Shown: positions 1 to 43,251 of the stretch, in pieces | Numbering within the stretch: the stretch's first letter is position 1 | How the letters are laid out: each line of letters starts with the position of its first letter | Source: Peterkaempfera griseoplana | GTDB lineage: Bacteria; Actinomycetota; Actinomycetes; Streptomycetales; Streptomycetaceae | Reading direction: 5' to 3' | Assembly: GCF_001418575.1 (NCBI RefSeq) | Contig: NZ_LIQR01000259.1 | Location: 1-43,251, forward strand | Length of the DNA stretch: 43,251 nt | Notes under the pieces: generated by a model | Seen by the model: the letters and a program-made list of their open reading frames with translations, nothing else | The model's database searches: none | Told to the model about the DNA's origin: nothing | Program-made: the position numbers and the translations under genes

Positions 1-170
1 AGGAAGTCCTGGACGTCCTCGGTCCACACGTCGGCGGCCCAGGATGTCCCGAGCCCGCCGATCCGCGACGGGGCGGCGGGGTGCAGGACCTGGGCGAGGG
101 CATGGCGCAGCACCCGCAGTTCGTCGGCGCTGAAGGCCATGCCGCCGCGCGACCCGTGTGGCGTAGGCAT
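1..170 (-). CDS. Conserved hypothetical protein, N-terminal part only
   Basis: An open frame begins with ATG at 170 and runs off the left edge, giving 56 codons without a stop. The start reads MPTPHGSRGGMAFSADELRVL; a second Met (MAFSADELRVLRHAL) is an equally good start. Sequences beginning MAFSADEL are familiar from streptomycete proteins of unknown function, but I cannot assign a role. It lies downstream of coaX on the same strand with about 120 bp between, so it probably has its own promoter. Codon usage is GC-rich in third positions, as in its neighbours. Confidence 0.6.
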   Translation of the reverse strand, partial: MPTPHGSRGGMAFSADELRVLRHALAQVLHPAAPSRIGGLGTSWAADVWTEDVQDF

Positions 171-293
171 GACTTGACACTACGTCGGATTTGCCGGTTT
201 CAGTGGCAATGACGCGAGTTGTGTCCCGATTGGCGGATAGTGCGGTGATACGACCGGCTATCCGGCCCTTTAGCGGCCCTTATTGACGGCACA

Positions 294-1082
294 TCAGGAC
301 GCCGTCTTGTTGCGCTCGTAGATCAGCCGGAGCCCGATCAGGGTGAGCCAGGGCTCGTGCTCGTCGATCGAGTGCGCCTCCCCCAGCACCAGCGGCGCCA
401 GACCGCCGGTGGCGATCACCTGGACGTCGTCCGGGTCGTCCGCCAGCTCGGCGGCCATCCGGCCCACCACACCGTCCACCTGGCCGGCGAATCCGTAGAG
501 GATGCCGGCCTGCATCGCCTCCACGGTGTTCTTGCCGATCACGCTGCGCGGCCGGGCCAGCTCGATCTTGCGCAGCTGGGCGCCGCGCACCCCCAGGGCG
601 TCCACCGAGATCTCGATACCGGGGGCGATGGCACCGCCGACGTAGTCGCCCCGCTGGTTCACCGCGTCAAAGGTCGTCGCGGTGCCGAAGTCCACCACGA
701 TGCAGGGGCCGCCGTAGAGATGGTTGGCGGCAAGGGCGTTGACGATCCGGTCGGCGCCGACCTCCTTGGGGTTGTCCATCAGGACGTGCACCCCGGTCTT
801 CACCCCCGGCTCCACCAGCACCGCGGGGACGTCGCCGTAGTAACGCCGCGTCACCTCGCGCAGCTCGTGCAGCACCGACGGCACGGTGGAGCAGATCGCC
901 AGCCCGTCCACCGCGTCCTCGCCCAGCACCGGGTGAGCACCCATCAGCCCCTGCATCAGCACGGCCATCTCGTCGGCGGTGCGGCGCGGATCGGTGGAGA
1001 CCCGCCAGTGCTCGACGATGTCCTCACCGTCGAAGAGGCCGAGCACGGTGTGGGTGTTGCCGACGTCGATGGTGAGCAGCAT
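294..1082 (-). CDS. coaX: Type III pantothenate kinase
   Basis: This enzyme phosphorylates pantothenate, the first step of CoA synthesis, in the cytoplasm. The 262-residue length is normal for the family. The N-terminal phosphate loop DVGNT is at residues 6-10, the GADR motif at 109-112 and the second nucleotide motif DFGTATTFD at 131-139; all are typical of the ASKHA-fold CoaX family. The ATG at 1082 is preceded by a modest AGGAC site. It is the last gene of the minus-strand operon with panC, panD, nadB and nadC, so pantothenate is made and activated by one transcript. A 14-bp tandem repeat separates it from nadC. Confidence 0.96.
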   Translation of the reverse strand: MLLTIDVGNTHTVLGLFDGEDIVEHWRVSTDPRRTADEMAVLMQGLMGAHPVLGEDAVDGLAICSTVPSVLHELREVTRRYYGDVPAVLVEPGVKTGVHVLMDNPKEVGADRIVNALAANHLYGGPCIVVDFGTATTFDAVNQRGDYVGGAIAPGIEISVDALGVRGAQLRKIELARPRSVIGKNTVEAMQAGILYGFAGQVDGVVGRMAAELADDPDDVQVIATGGLAPLVLGEAHSIDEHEPWLTLIGLRLIYERNKTAS

Positions 1083-1106
1083 GGGGTCGGTCCTGAAGGC
1101 TCGGGG

Positions 1107-1160
1107 CTGATGGGCCGGTGCTGATGGGCCGGTGCTGATGGGCCGGTGCTGATGGGCCGG
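1107..1160. repeat. 14-bp tandem repeat between nadC and coaX
   Basis: The unit CTGATGGGCCGGTG is repeated head to tail at 1107-1120, 1121-1134 and 1135-1148, with a 12-base partial copy at 1149-1160. It fills most of the 92-bp gap between the nadC stop and the coaX start. Because 14 is not a multiple of three, it cannot vary inside a reading frame, which fits a non-coding spacer. Confidence 0.9.
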
Positions 1161-1174
1161 GATGGTCGGGCGGG

Positions 1175-2152
1175 TCAGGAACGCAGGTCCAGGCCGATGT
1201 CCAGCACCGGTGCGGAGTGGGTGAGCGCGCCGACGGCGAGGTAGTCCACGCCGGTCTGCGCCACCTCGCGGGCGTCGGCCAGGGTCAGCCCGCCGGAGGC
1301 CTCCAGCCGGGCCCGGCCGGCCACCAGCTGGACGGCCTCCTTCAGCTCGCCCATGGTGAAGTTGTCCAGCAGGATCAGGTCGGCGCCGGCCTCCAGCACC
1401 GGCGGGATCTGCTCCAGGGTGTCCACCTCCACCTCCACCGCCAGGTCCGGGTAGGCCTCACGGACCGCACGGAACGCCTCGGCGACCCCGCCTGCCGCCA
1501 CCACGTGGTTGTCCTTCACCAGCGCGGCGTCGGAGAGCGACATCCGGTGGTTGACCCCGCCGCCGCAGCGCACCGCGTACTTCTCCAGGGCACGCAGCCC
1601 CGGCGTGGTCTTGCGGGTGTCGCGCACCGCGGCACCGGTGCCCTCCACCGCGTCGGCCCAGGCACGGGTGGCGGTGGCGATGCCGGAGAGGTGGCAGAGC
1701 AGGTTGAGGGCGCTGCGCTCGGCGGTGAGCAGGTCGCGGGTGCGGCCGCGCACCGACAGCAGCACCTGGCCGCCCTCGACCCGGGCGCCGTCCTCCACAT
1801 GCCGCTCGACCTCGAACTCGTCCTCGCAGACCAGCGAGATCAGCGCCTCGGCGACCCGCAGCCCGGCCACGGTGCCCGCGGTGCGGGCGGTGAAGTCGGC
1901 GGTGGCGACGGCGTCGGCGGGCACCGTGGCGGTGGAGGTGACGTCCTCGCCGCCGGCCAGGTCCTCGGCGAGGGCCAGCGTGGCGATGTCCTCCACCTCC
2001 ACCGGGTCCAGGCCCGCGTCGGCGAGCAGCTGGGCCAGCGCCGGGTCCAGGCCGCTCTCGTACGCCTCCCCGTCGCCGCAGGCGCAGCCCTCCCCGCAGC
2101 CTCCGGCCATGGGCAGCTCTTCGAAGTGATGGTCGTGCGACACAGTGCTCAC
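1175..2152 (-). CDS. nadC: Nicotinate-nucleotide pyrophosphorylase (quinolinate phosphoribosyltransferase)
   Basis: The enzyme converts quinolinate and PRPP to nicotinate mononucleotide in de novo NAD synthesis. The 325-residue frame holds the family motifs RDTRKTTPGLR, EKYAVRCGGGVNHR, DNH, EVEVD and LLDNF, followed by the EASGGL phosphate-binding segment. It starts with GTG at 2152 inside a GTGA overlap with the nadB stop, so translation is probably coupled. The N-terminal ~35 residues before SGLDPAL are an extension carrying CGEGCACG, a small cysteine cluster not part of the catalytic fold. A later start at Met15 would still include it. Confidence 0.95.
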   Translation of the reverse strand: MSTVSHDHHFEELPMAGGCGEGCACGDGEAYESGLDPALAQLLADAGLDPVEVEDIATLALAEDLAGGEDVTSTATVPADAVATADFTARTAGTVAGLRVAEALISLVCEDEFEVERHVEDGARVEGGQVLLSVRGRTRDLLTAERSALNLLCHLSGIATATRAWADAVEGTGAAVRDTRKTTPGLRALEKYAVRCGGGVNHRMSLSDAALVKDNHVVAAGGVAEAFRAVREAYPDLAVEVEVDTLEQIPPVLEAGADLILLDNFTMGELKEAVQLVAGRARLEASGGLTLADAREVAQTGVDYLAVGALTHSAPVLDIGLDLRS

Positions 2153-3816
2153 TGCTCCTCGGGGGCGGTGACGGGGGCGCCGGTGGCGGCATCCAGGGTG
2201 GTGATGAGGTGGCGCCGCCAGTGGGCGTCGTCACGGTCGGGGAAGTCCTCGCGCCAGTGGCAGCCGCGGGTCTCCTCGCGCATCGCCGCGGCGTTGACCA
2301 GGGCGGTGGCCACCAGGTGGAGGTTGGCGGCCTCCCAGGTCTCCACCCGGGGGTCGGCGGGCTTCTCCTCGGCCAGCCGGTCCCGGGCCTGGGCGGCCAG
2401 TGCGGCCAGGCCCTCGGCGGCGTGCCGCATGGAGGCGGCCGAGCGCAGCACGCCGGCGCCCGAGGTCATCAGCCGCTGGATCTCGGCGCGGGCCTCCGGG
2501 GCCGGCAGCGGCACCACGGGCGTTCCGGCGGCGACCGGGGTCCGCTCCGGCAGGTCGCCCGCCGCCTTGCGGGCCGCCAGGTCGGCGGTGATCCGCTCGG
2601 CGAAGACCAGGCCCTCCAGCAGGGAGTTGGAGGCCAGCCGGTTGGCGCCCTGCACGCCCGTGCAGGCCACCTCGCCGCAGGCGTACAGACCGGGGACGGT
2701 GGTACGGCCGCGCAGGTCGGTACGGACCCCGCCGGAGGCGTAGTGCGCGGCCGGGGCCACCGGGATCAGCCCGGTGACGGGGTCGATGCCGTGCAAGCGG
2801 CAGGAGGCCAGGATGGTGGGGAAACGCTGCTCCCACATCTCGGCGCCGAAGTGCCGCCCGTCCAGGTACATGTGCTCGGCGCCGGTCTGCTGCATCCGGC
2901 GGGTGATGCCCTTGGCGACGATGTCCCGCGGCGCCAGCTCGGCCAGCTCGTGCTGCCCGACCATGAAGCGGACCCCGTCCGCGTCGACCAGGTGGGCGCC
3001 CTCCCCGCGTACCGCCTCGGAGACCAGCGGCTGCTGGCCCTCGGCGTCCGGCCCCAGCCAGAGCACGGTGGGGTGGAACTGCACGAACTCCAGGTCGGCC
3101 ACCTCGGCGCCGGCGCGCAGCGCCAGCGCCACACCGTCGCCGGTGGAGACCGCCGGGTTGGTGGTGGCGGAGAACACCTGCCCCATGCCGCCGGTCGCCA
3201 GCACCACCGCACGGGCACGGATCGCGCCCACGCCGTCGCGCTGCCCCTCGCCCATCACATGCAGGGTGAGGCCGGCCGCATGGCCGTCGGCGTCGGTGAG
3301 CAGGTCCAGCACCAGGGCGTGCTCCACCACCTCGATGGCGGGGTCCCGGCGGACGGCGGCGACCAGGGCGCGGGATATCTCGGCGCCGGTGGCGTCGCCG
3401 CCCGCGTGGGCGATCCTGCGGCGGTGGTGGCCGCCCTCGCGGGTCAGCAGGATCTCGCCGTCGGTGCCGGTGTCGAAGGCGGCTCCGGTGGCGATCAGCC
3501 TGCGGACCGCGTCCGGACCCTCGGTGACCAGGACGCGCACGGCCTCCTCGTCGCAGAGCCCGGCCCCGGCCACCAGGGTGTCGTCCAGGTGCTGCTCCGG
3601 GGTGTCCCCCTCGCCCAGGGCGGCGGCGATGCCGCCCTGCGCCCAGCGGGTGGAGCCGTCGTCGAGCATCGCCTTGGTGACCACCATCACCCGGCCCACC
3701 AGGGCGCGCGCACGCAGCGCGGCCGTGAGGCCGGCCACTCCGGAGCCGACCACCACGACATCGGTCGTGGCGGTCCAGCCCGGGGCCGGGGCGGTCAGTC
3801 TGTGGGTCGCTGGCAT
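2149..3816 (-). CDS. nadB: L-aspartate oxidase
   Basis: This FAD enzyme oxidises L-aspartate to iminoaspartate, the first step toward quinolinate. From the ATG at 3816 it has 555 residues. The FAD dinucleotide motif GSGVAG is at about 24-29, followed by RWAQGGIAAAL and the conserved ARG-GGMGQ and GEVACTGVQGANRLASNSLLEGLVF segments typical of NadB; the C-terminus is the usual helical domain. The frame stays open upstream to 4065 but that stretch is panD DNA in another frame, so 3816 is the sensible start. It lies 13 bp after panD and overlaps nadC. The partner quinolinate synthase gene nadA is not in the window. Confidence 0.96.
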   Translation of the reverse strand: MPATHRLTAPAPGWTATTDVVVVGSGVAGLTAALRARALVGRVMVVTKAMLDDGSTRWAQGGIAAALGEGDTPEQHLDDTLVAGAGLCDEEAVRVLVTEGPDAVRRLIATGAAFDTGTDGEILLTREGGHHRRRIAHAGGDATGAEISRALVAAVRRDPAIEVVEHALVLDLLTDADGHAAGLTLHVMGEGQRDGVGAIRARAVVLATGGMGQVFSATTNPAVSTGDGVALALRAGAEVADLEFVQFHPTVLWLGPDAEGQQPLVSEAVRGEGAHLVDADGVRFMVGQHELAELAPRDIVAKGITRRMQQTGAEHMYLDGRHFGAEMWEQRFPTILASCRLHGIDPVTGLIPVAPAAHYASGGVRTDLRGRTTVPGLYACGEVACTGVQGANRLASNSLLEGLVFAERITADLAARKAAGDLPERTPVAAGTPVVPLPAPEARAEIQRLMTSGAGVLRSAASMRHAAEGLAALAAQARDRLAEEKPADPRVETWEAANLHLVATALVNAAAMREETRGCHWREDFPDRDDAHWRRHLITTLDAATGAPVTAPEEQ

Positions 3817-3829
3817 GGGTGGCTCCGTG

Positions 3830-4375
3830 TCAGTGGGCGGTGCGTACCGCGCCGTGTTCCAGGTCACCGTACGCCTCGTGGTCCGCCGGGGATCCGGGGG
3901 CCGGGATGTGGGCGGCGGCGTGCGCGGCGGTGCCCCGGGCGGCGGCCGGCCGTGCGGTACCGCCGCGCAAGGTGTCGCCGCGCACGGTGTCGCTCCCGGG
4001 GACAGCCTCCGCGGGGTCGCCGCCCATTCCCGTGATCCGGTTGTCGGCGTCCACGAAGACCACACGGGGCACGTAGGCGCGCGCCTCGGCGTCCTCCATC
4101 TGGCCGTAGCCGATGAGGATCACCAGGTCGCCGGGGTGCACCAGCCGGGCCGCCGCGCCGTTGATACCGATCACCCCGGTGCCGCGCGGCCCGGCGATGG
4201 TGTAGGTCTCCAGCCGGGCGCCGTTGTCGATGTCGACGATGTGGACCAGCTCGCCGGGGAGCAGGTCGGCGGCGTCCAGCAGGTCCTGGTCGACGGTGAC
4301 CGAGCCGACGTAGTGCAGGTCGGCCTGGGTGACCGTGGCGCGGTGGATCTTGGACTTGAGCATGGTGCGGAGCAT
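3830..4375 (-). CDS. panD: Aspartate 1-decarboxylase precursor, with C-terminal tail
   Basis: PanD makes beta-alanine for pantothenate and self-cleaves to create its pyruvoyl cofactor. The cleavage site is visible as YVGSV, with Gly24-Ser25 at the standard position, and the fold region ([19 protein letters not shown] to [14 protein letters not shown]) matches the family. The catalytic domain ends near residue 118. A further ~63 residues rich in Ala, Gly, Pro and His follow, making the protein (181 residues) clearly longer than the usual ~125-140. The tail may be disordered. It sits between panC and nadB in the operon. Confidence 0.94.
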
Positions 4376-4419
4376 GGGTCACGCCTCCTGAAGTGAGTGC
4401 ATGCCTGGGACGGCTCTGG

Positions 4420-5280
4420 CTAGAAGTGGATCCGTACGTTGTCGATCAGCCGGGTGGTGCCCACCCTGGCGGCGACCGCCAGCACCGCCTCACCGGCGTG
4501 GCCCTCGGCCGCCTCGGTGAAGTCCGCCGGGTCGATCAGCGCGAGGTAGTCCAGCACCACGGGGGGTTCCGCCCCGGCGGCGGCGTCCAGCACCGCCTGG
4601 GCCGCCCGGCGTACCTCCGCGGGCCCCTTCGGCGCGGCCTCGGCGCCGGTCAGCAGCGCCCGCGACAGCTCCCGCGCGGAGATCCGCTCCGCCTCGGAGA
4701 GATAGCGGTTGCGGCTGGAGAGGGCGACCTGGTCGGCCTCCCGGACGGTGGGCACCCCCACGATCTCCACCGGGAAGTTGAGGTCGGTGGCCATCCGCCG
4801 GACGACCGCCAGCTGCTGGGCGTCCTTCTCCCCGAAGAACGCCACATCGGGCGAGGTGAGGTGGAGCAGCTTCGCCACCACCGTGCAGACGCCGTCGAAG
4901 TGCCCCGGGCGGGAGGCGCCCTCGTACCGCTCCCCCATCGGCCCGGCGGCTATCCGCACCTGCGGCTCACCGCCCGGGTAGACCTCCTCCACGGAGGGGG
5001 CGAAGACCACGTCGGCGCCGGCCTCCGCGGCGAGCTGCAGGTCGGCGTCCAGGGTGCGCGGATAACGGTCCAGATCCTCGCCCGCGCCGAACTGCAGCGG
5101 GTTGACGAAGACGGTGACCACCACGGTGCCCTCGGGACCCAGCCGCTCCCGGGCGGCGCGGACCAGCGTCGCATGGCCCTGGTGCAGCGCGCCCATGGTC
5201 ATCACCACGCCACGGCCGCCCGTGCTCGCCGCGAGCCTGCGGCGCAGCTCCCCGCCGGTGTGCAGCAGCTCCGTCATCAT
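4420..5280 (-). CDS. panC: Pantothenate synthetase (pantoate-beta-alanine ligase)
   Basis: PanC condenses pantoate with beta-alanine using ATP. The 286-residue protein carries the HIGH-type nucleotide motif MGALHQGH at 29-36, the FVNPLQFG segment, FGEKDAQQL and the KMSKS-like SSRNRYLS loop, all in order. Translation starts at one of two consecutive ATGs, 5280 or 5277; the first overlaps the stop of the upstream DUF2520 gene, which suggests coupling. With panD next in the operon, product and substrate enzymes are made together. panB is not in the window. Confidence 0.96.
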
Positions 5281-6236
5281 CCGTCCTTCCGGTCGTCGGC
5301 CAGCACATCCAGCAGCGCCTCCGCCGCGTCCGCCTTGAGCATCCCTGCAGCCAGCGCCCGGTCGGCGGTGGCCCGCGCCATCGCCCGGTACGCCTCCAGC
5401 GCCTGCGGGGAGACCCGCCGCAACTGCTGCAGATGACGCCGTACGGTGCCGGCGTCGCCCCGGGCGACGGGTCCGGTGAGCGCCGCGTCGCCGCTGCGCA
5501 GGGCGTTGTCCAGGGCGGCCCCCAGCAGCGGGCCCAGCATCCGGCCCGGCTCGGCCACCCCGGCGGCGGCCAGCAGCTCCTGAGCCTGGGCGACCAGGGT
5601 GACCAGGTGGTTGGAGCCATGGGCGAGAGCGGTGTGGTAGAGCGGCCGCACCTCCTCCGGCACCCACTCCGGCTCCCCGCCCATCTCCACCACCAGCGCC
5701 TCCGCGACCGGCCGCAGCTCCTCCGGCGCCGTCACTCCGAACGGGCATCCGGCCAGCCGGGCCACGTCCACGGTGGTGCCGGTGAACGTCATCGCGGGGT
5801 GCAGCGCCAGCGGCAGCGCCCCGGCCCTGGTCGCCGGCTCCAGTACCGCCACACCGTGCGCGCCCGAGCTGTGCACCAGCAGCTGTCCGGGGCGTACCGC
5901 GCCGGTGGCGGCCAGTCCGGACACCAGGTCGGCCAGTGCGTCGTCGGGGACGGTGAGCAGCACCAGGTCCGCGGCGGCCATCACCTGAGGAGGCGTCACC
6001 ATCCGCACACCGGGGAGCAGGTTCTCGGCACGGCGGCGGGACGCGGCGGAGACCCCGGAGGCCGCGACCACCCGGTGCCCGGCCAGCTGGAGCGCGGCGC
6101 CCAGCGCCGGGCCCACCCGTCCGGTGCCGACCACGCCCACGGCCAGCCGGGCCGGCCGGTTGCCGGGATCGGCGGGGTCGCCGAACTCGAATTCGGGCAG
6201 CCCCGTGGCGCCCGTCCCGTCGTCGGGTGCGTTCAT
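5277..6236 (-). CDS. Rossmann-fold DUF2520 oxidoreductase-like protein
   Basis: The 319-residue protein has a dinucleotide-binding motif GTGRVG at 37-42 after a ~30-residue N-terminal extension, a Rossmann domain to about residue 150, and a helical C-terminal half ([24 protein letters not shown]) of the DUF2520 type. The architecture resembles ketopantoate reductases and other 6-phosphogluconate-dehydrogenase-like enzymes. It is the first gene of the pan/nad operon and overlaps panC by 4 bp, so a role in pantoate or pantothenate supply is attractive, but no activity can be read from the sequence. The ATG at 6236 is the first gene start of the operon, so the operon promoter should lie in 6237-6378. 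Confidence 0.85.
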
Positions 6237-6378
6237 CGCTCTGCGTCGACCTTCAATCCGTTCCAGTCCGCTTCGGGTACCGGACGTACCCCGTCATCGT
6301 ACGGAAGTACCGCCGCCCGGGCACCCCCGCCGCCTGTGTCGGGCCCCACAGGCCCGCTGGTGGGGGATGATCTGCCGC

Positions 6379-7509
6379 ATGGACGAGGAGCGCGAGAGAC
6401 GGGCCGCGGTGCTGCGCGGCTGCACCAGGGTGCTGTCCCAGCAACCCACCCGGACGATGCGGGAGCGACTGGCGGAGCTGGCCGCGGCGGAGGGTGACCC
6501 CTACCAGCTGGACGGCCTGCCCGACGTCTACGGCGACGGACCGGTGGCCCGGCTGGAGCAGCGGGTGGCCGAGCTGCTGGGCTTCGAGGACGCGGTCTTC
6601 TTCCCCACCGGCACCATGGCCCAGCAGGTCGTCCTGCGCTGCTGGGCGGAGCGCACCGGCAACGGCACCGTGGCGATGCACCCGCTCTCCCACCCGGAGG
6701 TGCACGAGCGGCACGCCTACGCGCAGCTGACCGGCCTGCGCAGCGTCTGGCCCACCACCGCGCCCCGGCTGCCCACCGCGGCCGAGGTGCATGCGCTGGG
6801 GGAGCCCTTCGGCACGCTGATGCTGGAACTGCCGCTGCGCGACGCCGGTTTTGTGCTGCCCACCTGGGACGAGCTGTGCGGGGCGGTGGACGCGGCACGC
6901 GAACGGGAGGCCGTGGTCCACTTCGACGGGGCCCGGCTGTGGGAGACCCCGGCCTGGTTCGGGCGCACCCTGCCGGAGATCGCCGGACTGGCCGACTCGG
7001 TCTATGTCTCCTTCTACAAGTCCCTGGGCGGTCTCTCCGGCGCCGCGGTGGCCTGCTCCGCCGATCTGGCGGGCCAGTGCCGCGCCTGGCGGCACCGCTA
7101 CGGCGGCCAGCTGTACCAGCAGTGGCCGACCGCCCTGGCCGCGCAGCTGGGGCTGGACCGGGAGCTGCCCCGGCTGGCGGAGTACGTCGCCCACGCGGGG
7201 CCGGTGGCGGCCGCCCTGGCCGGGGCCTTCGCGGGCGTCCCCGGGGCCCGGGTGCATCCCGAGCCGCCGCACACCCACCAGTTCCAGCTCTGGCTGCCGT
7301 ACCCCGCCGACACCCTCGCCGCGGCCGGGCTGCGCCTCGCCGAGGAGACCGGGCGGGCCCTGTTCGGCGGCTGGCGGGACGGCCCGCTCCCGGGGCTGTC
7401 CATGACCGAGGTCACGGTGGCCTCGTCCGCCCTGGAGTGGACGCCCGGCGAGGTCGCCGACGCCGCGGCGGCGCTGCTGGAGCGTCTGTCCGCCGAGCCC
7501 GGCCGCTGA
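6379..7509 (+). CDS. PLP-dependent beta-eliminating lyase / threonine aldolase family protein
   Basis: This is a fold-type I PLP enzyme of the low-specificity threonine aldolase or beta-eliminating lyase family. From the ATG at 6379 it has 376 residues. The segment VHFDGARLWE (about 180-189) carries the PLP-nitrogen aspartate, and VSFYKSLGGLSG places the Schiff-base lysine at about 214. The family cleaves L-threonine or related beta-hydroxy amino acids to glycine and an aldehyde; the true substrate is unknown. An alternative in-frame ATG is at 6367. It is divergent from the pan/nad operon, sharing a short promoter region, and convergent with proS. Confidence 0.85.
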   Translation: MDEERERRAAVLRGCTRVLSQQPTRTMRERLAELAAAEGDPYQLDGLPDVYGDGPVARLEQRVAELLGFEDAVFFPTGTMAQQVVLRCWAERTGNGTVAMHPLSHPEVHERHAYAQLTGLRSVWPTTAPRLPTAAEVHALGEPFGTLMLELPLRDAGFVLPTWDELCGAVDAAREREAVVHFDGARLWETPAWFGRTLPEIAGLADSVYVSFYKSLGGLSGAAVACSADLAGQCRAWRHRYGGQLYQQWPTALAAQLGLDRELPRLAEYVAHAGPVAAALAGAFAGVPGARVHPEPPHTHQFQLWLPYPADTLAAAGLRLAEETGRALFGGWRDGPLPGLSMTEVTVASSALEWTPGEVADAAAALLERLSAEPGR

Positions 7510-7524
7510 GGCCGCGGACGGGCC

Positions 7525-7549
7525 GCCGCCGGCCGGGACGGCCGGCGGC
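7525..7549. terminator. Hairpin terminator between convergent genes
   Basis: A perfect 10-bp stem (GCCGCCGGCC with GGCCGGCGGC) with a 5-nt loop lies in the 46-bp gap between the lyase stop and the proS stop. There is no T-run, as is common in streptomycetes. Its position between converging genes suits bidirectional termination. Confidence 0.65.
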
Positions 7550-7555
7550 CCCGCC

Positions 7556-9265
7556 TCAGCCGGCGGCGGTGACCAGCCCGCGGATGTGCCCCACCGCGTC
7601 GGAGAGCGGCACGGTGCGGGTCTCGCCGCCGGCCCGGGTGGTGATCTCCACCGTGCCGTTGGCCAGTCCGCGGGCGCCGACCGTGACCCGGAAGGGGATG
7701 CCGACCAGCTCCACGTCGCGGAACTTCACCCCGGGCCGCTCGTCGCGGTCGTCCAGCAGGACATCGATCCGCTCCCGCCGCAGCTCCGCGTACAGGGTCT
7801 CGGCCGCCTCGGTGACCTGGACGTCGCCCTTGCCGAGGACCACCACGGCCACCTCGAAGGGGGCGATCGCCACCGGCCACACCATGCCCTGCTCGTCGTG
7901 GTGCGTCTCCACCACGGCGGCCAGCGCCCGCTCCACCCCGATGCCGTAGCTGCCCATGACGGGGACCACCCGGTCGCCCTCCGGGCCGAGCACCGAGACA
8001 CCCAGCGTCTCGGTGTACTTGCGGCCGAGCTTGAAGATATGGCCGACCTCGATGGTGCGGACCACCTCCAGCCCGGCGCCGCAGTCCGGGCACGGCTCGC
8101 CCGTCGACACCTCGCGCAGGTCCGCCCACTGCCGCACCGCGATGTCCCGCTCGACGGCGACGCCCCGCAGATGGAAACCGTCGGTGTTGGCGCCGGTGGA
8201 CATGCTGGTACGGCCGCGCAGCGACTCGTCGGCCACCACCGGCAGTCCGGCGGGGACACCGACCGCGCCGAGGCTGCCCGGGGAGGCACCCAGCGCCGCC
8301 TGGATCTCCTCGGGGGTCGCCGGGCGCACCGCGGTGGCGCCCAGGGTGTCGACCAGCTTCTGCTCGACCAGGGTGTGGTCGCCGCGCAGCAGCACCAGGG
8401 TCAGCCGGCCGTCCACCGCGTACACCAGGGTCTTGATCTGGCGCTCCGCCGGGACGCCGTGCAGCCGCGCCAGTTCGTCGATGGTGCGGGCGTCGGGGGT
8501 GGCGAACCGCTCCGGGGTGTCCGGTCCCGGGCCGTCGGTCACCTCGGGCAGGGCGGAGGTGGCCTTCTCGGTGTTGGCGGCGTAGCCGCACTCCGGGCAG
8601 CGGACCACCAGGTCCTCGCCTGCCTCCGAGGGGCACATGAACTCCACCGAGGCGCTGCCCCCCATGGAGCCGCTGGAGGCCTGCACCGCGACGGCGGGCA
8701 GCCCCAGCCTGGCGAAGATCCGCTCATAGGCGCCCCGGTGCAGGTCGAAGGCGCGGTCGAGGCCGGTGGCCTCGACATCGAAGCTGTAGGCGTCCTTCAT
8801 GGTGAACTCGCGCACCCGCAGCAGGCCGCTCTTGGGGCGGGCCTCGTCGCGGAACTTGGTCTGGAACTGGTACCAGATCTGCGGCAGGTCCCGGTAGGAC
8901 CGCAGTTCCTGGGAGAGCACGGTGAAGATCTCCTCGTGCGTCATACCGAGCGCCAGGTCGGCCCCCTTGCGGTCCCGCAGCCGGAACATCTCCTCGCCCA
9001 TCACCTCCCAGCGGCCGCTGCGCTGCCAGATCTCGGCCGGGTGCAGGGCGGGCAGGACGAACTCCTGCGCCCCGATCCGGGTCATCTCCTCCCGGATGAT
9101 GTCGACGATCTTGGACCGGACCCGTACCGCGAGCGGCAGCAGCGAGTAGTGGCCGGCCATCAGCTGCCGGACGAACCCCCCGCGCACCAGCAGCCGGTGG
9201 CTGACCGCGTCCGCGTCCGCCGGGTCCTCGCGAAGTGTGGGGGCGTACAGCTGGGACCAGCGCAT
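7556..9265 (-). CDS. proS: Prolyl-tRNA synthetase, bacterial type
   Basis: ProRS charges tRNA-Pro with proline. The 569-residue length and the order of parts match the bacterial-type enzyme: N-terminal class II core starting MRWSQLYAPTLREDP, motif 2 region (RVREFTMKDAYSFD), an inserted editing domain (about 240-390), the motif 3 region GSYGIGVERALAA, and a C-terminal anticodon-binding domain. The ATG at 9265 matches the family start. It stands alone, with a terminator-like hairpin at its 3' end and a GC-rich hairpin just upstream of its start. Confidence 0.96.
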   Translation of the reverse strand: MRWSQLYAPTLREDPADADAVSHRLLVRGGFVRQLMAGHYSLLPLAVRVRSKIVDIIREEMTRIGAQEFVLPALHPAEIWQRSGRWEVMGEEMFRLRDRKGADLALGMTHEEIFTVLSQELRSYRDLPQIWYQFQTKFRDEARPKSGLLRVREFTMKDAYSFDVEATGLDRAFDLHRGAYERIFARLGLPAVAVQASSGSMGGSASVEFMCPSEAGEDLVVRCPECGYAANTEKATSALPEVTDGPGPDTPERFATPDARTIDELARLHGVPAERQIKTLVYAVDGRLTLVLLRGDHTLVEQKLVDTLGATAVRPATPEEIQAALGASPGSLGAVGVPAGLPVVADESLRGRTSMSTGANTDGFHLRGVAVERDIAVRQWADLREVSTGEPCPDCGAGLEVVRTIEVGHIFKLGRKYTETLGVSVLGPEGDRVVPVMGSYGIGVERALAAVVETHHDEQGMVWPVAIAPFEVAVVVLGKGDVQVTEAAETLYAELRRERIDVLLDDRDERPGVKFRDVELVGIPFRVTVGARGLANGTVEITTRAGGETRTVPLSDAVGHIRGLVTAAG

Positions 9266-9293
9266 GGGACCGGTGACCGACCTCTCGGGTGGG

Positions 9294-9317
9294 GGGAGCC
9301 CCCGGCGGGGGCCTCCC
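9294..9317 (-). promoter_or_regulatory. GC-rich hairpin in the proS leader
   Basis: GGGAGCCCCC (9294-9303) can pair with GGGGGCCTCCC (9307-9317) with a single bulged base and a 3-nt loop. It lies 28 bp upstream of the proS start on the transcribed strand side and could affect expression. No T-box-like specifier or antiterminator sequence is visible, so no regulator is proposed. Confidence 0.3.
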
Positions 9318-9380
9318 TGCGAAGGGGCGACGAAAGCCGCAGTCTAGCTCCGGCACCCGCCCCGACCTGCGTGATCTCGC

Positions 9381-9401
9381 CGGTCGGCGGGCCGCCGACC
9401 G
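9381..9401 (-). terminator. Terminator hairpin after the two-component operon
   Basis: CGGTCGGC (9381-9388) pairs with GCCGACCG (9394-9401) around a GGGCC loop, immediately downstream of the response regulator stop at 9406. It has no T-run. Position and symmetry support a terminator. Confidence 0.55.
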
Positions 9402-9405
9402 CCGC

Positions 9406-10095
9406 TCAGACCGGCCCGCCCGCCCGGACCAGACCCGTCTCGTAGGCGAGGACCACCGCCTGGACGCGGTCGCGCAGGTCCAGCTTGGCCAGAATGCGGC
9501 CCACATGGGTCTTCACGGTGGCCTCGGAGAGGGTGAGCCGGGAGGCGATCTCCCCGTTGGAGAGCCCCTGCGCGACCAGCAGGAAGACCTCCCGCTCACG
9601 GTCGGTGAGCCGGGCCAGCACAGGGGTGCCGGCGGACGGCTGCGGGCCGGGCAGCACATCCGCGAAGCGGTCGATCATCCGGCGGGTGGTGGTGGGGGCG
9701 ACCACCGCGTCACCGGCGTGGACCGCCCGGATCGCCGCGACCAGCTCGGTCGGCGGCACGTCCTTCAGCAGGAACCCGCTGGCCCCCGCCTTGAGCGCGG
9801 CGAAGGCGTACTCGTCCAGGTCGAAGGTGGTGAGGATGAGCACCCGGGGCGCGCCGGCGCGGGGGGCGCCGTCCGGGTCGAGGCAGATCCGGCTGGTCGC
9901 CTCCACCCCGTCCATGCGGGGCATCCGCACATCCATCAGGATCACGTCGACCTCCGCCGCGGCCAGCACCTCCAGCGCCTGGGCGCCGTCGCCGGCCTCG
10001 GCGGCGATCTCGATGTCCCCCTGCGACTGCAGCACCATCCGGAACCCGGTGCGCAGCAGCTCCTGGTCGTCGACGAGCATCACGCGGATCGTCAT
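9406..10095 (-). CDS. NarL/FixJ-family response regulator
   Basis: The 229-residue protein has a receiver domain with acidic pair Asp9-Asp10, phospho-acceptor Asp55 (VILMDVRMP), switch Thr and Lys (LTTFD, LLKD), then a C-terminal LuxR-type helix-turn-helix (LTDREREVFLLVAQGLSNGEIASRLTLSEATVKTHV). It should be phosphorylated by the histidine kinase encoded 21 bp upstream in the same operon. Target genes cannot be inferred from this locus. Confidence 0.94.
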   Translation of the reverse strand: MTIRVMLVDDQELLRTGFRMVLQSQGDIEIAAEAGDGAQALEVLAAAEVDVILMDVRMPRMDGVEATSRICLDPDGAPRAGAPRVLILTTFDLDEYAFAALKAGASGFLLKDVPPTELVAAIRAVHAGDAVVAPTTTRRMIDRFADVLPGPQPSAGTPVLARLTDREREVFLLVAQGLSNGEIASRLTLSEATVKTHVGRILAKLDLRDRVQAVVLAYETGLVRAGGPV

Positions 10096-10116
10096 GGGTG
10101 GCGGTTCCTCCGGGTG

Positions 10117-11325
10117 TCAGACCGCGGTCACGGTTTTGAGCGGCAGTACGGCACGGATGCGGAAGCCTCCTCCGGGTCGCGGCCCGGCGTCCAGACGGCC
10201 GCCGACCATGCCGACCCGCTCCCTCATGCCGATCAGCCCGTGCCCCTGGCCGTCGGCGCCGCCCCGCTCGTACAGCTCCGCGGCGGCCCCCCGGCCGTCG
10301 TCCTCGACCAGGACGTCCACCGTCCCGTCGCCGAAGCGGATGTGGACGTCGGCGCGGACGTCGGGGCCGCCGTGCTTGCGGACGTTGGTGAGCGCCTCCT
10401 GCACGATCCGGTAGGCGGTCAGCTCCACGCCCCGCGGCAGCGGGCGCGGACTGCCCTCCAGGGTGAAGTCCACGGCCAGCCCCGCGCCGCGGACCTGCTC
10501 CAGCAGATCGGGCAGCTGCTCCACCCCGGGCTGCGGGACGTACTCCCCCGCGCCGGGCTCCGCGGTGCGCAGCACGCCCAGCAGCCGCCGCATCTCGTCC
10601 AGCGCCTGGCGGCCGGTGGCGGCGATGGTCGCCAGCGCCTCCCTGGCCTGTTCCGGGGAGCCGTCCAGCACATAGGCGGCGCCGTCGGCCTGGACCACCA
10701 TCACCGAGACGTTGTGGGCCACCACGTCGTGCAGCTCGCGGGCGATCCGGGCGCGTTCGGCGGCGACCGCGACCTTGGCCCGGGCGTCGCGCTCCCGTTC
10801 CAGCCGGGCGGCCCGGTCCTCCAGCTCCGCGTAGTACGCCCGCCGGATCCGGGTCAGCCGGCCGAGCGCCCAGGAGAGCACGAACGGCGCCGACAGCAGC
10901 ACGCTGACCAGGACCGTCTGGCCGGGCTGCGGGACGTTGGGGTCGGAGGTCCCGAACCGCCACACGGCGAGCGGACCGGCGGCCAGTCCGGCGGCCATGG
11001 CCGTCCGGGAGGCCCAGCGGGAGCCGAAGGCCGCCGCGGTGTAGGCGAGGACCAGCAGCACCACGTCGGCGACATTGGGCGTCCAGTCGGCCACCAGCTG
11101 GAACACCCCGACCAGCACACCACCCACCAGGGCCGCGTCCGGCACCCTCCGGCGCAGCGCCATCAGCCCGGCCAGGGTCAGCACGAAGACGGCGTAGGTG
11201 CCGCCGGAGTAGCCGAACCCGGCGTTGCCGGGGCCGCTGAGCAGGCTCACGCCCAGCACCAGCAGCGCCCACGCGGTGTCCACCGTCGTGGGGTGTCTGC
11301 GGAGCCAGGAGTAGAGCTGCTGCAC
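10117..11325 (-). CDS. Sensor histidine kinase, HisKA_3 type
   Basis: The 402-residue membrane kinase has four to six hydrophobic segments in residues ~15-155, a short linker, then the dimerisation and phosphoacceptor motif [13 protein letters not shown] with phospho-His199, and a C-terminal HATPase domain ([27 protein letters not shown]). This is the DesK/NarX-like class that pairs with NarL regulators such as the next gene. The input domain is only the membrane segments, so the signal may be membrane-related. The ATG at 11325 faces the methyltransferase gene across a 167-bp shared promoter region. Confidence 0.93.
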
Positions 11326-11492
11326 CCTTCCAGCCTAGGCAGCCGCAGCGGGGGCTCTGGTCCACCGGCAGGGCGATCCGCTCTACTCCGCAAGTCGGAG
11401 AGCGGTACGGACGGTGCACCGGGGAAACCCGCAGAGCGGCCCCGGGGCCGGGGCGCGGAGAACGGCCCGGCCGGGCCGGTAACGTGCCGTGC

Positions 11493-12533
11493 ATGAGCTG
11501 GACGGGCTGGCGCGCGGCCATGCAGCACGCGCTGTACGGGGACGGTGGCTTCTACCGCCGTCCGGAGGGCCCGGCGGGCCACTTCCGCACCTCGGTGCAC
11601 GCCTCGCCGCGGTTCGCGGAGGCGGTGGCACGGCTGCTGGCGCAGGTGGACGAGGAACTGGGCAGGCCCCCGGAACTCGCCTTGGTGGACGTCGGCGCCG
11701 GGCGCGGCGAGCTGCTGCAGGGGGTGCTGGACGCGGTACGGAGGGACTACCAGGCGGTGGCGGACCGGCTGCGGCCGTACGCCGTGGAGGTCGCGGACCG
11801 TCCCGCGGGGACGGCGGCGGAGGTGGTCTGGTGCACGGAGCCGCCGGCCGGGGTCACGGGGCTGCTGTTCGCCAACGAGTGGCTGGACAACGTACCGCTG
11901 GACATCGCCGAGGCCGACGCCCACGGGGTGCTGCGGCAGGTGCTGGTGGACCCTTCGAGCGGAGCGGAGCAGCCCGGCGGGCCGCTGGCGGGTGCGGACG
12001 CCGAGTGGGCGGCCCGCTGGTGGCCCGGCCCGCTGGAGGAGGGCTTCCGGGTGGAGCTGGGCGGCAGCCGCGACGCCGCCTGGGCGGCCGCGGTGCGTTC
12101 GCTGGAGCGCGGGCTGGCGGTGGCCGTGGACTACGCCCACGGCGCGGACGCCAGGCCTCCGTTCGGCACACTCGCGGGCTTCCGCGCCGGGCGTGAGGTG
12201 CGCCCCGTACCGGACGGCTCCTGCGATGTGACCGCGCATGTGGCGCTGGACTCCTGCGCCGCCGCCGGGGAGGCGGCCGGCGCCGTCCACAGCCTGTGGA
12301 CGACCCAGCGCGAGGCGCTGCGGGCACTGGGGGTGGGCGGCGCCCGTCCACCGCTGTCGCTGGCCTCCACCGACCCCGCCGCATATCTGCGGGCGCTGGG
12401 TTCCGCCGGTGAGGGCGCCGAGTTGACCGACCCGGCGGGGCTGGGCGGCTTCGGCTGGCTGGTTCAGGCGGTCCGTATGCCGGTACCGGAGGGCCTACGG
12501 GGCGCCCGGGAGTGGCAGACTTGCCGGTCATGA
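11493..12533 (+). CDS. SAM-dependent methyltransferase, MidA/NDUFAF7-like
   Basis: The 346-residue protein has a SAM-binding motif [13 protein letters not shown] at about 62-74 and the family-typical segment [12 protein letters not shown], resembling the NEFFDALP box of MidA/NDUFAF7 proteins. In mitochondria NDUFAF7 methylates an arginine of the complex I 49-kDa subunit, the NuoD homologue. Here the gene overlaps a nuoD-like gene by ATGA, so enzyme and putative substrate are made together. ATG at 11493 is chosen over the GTG at 11484 because family members start near [10 protein letters not shown]. Function is inferred from family and context. Confidence 0.85.
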
Positions 12534-13690
12534 GGGAGACCACGGTCGGCATCGGCTCCGGTGCGGAGAACGTCACCGAGTTCGGCACCAGCGACATGGT
12601 GCTCAACATCGGCCCCCAGCACCCGTCGACACACGGGGTGCTGCGGCTGAAGCTGGTGCTGGACGGTGAGCGGATCGTGGCTGCGGAGCCCGTGATCGGC
12701 TATATGCACCGCGGCGCGGAGAAGCTGTTCGAGGCCCGCGACTACCGGCAGATCATCATGCTGGCCAACCGGCACGACTGGCTGTCGGCGTTCGCCAACG
12801 AGCTGGGCGTGGTGCTCTCCGTCGAGCGGATGCTCGGCATGGAGGTGCCCGAGCGGGCCGTCTGGGCGCGGACCCTGCTGGCGGAGCTCAACCGGGTGCT
12901 CAACCATCTGATGTTCCTCGGCTCCTACCCGCTGGAGCTGGGCGGCATCACCCCGGTCTTCTACGCCTTCGAGAGCCGCGAGACGCTCCAGCACGTCATG
13001 GAGGAGGCCTCCGGCGGGCGGATGCACTACATGTTCAACCGGGTCGGCGGCCTCAAGGAGGACCTGCCCGCGGGCTGGCTGGGCCGGGTCCGGGCCGCCG
13101 TCGCCCAGGTCCGCTCGCAGCTGGGCCGGATCGACGACCTGGTGCTGGGCAACGAGATCTTCCGCGGCCGCACCGCCGGCGTCGGGGTGCTGGCACCGGA
13201 GCTGGTGCACGCCTACGGGGTGAGCGGGCCGATCGCCCGAGCCTCGGGGGTCGACTTCGACCTGCGGCGCGACGAGCCGTACCTGGCGTACGGGGAGCTC
13301 TCCGACGTGCTGCGGGTGGCGGTCCGCGAGGAGGGCGACTGCCTGGCCCGCTTCGAGTGCCTGCTGGAGCAGACCCATGTCTCGCTGGACCTCGCGGACG
13401 CCTGCCTGGACCGGCTGGCGGAGCTGCCGCAGGGGCCGGTGAACCAGCGGCTCCCCAAGGTGCTCAAGGCCCCGGAGGGGCATACCTACACCTGGACCGA
13501 GAATCCGCTGGGCGTCAACGGCTACTACCTGGTGTCGCGGGGCGACAAGACGCCGTGGCGGCTGAAGCTGCGGTCCGCCTCGTACAACAACATCCAGGCC
13601 CTGACCGAGCTGCTGCCCGGCACCCTGGTCGCCGACATGGTGGCGATCCTGGGCTCGATGTTCTTCGTGGTCGGCGACATCGACAAGTAG
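12530..13690 (+). CDS. nuoD2: Orphan NADH-quinone oxidoreductase subunit D (NuoD2-like)
   Basis: The 386-residue protein aligns along the whole 49-kDa subunit family: [16 protein letters not shown] at 25-40, [13 protein letters not shown] at 60-72, GGLKEDLP, a C-terminal LGYY-like NGYYLVSRG, and VGDIDK at the end. No other nuo genes are adjacent, so this is a second, detached copy of the kind seen in streptomycetes. The quinone-site histidine is kept (His35, equivalent to Thermus Nqo4 His38), but the quinone-site tyrosine (Nqo4 Tyr87) is replaced by Trp84 in RHDWLSAF. It may be an alternative complex I subunit or a repurposed one. The ATG at 12530 overlaps the methyltransferase stop. Confidence 0.9.
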
Positions 13691-13693
13691 GCC

Positions 13694-13717
13694 GCCCGGG
13701 CCCACGACGGCCCGGGC
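13694..13717. terminator. Hairpin terminator between nuoD2 and the convergent gene
   Basis: A perfect 9-bp stem, GCCCGGGCC with GGCCCGGGC, and a 6-nt loop lie in the 34-bp gap between two converging genes. It should act in both directions. Confidence 0.65.
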
Positions 13718-13724
13718 CGTACGG

Positions 13725-14756
13725 CTACTGGACCGCGCGCAGCGCCCGCAGATCCATCCGCTCGGTCTCGTCGTGCTCGGTCAGATCCACCACATCGGCC
13801 CCGGCATCAGCCCCACCCACGGCCTCCACCGGCTCCGCGGCCCGACCCGGCAACGGGGACACCTGCGGCTCCACGGGCTGCACACCCGGCTCGGCGCCCG
13901 CATAGGCGGCCTGGGCGGCGACGGCCTCGTCACCGACCACATCGCTGAGGTCGCCGACCGCCTGGGACGGCAGGACGGGCAGTCCGCCCTGCATGGTGCG
14001 GTCGAAGAAGCTGAAGCCCGCGCTGCGGGCGACCACCACCGGCCGCGGCCGCTGCCGCTCCAGCGGCACGATCGCGGTGGCGGGGGTGCTGGGGGTGTGC
14101 TCGGCCGGCGCCTGGGACCGCACGGCGGGCAGGGCCGGCACCGTACGGCCGGCCGCCTCGGCGGCCCGCCGGCGGGCGCTCTCCGCGTTCACCTGGGCGG
14201 CGACCCGCTGGGCGTGCTCCACGGCGGCGCGGCGCTCCAGGGTGCGCAGCACGGCGGCGGCCCTGACGTAAGCGGCCGGGGTGACCGGGTGACGGGCGGT
14301 CTGCTGCGCGGTACGGCGGCGGGCCGCCTCGGCGTCCCTGACGGCCTGTTCGGCGGCCGCCACGGCACGCTCACGCAGCAGCCGGGCGTTCTCCGTCTCC
14401 GCGCGGGCGAGCCGGGACTTCTCCACGGCCAGTCGGCGGCCCAGCCGCGACAGCCGCTCCTCCGCCACCTCGACGGCGTACTCCAGCTCGGCGACCTGCT
14501 CCTCGTGGCGCTCCTCGGCGCGCTGCCGGGCGAGGGCGGCGGCGTCCAGCGCCAGCTCGCCCGCCCGGTCGCGACGGCGCAGCAGCAGGGCGGCGGCACC
14601 GGCGGCGGCCACGGCGGCCAGACCCACCGCCCGGGTCACCGCGGTGTCGTCGTCGAGCAGGACCAGCGCCCCGGCCGCAAGGGTGAGCGCTGCGACGGTG
14701 AGCACGGGAAGGATCCGGCCCAGGGTCGACGATTGACGGTGGCGTCCGCGTGGCAT
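13725..14756 (-). CDS. Hypothetical membrane protein with coiled coil
   Basis: The 343-residue protein begins with basic residues, then two close hydrophobic segments (about 13-35 and 42-60), followed by a long Ala/Arg/Glu-rich helix (about 65-190) with coiled-coil character, and a Pro/Ala-rich, low-complexity tail. I recognise no enzymatic domain. A short membrane anchor with a cytoplasmic coiled coil suggests a structural or scaffolding role. The ATG at 14756 is used instead of the TTG at 14762. It is the most downstream gene on this strand after the folate operon but is separated from it by a terminator. Confidence 0.7.
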   Translation of the reverse strand: MPRGRHRQSSTLGRILPVLTVAALTLAAGALVLLDDDTAVTRAVGLAAVAAAGAAALLLRRRDRAGELALDAAALARQRAEERHEEQVAELEYAVEVAEERLSRLGRRLAVEKSRLARAETENARLLRERAVAAAEQAVRDAEAARRRTAQQTARHPVTPAAYVRAAAVLRTLERRAAVEHAQRVAAQVNAESARRRAAEAAGRTVPALPAVRSQAPAEHTPSTPATAIVPLERQRPRPVVVARSAGFSFFDRTMQGGLPVLPSQAVGDLSDVVGDEAVAAQAAYAGAEPGVQPVEPQVSPLPGRAAEPVEAVGGADAGADVVDLTEHDETERMDLRALRAVQ

Positions 14757-14861
14757 GGCCAAAAACTAGCGTGCCGTTCCGGGCGGTGTCAGCCGCCGGG
14801 CCGAATCGTGTCTAGACAGGGACAAACGCTCACCGTACGCGGCCGCTCCGTCACATCCCCG

Positions 14862-14890
14862 TGCCCGGACGGATGCGCTCCGTCCGGGCA
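14862..14890 (-). terminator. Strong hairpin terminator after the folate operon
   Basis: A perfect 12-bp stem (TGCCCGGACGGA with TCCGTCCGGGCA) encloses a 5-nt loop, 36 bp downstream of the DUF3180 stop. It should end the minus-strand folate transcript and separates it from the hypothetical gene. Confidence 0.75.
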
Positions 14891-14925
14891 GGGCGTGCCC
14901 GGTCCGCGGTACCGCGGCGCCGGGG

Positions 14926-15408
14926 TCAGCGCGGCGCCGGGGCGGTGGGGTCGTCGTGGTCCTCGGGAAGCTTGCAGATGTGCTGGATCCACAGCGCCGC
15001 CACGATCACCGCGAGTCCGGCCAGCACGGTGAAGCCCGCCGTGACCGCCTGGGTCTTGCGGGCCGGCTGGTCCAGCAGGGAGAGCAGAAAGACGCCCGCG
15101 CCGCCGTAGACACCGACCGCCAGCGCCGCCACCAGGGCACTGGCCTGGCCCAGCACCACCACCCGGGCCGCGACCAGCGGGTCCACCCCCTTGGCGTCGG
15201 GCTCCCGGTCCCGCTGGGCCCGCAACCGGCCACGGATGGAGATCGCCGCGGCCAGCAGCACCACGGCGACCACCGCCAGCACCACCGGTGCGGCCGTGGG
15301 CACTCCGGGCAGGTCTCCCACCGAGTCCCAGAGCTTGGCGCCCGCCCAGGCGAGCACCCCGGAGACCACGGCGATACCGGCCAGCAGGGCCGGGCGAAGC
15401 GGCTTCAC
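14926..15408 (-). CDS. DUF3180 family membrane protein
   Basis: From the GTG at 15408, the frame encodes 160 residues beginning KPLRPALLAGIAVVSGVL. Four hydrophobic segments are visible (about 5-25, 36-58, 80-102 and 112-138), matching the small actinobacterial DUF3180 proteins that sit next to folK. No function is known to me. The frame stays open upstream to 15537, but that part is low in coding character. An AAGGA site lies about 10 bp before the GTG. It is the last gene of the folate run. Confidence 0.8.
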   Translation of the reverse strand: MKPLRPALLAGIAVVSGVLAWAGAKLWDSVGDLPGVPTAAPVVLAVVAVVLLAAAISIRGRLRAQRDREPDAKGVDPLVAARVVVLGQASALVAALAVGVYGGAGVFLLSLLDQPARKTQAVTAGFTVLAGLAVIVAALWIQHICKLPEDHDDPTAPAPR

Positions 15409-15592
15409 GCGGAAGGCGTCCTTCCTGACAGGGTCCGGACGGCGGATTGCCGCCCGTCGGCGGCGCGCCACCGGCAGCACCACCGTACTGGGGCGACAAC
15501 GTCCGGCCGCCCGCCGCCCGTTCCTGCGGTCCCCCACCCGGGGGCGGCCCCCGGGCCCGGGGCACGACCCGCGGGCACCACGCCGGGGCGCA

Positions 15593-16180
15593 CTACTCGG
15601 GGAGCCTCAGCTCCAGGTCGTCGCGGCGGCGCACACCCTCACCGCCGACCTCGTCCAGCAGGTCCGCCACCCGGCCGTGGCCGGGCAGCTCCGCGTCGGG
15701 CTCGGCGTCGTGCCAGGGGGCCAGCACAAAGCCCCGCTCATGGGCCCTGGGGTGGGGCAGGGTGAGCACGGGGTCCCTGGAGATCACACCGTCGTAGGCG
15801 ACGATGTCGACGTCCAGCGTCCGCGGGCCCCAGCGGACCTCACGGGTGCGGCTGAAGGCGTCCTCCACCGCGCCGGCCCGCTCCAGCAGGGAGCCCGGGC
15901 CCAAGGTGGTGCGCACCACGACCACGGCGTTGAAGTAGCTGGGCTGGTCGGCGGGGCCGCCCACCGCCTCGGTCTCGTAGACCGGCGAGACGGCCTTCAC
16001 CCGGATGCCCGGGGTGTCCTCCAGCGCGTCGACGGCGCCCTGCAGGGTCTCCAGGCGGTTGCCCAGATTGCTGCCCAGGGCGATCACCGCCCGCTGCGGA
16101 TTGTGCAGGGTGCTGTCGGCGGAGTCGACGGTGTACTCGACGCGGGACGGCACGGGCGAGGTCGTCGGGTCGCTGCTCAT
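15593..16180 (-). CDS. folK: 2-amino-4-hydroxy-6-hydroxymethyldihydropteridine pyrophosphokinase
   Basis: FolK transfers pyrophosphate from ATP to the pterin alcohol that FolB makes. In the 195-residue protein, ALGSNLGNR, SPVYETEAVGG, QPSYFNAV, RWGPRTLDVDIV and LPHPRAHERGFVL are in family order; the last two include the metal-binding aspartates of the DxD motif and the ATP-binding arginines. There is an N-terminal extension of ~30 residues before RAVIALGSN. The gene follows folB by 43 bp. Confidence 0.96.
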   Translation of the reverse strand: MSSDPTTSPVPSRVEYTVDSADSTLHNPQRAVIALGSNLGNRLETLQGAVDALEDTPGIRVKAVSPVYETEAVGGPADQPSYFNAVVVVRTTLGPGSLLERAGAVEDAFSRTREVRWGPRTLDVDIVAYDGVISRDPVLTLPHPRAHERGFVLAPWHDAEPDAELPGHGRVADLLDEVGGEGVRRRDDLELRLPE

Positions 16181-16223
16181 CTGGATTGCCTCGCTTCGTC
16201 GCGGGGGCCGGTGACGCGGAGGG

Positions 16224-16595
16224 TCACCCGCGGCTCCGGTGGATGGTGATGGTCACGTCGTCGAACGGCACGGTGATCGGGGCGTCCGGCTTGTGCACGG
16301 TCACCTCCACCTCCTGCACCGGCTCGTGCTTCAGGCACTGGTCGGCGATGCGCTGCGCCAGGGTCTCGATCAGGTCCACCGGATCGCCGGAGACGATGGC
16401 GCAGACCTCCTCGGCCACGATGCCGTAGTGCGCCGTACGGGACAGGTCGTCGGTCTCCGCCGCCGGACGGGTGTCCATGTGGAGCACGACGTCCACCACG
16501 AACGTCTGCCCCTCCTCGCGCTCCCGCTCGAAGACGCCGTGGTTTCCGCGGGCGCGCAGGCCGCGCAGTGCGACACGGTCCAGCAATCGAATCAC
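16224..16595 (-). CDS. folB: Dihydroneopterin aldolase
   Basis: FolB cleaves dihydroneopterin to hydroxymethyl-dihydropterin and glycolaldehyde. The 123-residue protein has the family's start (DRVALRGLRARGNHGVFEREREEGQ), the YG site in AHYGIVAEEV, LIETLAQRIAD and the catalytic-lysine segment VHKPDAPI. The start is GTG at 16595. A 206-bp gap separates it from the upstream NTF2-like gene, so an internal promoter is possible. Confidence 0.96.
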   Translation of the reverse strand: MIRLLDRVALRGLRARGNHGVFEREREEGQTFVVDVVLHMDTRPAAETDDLSRTAHYGIVAEEVCAIVSGDPVDLIETLAQRIADQCLKHEPVQEVEVTVHKPDAPITVPFDDVTITIHRSRG

Positions 16596-16801
16596 TCCAG
16601 AGACAGAAGACCGGTGGGCCCCGTTGCCCGCCGTCAGACGAATCTACCGTCGGCCTGTGACAGGGACGGCAGGTCACCGGCATGGCGCAGCCGTCCTACC
16701 CGGGTGGTGCGGCGCTCACGCCTCACCCCGTCCCCGGACCTGGTGAACATCCGGTGGAGGCCCGGCATTCCCTCCGCGGCGGCTGCGGCGGATGTCCCCG
16801 C

Positions 16802-17287
16802 TCAGCCCTCTTCGCCCTCGTCGACGCTGGTCAGCACCGGTGAGCCATGGTGGGACCAGAGCCGCCAGCCGTCCGCGGTGCGCCGGAAGAGGTTGCTGGC
16901 GACGACCTTGCCGCCGACCAGGGGCGCCAGCTCCCCCTCCGTCTCCGCCTCACCGCTGGAGAGGATGTTCTCGGTGCAGGTGACAAGTGCCACATCACCG
17001 GACAACTCGACCTCGACATCGGTGAGGAAGAACTGGATGTAGTCGGTGTTGGCCATGATCAGCATGTAGGAGCGCAGCACCCTGGCCCGGCCCCGCAGCA
17101 TCGGCCACCCGGGGTGCACACAGACCACCCCGCCGGTGTCGTCTGCGTCCGCGCCGGACAGCCAGACATCGGTGAGCGCGTCCGCGTCACCGCGCTCCAG
17201 TGCCTCGTACAGGGCGGTGTTGACCGCCAGCACCGCCTCCCGGTCCGCCGCCGCCCGCCCGGCCGTCTCCCCGCCGGCCGCGGTCAC
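16802..17287 (-). CDS. NTF2/SnoaL-like small protein of the folate operon
   Basis: The 161-residue protein has the length and pattern of an NTF2-like cone fold: an N-terminal helix pair (AVNTALYEALERGDADALTDVWL), HPGWPMLRGRARVLRSYM in the middle, and C-terminal strands ending LFRRTADGWRLWSHHGSP. Such proteins can be enzymes, ligand binders or assembly factors. It starts with GTG at 17287, overlapping the folP stop, and lies between folP and folB, which suggests a pterin-related or regulatory role. No catalytic residues can be named. Confidence 0.8.
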   Translation of the reverse strand: MTAAGGETAGRAAADREAVLAVNTALYEALERGDADALTDVWLSGADADDTGGVVCVHPGWPMLRGRARVLRSYMLIMANTDYIQFFLTDVEVELSGDVALVTCTENILSSGEAETEGELAPLVGGKVVASNLFRRTADGWRLWSHHGSPVLTSVDEGEEG

Positions 17288-18147
17288 TCCGCCGCCTGCT
17301 GCCAGGCGGCGACCACCCGGACCGCGTCGGCGCTCGCCCGGACGTCGTGCACCCGTACCGCCCAGGCGCCGGCCTGCGCGGAGAGCGCCGACACCGCGGC
17401 GGTGGCGTCGTCCCGCTGCCGGGGCGGGCGCGGCTCACCCGTGGCGGGGTCGGCCAGCAGCGCGCCCAGGAACCGCTTGCGGGAGGCGGCCACCAGCACC
17501 GGACGGCCCAGCGCCACCAGGGCGTCCAGACCGCCCAGCAGCGCCCAGTCCTGGGCGGCGTTCTTGGCGAAGCCCAGCCCGGGGTCCAGGATCACCTGCG
17601 AGGGACGCACCCCCGCGTCGACCACGGCCTCCATCCGCTGCTGGAGCTCCTTGACCACATCGGTGACCACGTCGTCGTAGACCGCCAGCCGGTTCATCTC
17701 CAGCGAGTGTCCCCGCCAGTGCATCACCACGAAGGGGACGCCGGTCTCCGCCGCGACCCGGGCCATGTCCGGGTCGGCGAGGCCGCCGGAGACGTCGTTG
17801 AGCACCGCGGCCCCCGCGGCCACCGACTGCTCGGCGACGGCGGCCCGCATGGTGTCCACACTGACCACCGCCCCGGCCGCCGCCAGTTCGCGGACCACTG
17901 GGATCACCCGGCGCAGCTCCTCCTCCTCGCTGACCCTGGCCGCCCCGGGCCGCGTGGACTCGCCGCCGACGTCGATCAGGTCGGCGCCCCGGGCCACCAG
18001 CTCCAGTCCGTGGGCGACCGCGGCCGCCGGATCCAGCCAGCGCCCCCCGTCGGAGAAGGAGTCCGGGGTGACGTTGACGACGCCCATGACGGCGCAGCGG
18101 TCCAGCGGGGCGAGGCCGGGCAGCGGCGCTATGGCGGCAGTACTCAT
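17284..18147 (-). CDS. folP: Dihydropteroate synthase
   Basis: FolP joins hydroxymethyl-dihydropterin pyrophosphate with p-aminobenzoate. From the ATG at 18147 it has 287 residues. The signature MGVVNVTPDSFSDGG starts near 21, followed by DVGGESTRPGA, VSVDTMRAAVA, LNDVSGG, VVMHWRG, ILDPGLGFAKN, and the pterin-site Lys/Ser-Arg segment AASRKRFLG. An alternative start is 9 bp upstream at 18156. It lies 33 bp downstream of the DUF2156 gene and overlaps the NTF2-like gene. Confidence 0.96.
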   Translation of the reverse strand: MSTAAIAPLPGLAPLDRCAVMGVVNVTPDSFSDGGRWLDPAAAVAHGLELVARGADLIDVGGESTRPGAARVSEEEELRRVIPVVRELAAAGAVVSVDTMRAAVAEQSVAAGAAVLNDVSGGLADPDMARVAAETGVPFVVMHWRGHSLEMNRLAVYDDVVTDVVKELQQRMEAVVDAGVRPSQVILDPGLGFAKNAAQDWALLGGLDALVALGRPVLVAASRKRFLGALLADPATGEPRPPRQRDDATAAVSALSAQAGAWAVRVHDVRASADAVRVVAAWQQAAE

Positions 18148-18180
18148 GTGACCCATTATCGGCCCGGCGGGCCGCCCGGC

Positions 18181-20022
18181 TCAGGCGGCCAGGCGGGTGC
18201 CGTCCGCGTCCGGTGCGTCCCCCGTCCGCTGCCTGCGGCGGCCGAACCGGGGCATGCCCACCGTGATGAAGGCCTCCGCCTGCATCGCGGCGAAACCGAT
18301 CCGGGGCAGGTCCCGCGCGGTGGGGTAGACCAGGAACCGCGGCTCCCACTGCGGCTGGAACTTGGCGTTGAACTTGTACAGCGACTCGATCTGGAACCAC
18401 CGCGACAGGAACACCAGCAGACCGCGCCAGGCCCGCAGCACCGGCCCGGCGCCCAGCCGCTCCCCGCGCGCCAGCGCGGAGCGGAACATCGCGAAGTTCA
18501 GCGAGACCCGCTTCACCCCGAGCTCCGGCGCGGCCTGCAGCGCGGCCACGATCAGCAGCTCGTTGAGGCCCGGGTCGGCCGCCCGGTCGCGGCGCATCAG
18601 CTCCAGCGAGATGCCGTCCGTGCCCCAGGGGACGAAGTGCAGCACCGCCTTGAGGTCGCCGAGCGCCGGGTCCTCCCACTGGCCGGGCTCCGCCGCGCGG
18701 TGCGCGGTGACCACCAGGCCGGCGTCGTCGCAGGGGTCGCCGAAGCGCCCCAGCGCCATGGAGAAGCCCCGCTCGGTGTCCGTACCGCGCCAGAGGGCGG
18801 CGGCGCGCACCACCCGCCTGCGCTCCTCCGCGGAGAGCTCGGCGACCCTGCGGACCCGGCAGCTGTAGCCGTTGCGCTCGATCCGCTTGACCATCTGGCG
18901 CACATTGCGCATGGCGCGTCCGGAGAGCGAGAAGTCGTCGGTGTGGACGATGGCCTCGTCGCCCAGTTCCAGTGCGTCCAGCCCGGCCTCGCGCGTCCAC
19001 ACCTCCCCGCCGACCTCGCTGCACCCCATCACCGCGGGCACCCAGGCATGGGCGCGGGCCTCCGCCATGAAGACCCTGATCGCGCCGGGCCAGGCCTCGA
19101 CGTCGCCCACGGGGTCGCCGGAGGCCAGCATCACCCCGGAGACCACCCGGTAGGAGATGGCCGCCTTGCCGCTCGGCGAGAAGAGCACGCTCTTGTCGCG
19201 GCGCAGGGCGAAGTAGCCCAGCGAGTCGCGGGCGCCGTGCCGGTCGAGCAGCGCCCGGACCCGCTCCTCGTCCTCGGAGCTGAGCACCGCCGCGGGCTCG
19301 GAGGGGCGTAGCGCCAGGTAGGCGGTGACCGTGGCGGTCAGCAGGCCGAGGCCGGCCAGCGAGTAGCCCACCAGGTCCGAGGTGCGCTCGAAGGTGTAGT
19401 GGATGGGGCCGTTGAAGCCCACCAGCCCGTAGAGGACCTCCTCCAGCCGCTCGCGCAGGCCCGGGTTGCCGATCTCACTGCGCGGATGGACGGAGACGAT
19501 GATCAGCCCCAGTCCGACACTGGTGGCGCCCAGCCCCAGGAAGCTCCACAGCGCCCGCCAGCGGGTGCGCGGATCGGCCTTGGCGTAGAACTCCCGGCGG
19601 TGCGCCAGCATCACGGCCAGCAGCACCAGGGAGACCACCGCCGTGACGGTGGCGTGCCAGCGCAGCAGATGGAGCACCGCACTCACCGGCAGCAGCACCA
19701 TCACGGCCCGCCAGGCGCGGCGCTTGCGGCGCCGCAGGGCGTGCGCCAGCAGCACCAGCAGCACGCCGATCATCAGCGAGCCGGCGGTCGCCAGTGTGGT
19801 GACGCCTCCGGGCAGCAGCGCGGCCAGCTCGTGCATCCGGGTGTGCCTGAACCGCGGGAACACCGCCCCCGCGATGTCGACCAGGCCGATGAGCAGAGCG
19901 GCGTAGCCGACCGCCGACGGGACCCAGGCGCGCGGTGCCGCCGCGGCCTGGTCGCGCAACGATCGCAGGCCCGGGCGGCGCCCCGGGTCGCTGGAGGGCT
20001 CAGTGGACACTGGTGCGCTCAT
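18181..20022 (-). CDS. DUF2156 phosphatidylglycerol lysyltransferase-like membrane protein
   Basis: The 613-residue protein has about six hydrophobic segments in the first 265 residues and then a soluble GNAT-like DUF2156 domain (DSLGYFALRRDKSVLFSPSGKAAISYRV through RSALARGERLGAGPVLR and FQIESLYKFNAKFQPQWEPRFLVYP). This is the layout of MprF and LysX-type enzymes that transfer an aminoacyl group from tRNA to phosphatidylglycerol, modifying membrane charge. Unlike LysX it has no lysyl-tRNA synthetase domain. It lies inside the folate run, between folE and folP, a typical actinobacterial position. The actual amino acid transferred is unknown. Confidence 0.88.
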   Translation of the reverse strand: MSAPVSTEPSSDPGRRPGLRSLRDQAAAAPRAWVPSAVGYAALLIGLVDIAGAVFPRFRHTRMHELAALLPGGVTTLATAGSLMIGVLLVLLAHALRRRKRRAWRAVMVLLPVSAVLHLLRWHATVTAVVSLVLLAVMLAHRREFYAKADPRTRWRALWSFLGLGATSVGLGLIIVSVHPRSEIGNPGLRERLEEVLYGLVGFNGPIHYTFERTSDLVGYSLAGLGLLTATVTAYLALRPSEPAAVLSSEDEERVRALLDRHGARDSLGYFALRRDKSVLFSPSGKAAISYRVVSGVMLASGDPVGDVEAWPGAIRVFMAEARAHAWVPAVMGCSEVGGEVWTREAGLDALELGDEAIVHTDDFSLSGRAMRNVRQMVKRIERNGYSCRVRRVAELSAEERRRVVRAAALWRGTDTERGFSMALGRFGDPCDDAGLVVTAHRAAEPGQWEDPALGDLKAVLHFVPWGTDGISLELMRRDRAADPGLNELLIVAALQAAPELGVKRVSLNFAMFRSALARGERLGAGPVLRAWRGLLVFLSRWFQIESLYKFNAKFQPQWEPRFLVYPTARDLPRIGFAAMQAEAFITVGMPRFGRRRQRTGDAPDADGTRLAA

Positions 20023-20174
20023 AGCTGTTCAGCGTAGGGGCGGATATCACACGTCCCGTAGCCCTCAAGTATGAGACGTGATGGTTCCTCATGACTACGC
20101 CCCCTTTGTACGGCACCCGCCGTTCGTGCATTGGGACGTAGCGCAGCGGCGGCCGGTTCCGGCCTCCGGTGGGG

Positions 20175-20780
20175 TCAGCGGCCTATGATCAGGCTCATCG
20201 CCTCGGCCCGGGTGGCGGGGTCGCGCAGCTGACCGCGGACCGCCGAGGTGAGGGTCTTGGCGCCGGGCTTGCGGATGCCGCGCATCGACATGCACATGTG
20301 CTCGCACTCGAAGACCACGATCACTCCGCGCGGCTCCAGGATGCGCATCAGCGCGTCGGCGACCTGGGTGGTCAGCCGCTCCTGGACCTGGGGACGGCGG
20401 GCGTAGACGTCCACCAGGCGGGCCAGCTTGGAGAGGCCGGTGATCTTCCCGCTCTCGGACGGTATGTAGCCGACATGGGCGACGCCGCGGAACGGCACCA
20501 GGTGGTGCTCGCAGGTCGAGTACACCTCGATGTCCTTGACCAGGACCATCTCGTCATGGCCGATGTCGAAGGTGGTGGAGAGGACGTCCTCGGGCTCCTG
20601 CCAGAGACCGGCGAAGATCTCCTGGTAGGCGCGGGCGACCCGGGCGGGGGTCTCACGGAGGCCCTCGCGGTCCGGGTCCTCGCCGACGGCGATCAGCAGC
20701 TCACGGACCGCGTTCTCGGCCCGCTTCTGGTCGAACACACCGATGGTCGGCTCACCGTCGAGAGTCACCGGGTCGGTCAT
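20175..20780 (-). CDS. folE: GTP cyclohydrolase I
   Basis: FolE converts GTP to dihydroneopterin triphosphate, the entry to folate synthesis. The 201-residue protein carries the zinc ligands Cys90, His93 ([10 protein letters not shown]) and Cys163 (EHMCMSMRG), plus HVGYIPSE and [23 protein letters not shown]. The ATG at 20780 gives the normal length; the open frame upstream to 20873 is repeat-rich leader. A terminator-like hairpin separates it from ftsH, so it probably has its own promoter near 20781-20870. Confidence 0.97.
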
Positions 20781-20787
20781 GCGATCC

Positions 20788-20817
20788 TCACTTCTCTGGT
20801 GGTCACTTCTCTGGTGG
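20788..20817. repeat. 15-bp direct repeat upstream of folE
   Basis: TCACTTCTCTGGTGG occurs at 20788-20802 and 20803-20817, directly before the folE start, with a related CTCTGGTGG at 20823-20831. On the minus strand it reads CCACCAGAGAAGTGA and contains the AGAGAAG purine stretch nearest the start. It may be a slippage duplication or a regulator site. Confidence 0.85.
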
Positions 20818-20872
20818 TCCAACTCTGGTGGCCCAAAGCCGTGGTGCGGGGTGGAGCGGCCGGACAGCGGCA

Positions 20873-20911
20873 CGGCCGCATCCCCAGGCTAGAGCGCCGG
20901 GGATGCGGCCG
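20873..20911 (-). terminator. Terminator hairpin after ftsH
   Basis: CGGCCGCATCCCC (20873-20885) pairs perfectly with GGGGATGCGGCCG (20899-20911) over a 13-nt loop, 30 bp downstream of the ftsH stop. It separates ftsH from folE. Confidence 0.7.
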
Positions 20912-20941
20912 TTCATTCCGGGTGCGGGGCCCGGAGGGGGG

Positions 20942-22969
20942 TCAGACGCCGGAGGGCGGCTCCTCCAGCGGAGGGAGCTTGACCGTGTCCACCGGGGAGT
21001 CGGTCACCGACGGGGAGGCCGGCTGGCTGCCGTTGGTGAGGGCGAGCTCCTTGGGGGACTGCACCGGCGGACGGGTGGACGGCGTACGACGGGTGGAGCC
21101 CGTCCAGGCCGGCCGCGGCGGGCGCTTGACGATCGGCTTGAAGATCTCGGCGATCTGCTCCTTGTTCAGGGTCTCCTTCTCCAGGAGGGCCAGAACCAGG
21201 TTGTCGAGCACGTCGCGGTTCTCGACCAGGATCTCCCACGCCTCGTTGTGCGCGGTCTCGATCAGCTTCTTGACCTCTTCGTCGACCAGCGCGGCGACCT
21301 CTTCGGAGTAGTCGCGCTGGTGCGCCATCTCACGGCCGAGGAACGGCTCGGACTGGTCGGAGCCGAACTTGATGGCCCCGAGGCGCTCGGTCATGCCGTA
21401 CTGGGTGACCATGGCCCGCGCGGTGGCGGTGGCCTTCTCGATGTCGTTGGCCGCACCGGTGGTCGGGTCGTGGAAGACCAGCTCCTCCGCCGCACGCCCG
21501 CCCAGCATGTAGGCCAGCTGGTCGAGCATCTCGTTGCGGGTGGTGGAGTACTTGTCCTCGTCCGGCAGGACCATGGTGTAGCCCAGGGCCCGGCCGCGCG
21601 ACAGGATGGTGATCTTGTGCACCGGGTCGCTGTTGGGAGAGGCCGCCGCGACCAGGGCGTGTCCGCCCTCGTGGTACGCGGTGATCTTCTTCTCCTTGTC
21701 GCTCATGATCCGGGTCCGCTTCTGCGGGCCGGCCACGACACGGTCGATCGCCTCGTCCAGGGTGACGTTGTCCACCAGCTTCTTGTCGGAGCGGGCGGTC
21801 AGCAGCGCGGCCTCGTTGAGCACGTTGGAGAGATCGGCACCGGTGAAGCCGGGGGTGCGGCGGGCGACGGCCTGGAGGTCGACGTCCGGAGCGATCGGCT
21901 TGCCCTTCTGGTGGACCTTGAGGATCTCCAGCCGGCCCTGCAGGTCGGGGCGCTCCACGGCGATCTGCCGGTCGAAGCGGCCCGGGCGCAGCAGCGCCGG
22001 GTCCAGGATGTCGGGGCGGTTGGTGGCCGCGATCAGGATCACGCCGCCCTTGACGTCGAAGCCGTCCATCTCGACCAGCAGCTGGTTGAGGGTCTGCTCA
22101 CGCTCGTCGTGGCCGCCGCCCAGGCCCGCACCACGGTGCCGGCCGACGGCGTCGATCTCGTCGACGAAGACGATGGCCGGGGCGTTGGCCTTGGCCTGCT
22201 CGAAGAGGTCGCGGACCCGGGACGCACCCACACCGACGAACATCTCGACGAAGTCGGAACCGGAGATCGAGTAGAACGGCACCCCGGCCTCGCCGGCCAC
22301 GGCGCGGGCCAGCAGGGTCTTGCCGGTACCGGGCGGGCCGTAGAGCAGCACGCCCTTGGGGATCTTGGCGCCGACGGCCTGGAACTTGGCCGGCTCCTGC
22401 AGGAACTCCTTGATCTCGTGGAGCTCCTCCACCGCCTCGTCCGCACCCGCCACGTCGGCGAAGGTCGTCTTCGGGGTGTCCTTGGTGATCAGCTTGGCCT
22501 TGGACTTCCCGAAGTTCATCACCCGGGAGCCGCCGCCCTGCATCTGGTTCATCAGGAACAGGAAGACGATCACGATGAAGACGATCGGCAGCATCGACAG
22601 CAGGATGCTGAGGAACGCGTTCTGCTTGGTCGGGGAGACGGTGTAGCCGTCCGGGAGCTTGTTGCTCTCCTGAGCCGACTGCAGCTTGTCGGCGATGGCA
22701 ACGCCCTGGTCGCCGATGTACGACGCCTTGACCTTGTTGCTGCCGTCGATCTTCTGGTTGTCCTTGAGCTGGATCTTGACGGTGTTCTCGTCGCCCGTGG
22801 TCAGCTGCGCCTGCTGCACCCTGCCGGCATCGATGGCCGCCACGACCTCGCCGGTGTCCACCGTCTTGTAGCCGTTCGAGGACGAGACGACCTGCATCAG
22901 TACGATGACGGCAAGAACGGCCAGCACGATCCACATGATCGGCGCACGGAAGTATCGTTTGACGTCCAT
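20942..22969 (-). CDS. ftsH: ATP-dependent zinc metalloprotease FtsH
   Basis: FtsH is a membrane AAA+ protease that removes damaged or short-lived membrane and cytosolic proteins. From the ATG at 22969 it has 675 residues: membrane segments at about 11-28 and 118-140 flanking an extracytoplasmic domain, Walker A GPPGTGKT at 211-218, Walker B IVFVDEID, the second region of homology ([19 protein letters not shown]) and the zinc site HEGGH at 433-437. The last ~75 residues are a Pro/Ser/Thr-rich tail. The open frame upstream (12 codons) lacks the family start, so MDVKRYF is preferred. hpt is 276 bp upstream. Confidence 0.97.
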
Positions 22970-23245
22970 CCATGCGGGGCGTCGCCGCCCCGTCCCTCCT
23001 GCCACTCAACGGCGCCGGGCGGTCTCTTCGTCCGCCGGCGCATCCGGGTTATGTGCTTCGACCTCATGCGGTCCCCGCTCGCGGTACCAAGTCGCAGTAC
23101 TAAGAGCGGGTTATTTGAACAAGTAGTACAGCTTGGACGGTACCGCAGCCACCCACCTCAAGGACGAATGCGGACCGCTGGAAGTTCAACGGCGGGTGGC
23201 AGCGCTCTGTTCCCAGCCACCGCCACCCGCCCGCAGACGGTCGGC

Positions 23246-23800
23246 TCAGCCGCCGTAGACGTGGGGCGCCAGGGTGCCGACGAACGGCAGGTTGCGGTAC
23301 TTCTCCGCGTAGTCGAGGCCGTAGCCGACCACGAACTCGTTGGGGATGTCGAAGCCCACGTACTTGACGTCGATCTCCACCTTGGCCGCATCGGGCTTGC
23401 GCAGCAGGGTGCACACCTCGAGGGAGGCGGGGCCCCGGGAGCCCAGGTTGCCGATCAGCCAGGAGAGCGTGAGGCCGGAGTCGATGATGTCCTCGACGAT
23501 CAGCACGTCACGGCCCGCGATGTCGGTGTCGAGGTCCTTGAGGATCCGCACCACGCCGGAGGACTTGGTCCCCATGCCGTACGACGAGACCGCCATCCAG
23601 TCCATGGTCACCGGCGAGTGCAGGGTCCTGGCCAGGTCGGCCATCACCATCACGGCGCCCTTGAGGACGCCCACGATCAGCAGGTCCCGGCCCGCGTAGT
23701 CCCGATCGATCCGGCCCGCCAGCTCGGCGAGTTTGGAGTCGATCTCGTCCTTGGTGATCAGCACCTTGGCGAGATCGGTGCCCATGTCCTTGTCGTCCAC
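23246..23800 (-). CDS. hpt: Hypoxanthine phosphoribosyltransferase
   Basis: Hpt salvages hypoxanthine and guanine with PRPP to IMP and GMP. The 184-residue protein has the PRPP-binding motif [14 protein letters not shown], the flexible-loop region [14 protein letters not shown] and the C-terminal [18 protein letters not shown]. The GTG at 23800 follows a good GAGGAAG site and matches the family start; an ATG at 23785 is possible. Only 14 bp separate it from the stop of the preceding MFS-TilS fusion gene, and its ribosome site overlaps that stop, so the two are probably on one transcript. Confidence 0.95.
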
Positions 23801-23814
23801 CGCGCGGTACTTCC

Positions 23815-25899
23815 TCAAGCGTTTGGGGTCTGGGTCCGGAAGAACAGACTGCCACACCTGCGGCGGGCCTCGACGCCCCCGGGCAGGTGCAGCGGCCCCT
23901 GGCCGCGCCAACCCGTGACCAGCTGCTCCACCGCCTCCACATGCCGGGCGAAGAGGTCCCCGGGCGGGCTGCCCGCCCGCACCGCGGCACGGCGCAGCAC
24001 CCGGCGGCGCACGGCGGCCGGCAGCTCGGCCAGCCGGCCCGCGTCCAGCGGCCCCTCCGGGTCGGCCGGGTCGCGCAGCTCGCGCTCCACCTGGTCGGCC
24101 CAGACGTCCAGGGCGTCGGCGTCGTCACGGAACAGCCGGGCGGTACGGGCCAGCGCCTCCACCACACCGCCGCCCAGGTGCTTCTCCAGCACGGGCAGCA
24201 CCTCATGGCGGACCCGGGAGCGGGTGAACGCCGGATCGGTGTTGTGCGGGTCGTCCCAGACCGCGACGCCCTGGGCGGCGCAGGCCTGCCGGGTGGCGGC
24301 GCGGTCGACCTCCAGCAGCGGCCGGCGGTAGCGGCCCGCGGCGGGCGGCATCCCGGCGAGGGAGCGGGCGCCGGAGCCGCGGGCGAGGCCCAGGAGCACC
24401 GTCTCGGCCTGGTCGTCGCGGGTGTGGCCGAGCAGTACGGCGAGGGCGCTGAAGGCGGCTGCGGCGGCCACCGCGCCGGCCAGGCCGTGGGCGAGCTGGG
24501 CTCGGTCGGGGTGCTGGGTGCCGCCGTGCAGGGAGTTGCTGTAGAGGGTCGCGAGTACGGCGACGCCGAGGGAGAGGCCGATCTGCTGGACGGCCTGGAG
24601 CAGCCCGGAGGCGGCACCGATCTCCTTGGGTGCGAGTCCGGCGAGGATGGTCATGTTGAGCGGGACGAAGCCGAGGCCGAGTCCGGCGCCGAGCAGGACC
24701 AGCGGACCGAGCAGCCCGGTCGGGTAGCTGCTGTGGGGTCCGGTGGCGGTGAGCCACAGGCTGTCGGCGAGCATCAGGGCCGAGCCGGTGACGATCAGTG
24801 CCTTGGCGCCGTACTTGGGGATCAGCTTGGGAGCGCTGCGGGCCGTGGCGAACTGCGCGAGTGCCATCGGCAGAAAGGCCAGTCCGGTGGCCAGCGGGTG
24901 CAGGCCCAGGCCGTTCTGGACGTACAGCGAGAGCAGGAAGTAGGTTCCGCCCATCGTGGCGAACAGCAGCAGGAAGATCGCGTACGCGCCGGGGCGGGCC
25001 CGCTGGGCGAACAGACGCAGCGGGATCAGCGGCTGACGGACCCGGGTCTGGGTGATCGTGAAGGCGATGAGCAGCAGGACGCCGATCGCCAGGGCGAGCA
25101 CGGTGGTGACCGAACTCCAGCCGGCCGAGGAGGCGTTGATCAGCCCGTAGACGACGGCGGTCATGCCGGCGGTGGAGGTGAGTGCGCCGATGACGTCGGG
25201 GCGGCTGGGGTGCTTGTCGGTCTCCGGGAGCAGACGGGTGGCCAGGACGACGGCGGCCAGGCCGATCGGTACGTTGACGAAGAACACCAGTCGCCAGGAG
25301 AGCGTGGTGAGCAGGCCGCCGAGGATCAGTCCGATGGTGATGCCGAGTCCGGCGACGGTGGAGAAGACGCCGAGCGCGCGGTTGCGTTCCGGGCCGTCCC
25401 GGAAGGTGACGGCGATCAGCGAGAGTGCGGCGGGTGCGGCGAAGGCGAAGCCGATGCCCTGGGCGGCGCGGGCGGCGATCAGCAGCGCGGGGTTCGGGGC
25501 GAGTCCGCCGAGCAGCGAGGCGGCGACCACGACCAGCAGGCCCCTGACGAACATCCGCCGCCGCCCGAGGATGTCGCCGGCTCGCCCGCCGAGCAGCAGC
25601 AGTCCGCCGAAGGCCAGTGAGTACGCGCTGAACACCCAGGCCAGGCCGCTGGAGGAGAAGTTCAGGCCGGACTGGATACTGGGCAGCGCGATGTTCACGA
25701 TGTTTCCGTCGACCGCCACCATGAGCTGGCAGGTGACGATCACCGCGAGGGCCAGCGAACCGGCCCGGCCCGGTCCCGGCGACGGTGCGGCGGGCGCGGG
25801 CGGCGTGGAGGGCGTGACCTGGTCCACCGGACCGGCAGCTTCGGTCTGCCCGGCAGGGGTGGGCGGCTCGGCCACCGATGGCTGGTCGTGGGTCGTCAT
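23815..25899 (-). CDS. Fusion: DHA2-type MFS exporter joined to C-terminal part of TilS
   Basis: The 694-residue frame begins as a 14-helix drug exporter of the EmrB/QacA type: Pro-rich cytoplasmic N-terminus, then [26 protein letters not shown] (motif A) and a long run of hydrophobic segments to about residue 485. Near residue 488 it changes without a frame break into tRNA(Ile)-lysidine synthetase: [18 protein letters not shown] at about 491-508, then [20 protein letters not shown] and the C-terminal helical domains, ending just before hpt, where tilS belongs. The TilS N-terminal PP-loop with SGGxDS is absent. The start at 25899 has an AAGGAG site 6 bp upstream. Transport may still work; lysidine synthesis from this protein alone should not. 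Confidence 0.9.
24415..24450. other. Rearrangement joint between core chromosome and accessory DNA
   Basis: On the minus strand, transporter-like codons (AAAAAFSAL) give way to TilS codons ([10 protein letters not shown]) within AVLLG, at about 24427-24441. Both parent proteins plausibly contain AVLL here, so the exact base cannot be fixed. Left of this point gene order is standard for the family; right of it the expected tilS 5' half is missing. Confidence 0.75.
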
Positions 25900-25995
25900 G
25901 ACCGGCTCCTTGAGCACAGGACGAGGCAGCGTCGAGGGAACAGCCGCGGTCGACGCTTGTAGACTGCTTCATGGTAGGGACGTATCCAACTCTGG

Positions 25996-26009
25996 TCAAC
26001 GAGCGTTGA
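25996..26009. promoter_or_regulatory. Palindromic candidate TetR operator
   Basis: TCAACG-AG-CGTTGA is a perfect 6+2+6 palindrome in the 149-bp region between the divergent MFS-tilS and TetR-type genes. Its place, about 40 bp before the regulator start, suits autoregulation and control of the exporter. It is the best dyad I see there. Confidence 0.5.
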
Positions 26010-26048
26010 ATGCTTGGCCGGGTGGCGCGTGCGCAGAGGAGGCCCGGC

Positions 26049-26900
26049 ATGGCAGATCCCCACACCGACGACAGCGACCCGGACGGCGTGCCGGCCGGTC
26101 GCGGTGAGCGGCGCACCCGCAGCCGGCAGGCGATCCTGGCGGCCGCCCGGGAGCTGTTCTCCGGACTCGGCTACGAGCAGACCACGGTGCGCGCGGTGGC
26201 CCACCGTGCCGGGGTGGACCCGGCGCTGGTGATGAAGTACTTCGGCTCCAAAGAGCGGTTGTTCGAGGCCGTTTCGGAGATCGGACTGGGCTTCGGCGCC
26301 GTGCTCAGCGGTCCGGCGGACCGGCTCGGCGACCGGCTGCTGGCCCATGTGCTGGCCGACATCGACGGCCGCCCGGACCGCAGCATGCCGGTACTGCGCT
26401 CGATGCTCACCCACCCGCAGGCCGCCGAGGCGGTGCGCTGCGCGGTCGCCGACCCCGGCAACAGCCCGGTGGCCCGGGCGCTGACCGGCGACGACGCCGA
26501 GCTGCGGGCCGCCCTGGTGGGCACCGTGGTGCTCGGCCTGCTGGTCTCCCGCTACCTGCTGCGCGTTCCCGAGGTCGACCAGGCCCCGGCCGAGCAGCTG
26601 GTCGACCTGCTCGGGCCGTGCCTGCGGCCACTGCTGGCCGACCATGTCGACCATGTCGACGAGGTGGATCAGGTGGACGGCCCGGCCGCCGGTGCCGGGT
26701 CCGCCGGCCCGCTGGCCGCACTCGCCGCCGCCGAGTCGGCCCGGCTGGCGGCGGCCGAGGACGTGGACCGGCTGGCCCGGGAGGCACTGGCCGCCGGGGC
26801 GTCCTTCGGCGAGGTCGGCCAGCTGCTGGGGATCAGCCGACAGGCGGCCCGTAAACGCTGGCCGCGCACCGAGGCGGCGGAACCCTCTGCGACAACCTAG
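26049..26900 (+). CDS. TetR-family regulator with extra C-terminal helix-turn-helix
   Basis: The 283-residue protein starts at the ATG at 26049, 7 bp after a strong GAGGAGG site; ATG at 26010 lacks such a site. Residues ~20-70 form a TetR DNA-binding domain (RQAILAAARELFSGLGYEQTTVRAVAHRAGVDPALVMKYFGSKERLF). A helical ligand-binding domain follows to about 200. An acidic His/Val/Asp linker (DHVDHVDEVDQVD) then leads to a second helix-turn-helix near the end (ASFGEVGQLLGISRQAARKRW). Two DNA-binding modules in one TetR protein is unusual. It is divergent from the MFS-TilS gene and probably represses it. Confidence 0.88.
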   Translation: MADPHTDDSDPDGVPAGRGERRTRSRQAILAAARELFSGLGYEQTTVRAVAHRAGVDPALVMKYFGSKERLFEAVSEIGLGFGAVLSGPADRLGDRLLAHVLADIDGRPDRSMPVLRSMLTHPQAAEAVRCAVADPGNSPVARALTGDDAELRAALVGTVVLGLLVSRYLLRVPEVDQAPAEQLVDLLGPCLRPLLADHVDHVDEVDQVDGPAAGAGSAGPLAALAAAESARLAAAEDVDRLAREALAAGASFGEVGQLLGISRQAARKRWPRTEAAEPSATT

Positions 26901-26906
26901 GTTGTC
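26891..26906. promoter_or_regulatory. Perfect 16-bp palindrome, copy 1
   Basis: GACAACCTAGGTTGTC is a perfect palindrome and contains the stop codon of the TetR-type gene. A near-identical site lies 49 bp downstream. The pair looks like operators for a dimeric regulator, possibly the neighbouring two-HTH protein. Confidence 0.55.
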
Positions 26907-26939
26907 ACTTGCTCTGGCGGCCGCTCCGGCCGTTCGACT

Positions 26940-26955
26940 GACAACCCTGGTTGTC
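26940..26955. promoter_or_regulatory. 16-bp palindrome, copy 2
   Basis: GACAACC-CT-GGTTGTC repeats the half-sites of copy 1 with a different centre, and extends to TGACAACC/GGTTGTCA. Centre-to-centre distance to copy 1 is 49 bp. It lies just past the 3' end of the luciferase-family fragment. Confidence 0.55.
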
Positions 26956-26965
26956 ACGGGAGGCA

Positions 26966-27274
26966 TCAGGTACCGGCCAGCGCCTCGACCACGGGTGCGA
27001 ACGCCTCCTGGTGGACGTCCATCACGGTGAAGTACGAGAAGCCGAAACTGTCCCGCAGCTCCTTCACCTGGTCGATGATCTCCTGCACGCTGCCGATCAG
27101 CAGCAGCGGCGTCTGCTCCCGTTCGGTCAGCGGCACCGGCAGCTGGGTGGCGGCCACCTGCCGGATCGCGGCGTCCCGGTCGTCCGTCACGATCACCGCC
27201 TGGAGCAGCAGGTTCTTCTCCACCTGCGCCGCCCGGTCGCCCACCACGCGGTCGAAGTAGGGCGCGGGCGGCGG
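26966..27274 (-). pseudogene. C-terminal fragment of a luciferase-like (LLM) oxidoreductase
   Basis: About 100 residues ending at 26966 match the C-terminus of LLM-class, probably F420-type, oxidoreductases: VEKNLLLQAVIVTDDRD, LLLIGSVQEIIDQVKELRD and FGFSYFTVMDVHQEAFAPVVEALAG. No N-terminal barrel strands or plausible start are found upstream, where the frame turns into nonsense and then overlaps the AhpD-like gene. It is a truncated gene, probably cut by the rearrangements that shaped this region. Confidence 0.75.
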
Positions 27275-27323
27275 CGACCGCAGGGACACACGCGGACACC
27301 ACCGCCCGTACGGCGTGCTGGAC

Positions 27324-27665
27324 TCAGTGCTGGTGCTCGTGGTCGGTGAGCTTGAAGGCCAGCCGACCGTGTGCGAATGCACCGCCCGCCCTGAGCGCGG
27401 CCGCCACCCACGCGGCCTCCGCCAGCTCTGCCTCGCCGGCACCGGCCTTCACTGCCAGGTTGCTGTGCCCGTCGATGCAGTAGGCGCACTGGGTCGTGAG
27501 CGCCACAGCGAGAGCAATGAGCTCCCGGTACTTGAGCGGGATCACCCGGCCCTCGGCCGCGAAAACAGCTCCCTCGAATTCACTGAACGCCTTGAGCACA
27601 TCCGGCGTGTGCTCCTTGTAGACCTTCGTGTAGGCCTTGTCGCTCCGACTGAGGTAGTCGCTCAT
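27324..27665 (-). CDS. Carboxymuconolactone decarboxylase / AhpD-like protein
   Basis: The 113-residue protein has the AhpD-type active-site motif CAYCIDGH (Cys60, Cys63, His67) in the all-helical CMD fold (PLKYRELIALAVALTTQCAYC). Members act as thiol peroxidase partners or dehydrogenase/decarboxylase-like enzymes. The ATG at 27665 has an AGGAGAGG site upstream. CMD proteins commonly neighbour LLM monooxygenases and peptide-type ABC transporters, as here, and may remove peroxides from flavin chemistry. It is separated from the ABC genes by 354 bp with its own AT-rich promoter-like region. Confidence 0.88.
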   Translation of the reverse strand: MSDYLSRSDKAYTKVYKEHTPDVLKAFSEFEGAVFAAEGRVIPLKYRELIALAVALTTQCAYCIDGHSNLAVKAGAGEAELAEAAWVAAALRAGGAFAHGRLAFKLTDHEHQH

Positions 27666-28019
27666 GGGCGGAGTCCTCTCCTTTCAATAATTACCGCGGC
27701 ATATTTTTTGTCAGGATTGTCTTTGCCGCCGCGCCCGATTCTCGCGGCGACCGCCTTCCCGAGACACTTCGGACCTGACCCGGCGCATCGGATACGCAAG
27801 ACCGGGACCGATACGGCCGCACAGCCGTGCAGATGCGGCGGCCCCGGGTGGAATACGCGACCCATTTCGATCGGCATCGGCGTCACCGAGGCCGAGCTCA
27901 GCCTGCTTCCCTCGACGACGCAAAGGTCACGCCCCTCCCCCACGGTCCGAGAATTGCAACGCCGCCAAGCCGTGCATCGACGAGTCCCCTTTGCCGCGCT
28001 GGTCATCCGAGACCATGTG
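27666..28019. other. 354-bp non-coding region: promoter and gene fossil
   Basis: No convincing gene is present. Next to the AhpD-like gene, 27688-27714 is strikingly AT-rich. On the minus strand it offers CTGACA (27709-27714) and TAATTA (27688-27693) 15 bp apart, a possible promoter with short spacing. At about 27725-27815 the plus strand resembles the 5' part of the flavoprotein gene at 37025 (see separate entry). The remainder to 28019 shows nothing recognisable. Confidence 0.5.
27725..27815 (+). pseudogene. Fossil of the flavoprotein 5' region
   Basis: The segment closely matches 37213-37289 inside the flavoprotein gene: TCTCGCGGCGACCG against TCTCGTGGCGACCG, then GAGACACTTCGGACC, GACCCGG and further matches ending at ACCGAT/GCCGAT, with a one-base length difference. 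Its translation in one frame gives RHFGPDPAHRIRKTGTD, like RHFGPDPVNWVRNTGAD of the intact protein. Similarity stops just before the FAD motif. Confidence 0.6.
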
Positions 28020-29732
28020 TCACGCCTGGTGTGCAATCGCCGCGCCGACTCGCTCTCCTCCGCTTGTGCCGGCGCCGTTGATCCCGGCTCCCGGAACGGC
28101 CTCGAGCAGTTCCCGGGTGTACTCGTGCCGAGGCGAGCGGAGCACCTGCTCGACCGGGCCCGTCTCGACCACGACGCCGCCCTTCATCACCGTGACGTCG
28201 TCAGCGATCAGGCGTACGACACCGAGGTCGTGGGTCACGAACACGTAGCTGAGTCCGAGCTCGGCCTGCAGATCGACCAGCAGCTGCAGGATCTGTGCCT
28301 GGACCGACACATCGAGCGCGCTCACCGCCTCGTCGAGCACGAGGATCCCGGGGTTCGGCGCGAGCGCCCGCGCGATCGCGACCCGCTGCCGCTGCCCGCC
28401 GGAGAGCTCGGCGGGCAGCCGGTGCAGATGGCTCTCGTCCAGTGCCACCGCCCCGAGCAACTCGACGACCCGGGCCGTCCGTTCCTGTTTCCCGGTCGCC
28501 AGTTTGAAGGCCTGCAGCGGCTCGGCGACGAGCTTGCCGACCGTGAACCGCGGGTCCAGCGAGGTGAACGGGTTCTGGAAGACGAACTGCAGGTCCCGGC
28601 GGATCTCCCGCAGCTCTCTGCGGCCCAGGCCGGTCAGTTCCCGGTCGCCGATGTGCACCGTGCCGCTGTCGGCGGCGGTGAACTGGACCAGGATGCTCGC
28701 CAGCGTCGACTTGCCCGCGCCGGACTCCCCGACGATCGCATGGGTGGTGCCCTTGCGCACGACCAGGTCAACGCCGTCCAGTGCCCGCAGTTGTCGCCTC
28801 CGGCCCCGGCCGCCGCGCAGCTGGTAGGTCCTGGTGAGTGCGCGCGCCCGCAGGACCGGCGAGGTGTCGGTGGGGCGCGCCCGCGGCCCTGACGTCGGCT
28901 CGAGCCGGCCGGCCTGCCGCGCGGGGGCCGCGTCGAGCAGTCGGCGGGTGTAGTCGTGGGTGGTGTTCTCCAGCACCTGGCGTACCGGGCCCTCCTCCAC
29001 GATCCGGCCGTCCTGCATGACCAGGATCCGGTCCGAGCGGTCCAGTGCGACGCCGAGATCGTGGGTGATCAGGAGGATGCCGATGCCGAGTTCCTCGCGC
29101 AGCCTCATCAGGTGGTCGAGGATCACCTTCTGCACGGTGACGTCGAGCGCGCTGGTCGGTTCGTCGGCCACCACGATCCTCGGCCTGCCCGCCAGCGCGA
29201 TCGCAATGAGCGCACGCTGCTTCATGCCGCCGCTGAGCTCGTGGGGGTACTGGTGGAAGACCCGCTCGGCGTCCTTCAGGCCCGCGGTGCGCAGGCTCTC
29301 CAGCGCGGCCTCCCTGTGCTGTGCCGCGTTGCGGGCGTCCGGCGCGTTGAACCGGACCGACTCGATCACCTGCTGCCCGATCTTCTTGACCGGGTTGAGC
29401 GAGGTGTTGGGGTCCTGGGGGATGAAGCCCACGTAGTTGCCCCGCACCCGGGCCATGCGCTGGTCGCTCCAGCCGGTGACGTCGACACCCGAGTACGCGA
29501 TCGATCCGGCCCGGATCCGCGCGGAGGGCGGAAGCAGGCCGAGCGCGCCCTGGACCAGGGTGCTCTTGCCCGATCCGGACTCCCCCACGAGCGAGACGAA
29601 CTCGCCAGGATCCACGTGGAGATCCACGCCGCGGACAGCCGGTGTCCACCGGCGGCGCCCCGTGCGGTAGTCGATCGCGAGGCCGGCGATCCGCAGCAGC
29701 GGGTCCTCCTCCCTCTCGGGCACATCCGTCAT
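28020..29732 (-). CDS. Double ABC transporter ATPase, peptide/nickel type (DppD-DppF fusion)
   Basis: The 570-residue protein contains two complete ATPase domains in tandem. The first has Walker A GESGSGKST (about 41-49), signature LSGGMKQR and Walker B IVVADEPTSALD; the second has GESGAGKST, LSGGQRQR and ILVLDEAVSALD. Both carry the C-terminal oligopeptide-type extension (HDYTRRLLDAAP, HEYTRELLEAVPG). Such fused ATPases power DppBC-type permeases. The ATG at 29732 overlaps the permease stop (ATGA). Note that the second Walker B has Ala in place of the usual Pro-Thr. Confidence 0.93.
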   Translation of the reverse strand: MTDVPEREEDPLLRIAGLAIDYRTGRRRWTPAVRGVDLHVDPGEFVSLVGESGSGKSTLVQGALGLLPPSARIRAGSIAYSGVDVTGWSDQRMARVRGNYVGFIPQDPNTSLNPVKKIGQQVIESVRFNAPDARNAAQHREAALESLRTAGLKDAERVFHQYPHELSGGMKQRALIAIALAGRPRIVVADEPTSALDVTVQKVILDHLMRLREELGIGILLITHDLGVALDRSDRILVMQDGRIVEEGPVRQVLENTTHDYTRRLLDAAPARQAGRLEPTSGPRARPTDTSPVLRARALTRTYQLRGGRGRRRQLRALDGVDLVVRKGTTHAIVGESGAGKSTLASILVQFTAADSGTVHIGDRELTGLGRRELREIRRDLQFVFQNPFTSLDPRFTVGKLVAEPLQAFKLATGKQERTARVVELLGAVALDESHLHRLPAELSGGQRQRVAIARALAPNPGILVLDEAVSALDVSVQAQILQLLVDLQAELGLSYVFVTHDLGVVRLIADDVTVMKGGVVVETGPVEQVLRSPRHEYTRELLEAVPGAGINGAGTSGGERVGAAIAHQA

Positions 29733-30604
29733 CGGCGGTGTTCCTTCCGGTACGAGGTGCTGATGCGGTGGGCGGCGACGACGACGAGTGCGAGTGCCAG
29801 GCCCGGCATGATCGCGGCCCAGGGGTGGGTCGCCACGTAGTCGCGGCCCTCGGCCACCAGCAGGCCCCACTCCGGCTGCGGCGGCGGTGCGCCGTAGCCG
29901 AGGAAGCCGAGCGAGGCGACCGCGAGCACAGCCGTTCCCACCTCGAGCGCAGCCAGCGCGACCACCGAGCTGAGCGAGTTGGGTACGACGTGCCGGAGCA
30001 TCACGCCCAGCCGGCCGCGCCCGAGGCCGTACGCCGCCCTGACGTAGTCCTGGGTCACGACGGCGAGCACCTCGGCTCTCATCACCCGCGCGAACGACGC
30101 GATGGAGGAGATGCCGACCGCCAGCGCGATGTTCTGCGTGGAGTACCCCAGGACCGAGACCACCACCATCGCGAGCAGCAGGCTGGGGATCGCCAGGAAC
30201 ACATCGACCAGCCGCATGACGGCGGTGTCGACGATCCCTCCGCTGAAGCCGGCGATCAGCCCGGCGACCGTGCCGATGCCGAAGGCGATGAGGACGGCCA
30301 GCAGGGTCGCGGTCAGGGTGGTGTGCGCGCCGTACACCGTGCGGGCGAACAGGTCGCGGCCCAGCCGATCGGTACCGAACCAGTGCTCCACGCTCGGTGG
30401 TGCGAAGCTTGCGGCACTGTCGCCCTCATAGGGGCTGTAGGAGGTGAACAGCCGGGGGGCGACGGCCCAGCCGATCACGACCAGCACGATGATCCACGAG
30501 ACCATGAGCACCGGTTGTCGCGCGAGTCCGCCGAGGCGTCCGAGCAGCGGGCGGGCGGAGCCGCGCCGGGCCGGCGCGGCGAGCGTGTCCAGTGGGACGG
30601 TCAT
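29729..30604 (-). CDS. ABC transporter permease, DppC type
   Basis: The 291-residue membrane protein has the N-terminal segment, the HWFGTDRLGRDLFARTVYGAHTTL motif of DppC/OppC proteins, about six hydrophobic segments, and the EAA-type cytoplasmic loop (RAAYGLGRGRLGVMLRHVVPNSLS) that docks the ATPase. Start ATG at 30604 follows a GAGGAGG site; the open frame further upstream is dppB DNA in another frame. It lies 11 bp after dppB. Confidence 0.93.
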   Translation of the reverse strand: MTVPLDTLAAPARRGSARPLLGRLGGLARQPVLMVSWIIVLVVIGWAVAPRLFTSYSPYEGDSAASFAPPSVEHWFGTDRLGRDLFARTVYGAHTTLTATLLAVLIAFGIGTVAGLIAGFSGGIVDTAVMRLVDVFLAIPSLLLAMVVVSVLGYSTQNIALAVGISSIASFARVMRAEVLAVVTQDYVRAAYGLGRGRLGVMLRHVVPNSLSSVVALAALEVGTAVLAVASLGFLGYGAPPPQPEWGLLVAEGRDYVATHPWAAIMPGLALALVVVAAHRISTSYRKEHRR

Positions 30605-30615
30605 CACATTCCTCC

Positions 30616-31575
30616 TCAGGCCGCCCGGGGTGAGCCGACAGCGAGCGCGGCCCGCAGTCGCGGATCCAGCAGCGGGTAGATCAGGTCGACGATCAGGTTG
30701 ATCAGCGCGAAGCTGGCCGCCACGAGCACCACGACCCCCTGCACCAGCGGGACGTCCAGCGTGTTGATCGCGGCCTGGGTCATCCGACCGATGCCCTGAC
30801 GGGCGAAGACGGTCTCGGTGATGACCGACCCGGCGATCAGGTTGCCGAAGGTGATGCCGGCGATGGTGAGCGCCGGCAGGCCGGCGTTGCGGAAGACGTC
30901 GCGGACGATGATGCCGCTGCGGGTGGCCCCCTTCGCCCAGCTCGTCGTGACGTAGCCGGAGCGGAACTCGGTGGCGAAGCTGCGGACGAGGAGCTGCGCG
31001 ATCGGCCCTGCCACCGGGATGGCCAGTGTGATCACGGGCAGCACGAGGCTCTTCACGCCGCGGTCGCCGAAGGCCGGGAACCAGCCCAGCTGGAACGAGA
31101 AGATCTGCAGCATGAGGATGCCGGAGAGGAAGACCGGCACCGAGACAGCGCCCGACGGCAGCGCCTCGACCAGGTTGCGCACCCATGGCCGGCGGGTCGA
31201 GGTTGCGACGAGCGCGATCGCGAAGGCGACGAGCAGGGCCAGCACGAGAGCGCCGGACGCGAGGACGAGGGTGCTCGGCAGCACGTCGAGGATCGTTGCC
31301 GTGACCGAGCGGCCCGACTGCACCGAGTTACCGAAGTCGCCGGTCAGCGCGTGTCCCAGCCGGGCGAGGTACTGCAGGACCACCGGCTTGTTGAAGCCGT
31401 AGCTCTCCGCCACCTGCGCGCGGACCTCCGGCGTGACGGTGTTGAGCTCGGCGGGGTCGAAAAGCAGATCCACCGGGTTGGCCGGCAGGACGAACAGCAG
31501 CACGAAGGTCAGAGTGAACGCGGCCCAGACCACGAACAGGGCCCGTCCGGCCTTCAGCGCGAGGTAGCGCAGCAC
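30616..31575 (-). CDS. ABC transporter permease, DppB type
   Basis: The 319-residue permease starts with GTG at 31575 (LRYLALKAGRALFVVWAAFTLTFVLLFVLP), preceded by GGAAGG at 6 bp. Family features include the LLFDP and GDFGNSVQSGRSV segments, six hydrophobic helices and the EAA loop (TTSWAKGATRSGIIVRDVFRNAGLP). It pairs with the DppC-type subunit. The binding-protein gene ends 66 bp upstream. Confidence 0.93.
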   Translation of the reverse strand: MLRYLALKAGRALFVVWAAFTLTFVLLFVLPANPVDLLFDPAELNTVTPEVRAQVAESYGFNKPVVLQYLARLGHALTGDFGNSVQSGRSVTATILDVLPSTLVLASGALVLALLVAFAIALVATSTRRPWVRNLVEALPSGAVSVPVFLSGILMLQIFSFQLGWFPAFGDRGVKSLVLPVITLAIPVAGPIAQLLVRSFATEFRSGYVTTSWAKGATRSGIIVRDVFRNAGLPALTIAGITFGNLIAGSVITETVFARQGIGRMTQAAINTLDVPLVQGVVVLVAASFALINLIVDLIYPLLDPRLRAALAVGSPRAA

Positions 31576-31641
31576 GTAGATCCTTCCATGAGGGCGGTAC
31601 GGTGGCCGCCGCACCCGTCGGGGCACGGCGGCCACATGCCG

Positions 31642-33357
31642 TCACCTCCCGTTGCTCTTCCAGGCGTTCACGAAGTGGTTGCGGGACTGGGCGTCGAAGA
31701 CGATCCCGTGGACGTACTTCGCCTGGGCGATCACCTGCGAGGGGTTGTAGACCGGGTTCACCAGTGCGTACTTGTCGAGCAGGAGGTCCTGCGCCGCCTT
31801 GGCGTACTGCCTGCGCTCGGTCGGGTCCAGGGTGAGTTCCAGCCGGCCCAGGGTCTTGGTGACCTCGTCGACGTCGACCCCGGTCGAGTCCTTGCCGAGG
31901 TAGGAACCGTTGCCCAGCAGCGGGCTGTACTGGAGGTTGAGGACCGCAGGGTCGTTGCGTGAGCGGTTGGCCGCGGTGATGTTCCAGTCGGTCTTCGCCT
32001 TGGCCACGTTCGCCGTGTAGTCCGGGATCGGGACGACGGTGAGCTGCAGGTCGACGCCGATCTTCTTCAGGTCCTGCTGGATCGACTCATAGGCCGGCTT
32101 GTTCACCACCAGGTTGTTGATGCCAAGCAGCTTGACCACGAGCTTCTTGCCGTCCTTCACCCGGATCCCGTCCGGGCCCTTCGTCCAGCCGGCCTTCTCG
32201 AGCAGCTGCTCGGCCTTCTCCGGGTCGTACCTCAGGACCGAGCCGCTGTAGTCGGCATATCCGAAGACCGACGGCCCGAGGACCGAGGTCGCCACCGAGT
32301 AGGAGTCGGTGAGCACCGTCTTCCTGAGCGCCTCCCGGTTCCAGCCGAGCTGGATCGCCTTGCGCACCGCGATGTCGTTGGTCGGGAACAACCGGGAGTT
32401 GAAGTTGAAGAAGATGGAGGTGCCGGACACCGCCCTGTGGATGATCTGGAAACCCTGGCCGGCCAGTGACTTCTCGTCCGTGGTGCCCACGTCGAGCGTG
32501 GCGTCGATCGCGCCTGACTCCAGCGAACCGGTCCGCACACTGGCCTCCGGGATCGTGTTGAACACGATCTTGTCCAGGTACGCCTCGCCCTTGTGCTTGA
32601 GCGCCGGCGGGGACCAGTTGTAGCCCTTGCGCCTGACCAGGACGGTACTGACCTGAGGCTTCCACGACTGGTACACGAACGGTCCGGTGCCGATCACCTT
32701 CGTCGGATCCGTCCGCTGCTCGGCGCTCAGCTTCAGCGTCGAGAGCGACAGGAAGCCTGGCTGGGCGTTGGCGGTGAAGGACGAGGCCTGGAGGAAGCTC
32801 GCGAGGGGCTTGTCGAAGCGGATGACGGCGGTGTACCTGTCGGGGGTCCGCGTCTCGACGTAACCGGGCAGCAGGGTGGCGCCGTTGGGGAGGATGCCGA
32901 GCTTCTGGTCGCCGTGCACGTACTGATCGAAGTTGGCCTTGACCACCGCCGAGTCGAACGGCGTCCCGTCACTGAAGGTGACATCCGTACGCAGGTGGAA
33001 CGTGAACTCGGTCAGGTCCTTGTTGTACTCCCACGACCTCGCCAGCCACGGCGTGATCCTGCCGGTGTCCGGGTCCTGCCACGTGAGCTTGTCGGTGATG
33101 TTGTTGCCGATGAGCGACTCGGCGTAGTTGGTGCCCCATTGCGGGTCCGGGCTGCGCTGGTAGTCGATCAGCGCGAACTGCAGTGTGCCGCCGCGGACGG
33201 GTTCGCCGTCGCCGGCGGCCTGGTCACCGGAGCCGCCACCGCGGGTGAGGGTGAACCCGCTCGCCGCGATCAGGAGGACGGCGACGACACCGGCGACCCA
33301 GGGCCACTTCTTACGTCTGGGCGCAGCGCGTTCGATGGAACTGCGAAGGTCGGACAT
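31642..33357 (-). CDS. Family 5 substrate-binding protein, membrane-anchored
   Basis: The 571-residue protein begins with basic residues and a hydrophobic segment at about 19-36, followed by a Gly-rich linker and a family 5 binding domain (GGTLQFALIDYQRSPDPQ, ITPWLARSWEY, FHLRTDVTFSDGTPFDS, FNFNSRLFPTNDIAVRKAIQLGWNRE). There is no lipobox cysteine, so it may be anchored by an uncleaved helix or secreted rather than lipidated. The second ATG at 33357 is chosen because GAGGA lies 6 bp upstream. It resembles the binding-protein family that accompanies KPN_01858-type LLM monooxygenases, as I recall it; ligand unknown. Confidence 0.9.
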   Translation of the reverse strand: MSDLRSSIERAAPRRKKWPWVAGVVAVLLIAASGFTLTRGGGSGDQAAGDGEPVRGGTLQFALIDYQRSPDPQWGTNYAESLIGNNITDKLTWQDPDTGRITPWLARSWEYNKDLTEFTFHLRTDVTFSDGTPFDSAVVKANFDQYVHGDQKLGILPNGATLLPGYVETRTPDRYTAVIRFDKPLASFLQASSFTANAQPGFLSLSTLKLSAEQRTDPTKVIGTGPFVYQSWKPQVSTVLVRRKGYNWSPPALKHKGEAYLDKIVFNTIPEASVRTGSLESGAIDATLDVGTTDEKSLAGQGFQIIHRAVSGTSIFFNFNSRLFPTNDIAVRKAIQLGWNREALRKTVLTDSYSVATSVLGPSVFGYADYSGSVLRYDPEKAEQLLEKAGWTKGPDGIRVKDGKKLVVKLLGINNLVVNKPAYESIQQDLKKIGVDLQLTVVPIPDYTANVAKAKTDWNITAANRSRNDPAVLNLQYSPLLGNGSYLGKDSTGVDVDEVTKTLGRLELTLDPTERRQYAKAAQDLLLDKYALVNPVYNPSQVIAQAKYVHGIVFDAQSRNHFVNAWKSNGR

Positions 33358-33431
33358 CAACATTCCTCGTGACGAATGGACGGGTGACAGGACGCTCGGC
33401 GGCCAGTCGGCGGTGTGCGGGCCTGATGGCT

Positions 33432-33448
33432 GTCGCGGTCCCCGCGAC
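33432..33448 (-). promoter_or_regulatory. Short hairpin in the binding-protein leader
   Basis: GTCGCGG (33432-33438) and CCGCGAC (33442-33448) form a perfect 7-bp stem with a 3-nt loop, 75 bp before the binding-protein start. It lies in the 246-bp gap after the LLM gene and could be a terminator or leader structure; there is no T-run. Confidence 0.35.
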
Positions 33449-33603
33449 GGCCTGGCGGAGCGCTGTGCGTAGGCCCGGAGACCGAGGGCGGACAGTCGCC
33501 GGCCTGCCGAAAATGCCTGGGAGTCAGCAGTGGGCGGTTGAGGTGAAGCCCGTCATGAAAGGTGCGCTCCCCTGCGGATGCTCAGTGATGCGAGGACGCC
33601 TGC

Positions 33604-34713
33604 TCACGAGTCCTGGAGGGGATGCCAGCCGAGCAGCGGCGCGACTTCGTGGGCGGTGGTGGCGAGCAGGCGGAGGTGCTCGTCGTACTCGGGTACGCCG
33701 GGGACGAAACTGACGAGCAGATCGGTGACGTGGGCAAGGGACGGGTCGGCGGCGAGGGACTCGGCGACGGCCTCGGACGGCCCGAGCAGTGACCGGTCGC
33801 GCTCCAGGTACTCCTGGACGTCGAGCTCGGCGACGTCACGGCGCTGGGGAGCCCATGACTGCCAGCGGCGCACACCGGGTGTGACGGCGCGGATCGCACC
33901 GGCCCGGTCGGGGTGCGGATAGACCGCGCGCGAGATCTGCACGCGCGGCTCATACCCCGCCCCGGCCGCGGCCTCGCGGTACGCGGCGACGATATCCGCC
34001 TGCTGCTCGGCGCTCTGCCGGCCGGGCCAGTCGCCGGCCCGGGAGAGCTGCAGCCCGTCACCGGCCCTCGCGGCGGCGACGGCCGCGTCGACGGCCCGCG
34101 TCGGCTCGCTCGTGGTGGCCTGCCACAGCCGCTGCCGCACACCGGGACCTGGTGGGTGCAGCACCTCTCCGGCCTTGTTGACCGGACGCCCTTCGAGAAT
34201 CCCGTGCAGTCTCGCCACGCTCTCGTCGAACAGCCGGTACCTGTCGTCGAGACTGCGGCCGAATGCCTCCCAGGCGGTCGGGAACGGCCCCGAGCCGACA
34301 CCGAGTTCCAGCCGCCCGCCGCTCAGCTCGTCGAGCACGGCCGCGTCCTCGGCGACGATCAAGGGGTCCGCGAGCGGCAGCACGAACACGCCGGTACCGA
34401 GCCGGATCCGGCTGGTGTGCTCGGCGATCGCGGCCAGCAGGACGAGCGGGGCGGAGACATGCTCGTTCCCTTGGCGGAAGTGGCGGTGGATGACCCAGCC
34501 CGAGTCGTACCCGAGTCGCTCGGCGGCCACGAACAGGTCGATGGCCTGGCGATATGCCGCGGCAGGGGTGAGGTCGGAGTCGAGGTGGAGCAGGAAACCG
34601 AGCCGGAAGGGCCGGCCGCCCGCCACTCCGGCTCCGATCACGCCTGCTGTCTCGGCCGCGGGCATCGGCCCCGTGGTCGCCGTGCTGGTCGATGCCTCGG
34701 TCGGGGATGTCAT
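33604..34713 (-). CDS. LLM-class flavin-dependent monooxygenase
   Basis: The 369-residue luciferase-like TIM-barrel enzyme has RPFRLGFLLHLDSD, AERLGYDSGWVIHRHF, TSRIRLGTGVFVLPLADPLIVAEDAAVLDELSGGRLELGVGSG and WQATTSEPTRAVDAAV in the family order. Such two-component enzymes use reduced FMN and O2 to oxidise small substrates, often sulfonates, sulfones or similar. It resembles the KPN_01858-type subgroup that clusters with peptide-type ABC transporters and CMD proteins, a family recollection not a search. The FMN reductase gene is divergent at 35879. It precedes the ABC operon on the same strand. Confidence 0.9.
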   Translation of the reverse strand: MTSPTEASTSTATTGPMPAAETAGVIGAGVAGGRPFRLGFLLHLDSDLTPAAAYRQAIDLFVAAERLGYDSGWVIHRHFRQGNEHVSAPLVLLAAIAEHTSRIRLGTGVFVLPLADPLIVAEDAAVLDELSGGRLELGVGSGPFPTAWEAFGRSLDDRYRLFDESVARLHGILEGRPVNKAGEVLHPPGPGVRQRLWQATTSEPTRAVDAAVAAARAGDGLQLSRAGDWPGRQSAEQQADIVAAYREAAAGAGYEPRVQISRAVYPHPDRAGAIRAVTPGVRRWQSWAPQRRDVAELDVQEYLERDRSLLGPSEAVAESLAADPSLAHVTDLLVSFVPGVPEYDEHLRLLATTAHEVAPLLGWHPLQDS

Positions 34714-35056
34714 GGATCACTGTCCGTTCAAATGGTGAAGGGCCGGCCCGGGCTGCGACGTCTCCTGCGACTACCGGCCGCGGTCATACGCCGGCTCGGA
34801 GACAACGCCGTTGACGAGGCGCTCCACCGGGCATGGAGGTTCGGCGTGTCGACGCCCGCCCGGTGCCAGGGGCGACCGTAGGTGCGGTGGAATGTGGGTG
34901 ATCGGGTCGTGCCGGTCTTCCGCCGGATCACGACAGCCGCGTCCGCGGCGGACCGCACACGCCGTGGTCATCGTGGCGGTGGTGAGCACACCGACCGCTC
35001 CGACGCTGTCGTTCGGGAAGAAGTGCCGCCGGCCGGCCTGCCAGGGCCACGGCCGC

Positions 35057-35090
35057 GTCGATGCTCAGGACGGGTCGATGCTCAGGACGG
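35057..35090. repeat. Tandem 17-bp repeat
   Basis: GTCGATGCTCAGGACGG occurs twice head to tail (35057-35073 and 35074-35090) and is followed by GTCGGACGATC. It lies in the non-coding region; no function is evident. Confidence 0.85.
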
Positions 35091-35294
35091 GTCGGACGAT
35101 CGAGGACCGAAAGTCCGGAATGTGGTTCACGCCACGCGGGTCGTCAACACCGCGCGCTGGAAACCCTCAACAGGTCGACACAGCGCTCACTGGTCAACAG
35201 CGGGTCCAGGAGGCTCATGGGGACAGAGTCTGTGGTGGACCGACATTCCTTGTCAACCGTCGTCTTGAAGCGCGAACACCCGGTCATGGATGGG

Positions 35295-35315
35295 CATTTG
35301 CGCGATGCGCAAGTG
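35295..35315. promoter_or_regulatory. 21-bp near-palindrome, candidate operator
   Basis: The arms CATTTGCGC and GCGCAAGTG flank GAT and pair except at one position, leaving TTGCGC-GAT-GCGCAA as a perfect core. The size suits a dimeric regulator. It lies between the divergent oxygenase and reductase genes. Confidence 0.45.
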
Positions 35316-35568
35316 TTCGACTCGGAACATCCAGGGCTGCGGCGTGGGTGGAAGCAGTACTCCTTCTCCAGAGCGGTCGCGAGGCCCCCGACCTCGCAGA
35401 GTGCCTCCGGTGCGCTTGCCGGGAACCATCTCCGTGCAGGTCACGCGGCGAGTTCGAGCTCCTGAAGGATGCGCCCAGACGTTCGTGCCGAAAAAGGAGG
35501 ACCTTGTCGGGGCGTCACCGGCCCTTGACCAGGAGCGGCCTCGACCGATCGGCCCATCAGCTGATTAA

Positions 35569-35667
35569 ATGCCATGCATGTGCCACTGCCAGGACCTCAC
35601 GCGTCGACGCCACGTCGATCTCGTGCGCGTGTCCAGCGGCCTCTGTTCGCCTCGCGCCGCCCGCTGA
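35569..35667 (+). CDS. Cysteine-containing leader peptide upstream of the FMN reductase
   Basis: A 32-codon ORF (ATG at 35569; a second ATG at 35578) encodes a Cys-rich start, MPCMCHCQ, followed by LTRRRHVDLVRVSSGLC and a short tail. The RRHVDL-x-RV-x-S-x-LC pattern is the hallmark of short leader peptides found before sulfur-metabolism genes in actinomycetes. These are thought to sense cysteine supply through translation of their Cys codons. Four Cys codons are present (TGC at 35575, 35581 and 35587; TGT at 35644). The stop codon sits in the loop of a GCCCGC/GCGGGC hairpin. The reductase starts 211 bp further on. Confidence 0.75.
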   Translation: MPCMCHCQDLTRRRHVDLVRVSSGLCSPRAAR

Positions 35668-35673
35668 GCGGGC
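35659..35673 (+). promoter_or_regulatory. Hairpin around the leader-peptide stop codon
   Basis: GCCCGC (35659-35664), the TGA stop, and GCGGGC (35668-35673) form a 6-bp stem with the stop codon as loop. A ribosome terminating here would melt the hairpin, while stalling on upstream codons would not, as expected for an attenuation control element. Confidence 0.45.
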
Positions 35674-35878
35674 CCTCTTCGCGCGCTTGCCCGCCGTGAC
35701 CCTCAGGTTTCGCCTGCCCGTATCCGGGCGGCGTCCCTCCTGACACCTCGTCGGCCCGGCGTCTCTCCCCCGGCCGACCGTCATCTCTCCGTTTCTGCTG
35801 ACTTGTCCGCGACGGGACACAAGCGCGTGGCCGGTTTCCCGGCCCGGGCCGCCGTCCCGCCGCTGCGAAGGAGTTTCC

Positions 35879-36433
35879 ATGCCCACCGTGCTCTCCGTCT
35901 CGGGAAGCCCGTCCGCGACCTCCCGCACCGGTCGCCTGCTGCGCCACCTCGACGCGCGCCTGGCCGAGCAGGGACACCATGTGATCCCGCTCGACGTACG
36001 CACCCTGCCCGCCGAGGCGCTGCTGGGGGCCGACCCCGGGCACCCCGCGATCCAGGACGCGGCCCGACTGTTCGAGAAGGCCGACGGCATAGTGATAGGG
36101 ACACCCGTCTACAAGGCCGCCTACTCCGGTCTGCTCAAGACCCTCCTGGACCTGCTGCCCCAGTACGCCCTCGCCGGCAAGGCGGTGCTCCCACTGGCCA
36201 CCGGCGGCAGCCCCGCCCATGTCCTCTCCGTGGACTACGCACTGCGGCCGGTGCTCACCTCCATGGGAGCCGACCATGTGCTGCCCGGCTGGTTCGTGGT
36301 CGACAAGCACATCACCGTCGCCCTGGACGGCACCGTCACCGTCCAGGAGGAGACCGCCCGCGAGGTCTACCGGGTCTCCGACGCCTTCTCCGCCGCGCTC
36401 ACCGCCCGCCACCGCATCCTCGCCGCCGCCTGA
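35879..36433 (+). CDS. NAD(P)H-dependent FMN reductase, SsuE-like
   Basis: The 184-residue flavodoxin-fold protein has the N-terminal FMN loop VSGSPSATSRTG, the GTPVYKAAYSGLLKTLLDLL segment, ATGGSPAHVLSVDYALRPVL and a C-terminal helix, matching SsuE/MsuE enzymes. These reduce FMN with NAD(P)H and hand it to a monooxygenase; the LLM enzyme at 33604 is the obvious partner. ATG at 35879 has AAGGAG 6 bp upstream. The cysteine-containing leader ORF upstream suggests control by sulfur supply. Confidence 0.92.
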   Translation: MPTVLSVSGSPSATSRTGRLLRHLDARLAEQGHHVIPLDVRTLPAEALLGADPGHPAIQDAARLFEKADGIVIGTPVYKAAYSGLLKTLLDLLPQYALAGKAVLPLATGGSPAHVLSVDYALRPVLTSMGADHVLPGWFVVDKHITVALDGTVTVQEETAREVYRVSDAFSAALTARHRILAAA

Positions 36434-36474
36434 TTCCCCGGGCCGGCCCGGTCAACGGCGTTGCCGGCGACCGC

Positions 36475-36494
36475 GGCCGGCTCTGCAGCCGGCC
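36475..36494 (+). terminator. Terminator hairpin after the FMN reductase
   Basis: GGCCGGCT and AGCCGGCC form a perfect 8-bp stem with loop CTGC, 42 bp after the reductase stop, followed by TCTCCT. Good position for ending the reductase transcript. Confidence 0.6.
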
Positions 36495-36797
36495 TCTCCT
36501 GCAGAGCTCTGGTCCTGCCAGGCTCAACGTCCCGTTCGGCGGTGCCAGCTCCTCGGTCCTGAGCATCACAGCGCGACGTCGTGATTCTCCGAGCCACCTC
36601 GGCCTGGACCGACCTCGTACAACGGCTGCTCCAAGTCGAGCCACCAGGCGTACGGCGCCGTCGTACTCAACGCCGATGGCGCAGCCAAGCTCCGGCCGGA
36701 GCCGGACAGTCGCCCCCTCAAGCCTGGCCGGCGCCCCGGAACCTTGGAGCTGACTGGCACCCACGCACAGTCCCTCGGTCATGCGGACCGGTCAGGA

Positions 36798-36855
36798 GCC
36801 GGATTGTCCGGCCGTCTGCGCCCGCTCACCAGCGCAGACGGCCGGACAATCCGGC
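36798..36855. repeat. Perfect 24-bp inverted repeat
   Basis: The arms 36798-36821 (starting GCCGGATTGTCC) and 36832-36855 (ending GGACAATCCGGC) are exact reverse complements around a 10-nt loop, CCGCTCACCA. It is the longest perfect dyad I found in the window. It may be a very strong terminator, an RNA-level control element, or the trace of a mobile element. Confidence 0.9.
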
Positions 36856-36891
36856 AACCGGCTCTTCAGGACAGAGCCGATCCCAGCACCG

Positions 36892-36938
36892 CGACGCTCA
36901 CTGGCGCGCTCAGACCGCCAGTGGTGAACAGAGCGTCG
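36892..36938 (+). promoter_or_regulatory. Two-part stem in the flavoprotein leader
   Basis: CACTGGCG (36899-36906) pairs with CGCCAGTG (36916-36923), and outside it CGACGCTC (36892-36899) pairs with GAGCGTCG (36931-36938). Together with the 24-bp hairpin just upstream this gives a highly structured 140-nt segment ending about 86 bp before the flavoprotein start. Confidence 0.5.
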
Positions 36939-37024
36939 GAGGGGCCCGCACAGCGATGACAAGGCCACGTCCGGATGGACCCCGCCGCACCGGACGACGG
37001 CATGACGAGACCAAGGAGCGAGAG

Positions 37025-38647
37025 ATGAGCAGCTCTTCCGATGCGCCCCCGATCGAGCCGGGCGCTGTGGCTGCGGCCGAAGGTCGTGAAAACCCGGTAC
37101 TCAGGCGTCTGCCCACGCCGGACTCACCGGACCTGGAAGAAGCCATCACCAGGACGGGCGCAGACAAGCGGCGTCGGCTGGAGGAAGGCGGCGAGAGAGC
37201 CACGCGAGCGCTGGAGTCTCGTGGCGACCGCTTCCTGAGACACTTCGGACCCGACCCGGTGAACTGGGTGCGCAACACCGGGGCCGATCATGACGTCGTC
37301 GTCGTGGGCGGCGGGCAGGCCGGACTGGGCATCGGCTTCGCCCTGCGGCGCGCCGGCATCGGCCGCGTAGCCGTGATCGACGCGGCGCCCCCGGGTGAGA
37401 CCGGCGTCTGGAAGACCGTCGCTCGCATGCACACGCTACGGACGCCGAAGATCTGGCCGGAGCCCGAGTTCGGTCACCCGGAGCTGAGCTTCCGCGCTTG
37501 GTACGAGGAACGCCACGGGCTGGCTGCCTACGAGGCGCTCGACCGCATCCCGCGCCTTCCGTGGGCGGCCTACATCGACTGGATCGAGCAGACCCTGCGG
37601 GTACCCGTACGGCACCGCACCCGCCTGATGAGCGTCGCGCCGCACGAGCACGGACTCGCCCTGGAACTCGTCGTCACCGATGAGGACGGCAGCCAGGAAC
37701 GCCGCACCGAGGTCACCCGCCGACTGATCTTCGCCAACGGCGTCGAGGGAACCGGCGGCTTCTTCTTCCCCGATGCCTTCGAGGGTCTGCCGCGCGAGCT
37801 GTACGCCCACACCGGCGAGCCCATCGAGTTCAAGAACCTCATCGGCAGGAAGATCGGTGTCCTCGGCGCGGGCGCATCCGCACTGGATGCCGCGGCCACC
37901 GCGCTGGAGGCCGGCGCCGCTGAGGCACACGTGTTCACCCGGCACGAGAAGCTGCTCATTCAGGGCGAAGCTCCCCAGGGCCCTGCGAATGTCGGCGCCC
38001 GCGAGAACTTCCACCGGCGCTCCGACGCCGAGCGATGGAAGCTCAAGGTCACCGCGGCTCGTGCAGGCCGCAGTTGCACCTTGGCCTCAGTCAGGCGGGC
38101 GGCCGCGTTCGACGGCTTCGCGGTGCACCTCTCGGCCGGCTGGAACAAGGCCGTCGCCACCGCGGACGGCGTGCAGGTCGAGGCCGACGACGGCACCCAC
38201 CGGTTCGACTTCCTGATCGCCGGTACGGGCTACCAGTACGACCCGAACACCCAGCCCGAACTCGCGCCGATAGCCGACCAGGTCGCCCTCTGGGAGCACC
38301 GTTACCAGCCGCCGGCCGAACTGGAGAACGTCGGCCTGGGCCGCTGGCCGTACCTGGGCGACGGTTACGAGTTCCAGGAGCGTGAGCCGGGCACGGCTCC
38401 GTGGGTGACCCGCATCCATGTGTTCTCGGCCGGCGCCGCCATGAGCTTCGGCATACCCGTCGGCGATACGCAGTCGCTGCCAACCGGCATCCCGCGGCTC
38501 GTCGATGCGGTCGGCGCAGCCTTGTTCGCCGAAGACGCAACGCTGCCGCCGGCATCCGCTGCTGGAAAGACGCCGGACGACAGCACCGAGGATCCGTTCC
38601 TGCAGTTCTACGTCGGCCGTCTCTGGCGAGCAGTCGGGCGCGGATAG
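37025..38647 (+). CDS. FAD/NAD(P)-binding oxidoreductase, BVMO-like
   Basis: The 540-residue protein starts at ATG 37025, 6 bp after AAGGAG; the frame stays open upstream but without a ribosome site. After an ~85-residue N-terminal extension (RHFGPDPVNWVRNTGAD) comes the FAD motif GGGQAG at 95-100, a substrate region (MHTLRTPKIWPEPEFGHPELSFRAWYEERHG), and a second nucleotide motif GVLGAGASALDAA near 278, then TGYQYDPNTQPELAP. This is the layout of flavin monooxygenases related to Baeyer-Villiger and N/S-oxygenating enzymes. In this cluster it could oxidise the transported compound or its product. Confidence 0.88.
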   Translation: MSSSSDAPPIEPGAVAAAEGRENPVLRRLPTPDSPDLEEAITRTGADKRRRLEEGGERATRALESRGDRFLRHFGPDPVNWVRNTGADHDVVVVGGGQAGLGIGFALRRAGIGRVAVIDAAPPGETGVWKTVARMHTLRTPKIWPEPEFGHPELSFRAWYEERHGLAAYEALDRIPRLPWAAYIDWIEQTLRVPVRHRTRLMSVAPHEHGLALELVVTDEDGSQERRTEVTRRLIFANGVEGTGGFFFPDAFEGLPRELYAHTGEPIEFKNLIGRKIGVLGAGASALDAAATALEAGAAEAHVFTRHEKLLIQGEAPQGPANVGARENFHRRSDAERWKLKVTAARAGRSCTLASVRRAAAFDGFAVHLSAGWNKAVATADGVQVEADDGTHRFDFLIAGTGYQYDPNTQPELAPIADQVALWEHRYQPPAELENVGLGRWPYLGDGYEFQEREPGTAPWVTRIHVFSAGAAMSFGIPVGDTQSLPTGIPRLVDAVGAALFAEDATLPPASAAGKTPDDSTEDPFLQFYVGRLWRAVGRG

Positions 38648-39071
38648 TGGCTGTGGGAGGCCGGCACATCGGTGACAACGCTTTGGAGGCGCAGTGCTGG
38701 TGTCCGGCCTCCAGCAGTGCCGTGGGGCCGGTGGTGGTCGACGTGGTTGTTCCCCACGCCAAGGGCGGTGGCCCGTTCGTCTTCCAAGTTCCACTCGCGG
38801 GCGTGGGGGAACTCCTCTGCCGAGATCCGGTTGTGGCGCTCCACGCGTGATGCGCTGGTGGCGTGACTCGAGTAGTGCTCGGGTGAATGCATCGGCGCGG
38901 TAACACGCCTCGTGGTCCGTGACGATCCTCGGGGATCCGGCCGGCCTTCTTCACATCGACGTGGACCATGTGACCTGGCCACCTGACGTTGATCCTGCGG
39001 GGCTCCCGGTTCGGTTCGCCGTTCCGGTTCGATGGCCGTCACACCGGCTGGAGACCGGCAGATGTGTGCGG
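38648..39071. other. 424-bp gap occupied by an IS481 relic
   Basis: Between the flavoprotein and NmrA-like genes no intact gene is present. Most of the space is the transposase relic at 38650-38996. The remaining bases up to 39071 on the minus strand are probably more of the same element, too diverged for me to place. Confidence 0.6.
38650..38996 (-). pseudogene. IS481-family transposase relic
   Basis: Three pieces of an IS481/rve integrase appear in order but in different frames. RINVRWPGHMVHVDVKKAGRI (from 38996) is the start of the DDE domain. IVTDHEACYRADAF (from 38926) corresponds to the second-Asp region, normally VxTDNGxxYRSxAF, with Asn changed to His. RVERHNRISAEEFPHAREW and NHVDHHRPHGTAGGRTPALRL (38650-38848) are the C-terminus with the catalytic Glu and HRPH box. 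Internal deletions and frameshifts make it inactive. Confidence 0.8.
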
Positions 39072-39962
39072 TTACGGCTGTCGGCTGAACTCGGGGCTGT
39101 GGTCGATGGCCCACTGTGCGAAGGAGCGGGCCGGCAGACCGGTCAGGCGCTCCACGTCATCGGTGACAAGGCGTGATTCCGGTCGCCGCGCTGAAGCCGC
39201 GAGGAGGGCATCGACCAGCTGTTCGGGGCGGCCGTCCGCGAGCATCCGTGCGCGGGCGACTTCCCCGGGAACCGGCTCGAAGCGCAGGTTTCGGCCGAGC
39301 GCGGCACCGAGGATTCCGACCTGGTCGGCCCTGCTGAGCGGCTCGGGCCCGGTCAGCAGGTAGGTGCGATCCGTATCGTTCCGGCGTCGAAGAAGCACCT
39401 CCGCAGCCGAGGCCGCGACATCACGCTCGTCCACGACTGCTGTACGCGCTGTGTCCGGGCCTTCGACCACGTCGCCTGCGCGCAGTTGTGCCGCCCAGCC
39501 CCGGGTGTTGGACGCCAGCGTGTCACTGCGCAGCACGGTGGGATGCAGGCCGGCGTCGCGGAGCCGGCGTTCCATGTCCGCGTGTACCTGCACGATCGGG
39601 TCGCTCTGGCGAACAGAGGCGTCATCGACCGCGGTTGAGGAGAGGTAGACGACGCGCGGCGCTGCTGCGGCGAGTTCTGCGATGAGTGGTTCGGCGGGTG
39701 CGGAGTCCAGCAGCGGCCATAGGAGGAAGACGGTGTCGATGTCGTCAAGCGCCGCACGGACGGAGTCGGCATCGGTCAGGTCACCGCGCACCGATGCGAC
39801 GCCGGGTCGCGGGCCGACGCGGCGACGGTCAAGGCACCGCACAGAGGTTGCGCGCCCGTGCAGCCTGGCGAGGAGCTCACGGCCGAGGTTGCCCGTCGCG
39901 CCGGTGACCAGGACCGATCGGGAACAAGCGGGAGTAGGCGGGGTGGGAGAACTGTCAGGCAT
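39072..39962 (-). CDS. NmrA-like NAD(P)-binding protein
   Basis: The 296-residue protein is an atypical short-chain dehydrogenase: nucleotide motif VTGATGNLGREL near 19-30, VRGDLTDADSVRAAL, VVYLSSTAVDD, and a C-terminal NmrA-type domain (RADQVGILGAALGRNLRFEPVPGEVAR). The Tyr-x3-Lys active site is not evident, which points to a sensor or quinone-reductase-like role. It is divergent from a MerR-type gene with only 45 bp between starts, so the regulator probably controls it. Confidence 0.88.
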   Translation of the reverse strand: MPDSSPTPPTPACSRSVLVTGATGNLGRELLARLHGRATSVRCLDRRRVGPRPGVASVRGDLTDADSVRAALDDIDTVFLLWPLLDSAPAEPLIAELAAAAPRVVYLSSTAVDDASVRQSDPIVQVHADMERRLRDAGLHPTVLRSDTLASNTRGWAAQLRAGDVVEGPDTARTAVVDERDVAASAAEVLLRRRNDTDRTYLLTGPEPLSRADQVGILGAALGRNLRFEPVPGEVARARMLADGRPEQLVDALLAASARRPESRLVTDDVERLTGLPARSFAQWAIDHSPEFSRQP

Positions 39963-40007
39963 GCTGACGACGCTAAAGGTTCAGGTCGACATCAAGGCAA
40001 GGGCGGA

Positions 40008-40382
40008 ATGGCGATAACGATCGGCGAGGCGGCTGCGCAGCTTGGAGTCGAGGCGCATGTGCTACGGCACTGGGAGCACGTCGGGGCACTCACGGTGCCC
40101 CGGGACGCGAACGGTTACCGCCTCTACGACCGCGACGTCCTGGAGCAGGCACGAACCGTGCTGAAACTGCGGCACATAGGGCTCTCGCTGCCGGAGGTCA
40201 CCGCCGCGATGTCCCCGAAGAAGTCCGCAGCGCAGGAGGTCGTGCGCGCGAAGATCGCTGCGCTCGAAGCGGAGGTCCACAGCAGACAGCAAGCCATCAC
40301 CTTCCTCCAGCACACCCTCGAGTGTCGCCATCGGTACCTCGAGGAGTGCCTGGAATGCGCGACGTTCGTCCGCAACCCTTGA
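40008..40382 (+). CDS. MerR-family transcriptional regulator
   Basis: The 124-residue protein has the MerR winged-helix domain (ITIGEAAAQLGVEAHVLRHWEHVGALTVPRDANGYRLYDRDVLEQARTVLKLRHIGLSLPEV), a short dimerisation helix, and a C-terminus with three cysteines (LECRHRYLEECLECATF). Cys pairs at the C-terminus are common in metal- or redox-sensing MerR proteins, though this pattern is also seen in others. The start codon is ATG at 40008. The shared 45-bp intergenic DNA with the NmrA gene must hold both promoters. Confidence 0.9.
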   Translation: MAITIGEAAAQLGVEAHVLRHWEHVGALTVPRDANGYRLYDRDVLEQARTVLKLRHIGLSLPEVTAAMSPKKSAAQEVVRAKIAALEAEVHSRQQAITFLQHTLECRHRYLEECLECATFVRNP

Positions 40383-40413
40383 TCTTTCGACGTGAGGACT
40401 TCGACGACCGTAG

Positions 40414-40433
40414 CGCTTGGTCAGTGGCAAGCG
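40414..40433. terminator. Weak hairpin between MerR and MFS genes
   Basis: CGCTTG (40414-40419) and CAAGCG (40428-40433) form a 6-bp stem with an 8-nt loop in the 182-bp gap between converging genes. This is a modest candidate terminator. Confidence 0.35.
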
Positions 40434-40564
40434 ACCGCCGAGACAGGGCGCCCGGTGGGTGCTCAGAAACCCTGCGAGTGCACTGCTTCCGACCTTCGAC
40501 GAGGAGGATGCAAAGGCCGCACGGACGCCCGCCGAGTCGTCCGGCCGAGTTCGGCCGTGCCGCC

Positions 40565-41794
40565 CTACGCGGGGCCCTCAGCCGCTCGGCGTTGATAGCG
40601 CACGAGCGGCAGGAGCGCGACGGCCGCGACAGCGGTGATCGAGCCCAGCAGGATCAGGAACCGCCAGTTCTCCAGCCATGCGGCAGCCAGCGGCGTCCCG
40701 GCACGGGCGAATGCCATCGGCACCGCGGTGACCGCCATGATGCTCGCGAACCGGGTGACCCCGAAGGTACCGGCCACGACCGACGGCCGAGCCACCACAC
40801 TGATCCCGTAGCCGAGTCCGAAGGCCATGATGCACAGCACCGTGGGCAGGACGGACACACCCGCAAGCGGCAGGAGGAGCAACCCGAGTGCTTGCGCGGC
40901 GAAGGAGAACGTCGTCACGGGCAGCATGCCGAATCGCGCTGACAGGGGCGCCAGCGCCAGGCGTGAGGTGAGCTGCAGGACACCGACGGCAAGCGGCAGT
41001 GTCGAGGCGGTGTGCGCGCTGAAACCGACGTTCTGGAAGTAGGTCACCATCATGACCAGGAAGCCGGACGTGGTGCCGGCCTGAGCGACGAATGAGACCA
41101 GCAGCAGCCAGAATCGCACTGTCCTGATCGCGTCGCCCAGCTGGAACCCGGTGCGCCTGGTGATCCGGCTGTGGTGCGTGGCGCGCCCCGGTACGGCCCA
41201 CAGGTGCGCGGGAACGACGATGAGCACCATGGCGACCGCCAGCACGCCGAGTGTGGTGCGCCACCCGAGCCCGCCCTGCAGCCACCCGATGAGCGGATAG
41301 AAGAAGCTCGTCAGAAAACCCGTGATCATGGTGATGGTCACGATGGCGCCGTCGCGGCGGTCCTTCCCGGTCGCGACCACCAGGACGGCGAACGCGGCAT
41401 CGTACGTGGACATGGCGAGAGCCAGGCCGATGAGCACGAACGCCGCGTACAGTCCGGGCAGTCCGGTTGACCGCGACCACAGGAAGACGCCCATCGCGCC
41501 GCTCGCGGAACCGGCGGTCATCAGGGCCCGTCCGCCGTACCGGTCCATGACCCGCCCCACCGGGTAGGCCGCGAAGGCGCCGATGAGCGTGGAGAGGGTC
41601 GAGGCCACCGCGATGGCGGTGCGCGAGCTGTGCAGGTCGTGGGACATCGGAATCAGAAGCACCGAGAAGCCCTGCGAGAGACACCCGTAGCCCAGGGTCT
41701 GGGTGACCGCGAAGATGATCACGAGCCGCCGGCCGTCCGGCTTGTCGGGACGGAGGGCCTGCCGCTGGGCCTCGCGGGCCGTGCGCACGCTCAT
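40565..41794 (-). CDS. MFS transporter, 12-helix type
   Basis: The 409-residue protein has about 12 hydrophobic segments with the MFS loop motif YPVGRVMDRYGGRALM between helices 2 and 3. The sequence (TLGYGCLSQGFSVLLIPMSHDL at the start) resembles monocarboxylate/oxalate-formate-type MFS proteins. The substrate cannot be inferred. It is intact, unlike the exporter fused to TilS. It converges with the MerR gene and may follow its own promoter in 41795-41980. Confidence 0.85.
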   Translation of the reverse strand: MSVRTAREAQRQALRPDKPDGRRLVIIFAVTQTLGYGCLSQGFSVLLIPMSHDLHSSRTAIAVASTLSTLIGAFAAYPVGRVMDRYGGRALMTAGSASGAMGVFLWSRSTGLPGLYAAFVLIGLALAMSTYDAAFAVLVVATGKDRRDGAIVTITMITGFLTSFFYPLIGWLQGGLGWRTTLGVLAVAMVLIVVPAHLWAVPGRATHHSRITRRTGFQLGDAIRTVRFWLLLVSFVAQAGTTSGFLVMMVTYFQNVGFSAHTASTLPLAVGVLQLTSRLALAPLSARFGMLPVTTFSFAAQALGLLLLPLAGVSVLPTVLCIMAFGLGYGISVVARPSVVAGTFGVTRFASIMAVTAVPMAFARAGTPLAAAWLENWRFLILLGSITAVAAVALLPLVRYQRRAAEGPA

Positions 41795-42161
41795 CCGCGC
41801 ACCAGCAGCCGAGCGGCTCCCACGACCATGGCAGACGGGGACGGGTCACGTGGCTTCATCGTGCCTCAACTGTTCTGTGAACGGGAATCCCGACGTGCTC
41901 ACTCACGACGGTTGACACCGGGCTGCGGAGGCGCGGTGTCCCCGCGACCTGACGGTGCTGTAGTTCCTGGCCCTGCGCCCTGCGGGAGCCCGGGGCTGAG
42001 ACGCCTCCCGGGCTCCCGTGCGGATGTTCAGAGCCGCCCCGGATCGGACAGGGATCCCTGGCGAGGCAGCCCCCGGCGGGAGATCGTCGTCGAGACGGAG
42101 GAGGAAGTGCAGCCGAAACGGCCGGCCGCCCTCCACCCCGGCGGCGATCTCCCCGGCGGTG
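41795..42161. other. 367-bp gap: gene fragment and hairpin
   Basis: Between the MFS and aldo/keto reductase genes lies a luciferase-family gene fragment (42065-42172), a strong hairpin (41984-42017) and about 190 bp upstream of the MFS gene in which I see nothing further, apart from its likely promoter. Confidence 0.55.
41984..42017. terminator. Hairpin terminator, 11-bp stem
   Basis: GGGAGCCCGGG (41984-41994) and CCCGGGCTCCC (42007-42017) pair perfectly over a 12-nt loop. It lies downstream of the aldo/keto reductase on the minus strand and should stop its transcript before the MFS gene. Confidence 0.65.
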
Positions 42162-42172
42162 TCAGCTGCGCT
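42065..42172 (-). pseudogene. N-terminal fragment of a second LLM monooxygenase
   Basis: About 36 codons read AADTAGEIAAGVEGGRPFRL followed by HFLLRLDDDLPPGAA, closely matching AAETAGVIGAGVAGGRPFRL and GFLLHLDSDLTPAAA near the start of the intact LLM enzyme at 34713. The match ends abruptly, and no other barrel sequence follows. It is a truncated paralogue whose upstream end overlaps the aldo/keto reductase 3' end in another frame. Confidence 0.8.
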
Positions 42173-43199
42173 GACCCGTTCCGTGCACGCCGTACTCGTC
42201 GATGAGGGCGAGATCCTCGTCGGTGAACTCCGGGCCGTTCAGGGCACGCACGTTGTGGTCGAGCTGCTCCGTGGAGCTGGCGCCTATCAGCGCCGAGGTC
42301 ACGGCGGGGTTGCGCAGCACCCACTGGAGGGCGAGCTGGGCCAGCGACTGGCCGCGGTTCTCGGCGAGCTTGTTCAGCTGCGCCGTGCGCTGCCGGTAGG
42401 TCTCGTCGATCTGGTCGGGCTTGAGGAAGTCGCTGTTCTGGGCGCGGGCGCCGTCCGGGATGGTCTCGAGGTACTTGTTGGTGAGCAGGCCCTGGGCCAG
42501 CGGCGAGTAGACGATGAGACCAAAACCTTCCTTGACGGCCAGGTCGGCGAGGCCGTTCCGGTCGATGCTGCGGTCGTAGACGGAGTAGCGCGGCTGGTGG
42601 ATGAGCAGTGGTACGCCCTCGGCCCTGAGCAGCTGGGCGATGGCCTCGGCGCGGTCGGTCTTGTAGTTGGAGATGCCGACGTACAGGGCCTTGCCCGTCT
42701 TGACGGCCGTGGCGAGCGCGCCGGCGGTCTCCTCCAGCGGCGTCGTCTCGTCCGGGGTGTGGTGGTAGAAGATGTCGATGTAGTCGGTGCCGAGGTCGCG
42801 CAGGCTCAGCTCCAGCGAGGTCAGCAGCGCCTTGCGACTGCCGCCGCGCAGGTTCGGGTTGGGCCCGAAGATGCCACCGGCCTTGCTGGACAGGATCAGC
42901 TCGTGGCGGTAGGGCGCCAGCTCCCGGCGCAGCACACGACCGAAGGTCTGCTCGGCGGCACGGTGCGGCGGGCCGTAGCGGTTGGCGTTGTCGATGTGGG
43001 TGATGCCCAGGTCGAACGCGTGCAGGATGATGTCACGCTGGGTGTCGTAGGCGTAGTCGGCGCCGAACTTCTGCCACAGACCGAGGGAGATGGCCGGCAG
43101 GTCGAGCCCGGACCGCCCGGTGCGGCGGTAGGGCAGGGATTCGTAGCGGTTGTCGGCCGCCTTGAAGACGTCCTCGTAGTTCGGATACTGCTCGCTCAT
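42162..43199 (-). CDS. Aldo/keto reductase, YghZ/MgrA type
   Basis: The 345-residue TIM-barrel enzyme has ITHIDNANRYGPPHRAAEQTFG (with catalytic Asp and Tyr), LILSSKAGG (Lys), FYHHTPDETTPLEETAGAL (His), GISNY and a C-terminal NADPH region (LIGASSTEQLDHNVRAL). This matches the L-glyceraldehyde-3-phosphate reductase/YghZ group that detoxifies reactive aldehydes such as methylglyoxal. ATG at 43199 fits the family start (SEQYPNYEDVFKAADNRYE). Its transcript probably ends at the hairpin near 42000. Confidence 0.92.
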   Translation of the reverse strand: MSEQYPNYEDVFKAADNRYESLPYRRTGRSGLDLPAISLGLWQKFGADYAYDTQRDIILHAFDLGITHIDNANRYGPPHRAAEQTFGRVLRRELAPYRHELILSSKAGGIFGPNPNLRGGSRKALLTSLELSLRDLGTDYIDIFYHHTPDETTPLEETAGALATAVKTGKALYVGISNYKTDRAEAIAQLLRAEGVPLLIHQPRYSVYDRSIDRNGLADLAVKEGFGLIVYSPLAQGLLTNKYLETIPDGARAQNSDFLKPDQIDETYRQRTAQLNKLAENRGQSLAQLALQWVLRNPAVTSALIGASSTEQLDHNVRALNGPEFTDEDLALIDEYGVHGTGQRS

Positions 43200-43251
43200 G
43201 GGGTGCTCTCTCTTGTCACTCGTCGGGCTTGTCGGGGGGCTTGTGGGGGGA

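Follow-up and report, generated by a model that had tools for sequence, protein, structure and literature searches.

A transporter-TilS fusion gene in a draft genome of Peterkaempfera griseoplana is most likely an assembly artefact

We analyzed a 43,251-bp stretch of DNA from P. griseoplana (hereafter the window), which is the whole of contig C178 in a draft assembly of 8.24 Mb and 802 contigs with an estimated completeness of 95.6%. On its minus strand, a single open frame (23815-25917) encodes 700 amino acids when read from a GTG codon, and its natural start is probably the ATG at 25899 (MTTHDQPSV...). The first ~488 residues of this frame are a DHA2-type MFS exporter (24451-25899, minus strand), followed by ~204 residues from the C-terminal part of the tRNA(Ile)-lysidine synthetase TilS (23815-24450, minus strand). 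Pfam domains are found on both sides: MFS_1 at residues 62-451 (E = 1.9e-45), ATP_bind_3 at residues 489-572, where only positions 95-182 of the 182 in the profile are covered, and the TilS substrate-binding domain (PF09179) at residues 624-691 (E = 1.2e-11). The TilS part thus lacks the half of the catalytic domain that carries the SGGxDS ATP-binding loop, which is absent from the fused frame, and retains the HxxDDQAET motif as HTRDDQAET at the joint itself. The stop codon (23815-23817) lies 14 bp ahead of the GTG start of hpt at 23800. An unbroken exporter-TilS frame, a break between the two catalytic motifs and this 14-bp spacing had all been claimed by an earlier sequence-only reading of the window, and all three claims hold.

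The neighbors of the fused frame are of two kinds. Downstream are hpt (hypoxanthine phosphoribosyltransferase; 23246-23800, minus strand), which is the normal downstream neighbor of tilS, and ftsH (20942-23005, minus strand), the next gene of a conserved core region; both are collinear in the two genus-mates that we compared, G001 (a single complete contig of 7.09 Mb) and G002. On the other side, a TetR-type regulator (26050-26900, plus strand) is transcribed divergently from the exporter and is its natural partner. The plus-strand reading of the fused region contains an internal stop, and the frame belongs to the minus strand, an assignment that the sequence-only reading had not given. Two long plus-strand open frames, at 20828-24331 (1167 aa) opposite ftsH-hpt-tilS and at 23887-25620 (577 aa) opposite the exporter, are probably shadow frames that arise from GC-rich codon composition.

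The exporter side lacks only its last ~13 residues and its stop codon. The EmrB and LmrA models match it over nearly its whole length, both below their own cut-offs (for EmrB, 206.7 bits versus a cut-off of 230.2), and this similarity to drug exporters along the length, together with the MFS_1 match, places it among the DHA2-type MFS exporters. Among the matches listed, the closest named relative is a 477-aa protein of Kitasatospora phosalacinea (L063:8025-9458) with 75% amino acid identity. The divergent exporter/TetR pair is conserved in K. phosalacinea and also in Nocardia. Unlike the exporter of the window, the K. phosalacinea ortholog has its own C-terminus (ALAVLIALLTLTRPVRRP) and stop codon, whereas here tilS sequence stands in place of the final ~13 residues; the genes beyond the pair in K. 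phosalacinea also differ from those in the window. A search of the genome for the missing exporter tail, with the 3'-terminal part of the K. phosalacinea ortholog and its flank as query, returned no convincing match.

The 204 residues of the tilS side are 94% and 92% identical to the TilS proteins of the two genus-mates, far above chance, and the same downstream genes (hpt, ftsH, and folE) follow in all three genomes; the difference is that in the window an exporter takes the place of the first half of the catalytic domain. There is no stop or frameshift in the 204 codons, and dN/dS is ~0.1, as it is between the intact genes of the genus-mates. By these sequence measures, this part of tilS is evolving like an intact gene, with no decay. 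We found tilS in each of the 40 relatives searched, essentially whole in 39 of them and divided between two contigs in the remaining one, a draft. As a separate observation, a C-run near the 5' end of the G001 gene (L022:10340-10350) differs by one C from that of G002, which puts the annotated-looking start in another frame; this may reflect an error in sequencing or the use of another start.

Comparison of gene order places a discontinuity inside the fused frame. Between ~15.6 kb and 24469, the window and both genus-mates are collinear at 84-92% DNA identity (folE, ftsH, hpt, and the 3' part of tilS), and collinearity extends further left, with interruptions. At 24469, within a gene, the similarity to the genus-mates ends, and alignments to other tilS loci end at or near the same place. 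To the right of this position there is no collinear match in G001 or G002, only weaker, scattered paralogs. GC content is mostly 0.73-0.77 on the outer left of the window versus 0.66-0.71 on the right. The comparison with relatives suggested in the sequence-only reading therefore yields collinearity up to 24469 followed by a break, which fits a misjoined contig, one of the three options it had offered.

The expected continuation of the core region lies elsewhere in the draft. Searching the genome with the corresponding region of G001, we found a short contig, C707 (4066 bp), that carries ppa, dacB, a zinc metalloprotease gene, and the 5' end of tilS, and whose final base falls inside tilS. In G001 coordinates (L022), C707 reaches ~10,560 and the tilS sequence of the window picks up at ~10,700, so ~140 bp are present in neither contig. 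Taken together, the window and C707 make up the ordinary locus of G001 and G002 with these ~140 bp missing between them. The tilS piece on C707 (L028:3977-4066) also has a 147-bp in-frame loss relative to G002, which sits between short repeats (CGCCTTCG) and removes 49 codons including SGGxDS; this loss may be genuine or a further artefact. A missing half or a second tilS elsewhere in the genome had been another of the options offered; the missing half does exist, at the cut end of C707, but the assembly contains no second tilS, and the only separate segment found, the C707 piece, lacks SGGxDS.

The joint itself (24430-24469) is a microhomology between the 3' end of an exporter gene and the middle of tilS. 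To place the switch, we aligned the window with the K. phosalacinea exporter, which ends in ...GALAVLIALLTLTRPVRRP, and with tilS of G001 and G002. From this comparison, the switch lies within DNA that is nearly identical and in the same frame in both genes; at its core (approximately TCGCCGTACTGCTCG), exporter and tilS both encode Ala-Val-Leu. The shared sequence is ~15 bp long, an uncertain length given that the parents aligned are the genes of relatives. Such joints readily preserve the frame. When exact matches of 12-16 bases between different genes were tallied over 50 gene-like frames of this genome, 80-84% of them shared reading frame, so that an in-frame chimera would be the default outcome and needs no selection. 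Base composition differs strongly between codon positions, and as a result roughly four out of five joints made at a microhomology between two genes would stay in frame.

Other parts of the assembly were considered in the same way. In seven other contigs compared with the genus-mates we found no further mid-gene switch in synteny, and therefore rejected the idea that the assembly is chimeric throughout. In two of the contigs, collinearity ends right at tRNA genes (L300:6188 in C387; L307:7526 and 13711 in C5), a pattern that integrated elements would give. Within the window, a complete proS (prolyl-tRNA synthetase; 7556-9265) separates two genes that adjoin each other in G001, while G001 and G002 have proS elsewhere. 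We considered and rejected proS as a second misjoin: because the gene is whole, its neighbors are intact, and its usual G001 surroundings were not found in the analyzed genome, its position is probably a natural relocation.

Based on the gene order and contig ends, we propose with high confidence that the transporter-TilS fusion is an artefact of assembly and not a gene of the organism. A false join during assembly of a fragmented, GC-rich genome of the Kitasatospora type is the most likely origin of the fusion because the missing half of tilS is found where another, short contig breaks off. Under this proposal, two unrelated chromosomal places, a core region with the 3' half of tilS, hpt, ftsH, and folE and an accessory region with the TetR-flanked DHA2 exporter, would have been joined in one contig within a short near-identical stretch, while C707 received the start of tilS with the genes upstream of it and ~140 bp were left out of both. 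That the locus is divided between two contigs, that synteny switches at the joint, and that the joint is a microhomology are directly observed. The cause would be a dip in coverage in very GC-rich DNA, with the gap bridged by chimeric molecules alone, and these may have arisen by template switching at the microhomology. In the organism, tilS would presumably be whole and its product would make lysidine at C34 of tRNA-Ile2, and the exporter would presumably end normally ~13 residues further on. There is precedent for such errors: a comparable Illumina draft of Streptomyces leeuwenhoekii in 658 contigs had many misassemblies, missing sequence, and joins contradicted by the true chromosome (PMC4487206). 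In that case long reads proved the errors, most of which affected repetitive polyketide gene clusters (PMC4487206), whereas the present case is based on the order of genes and the positions of contig ends, with a joint that falls within two single-copy genes. Three observations count against a misjoin. The seven other contigs compared show no further mid-gene switch, a microhomology of ~15 bp is short for plain k-mer collapse, and the 49-codon loss from the C707 piece could be read as real decay.

The last of these observations bears on an alternative that we regard as unlikely, in which a genuine chromosomal rearrangement split tilS, TilS activity was lost, the tail on the exporter is a functionless passenger, and the extremely rare AUA codons are read in some other way. 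Both pieces of tilS are indeed defective, no mid-gene chimera was seen in the other sampled contigs, AUA accounts for just 2 of 3854 codons in sampled window genes, and a tRNA gene with a UAU anticodon exists on contig C258. However, ~98% of bacterial genomes encode TilS, and neither E. coli nor B. subtilis survives deletion of the gene, even though TilS may not be essential in every species (PMC12514573). The 3' part of tilS shows no decay, and C707 stops exactly within tilS, as an unassembled end would. A true rearrangement retains its small share of probability because of the seven contigs free of mid-gene switches and because the microhomology is short for collapse by the assembler.

The tRNA genes of the draft give little support to a change in AUA decoding. 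The UAU-anticodon tRNA (L274:7330-7402; C258:15329-15400) folds into a cloverleaf with a G1-U72 pair and has G37, not the A37 carried by tRNAs that read A-starting codons. UAU anticodons are rare among bacterial tRNAs. This gene looks to be in an accessory region, and its closest matches from phages and plasmids include Lys, Arg, and Leu tRNAs; judging from these features, it is unlikely to be a good reader of AUA. G001 has several tRNA genes with a CAU anticodon: fMet-type genes, an elongator Met-type gene next to tRNA-Thr, and one beside two tRNA-Asn genes, which we infer to be tRNA-Ile2. The draft has neither the tRNA-Asn nor the Ile2-type genes, whose expected location is flanked by the ends of C7 and C337. 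Gaps thus occur even where indispensable genes must lie, and because this place falls in one of them, the missing Ile2-type gene says nothing about the organism. The checks of tRNA-Ile(CAU) and of AUA usage that had been suggested therefore return a gene whose place falls between contigs and a very rare codon. With the CAU-type gene in a contig gap and a G37-bearing UAU tRNA that resembles phage and plasmid tRNAs of other specificities, we rejected AUA decoding without TilS as an explanation.

A real and functional fusion, in which the tRNA-binding part of TilS would be held on a membrane anchor while another TilS did the essential job, is very improbable. In its favor, the 700 codons of the frame are uninterrupted, and the TilS substrate-binding domain is retained in the tail. 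However, the assembly offers no second TilS, and we rejected both a second tilS and an N-terminal half encoded as its own gene, given that the sole other tilS DNA is the C707 5' end, cut by the end of the contig. A fusion family was likewise rejected, with no similar protein seen among the 40 relatives or the best exporter relatives. The tail also retains the native tilS stop codon and its 14-bp distance from hpt, which is what cutting through the original locus would leave, and in-frame joints are the default at such microhomologies. The new role on a transporter tail that had been offered as a third option is accordingly not borne out: tilS is ordinary in relatives and the nearest exporter ortholog has its own stop. 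Finally, we consider it exceedingly improbable that the strain lost TilS through a split gene and a deleted catalytic loop and now reads its rare AUA codons with an acquired UAU tRNA from C258; we know of no such change of AUA decoding in streptomycetes.

If the fusion were real, it would mean a bacterium living without an essential tRNA-modifying enzyme. If it is a misjoin, as we propose, it shows that a chimeric contig in a GC-rich draft can yield a long, in-frame fusion gene that is plausible in its domains, and that, in such GC-rich genomes, an open frame says little in favor of a fusion being real.
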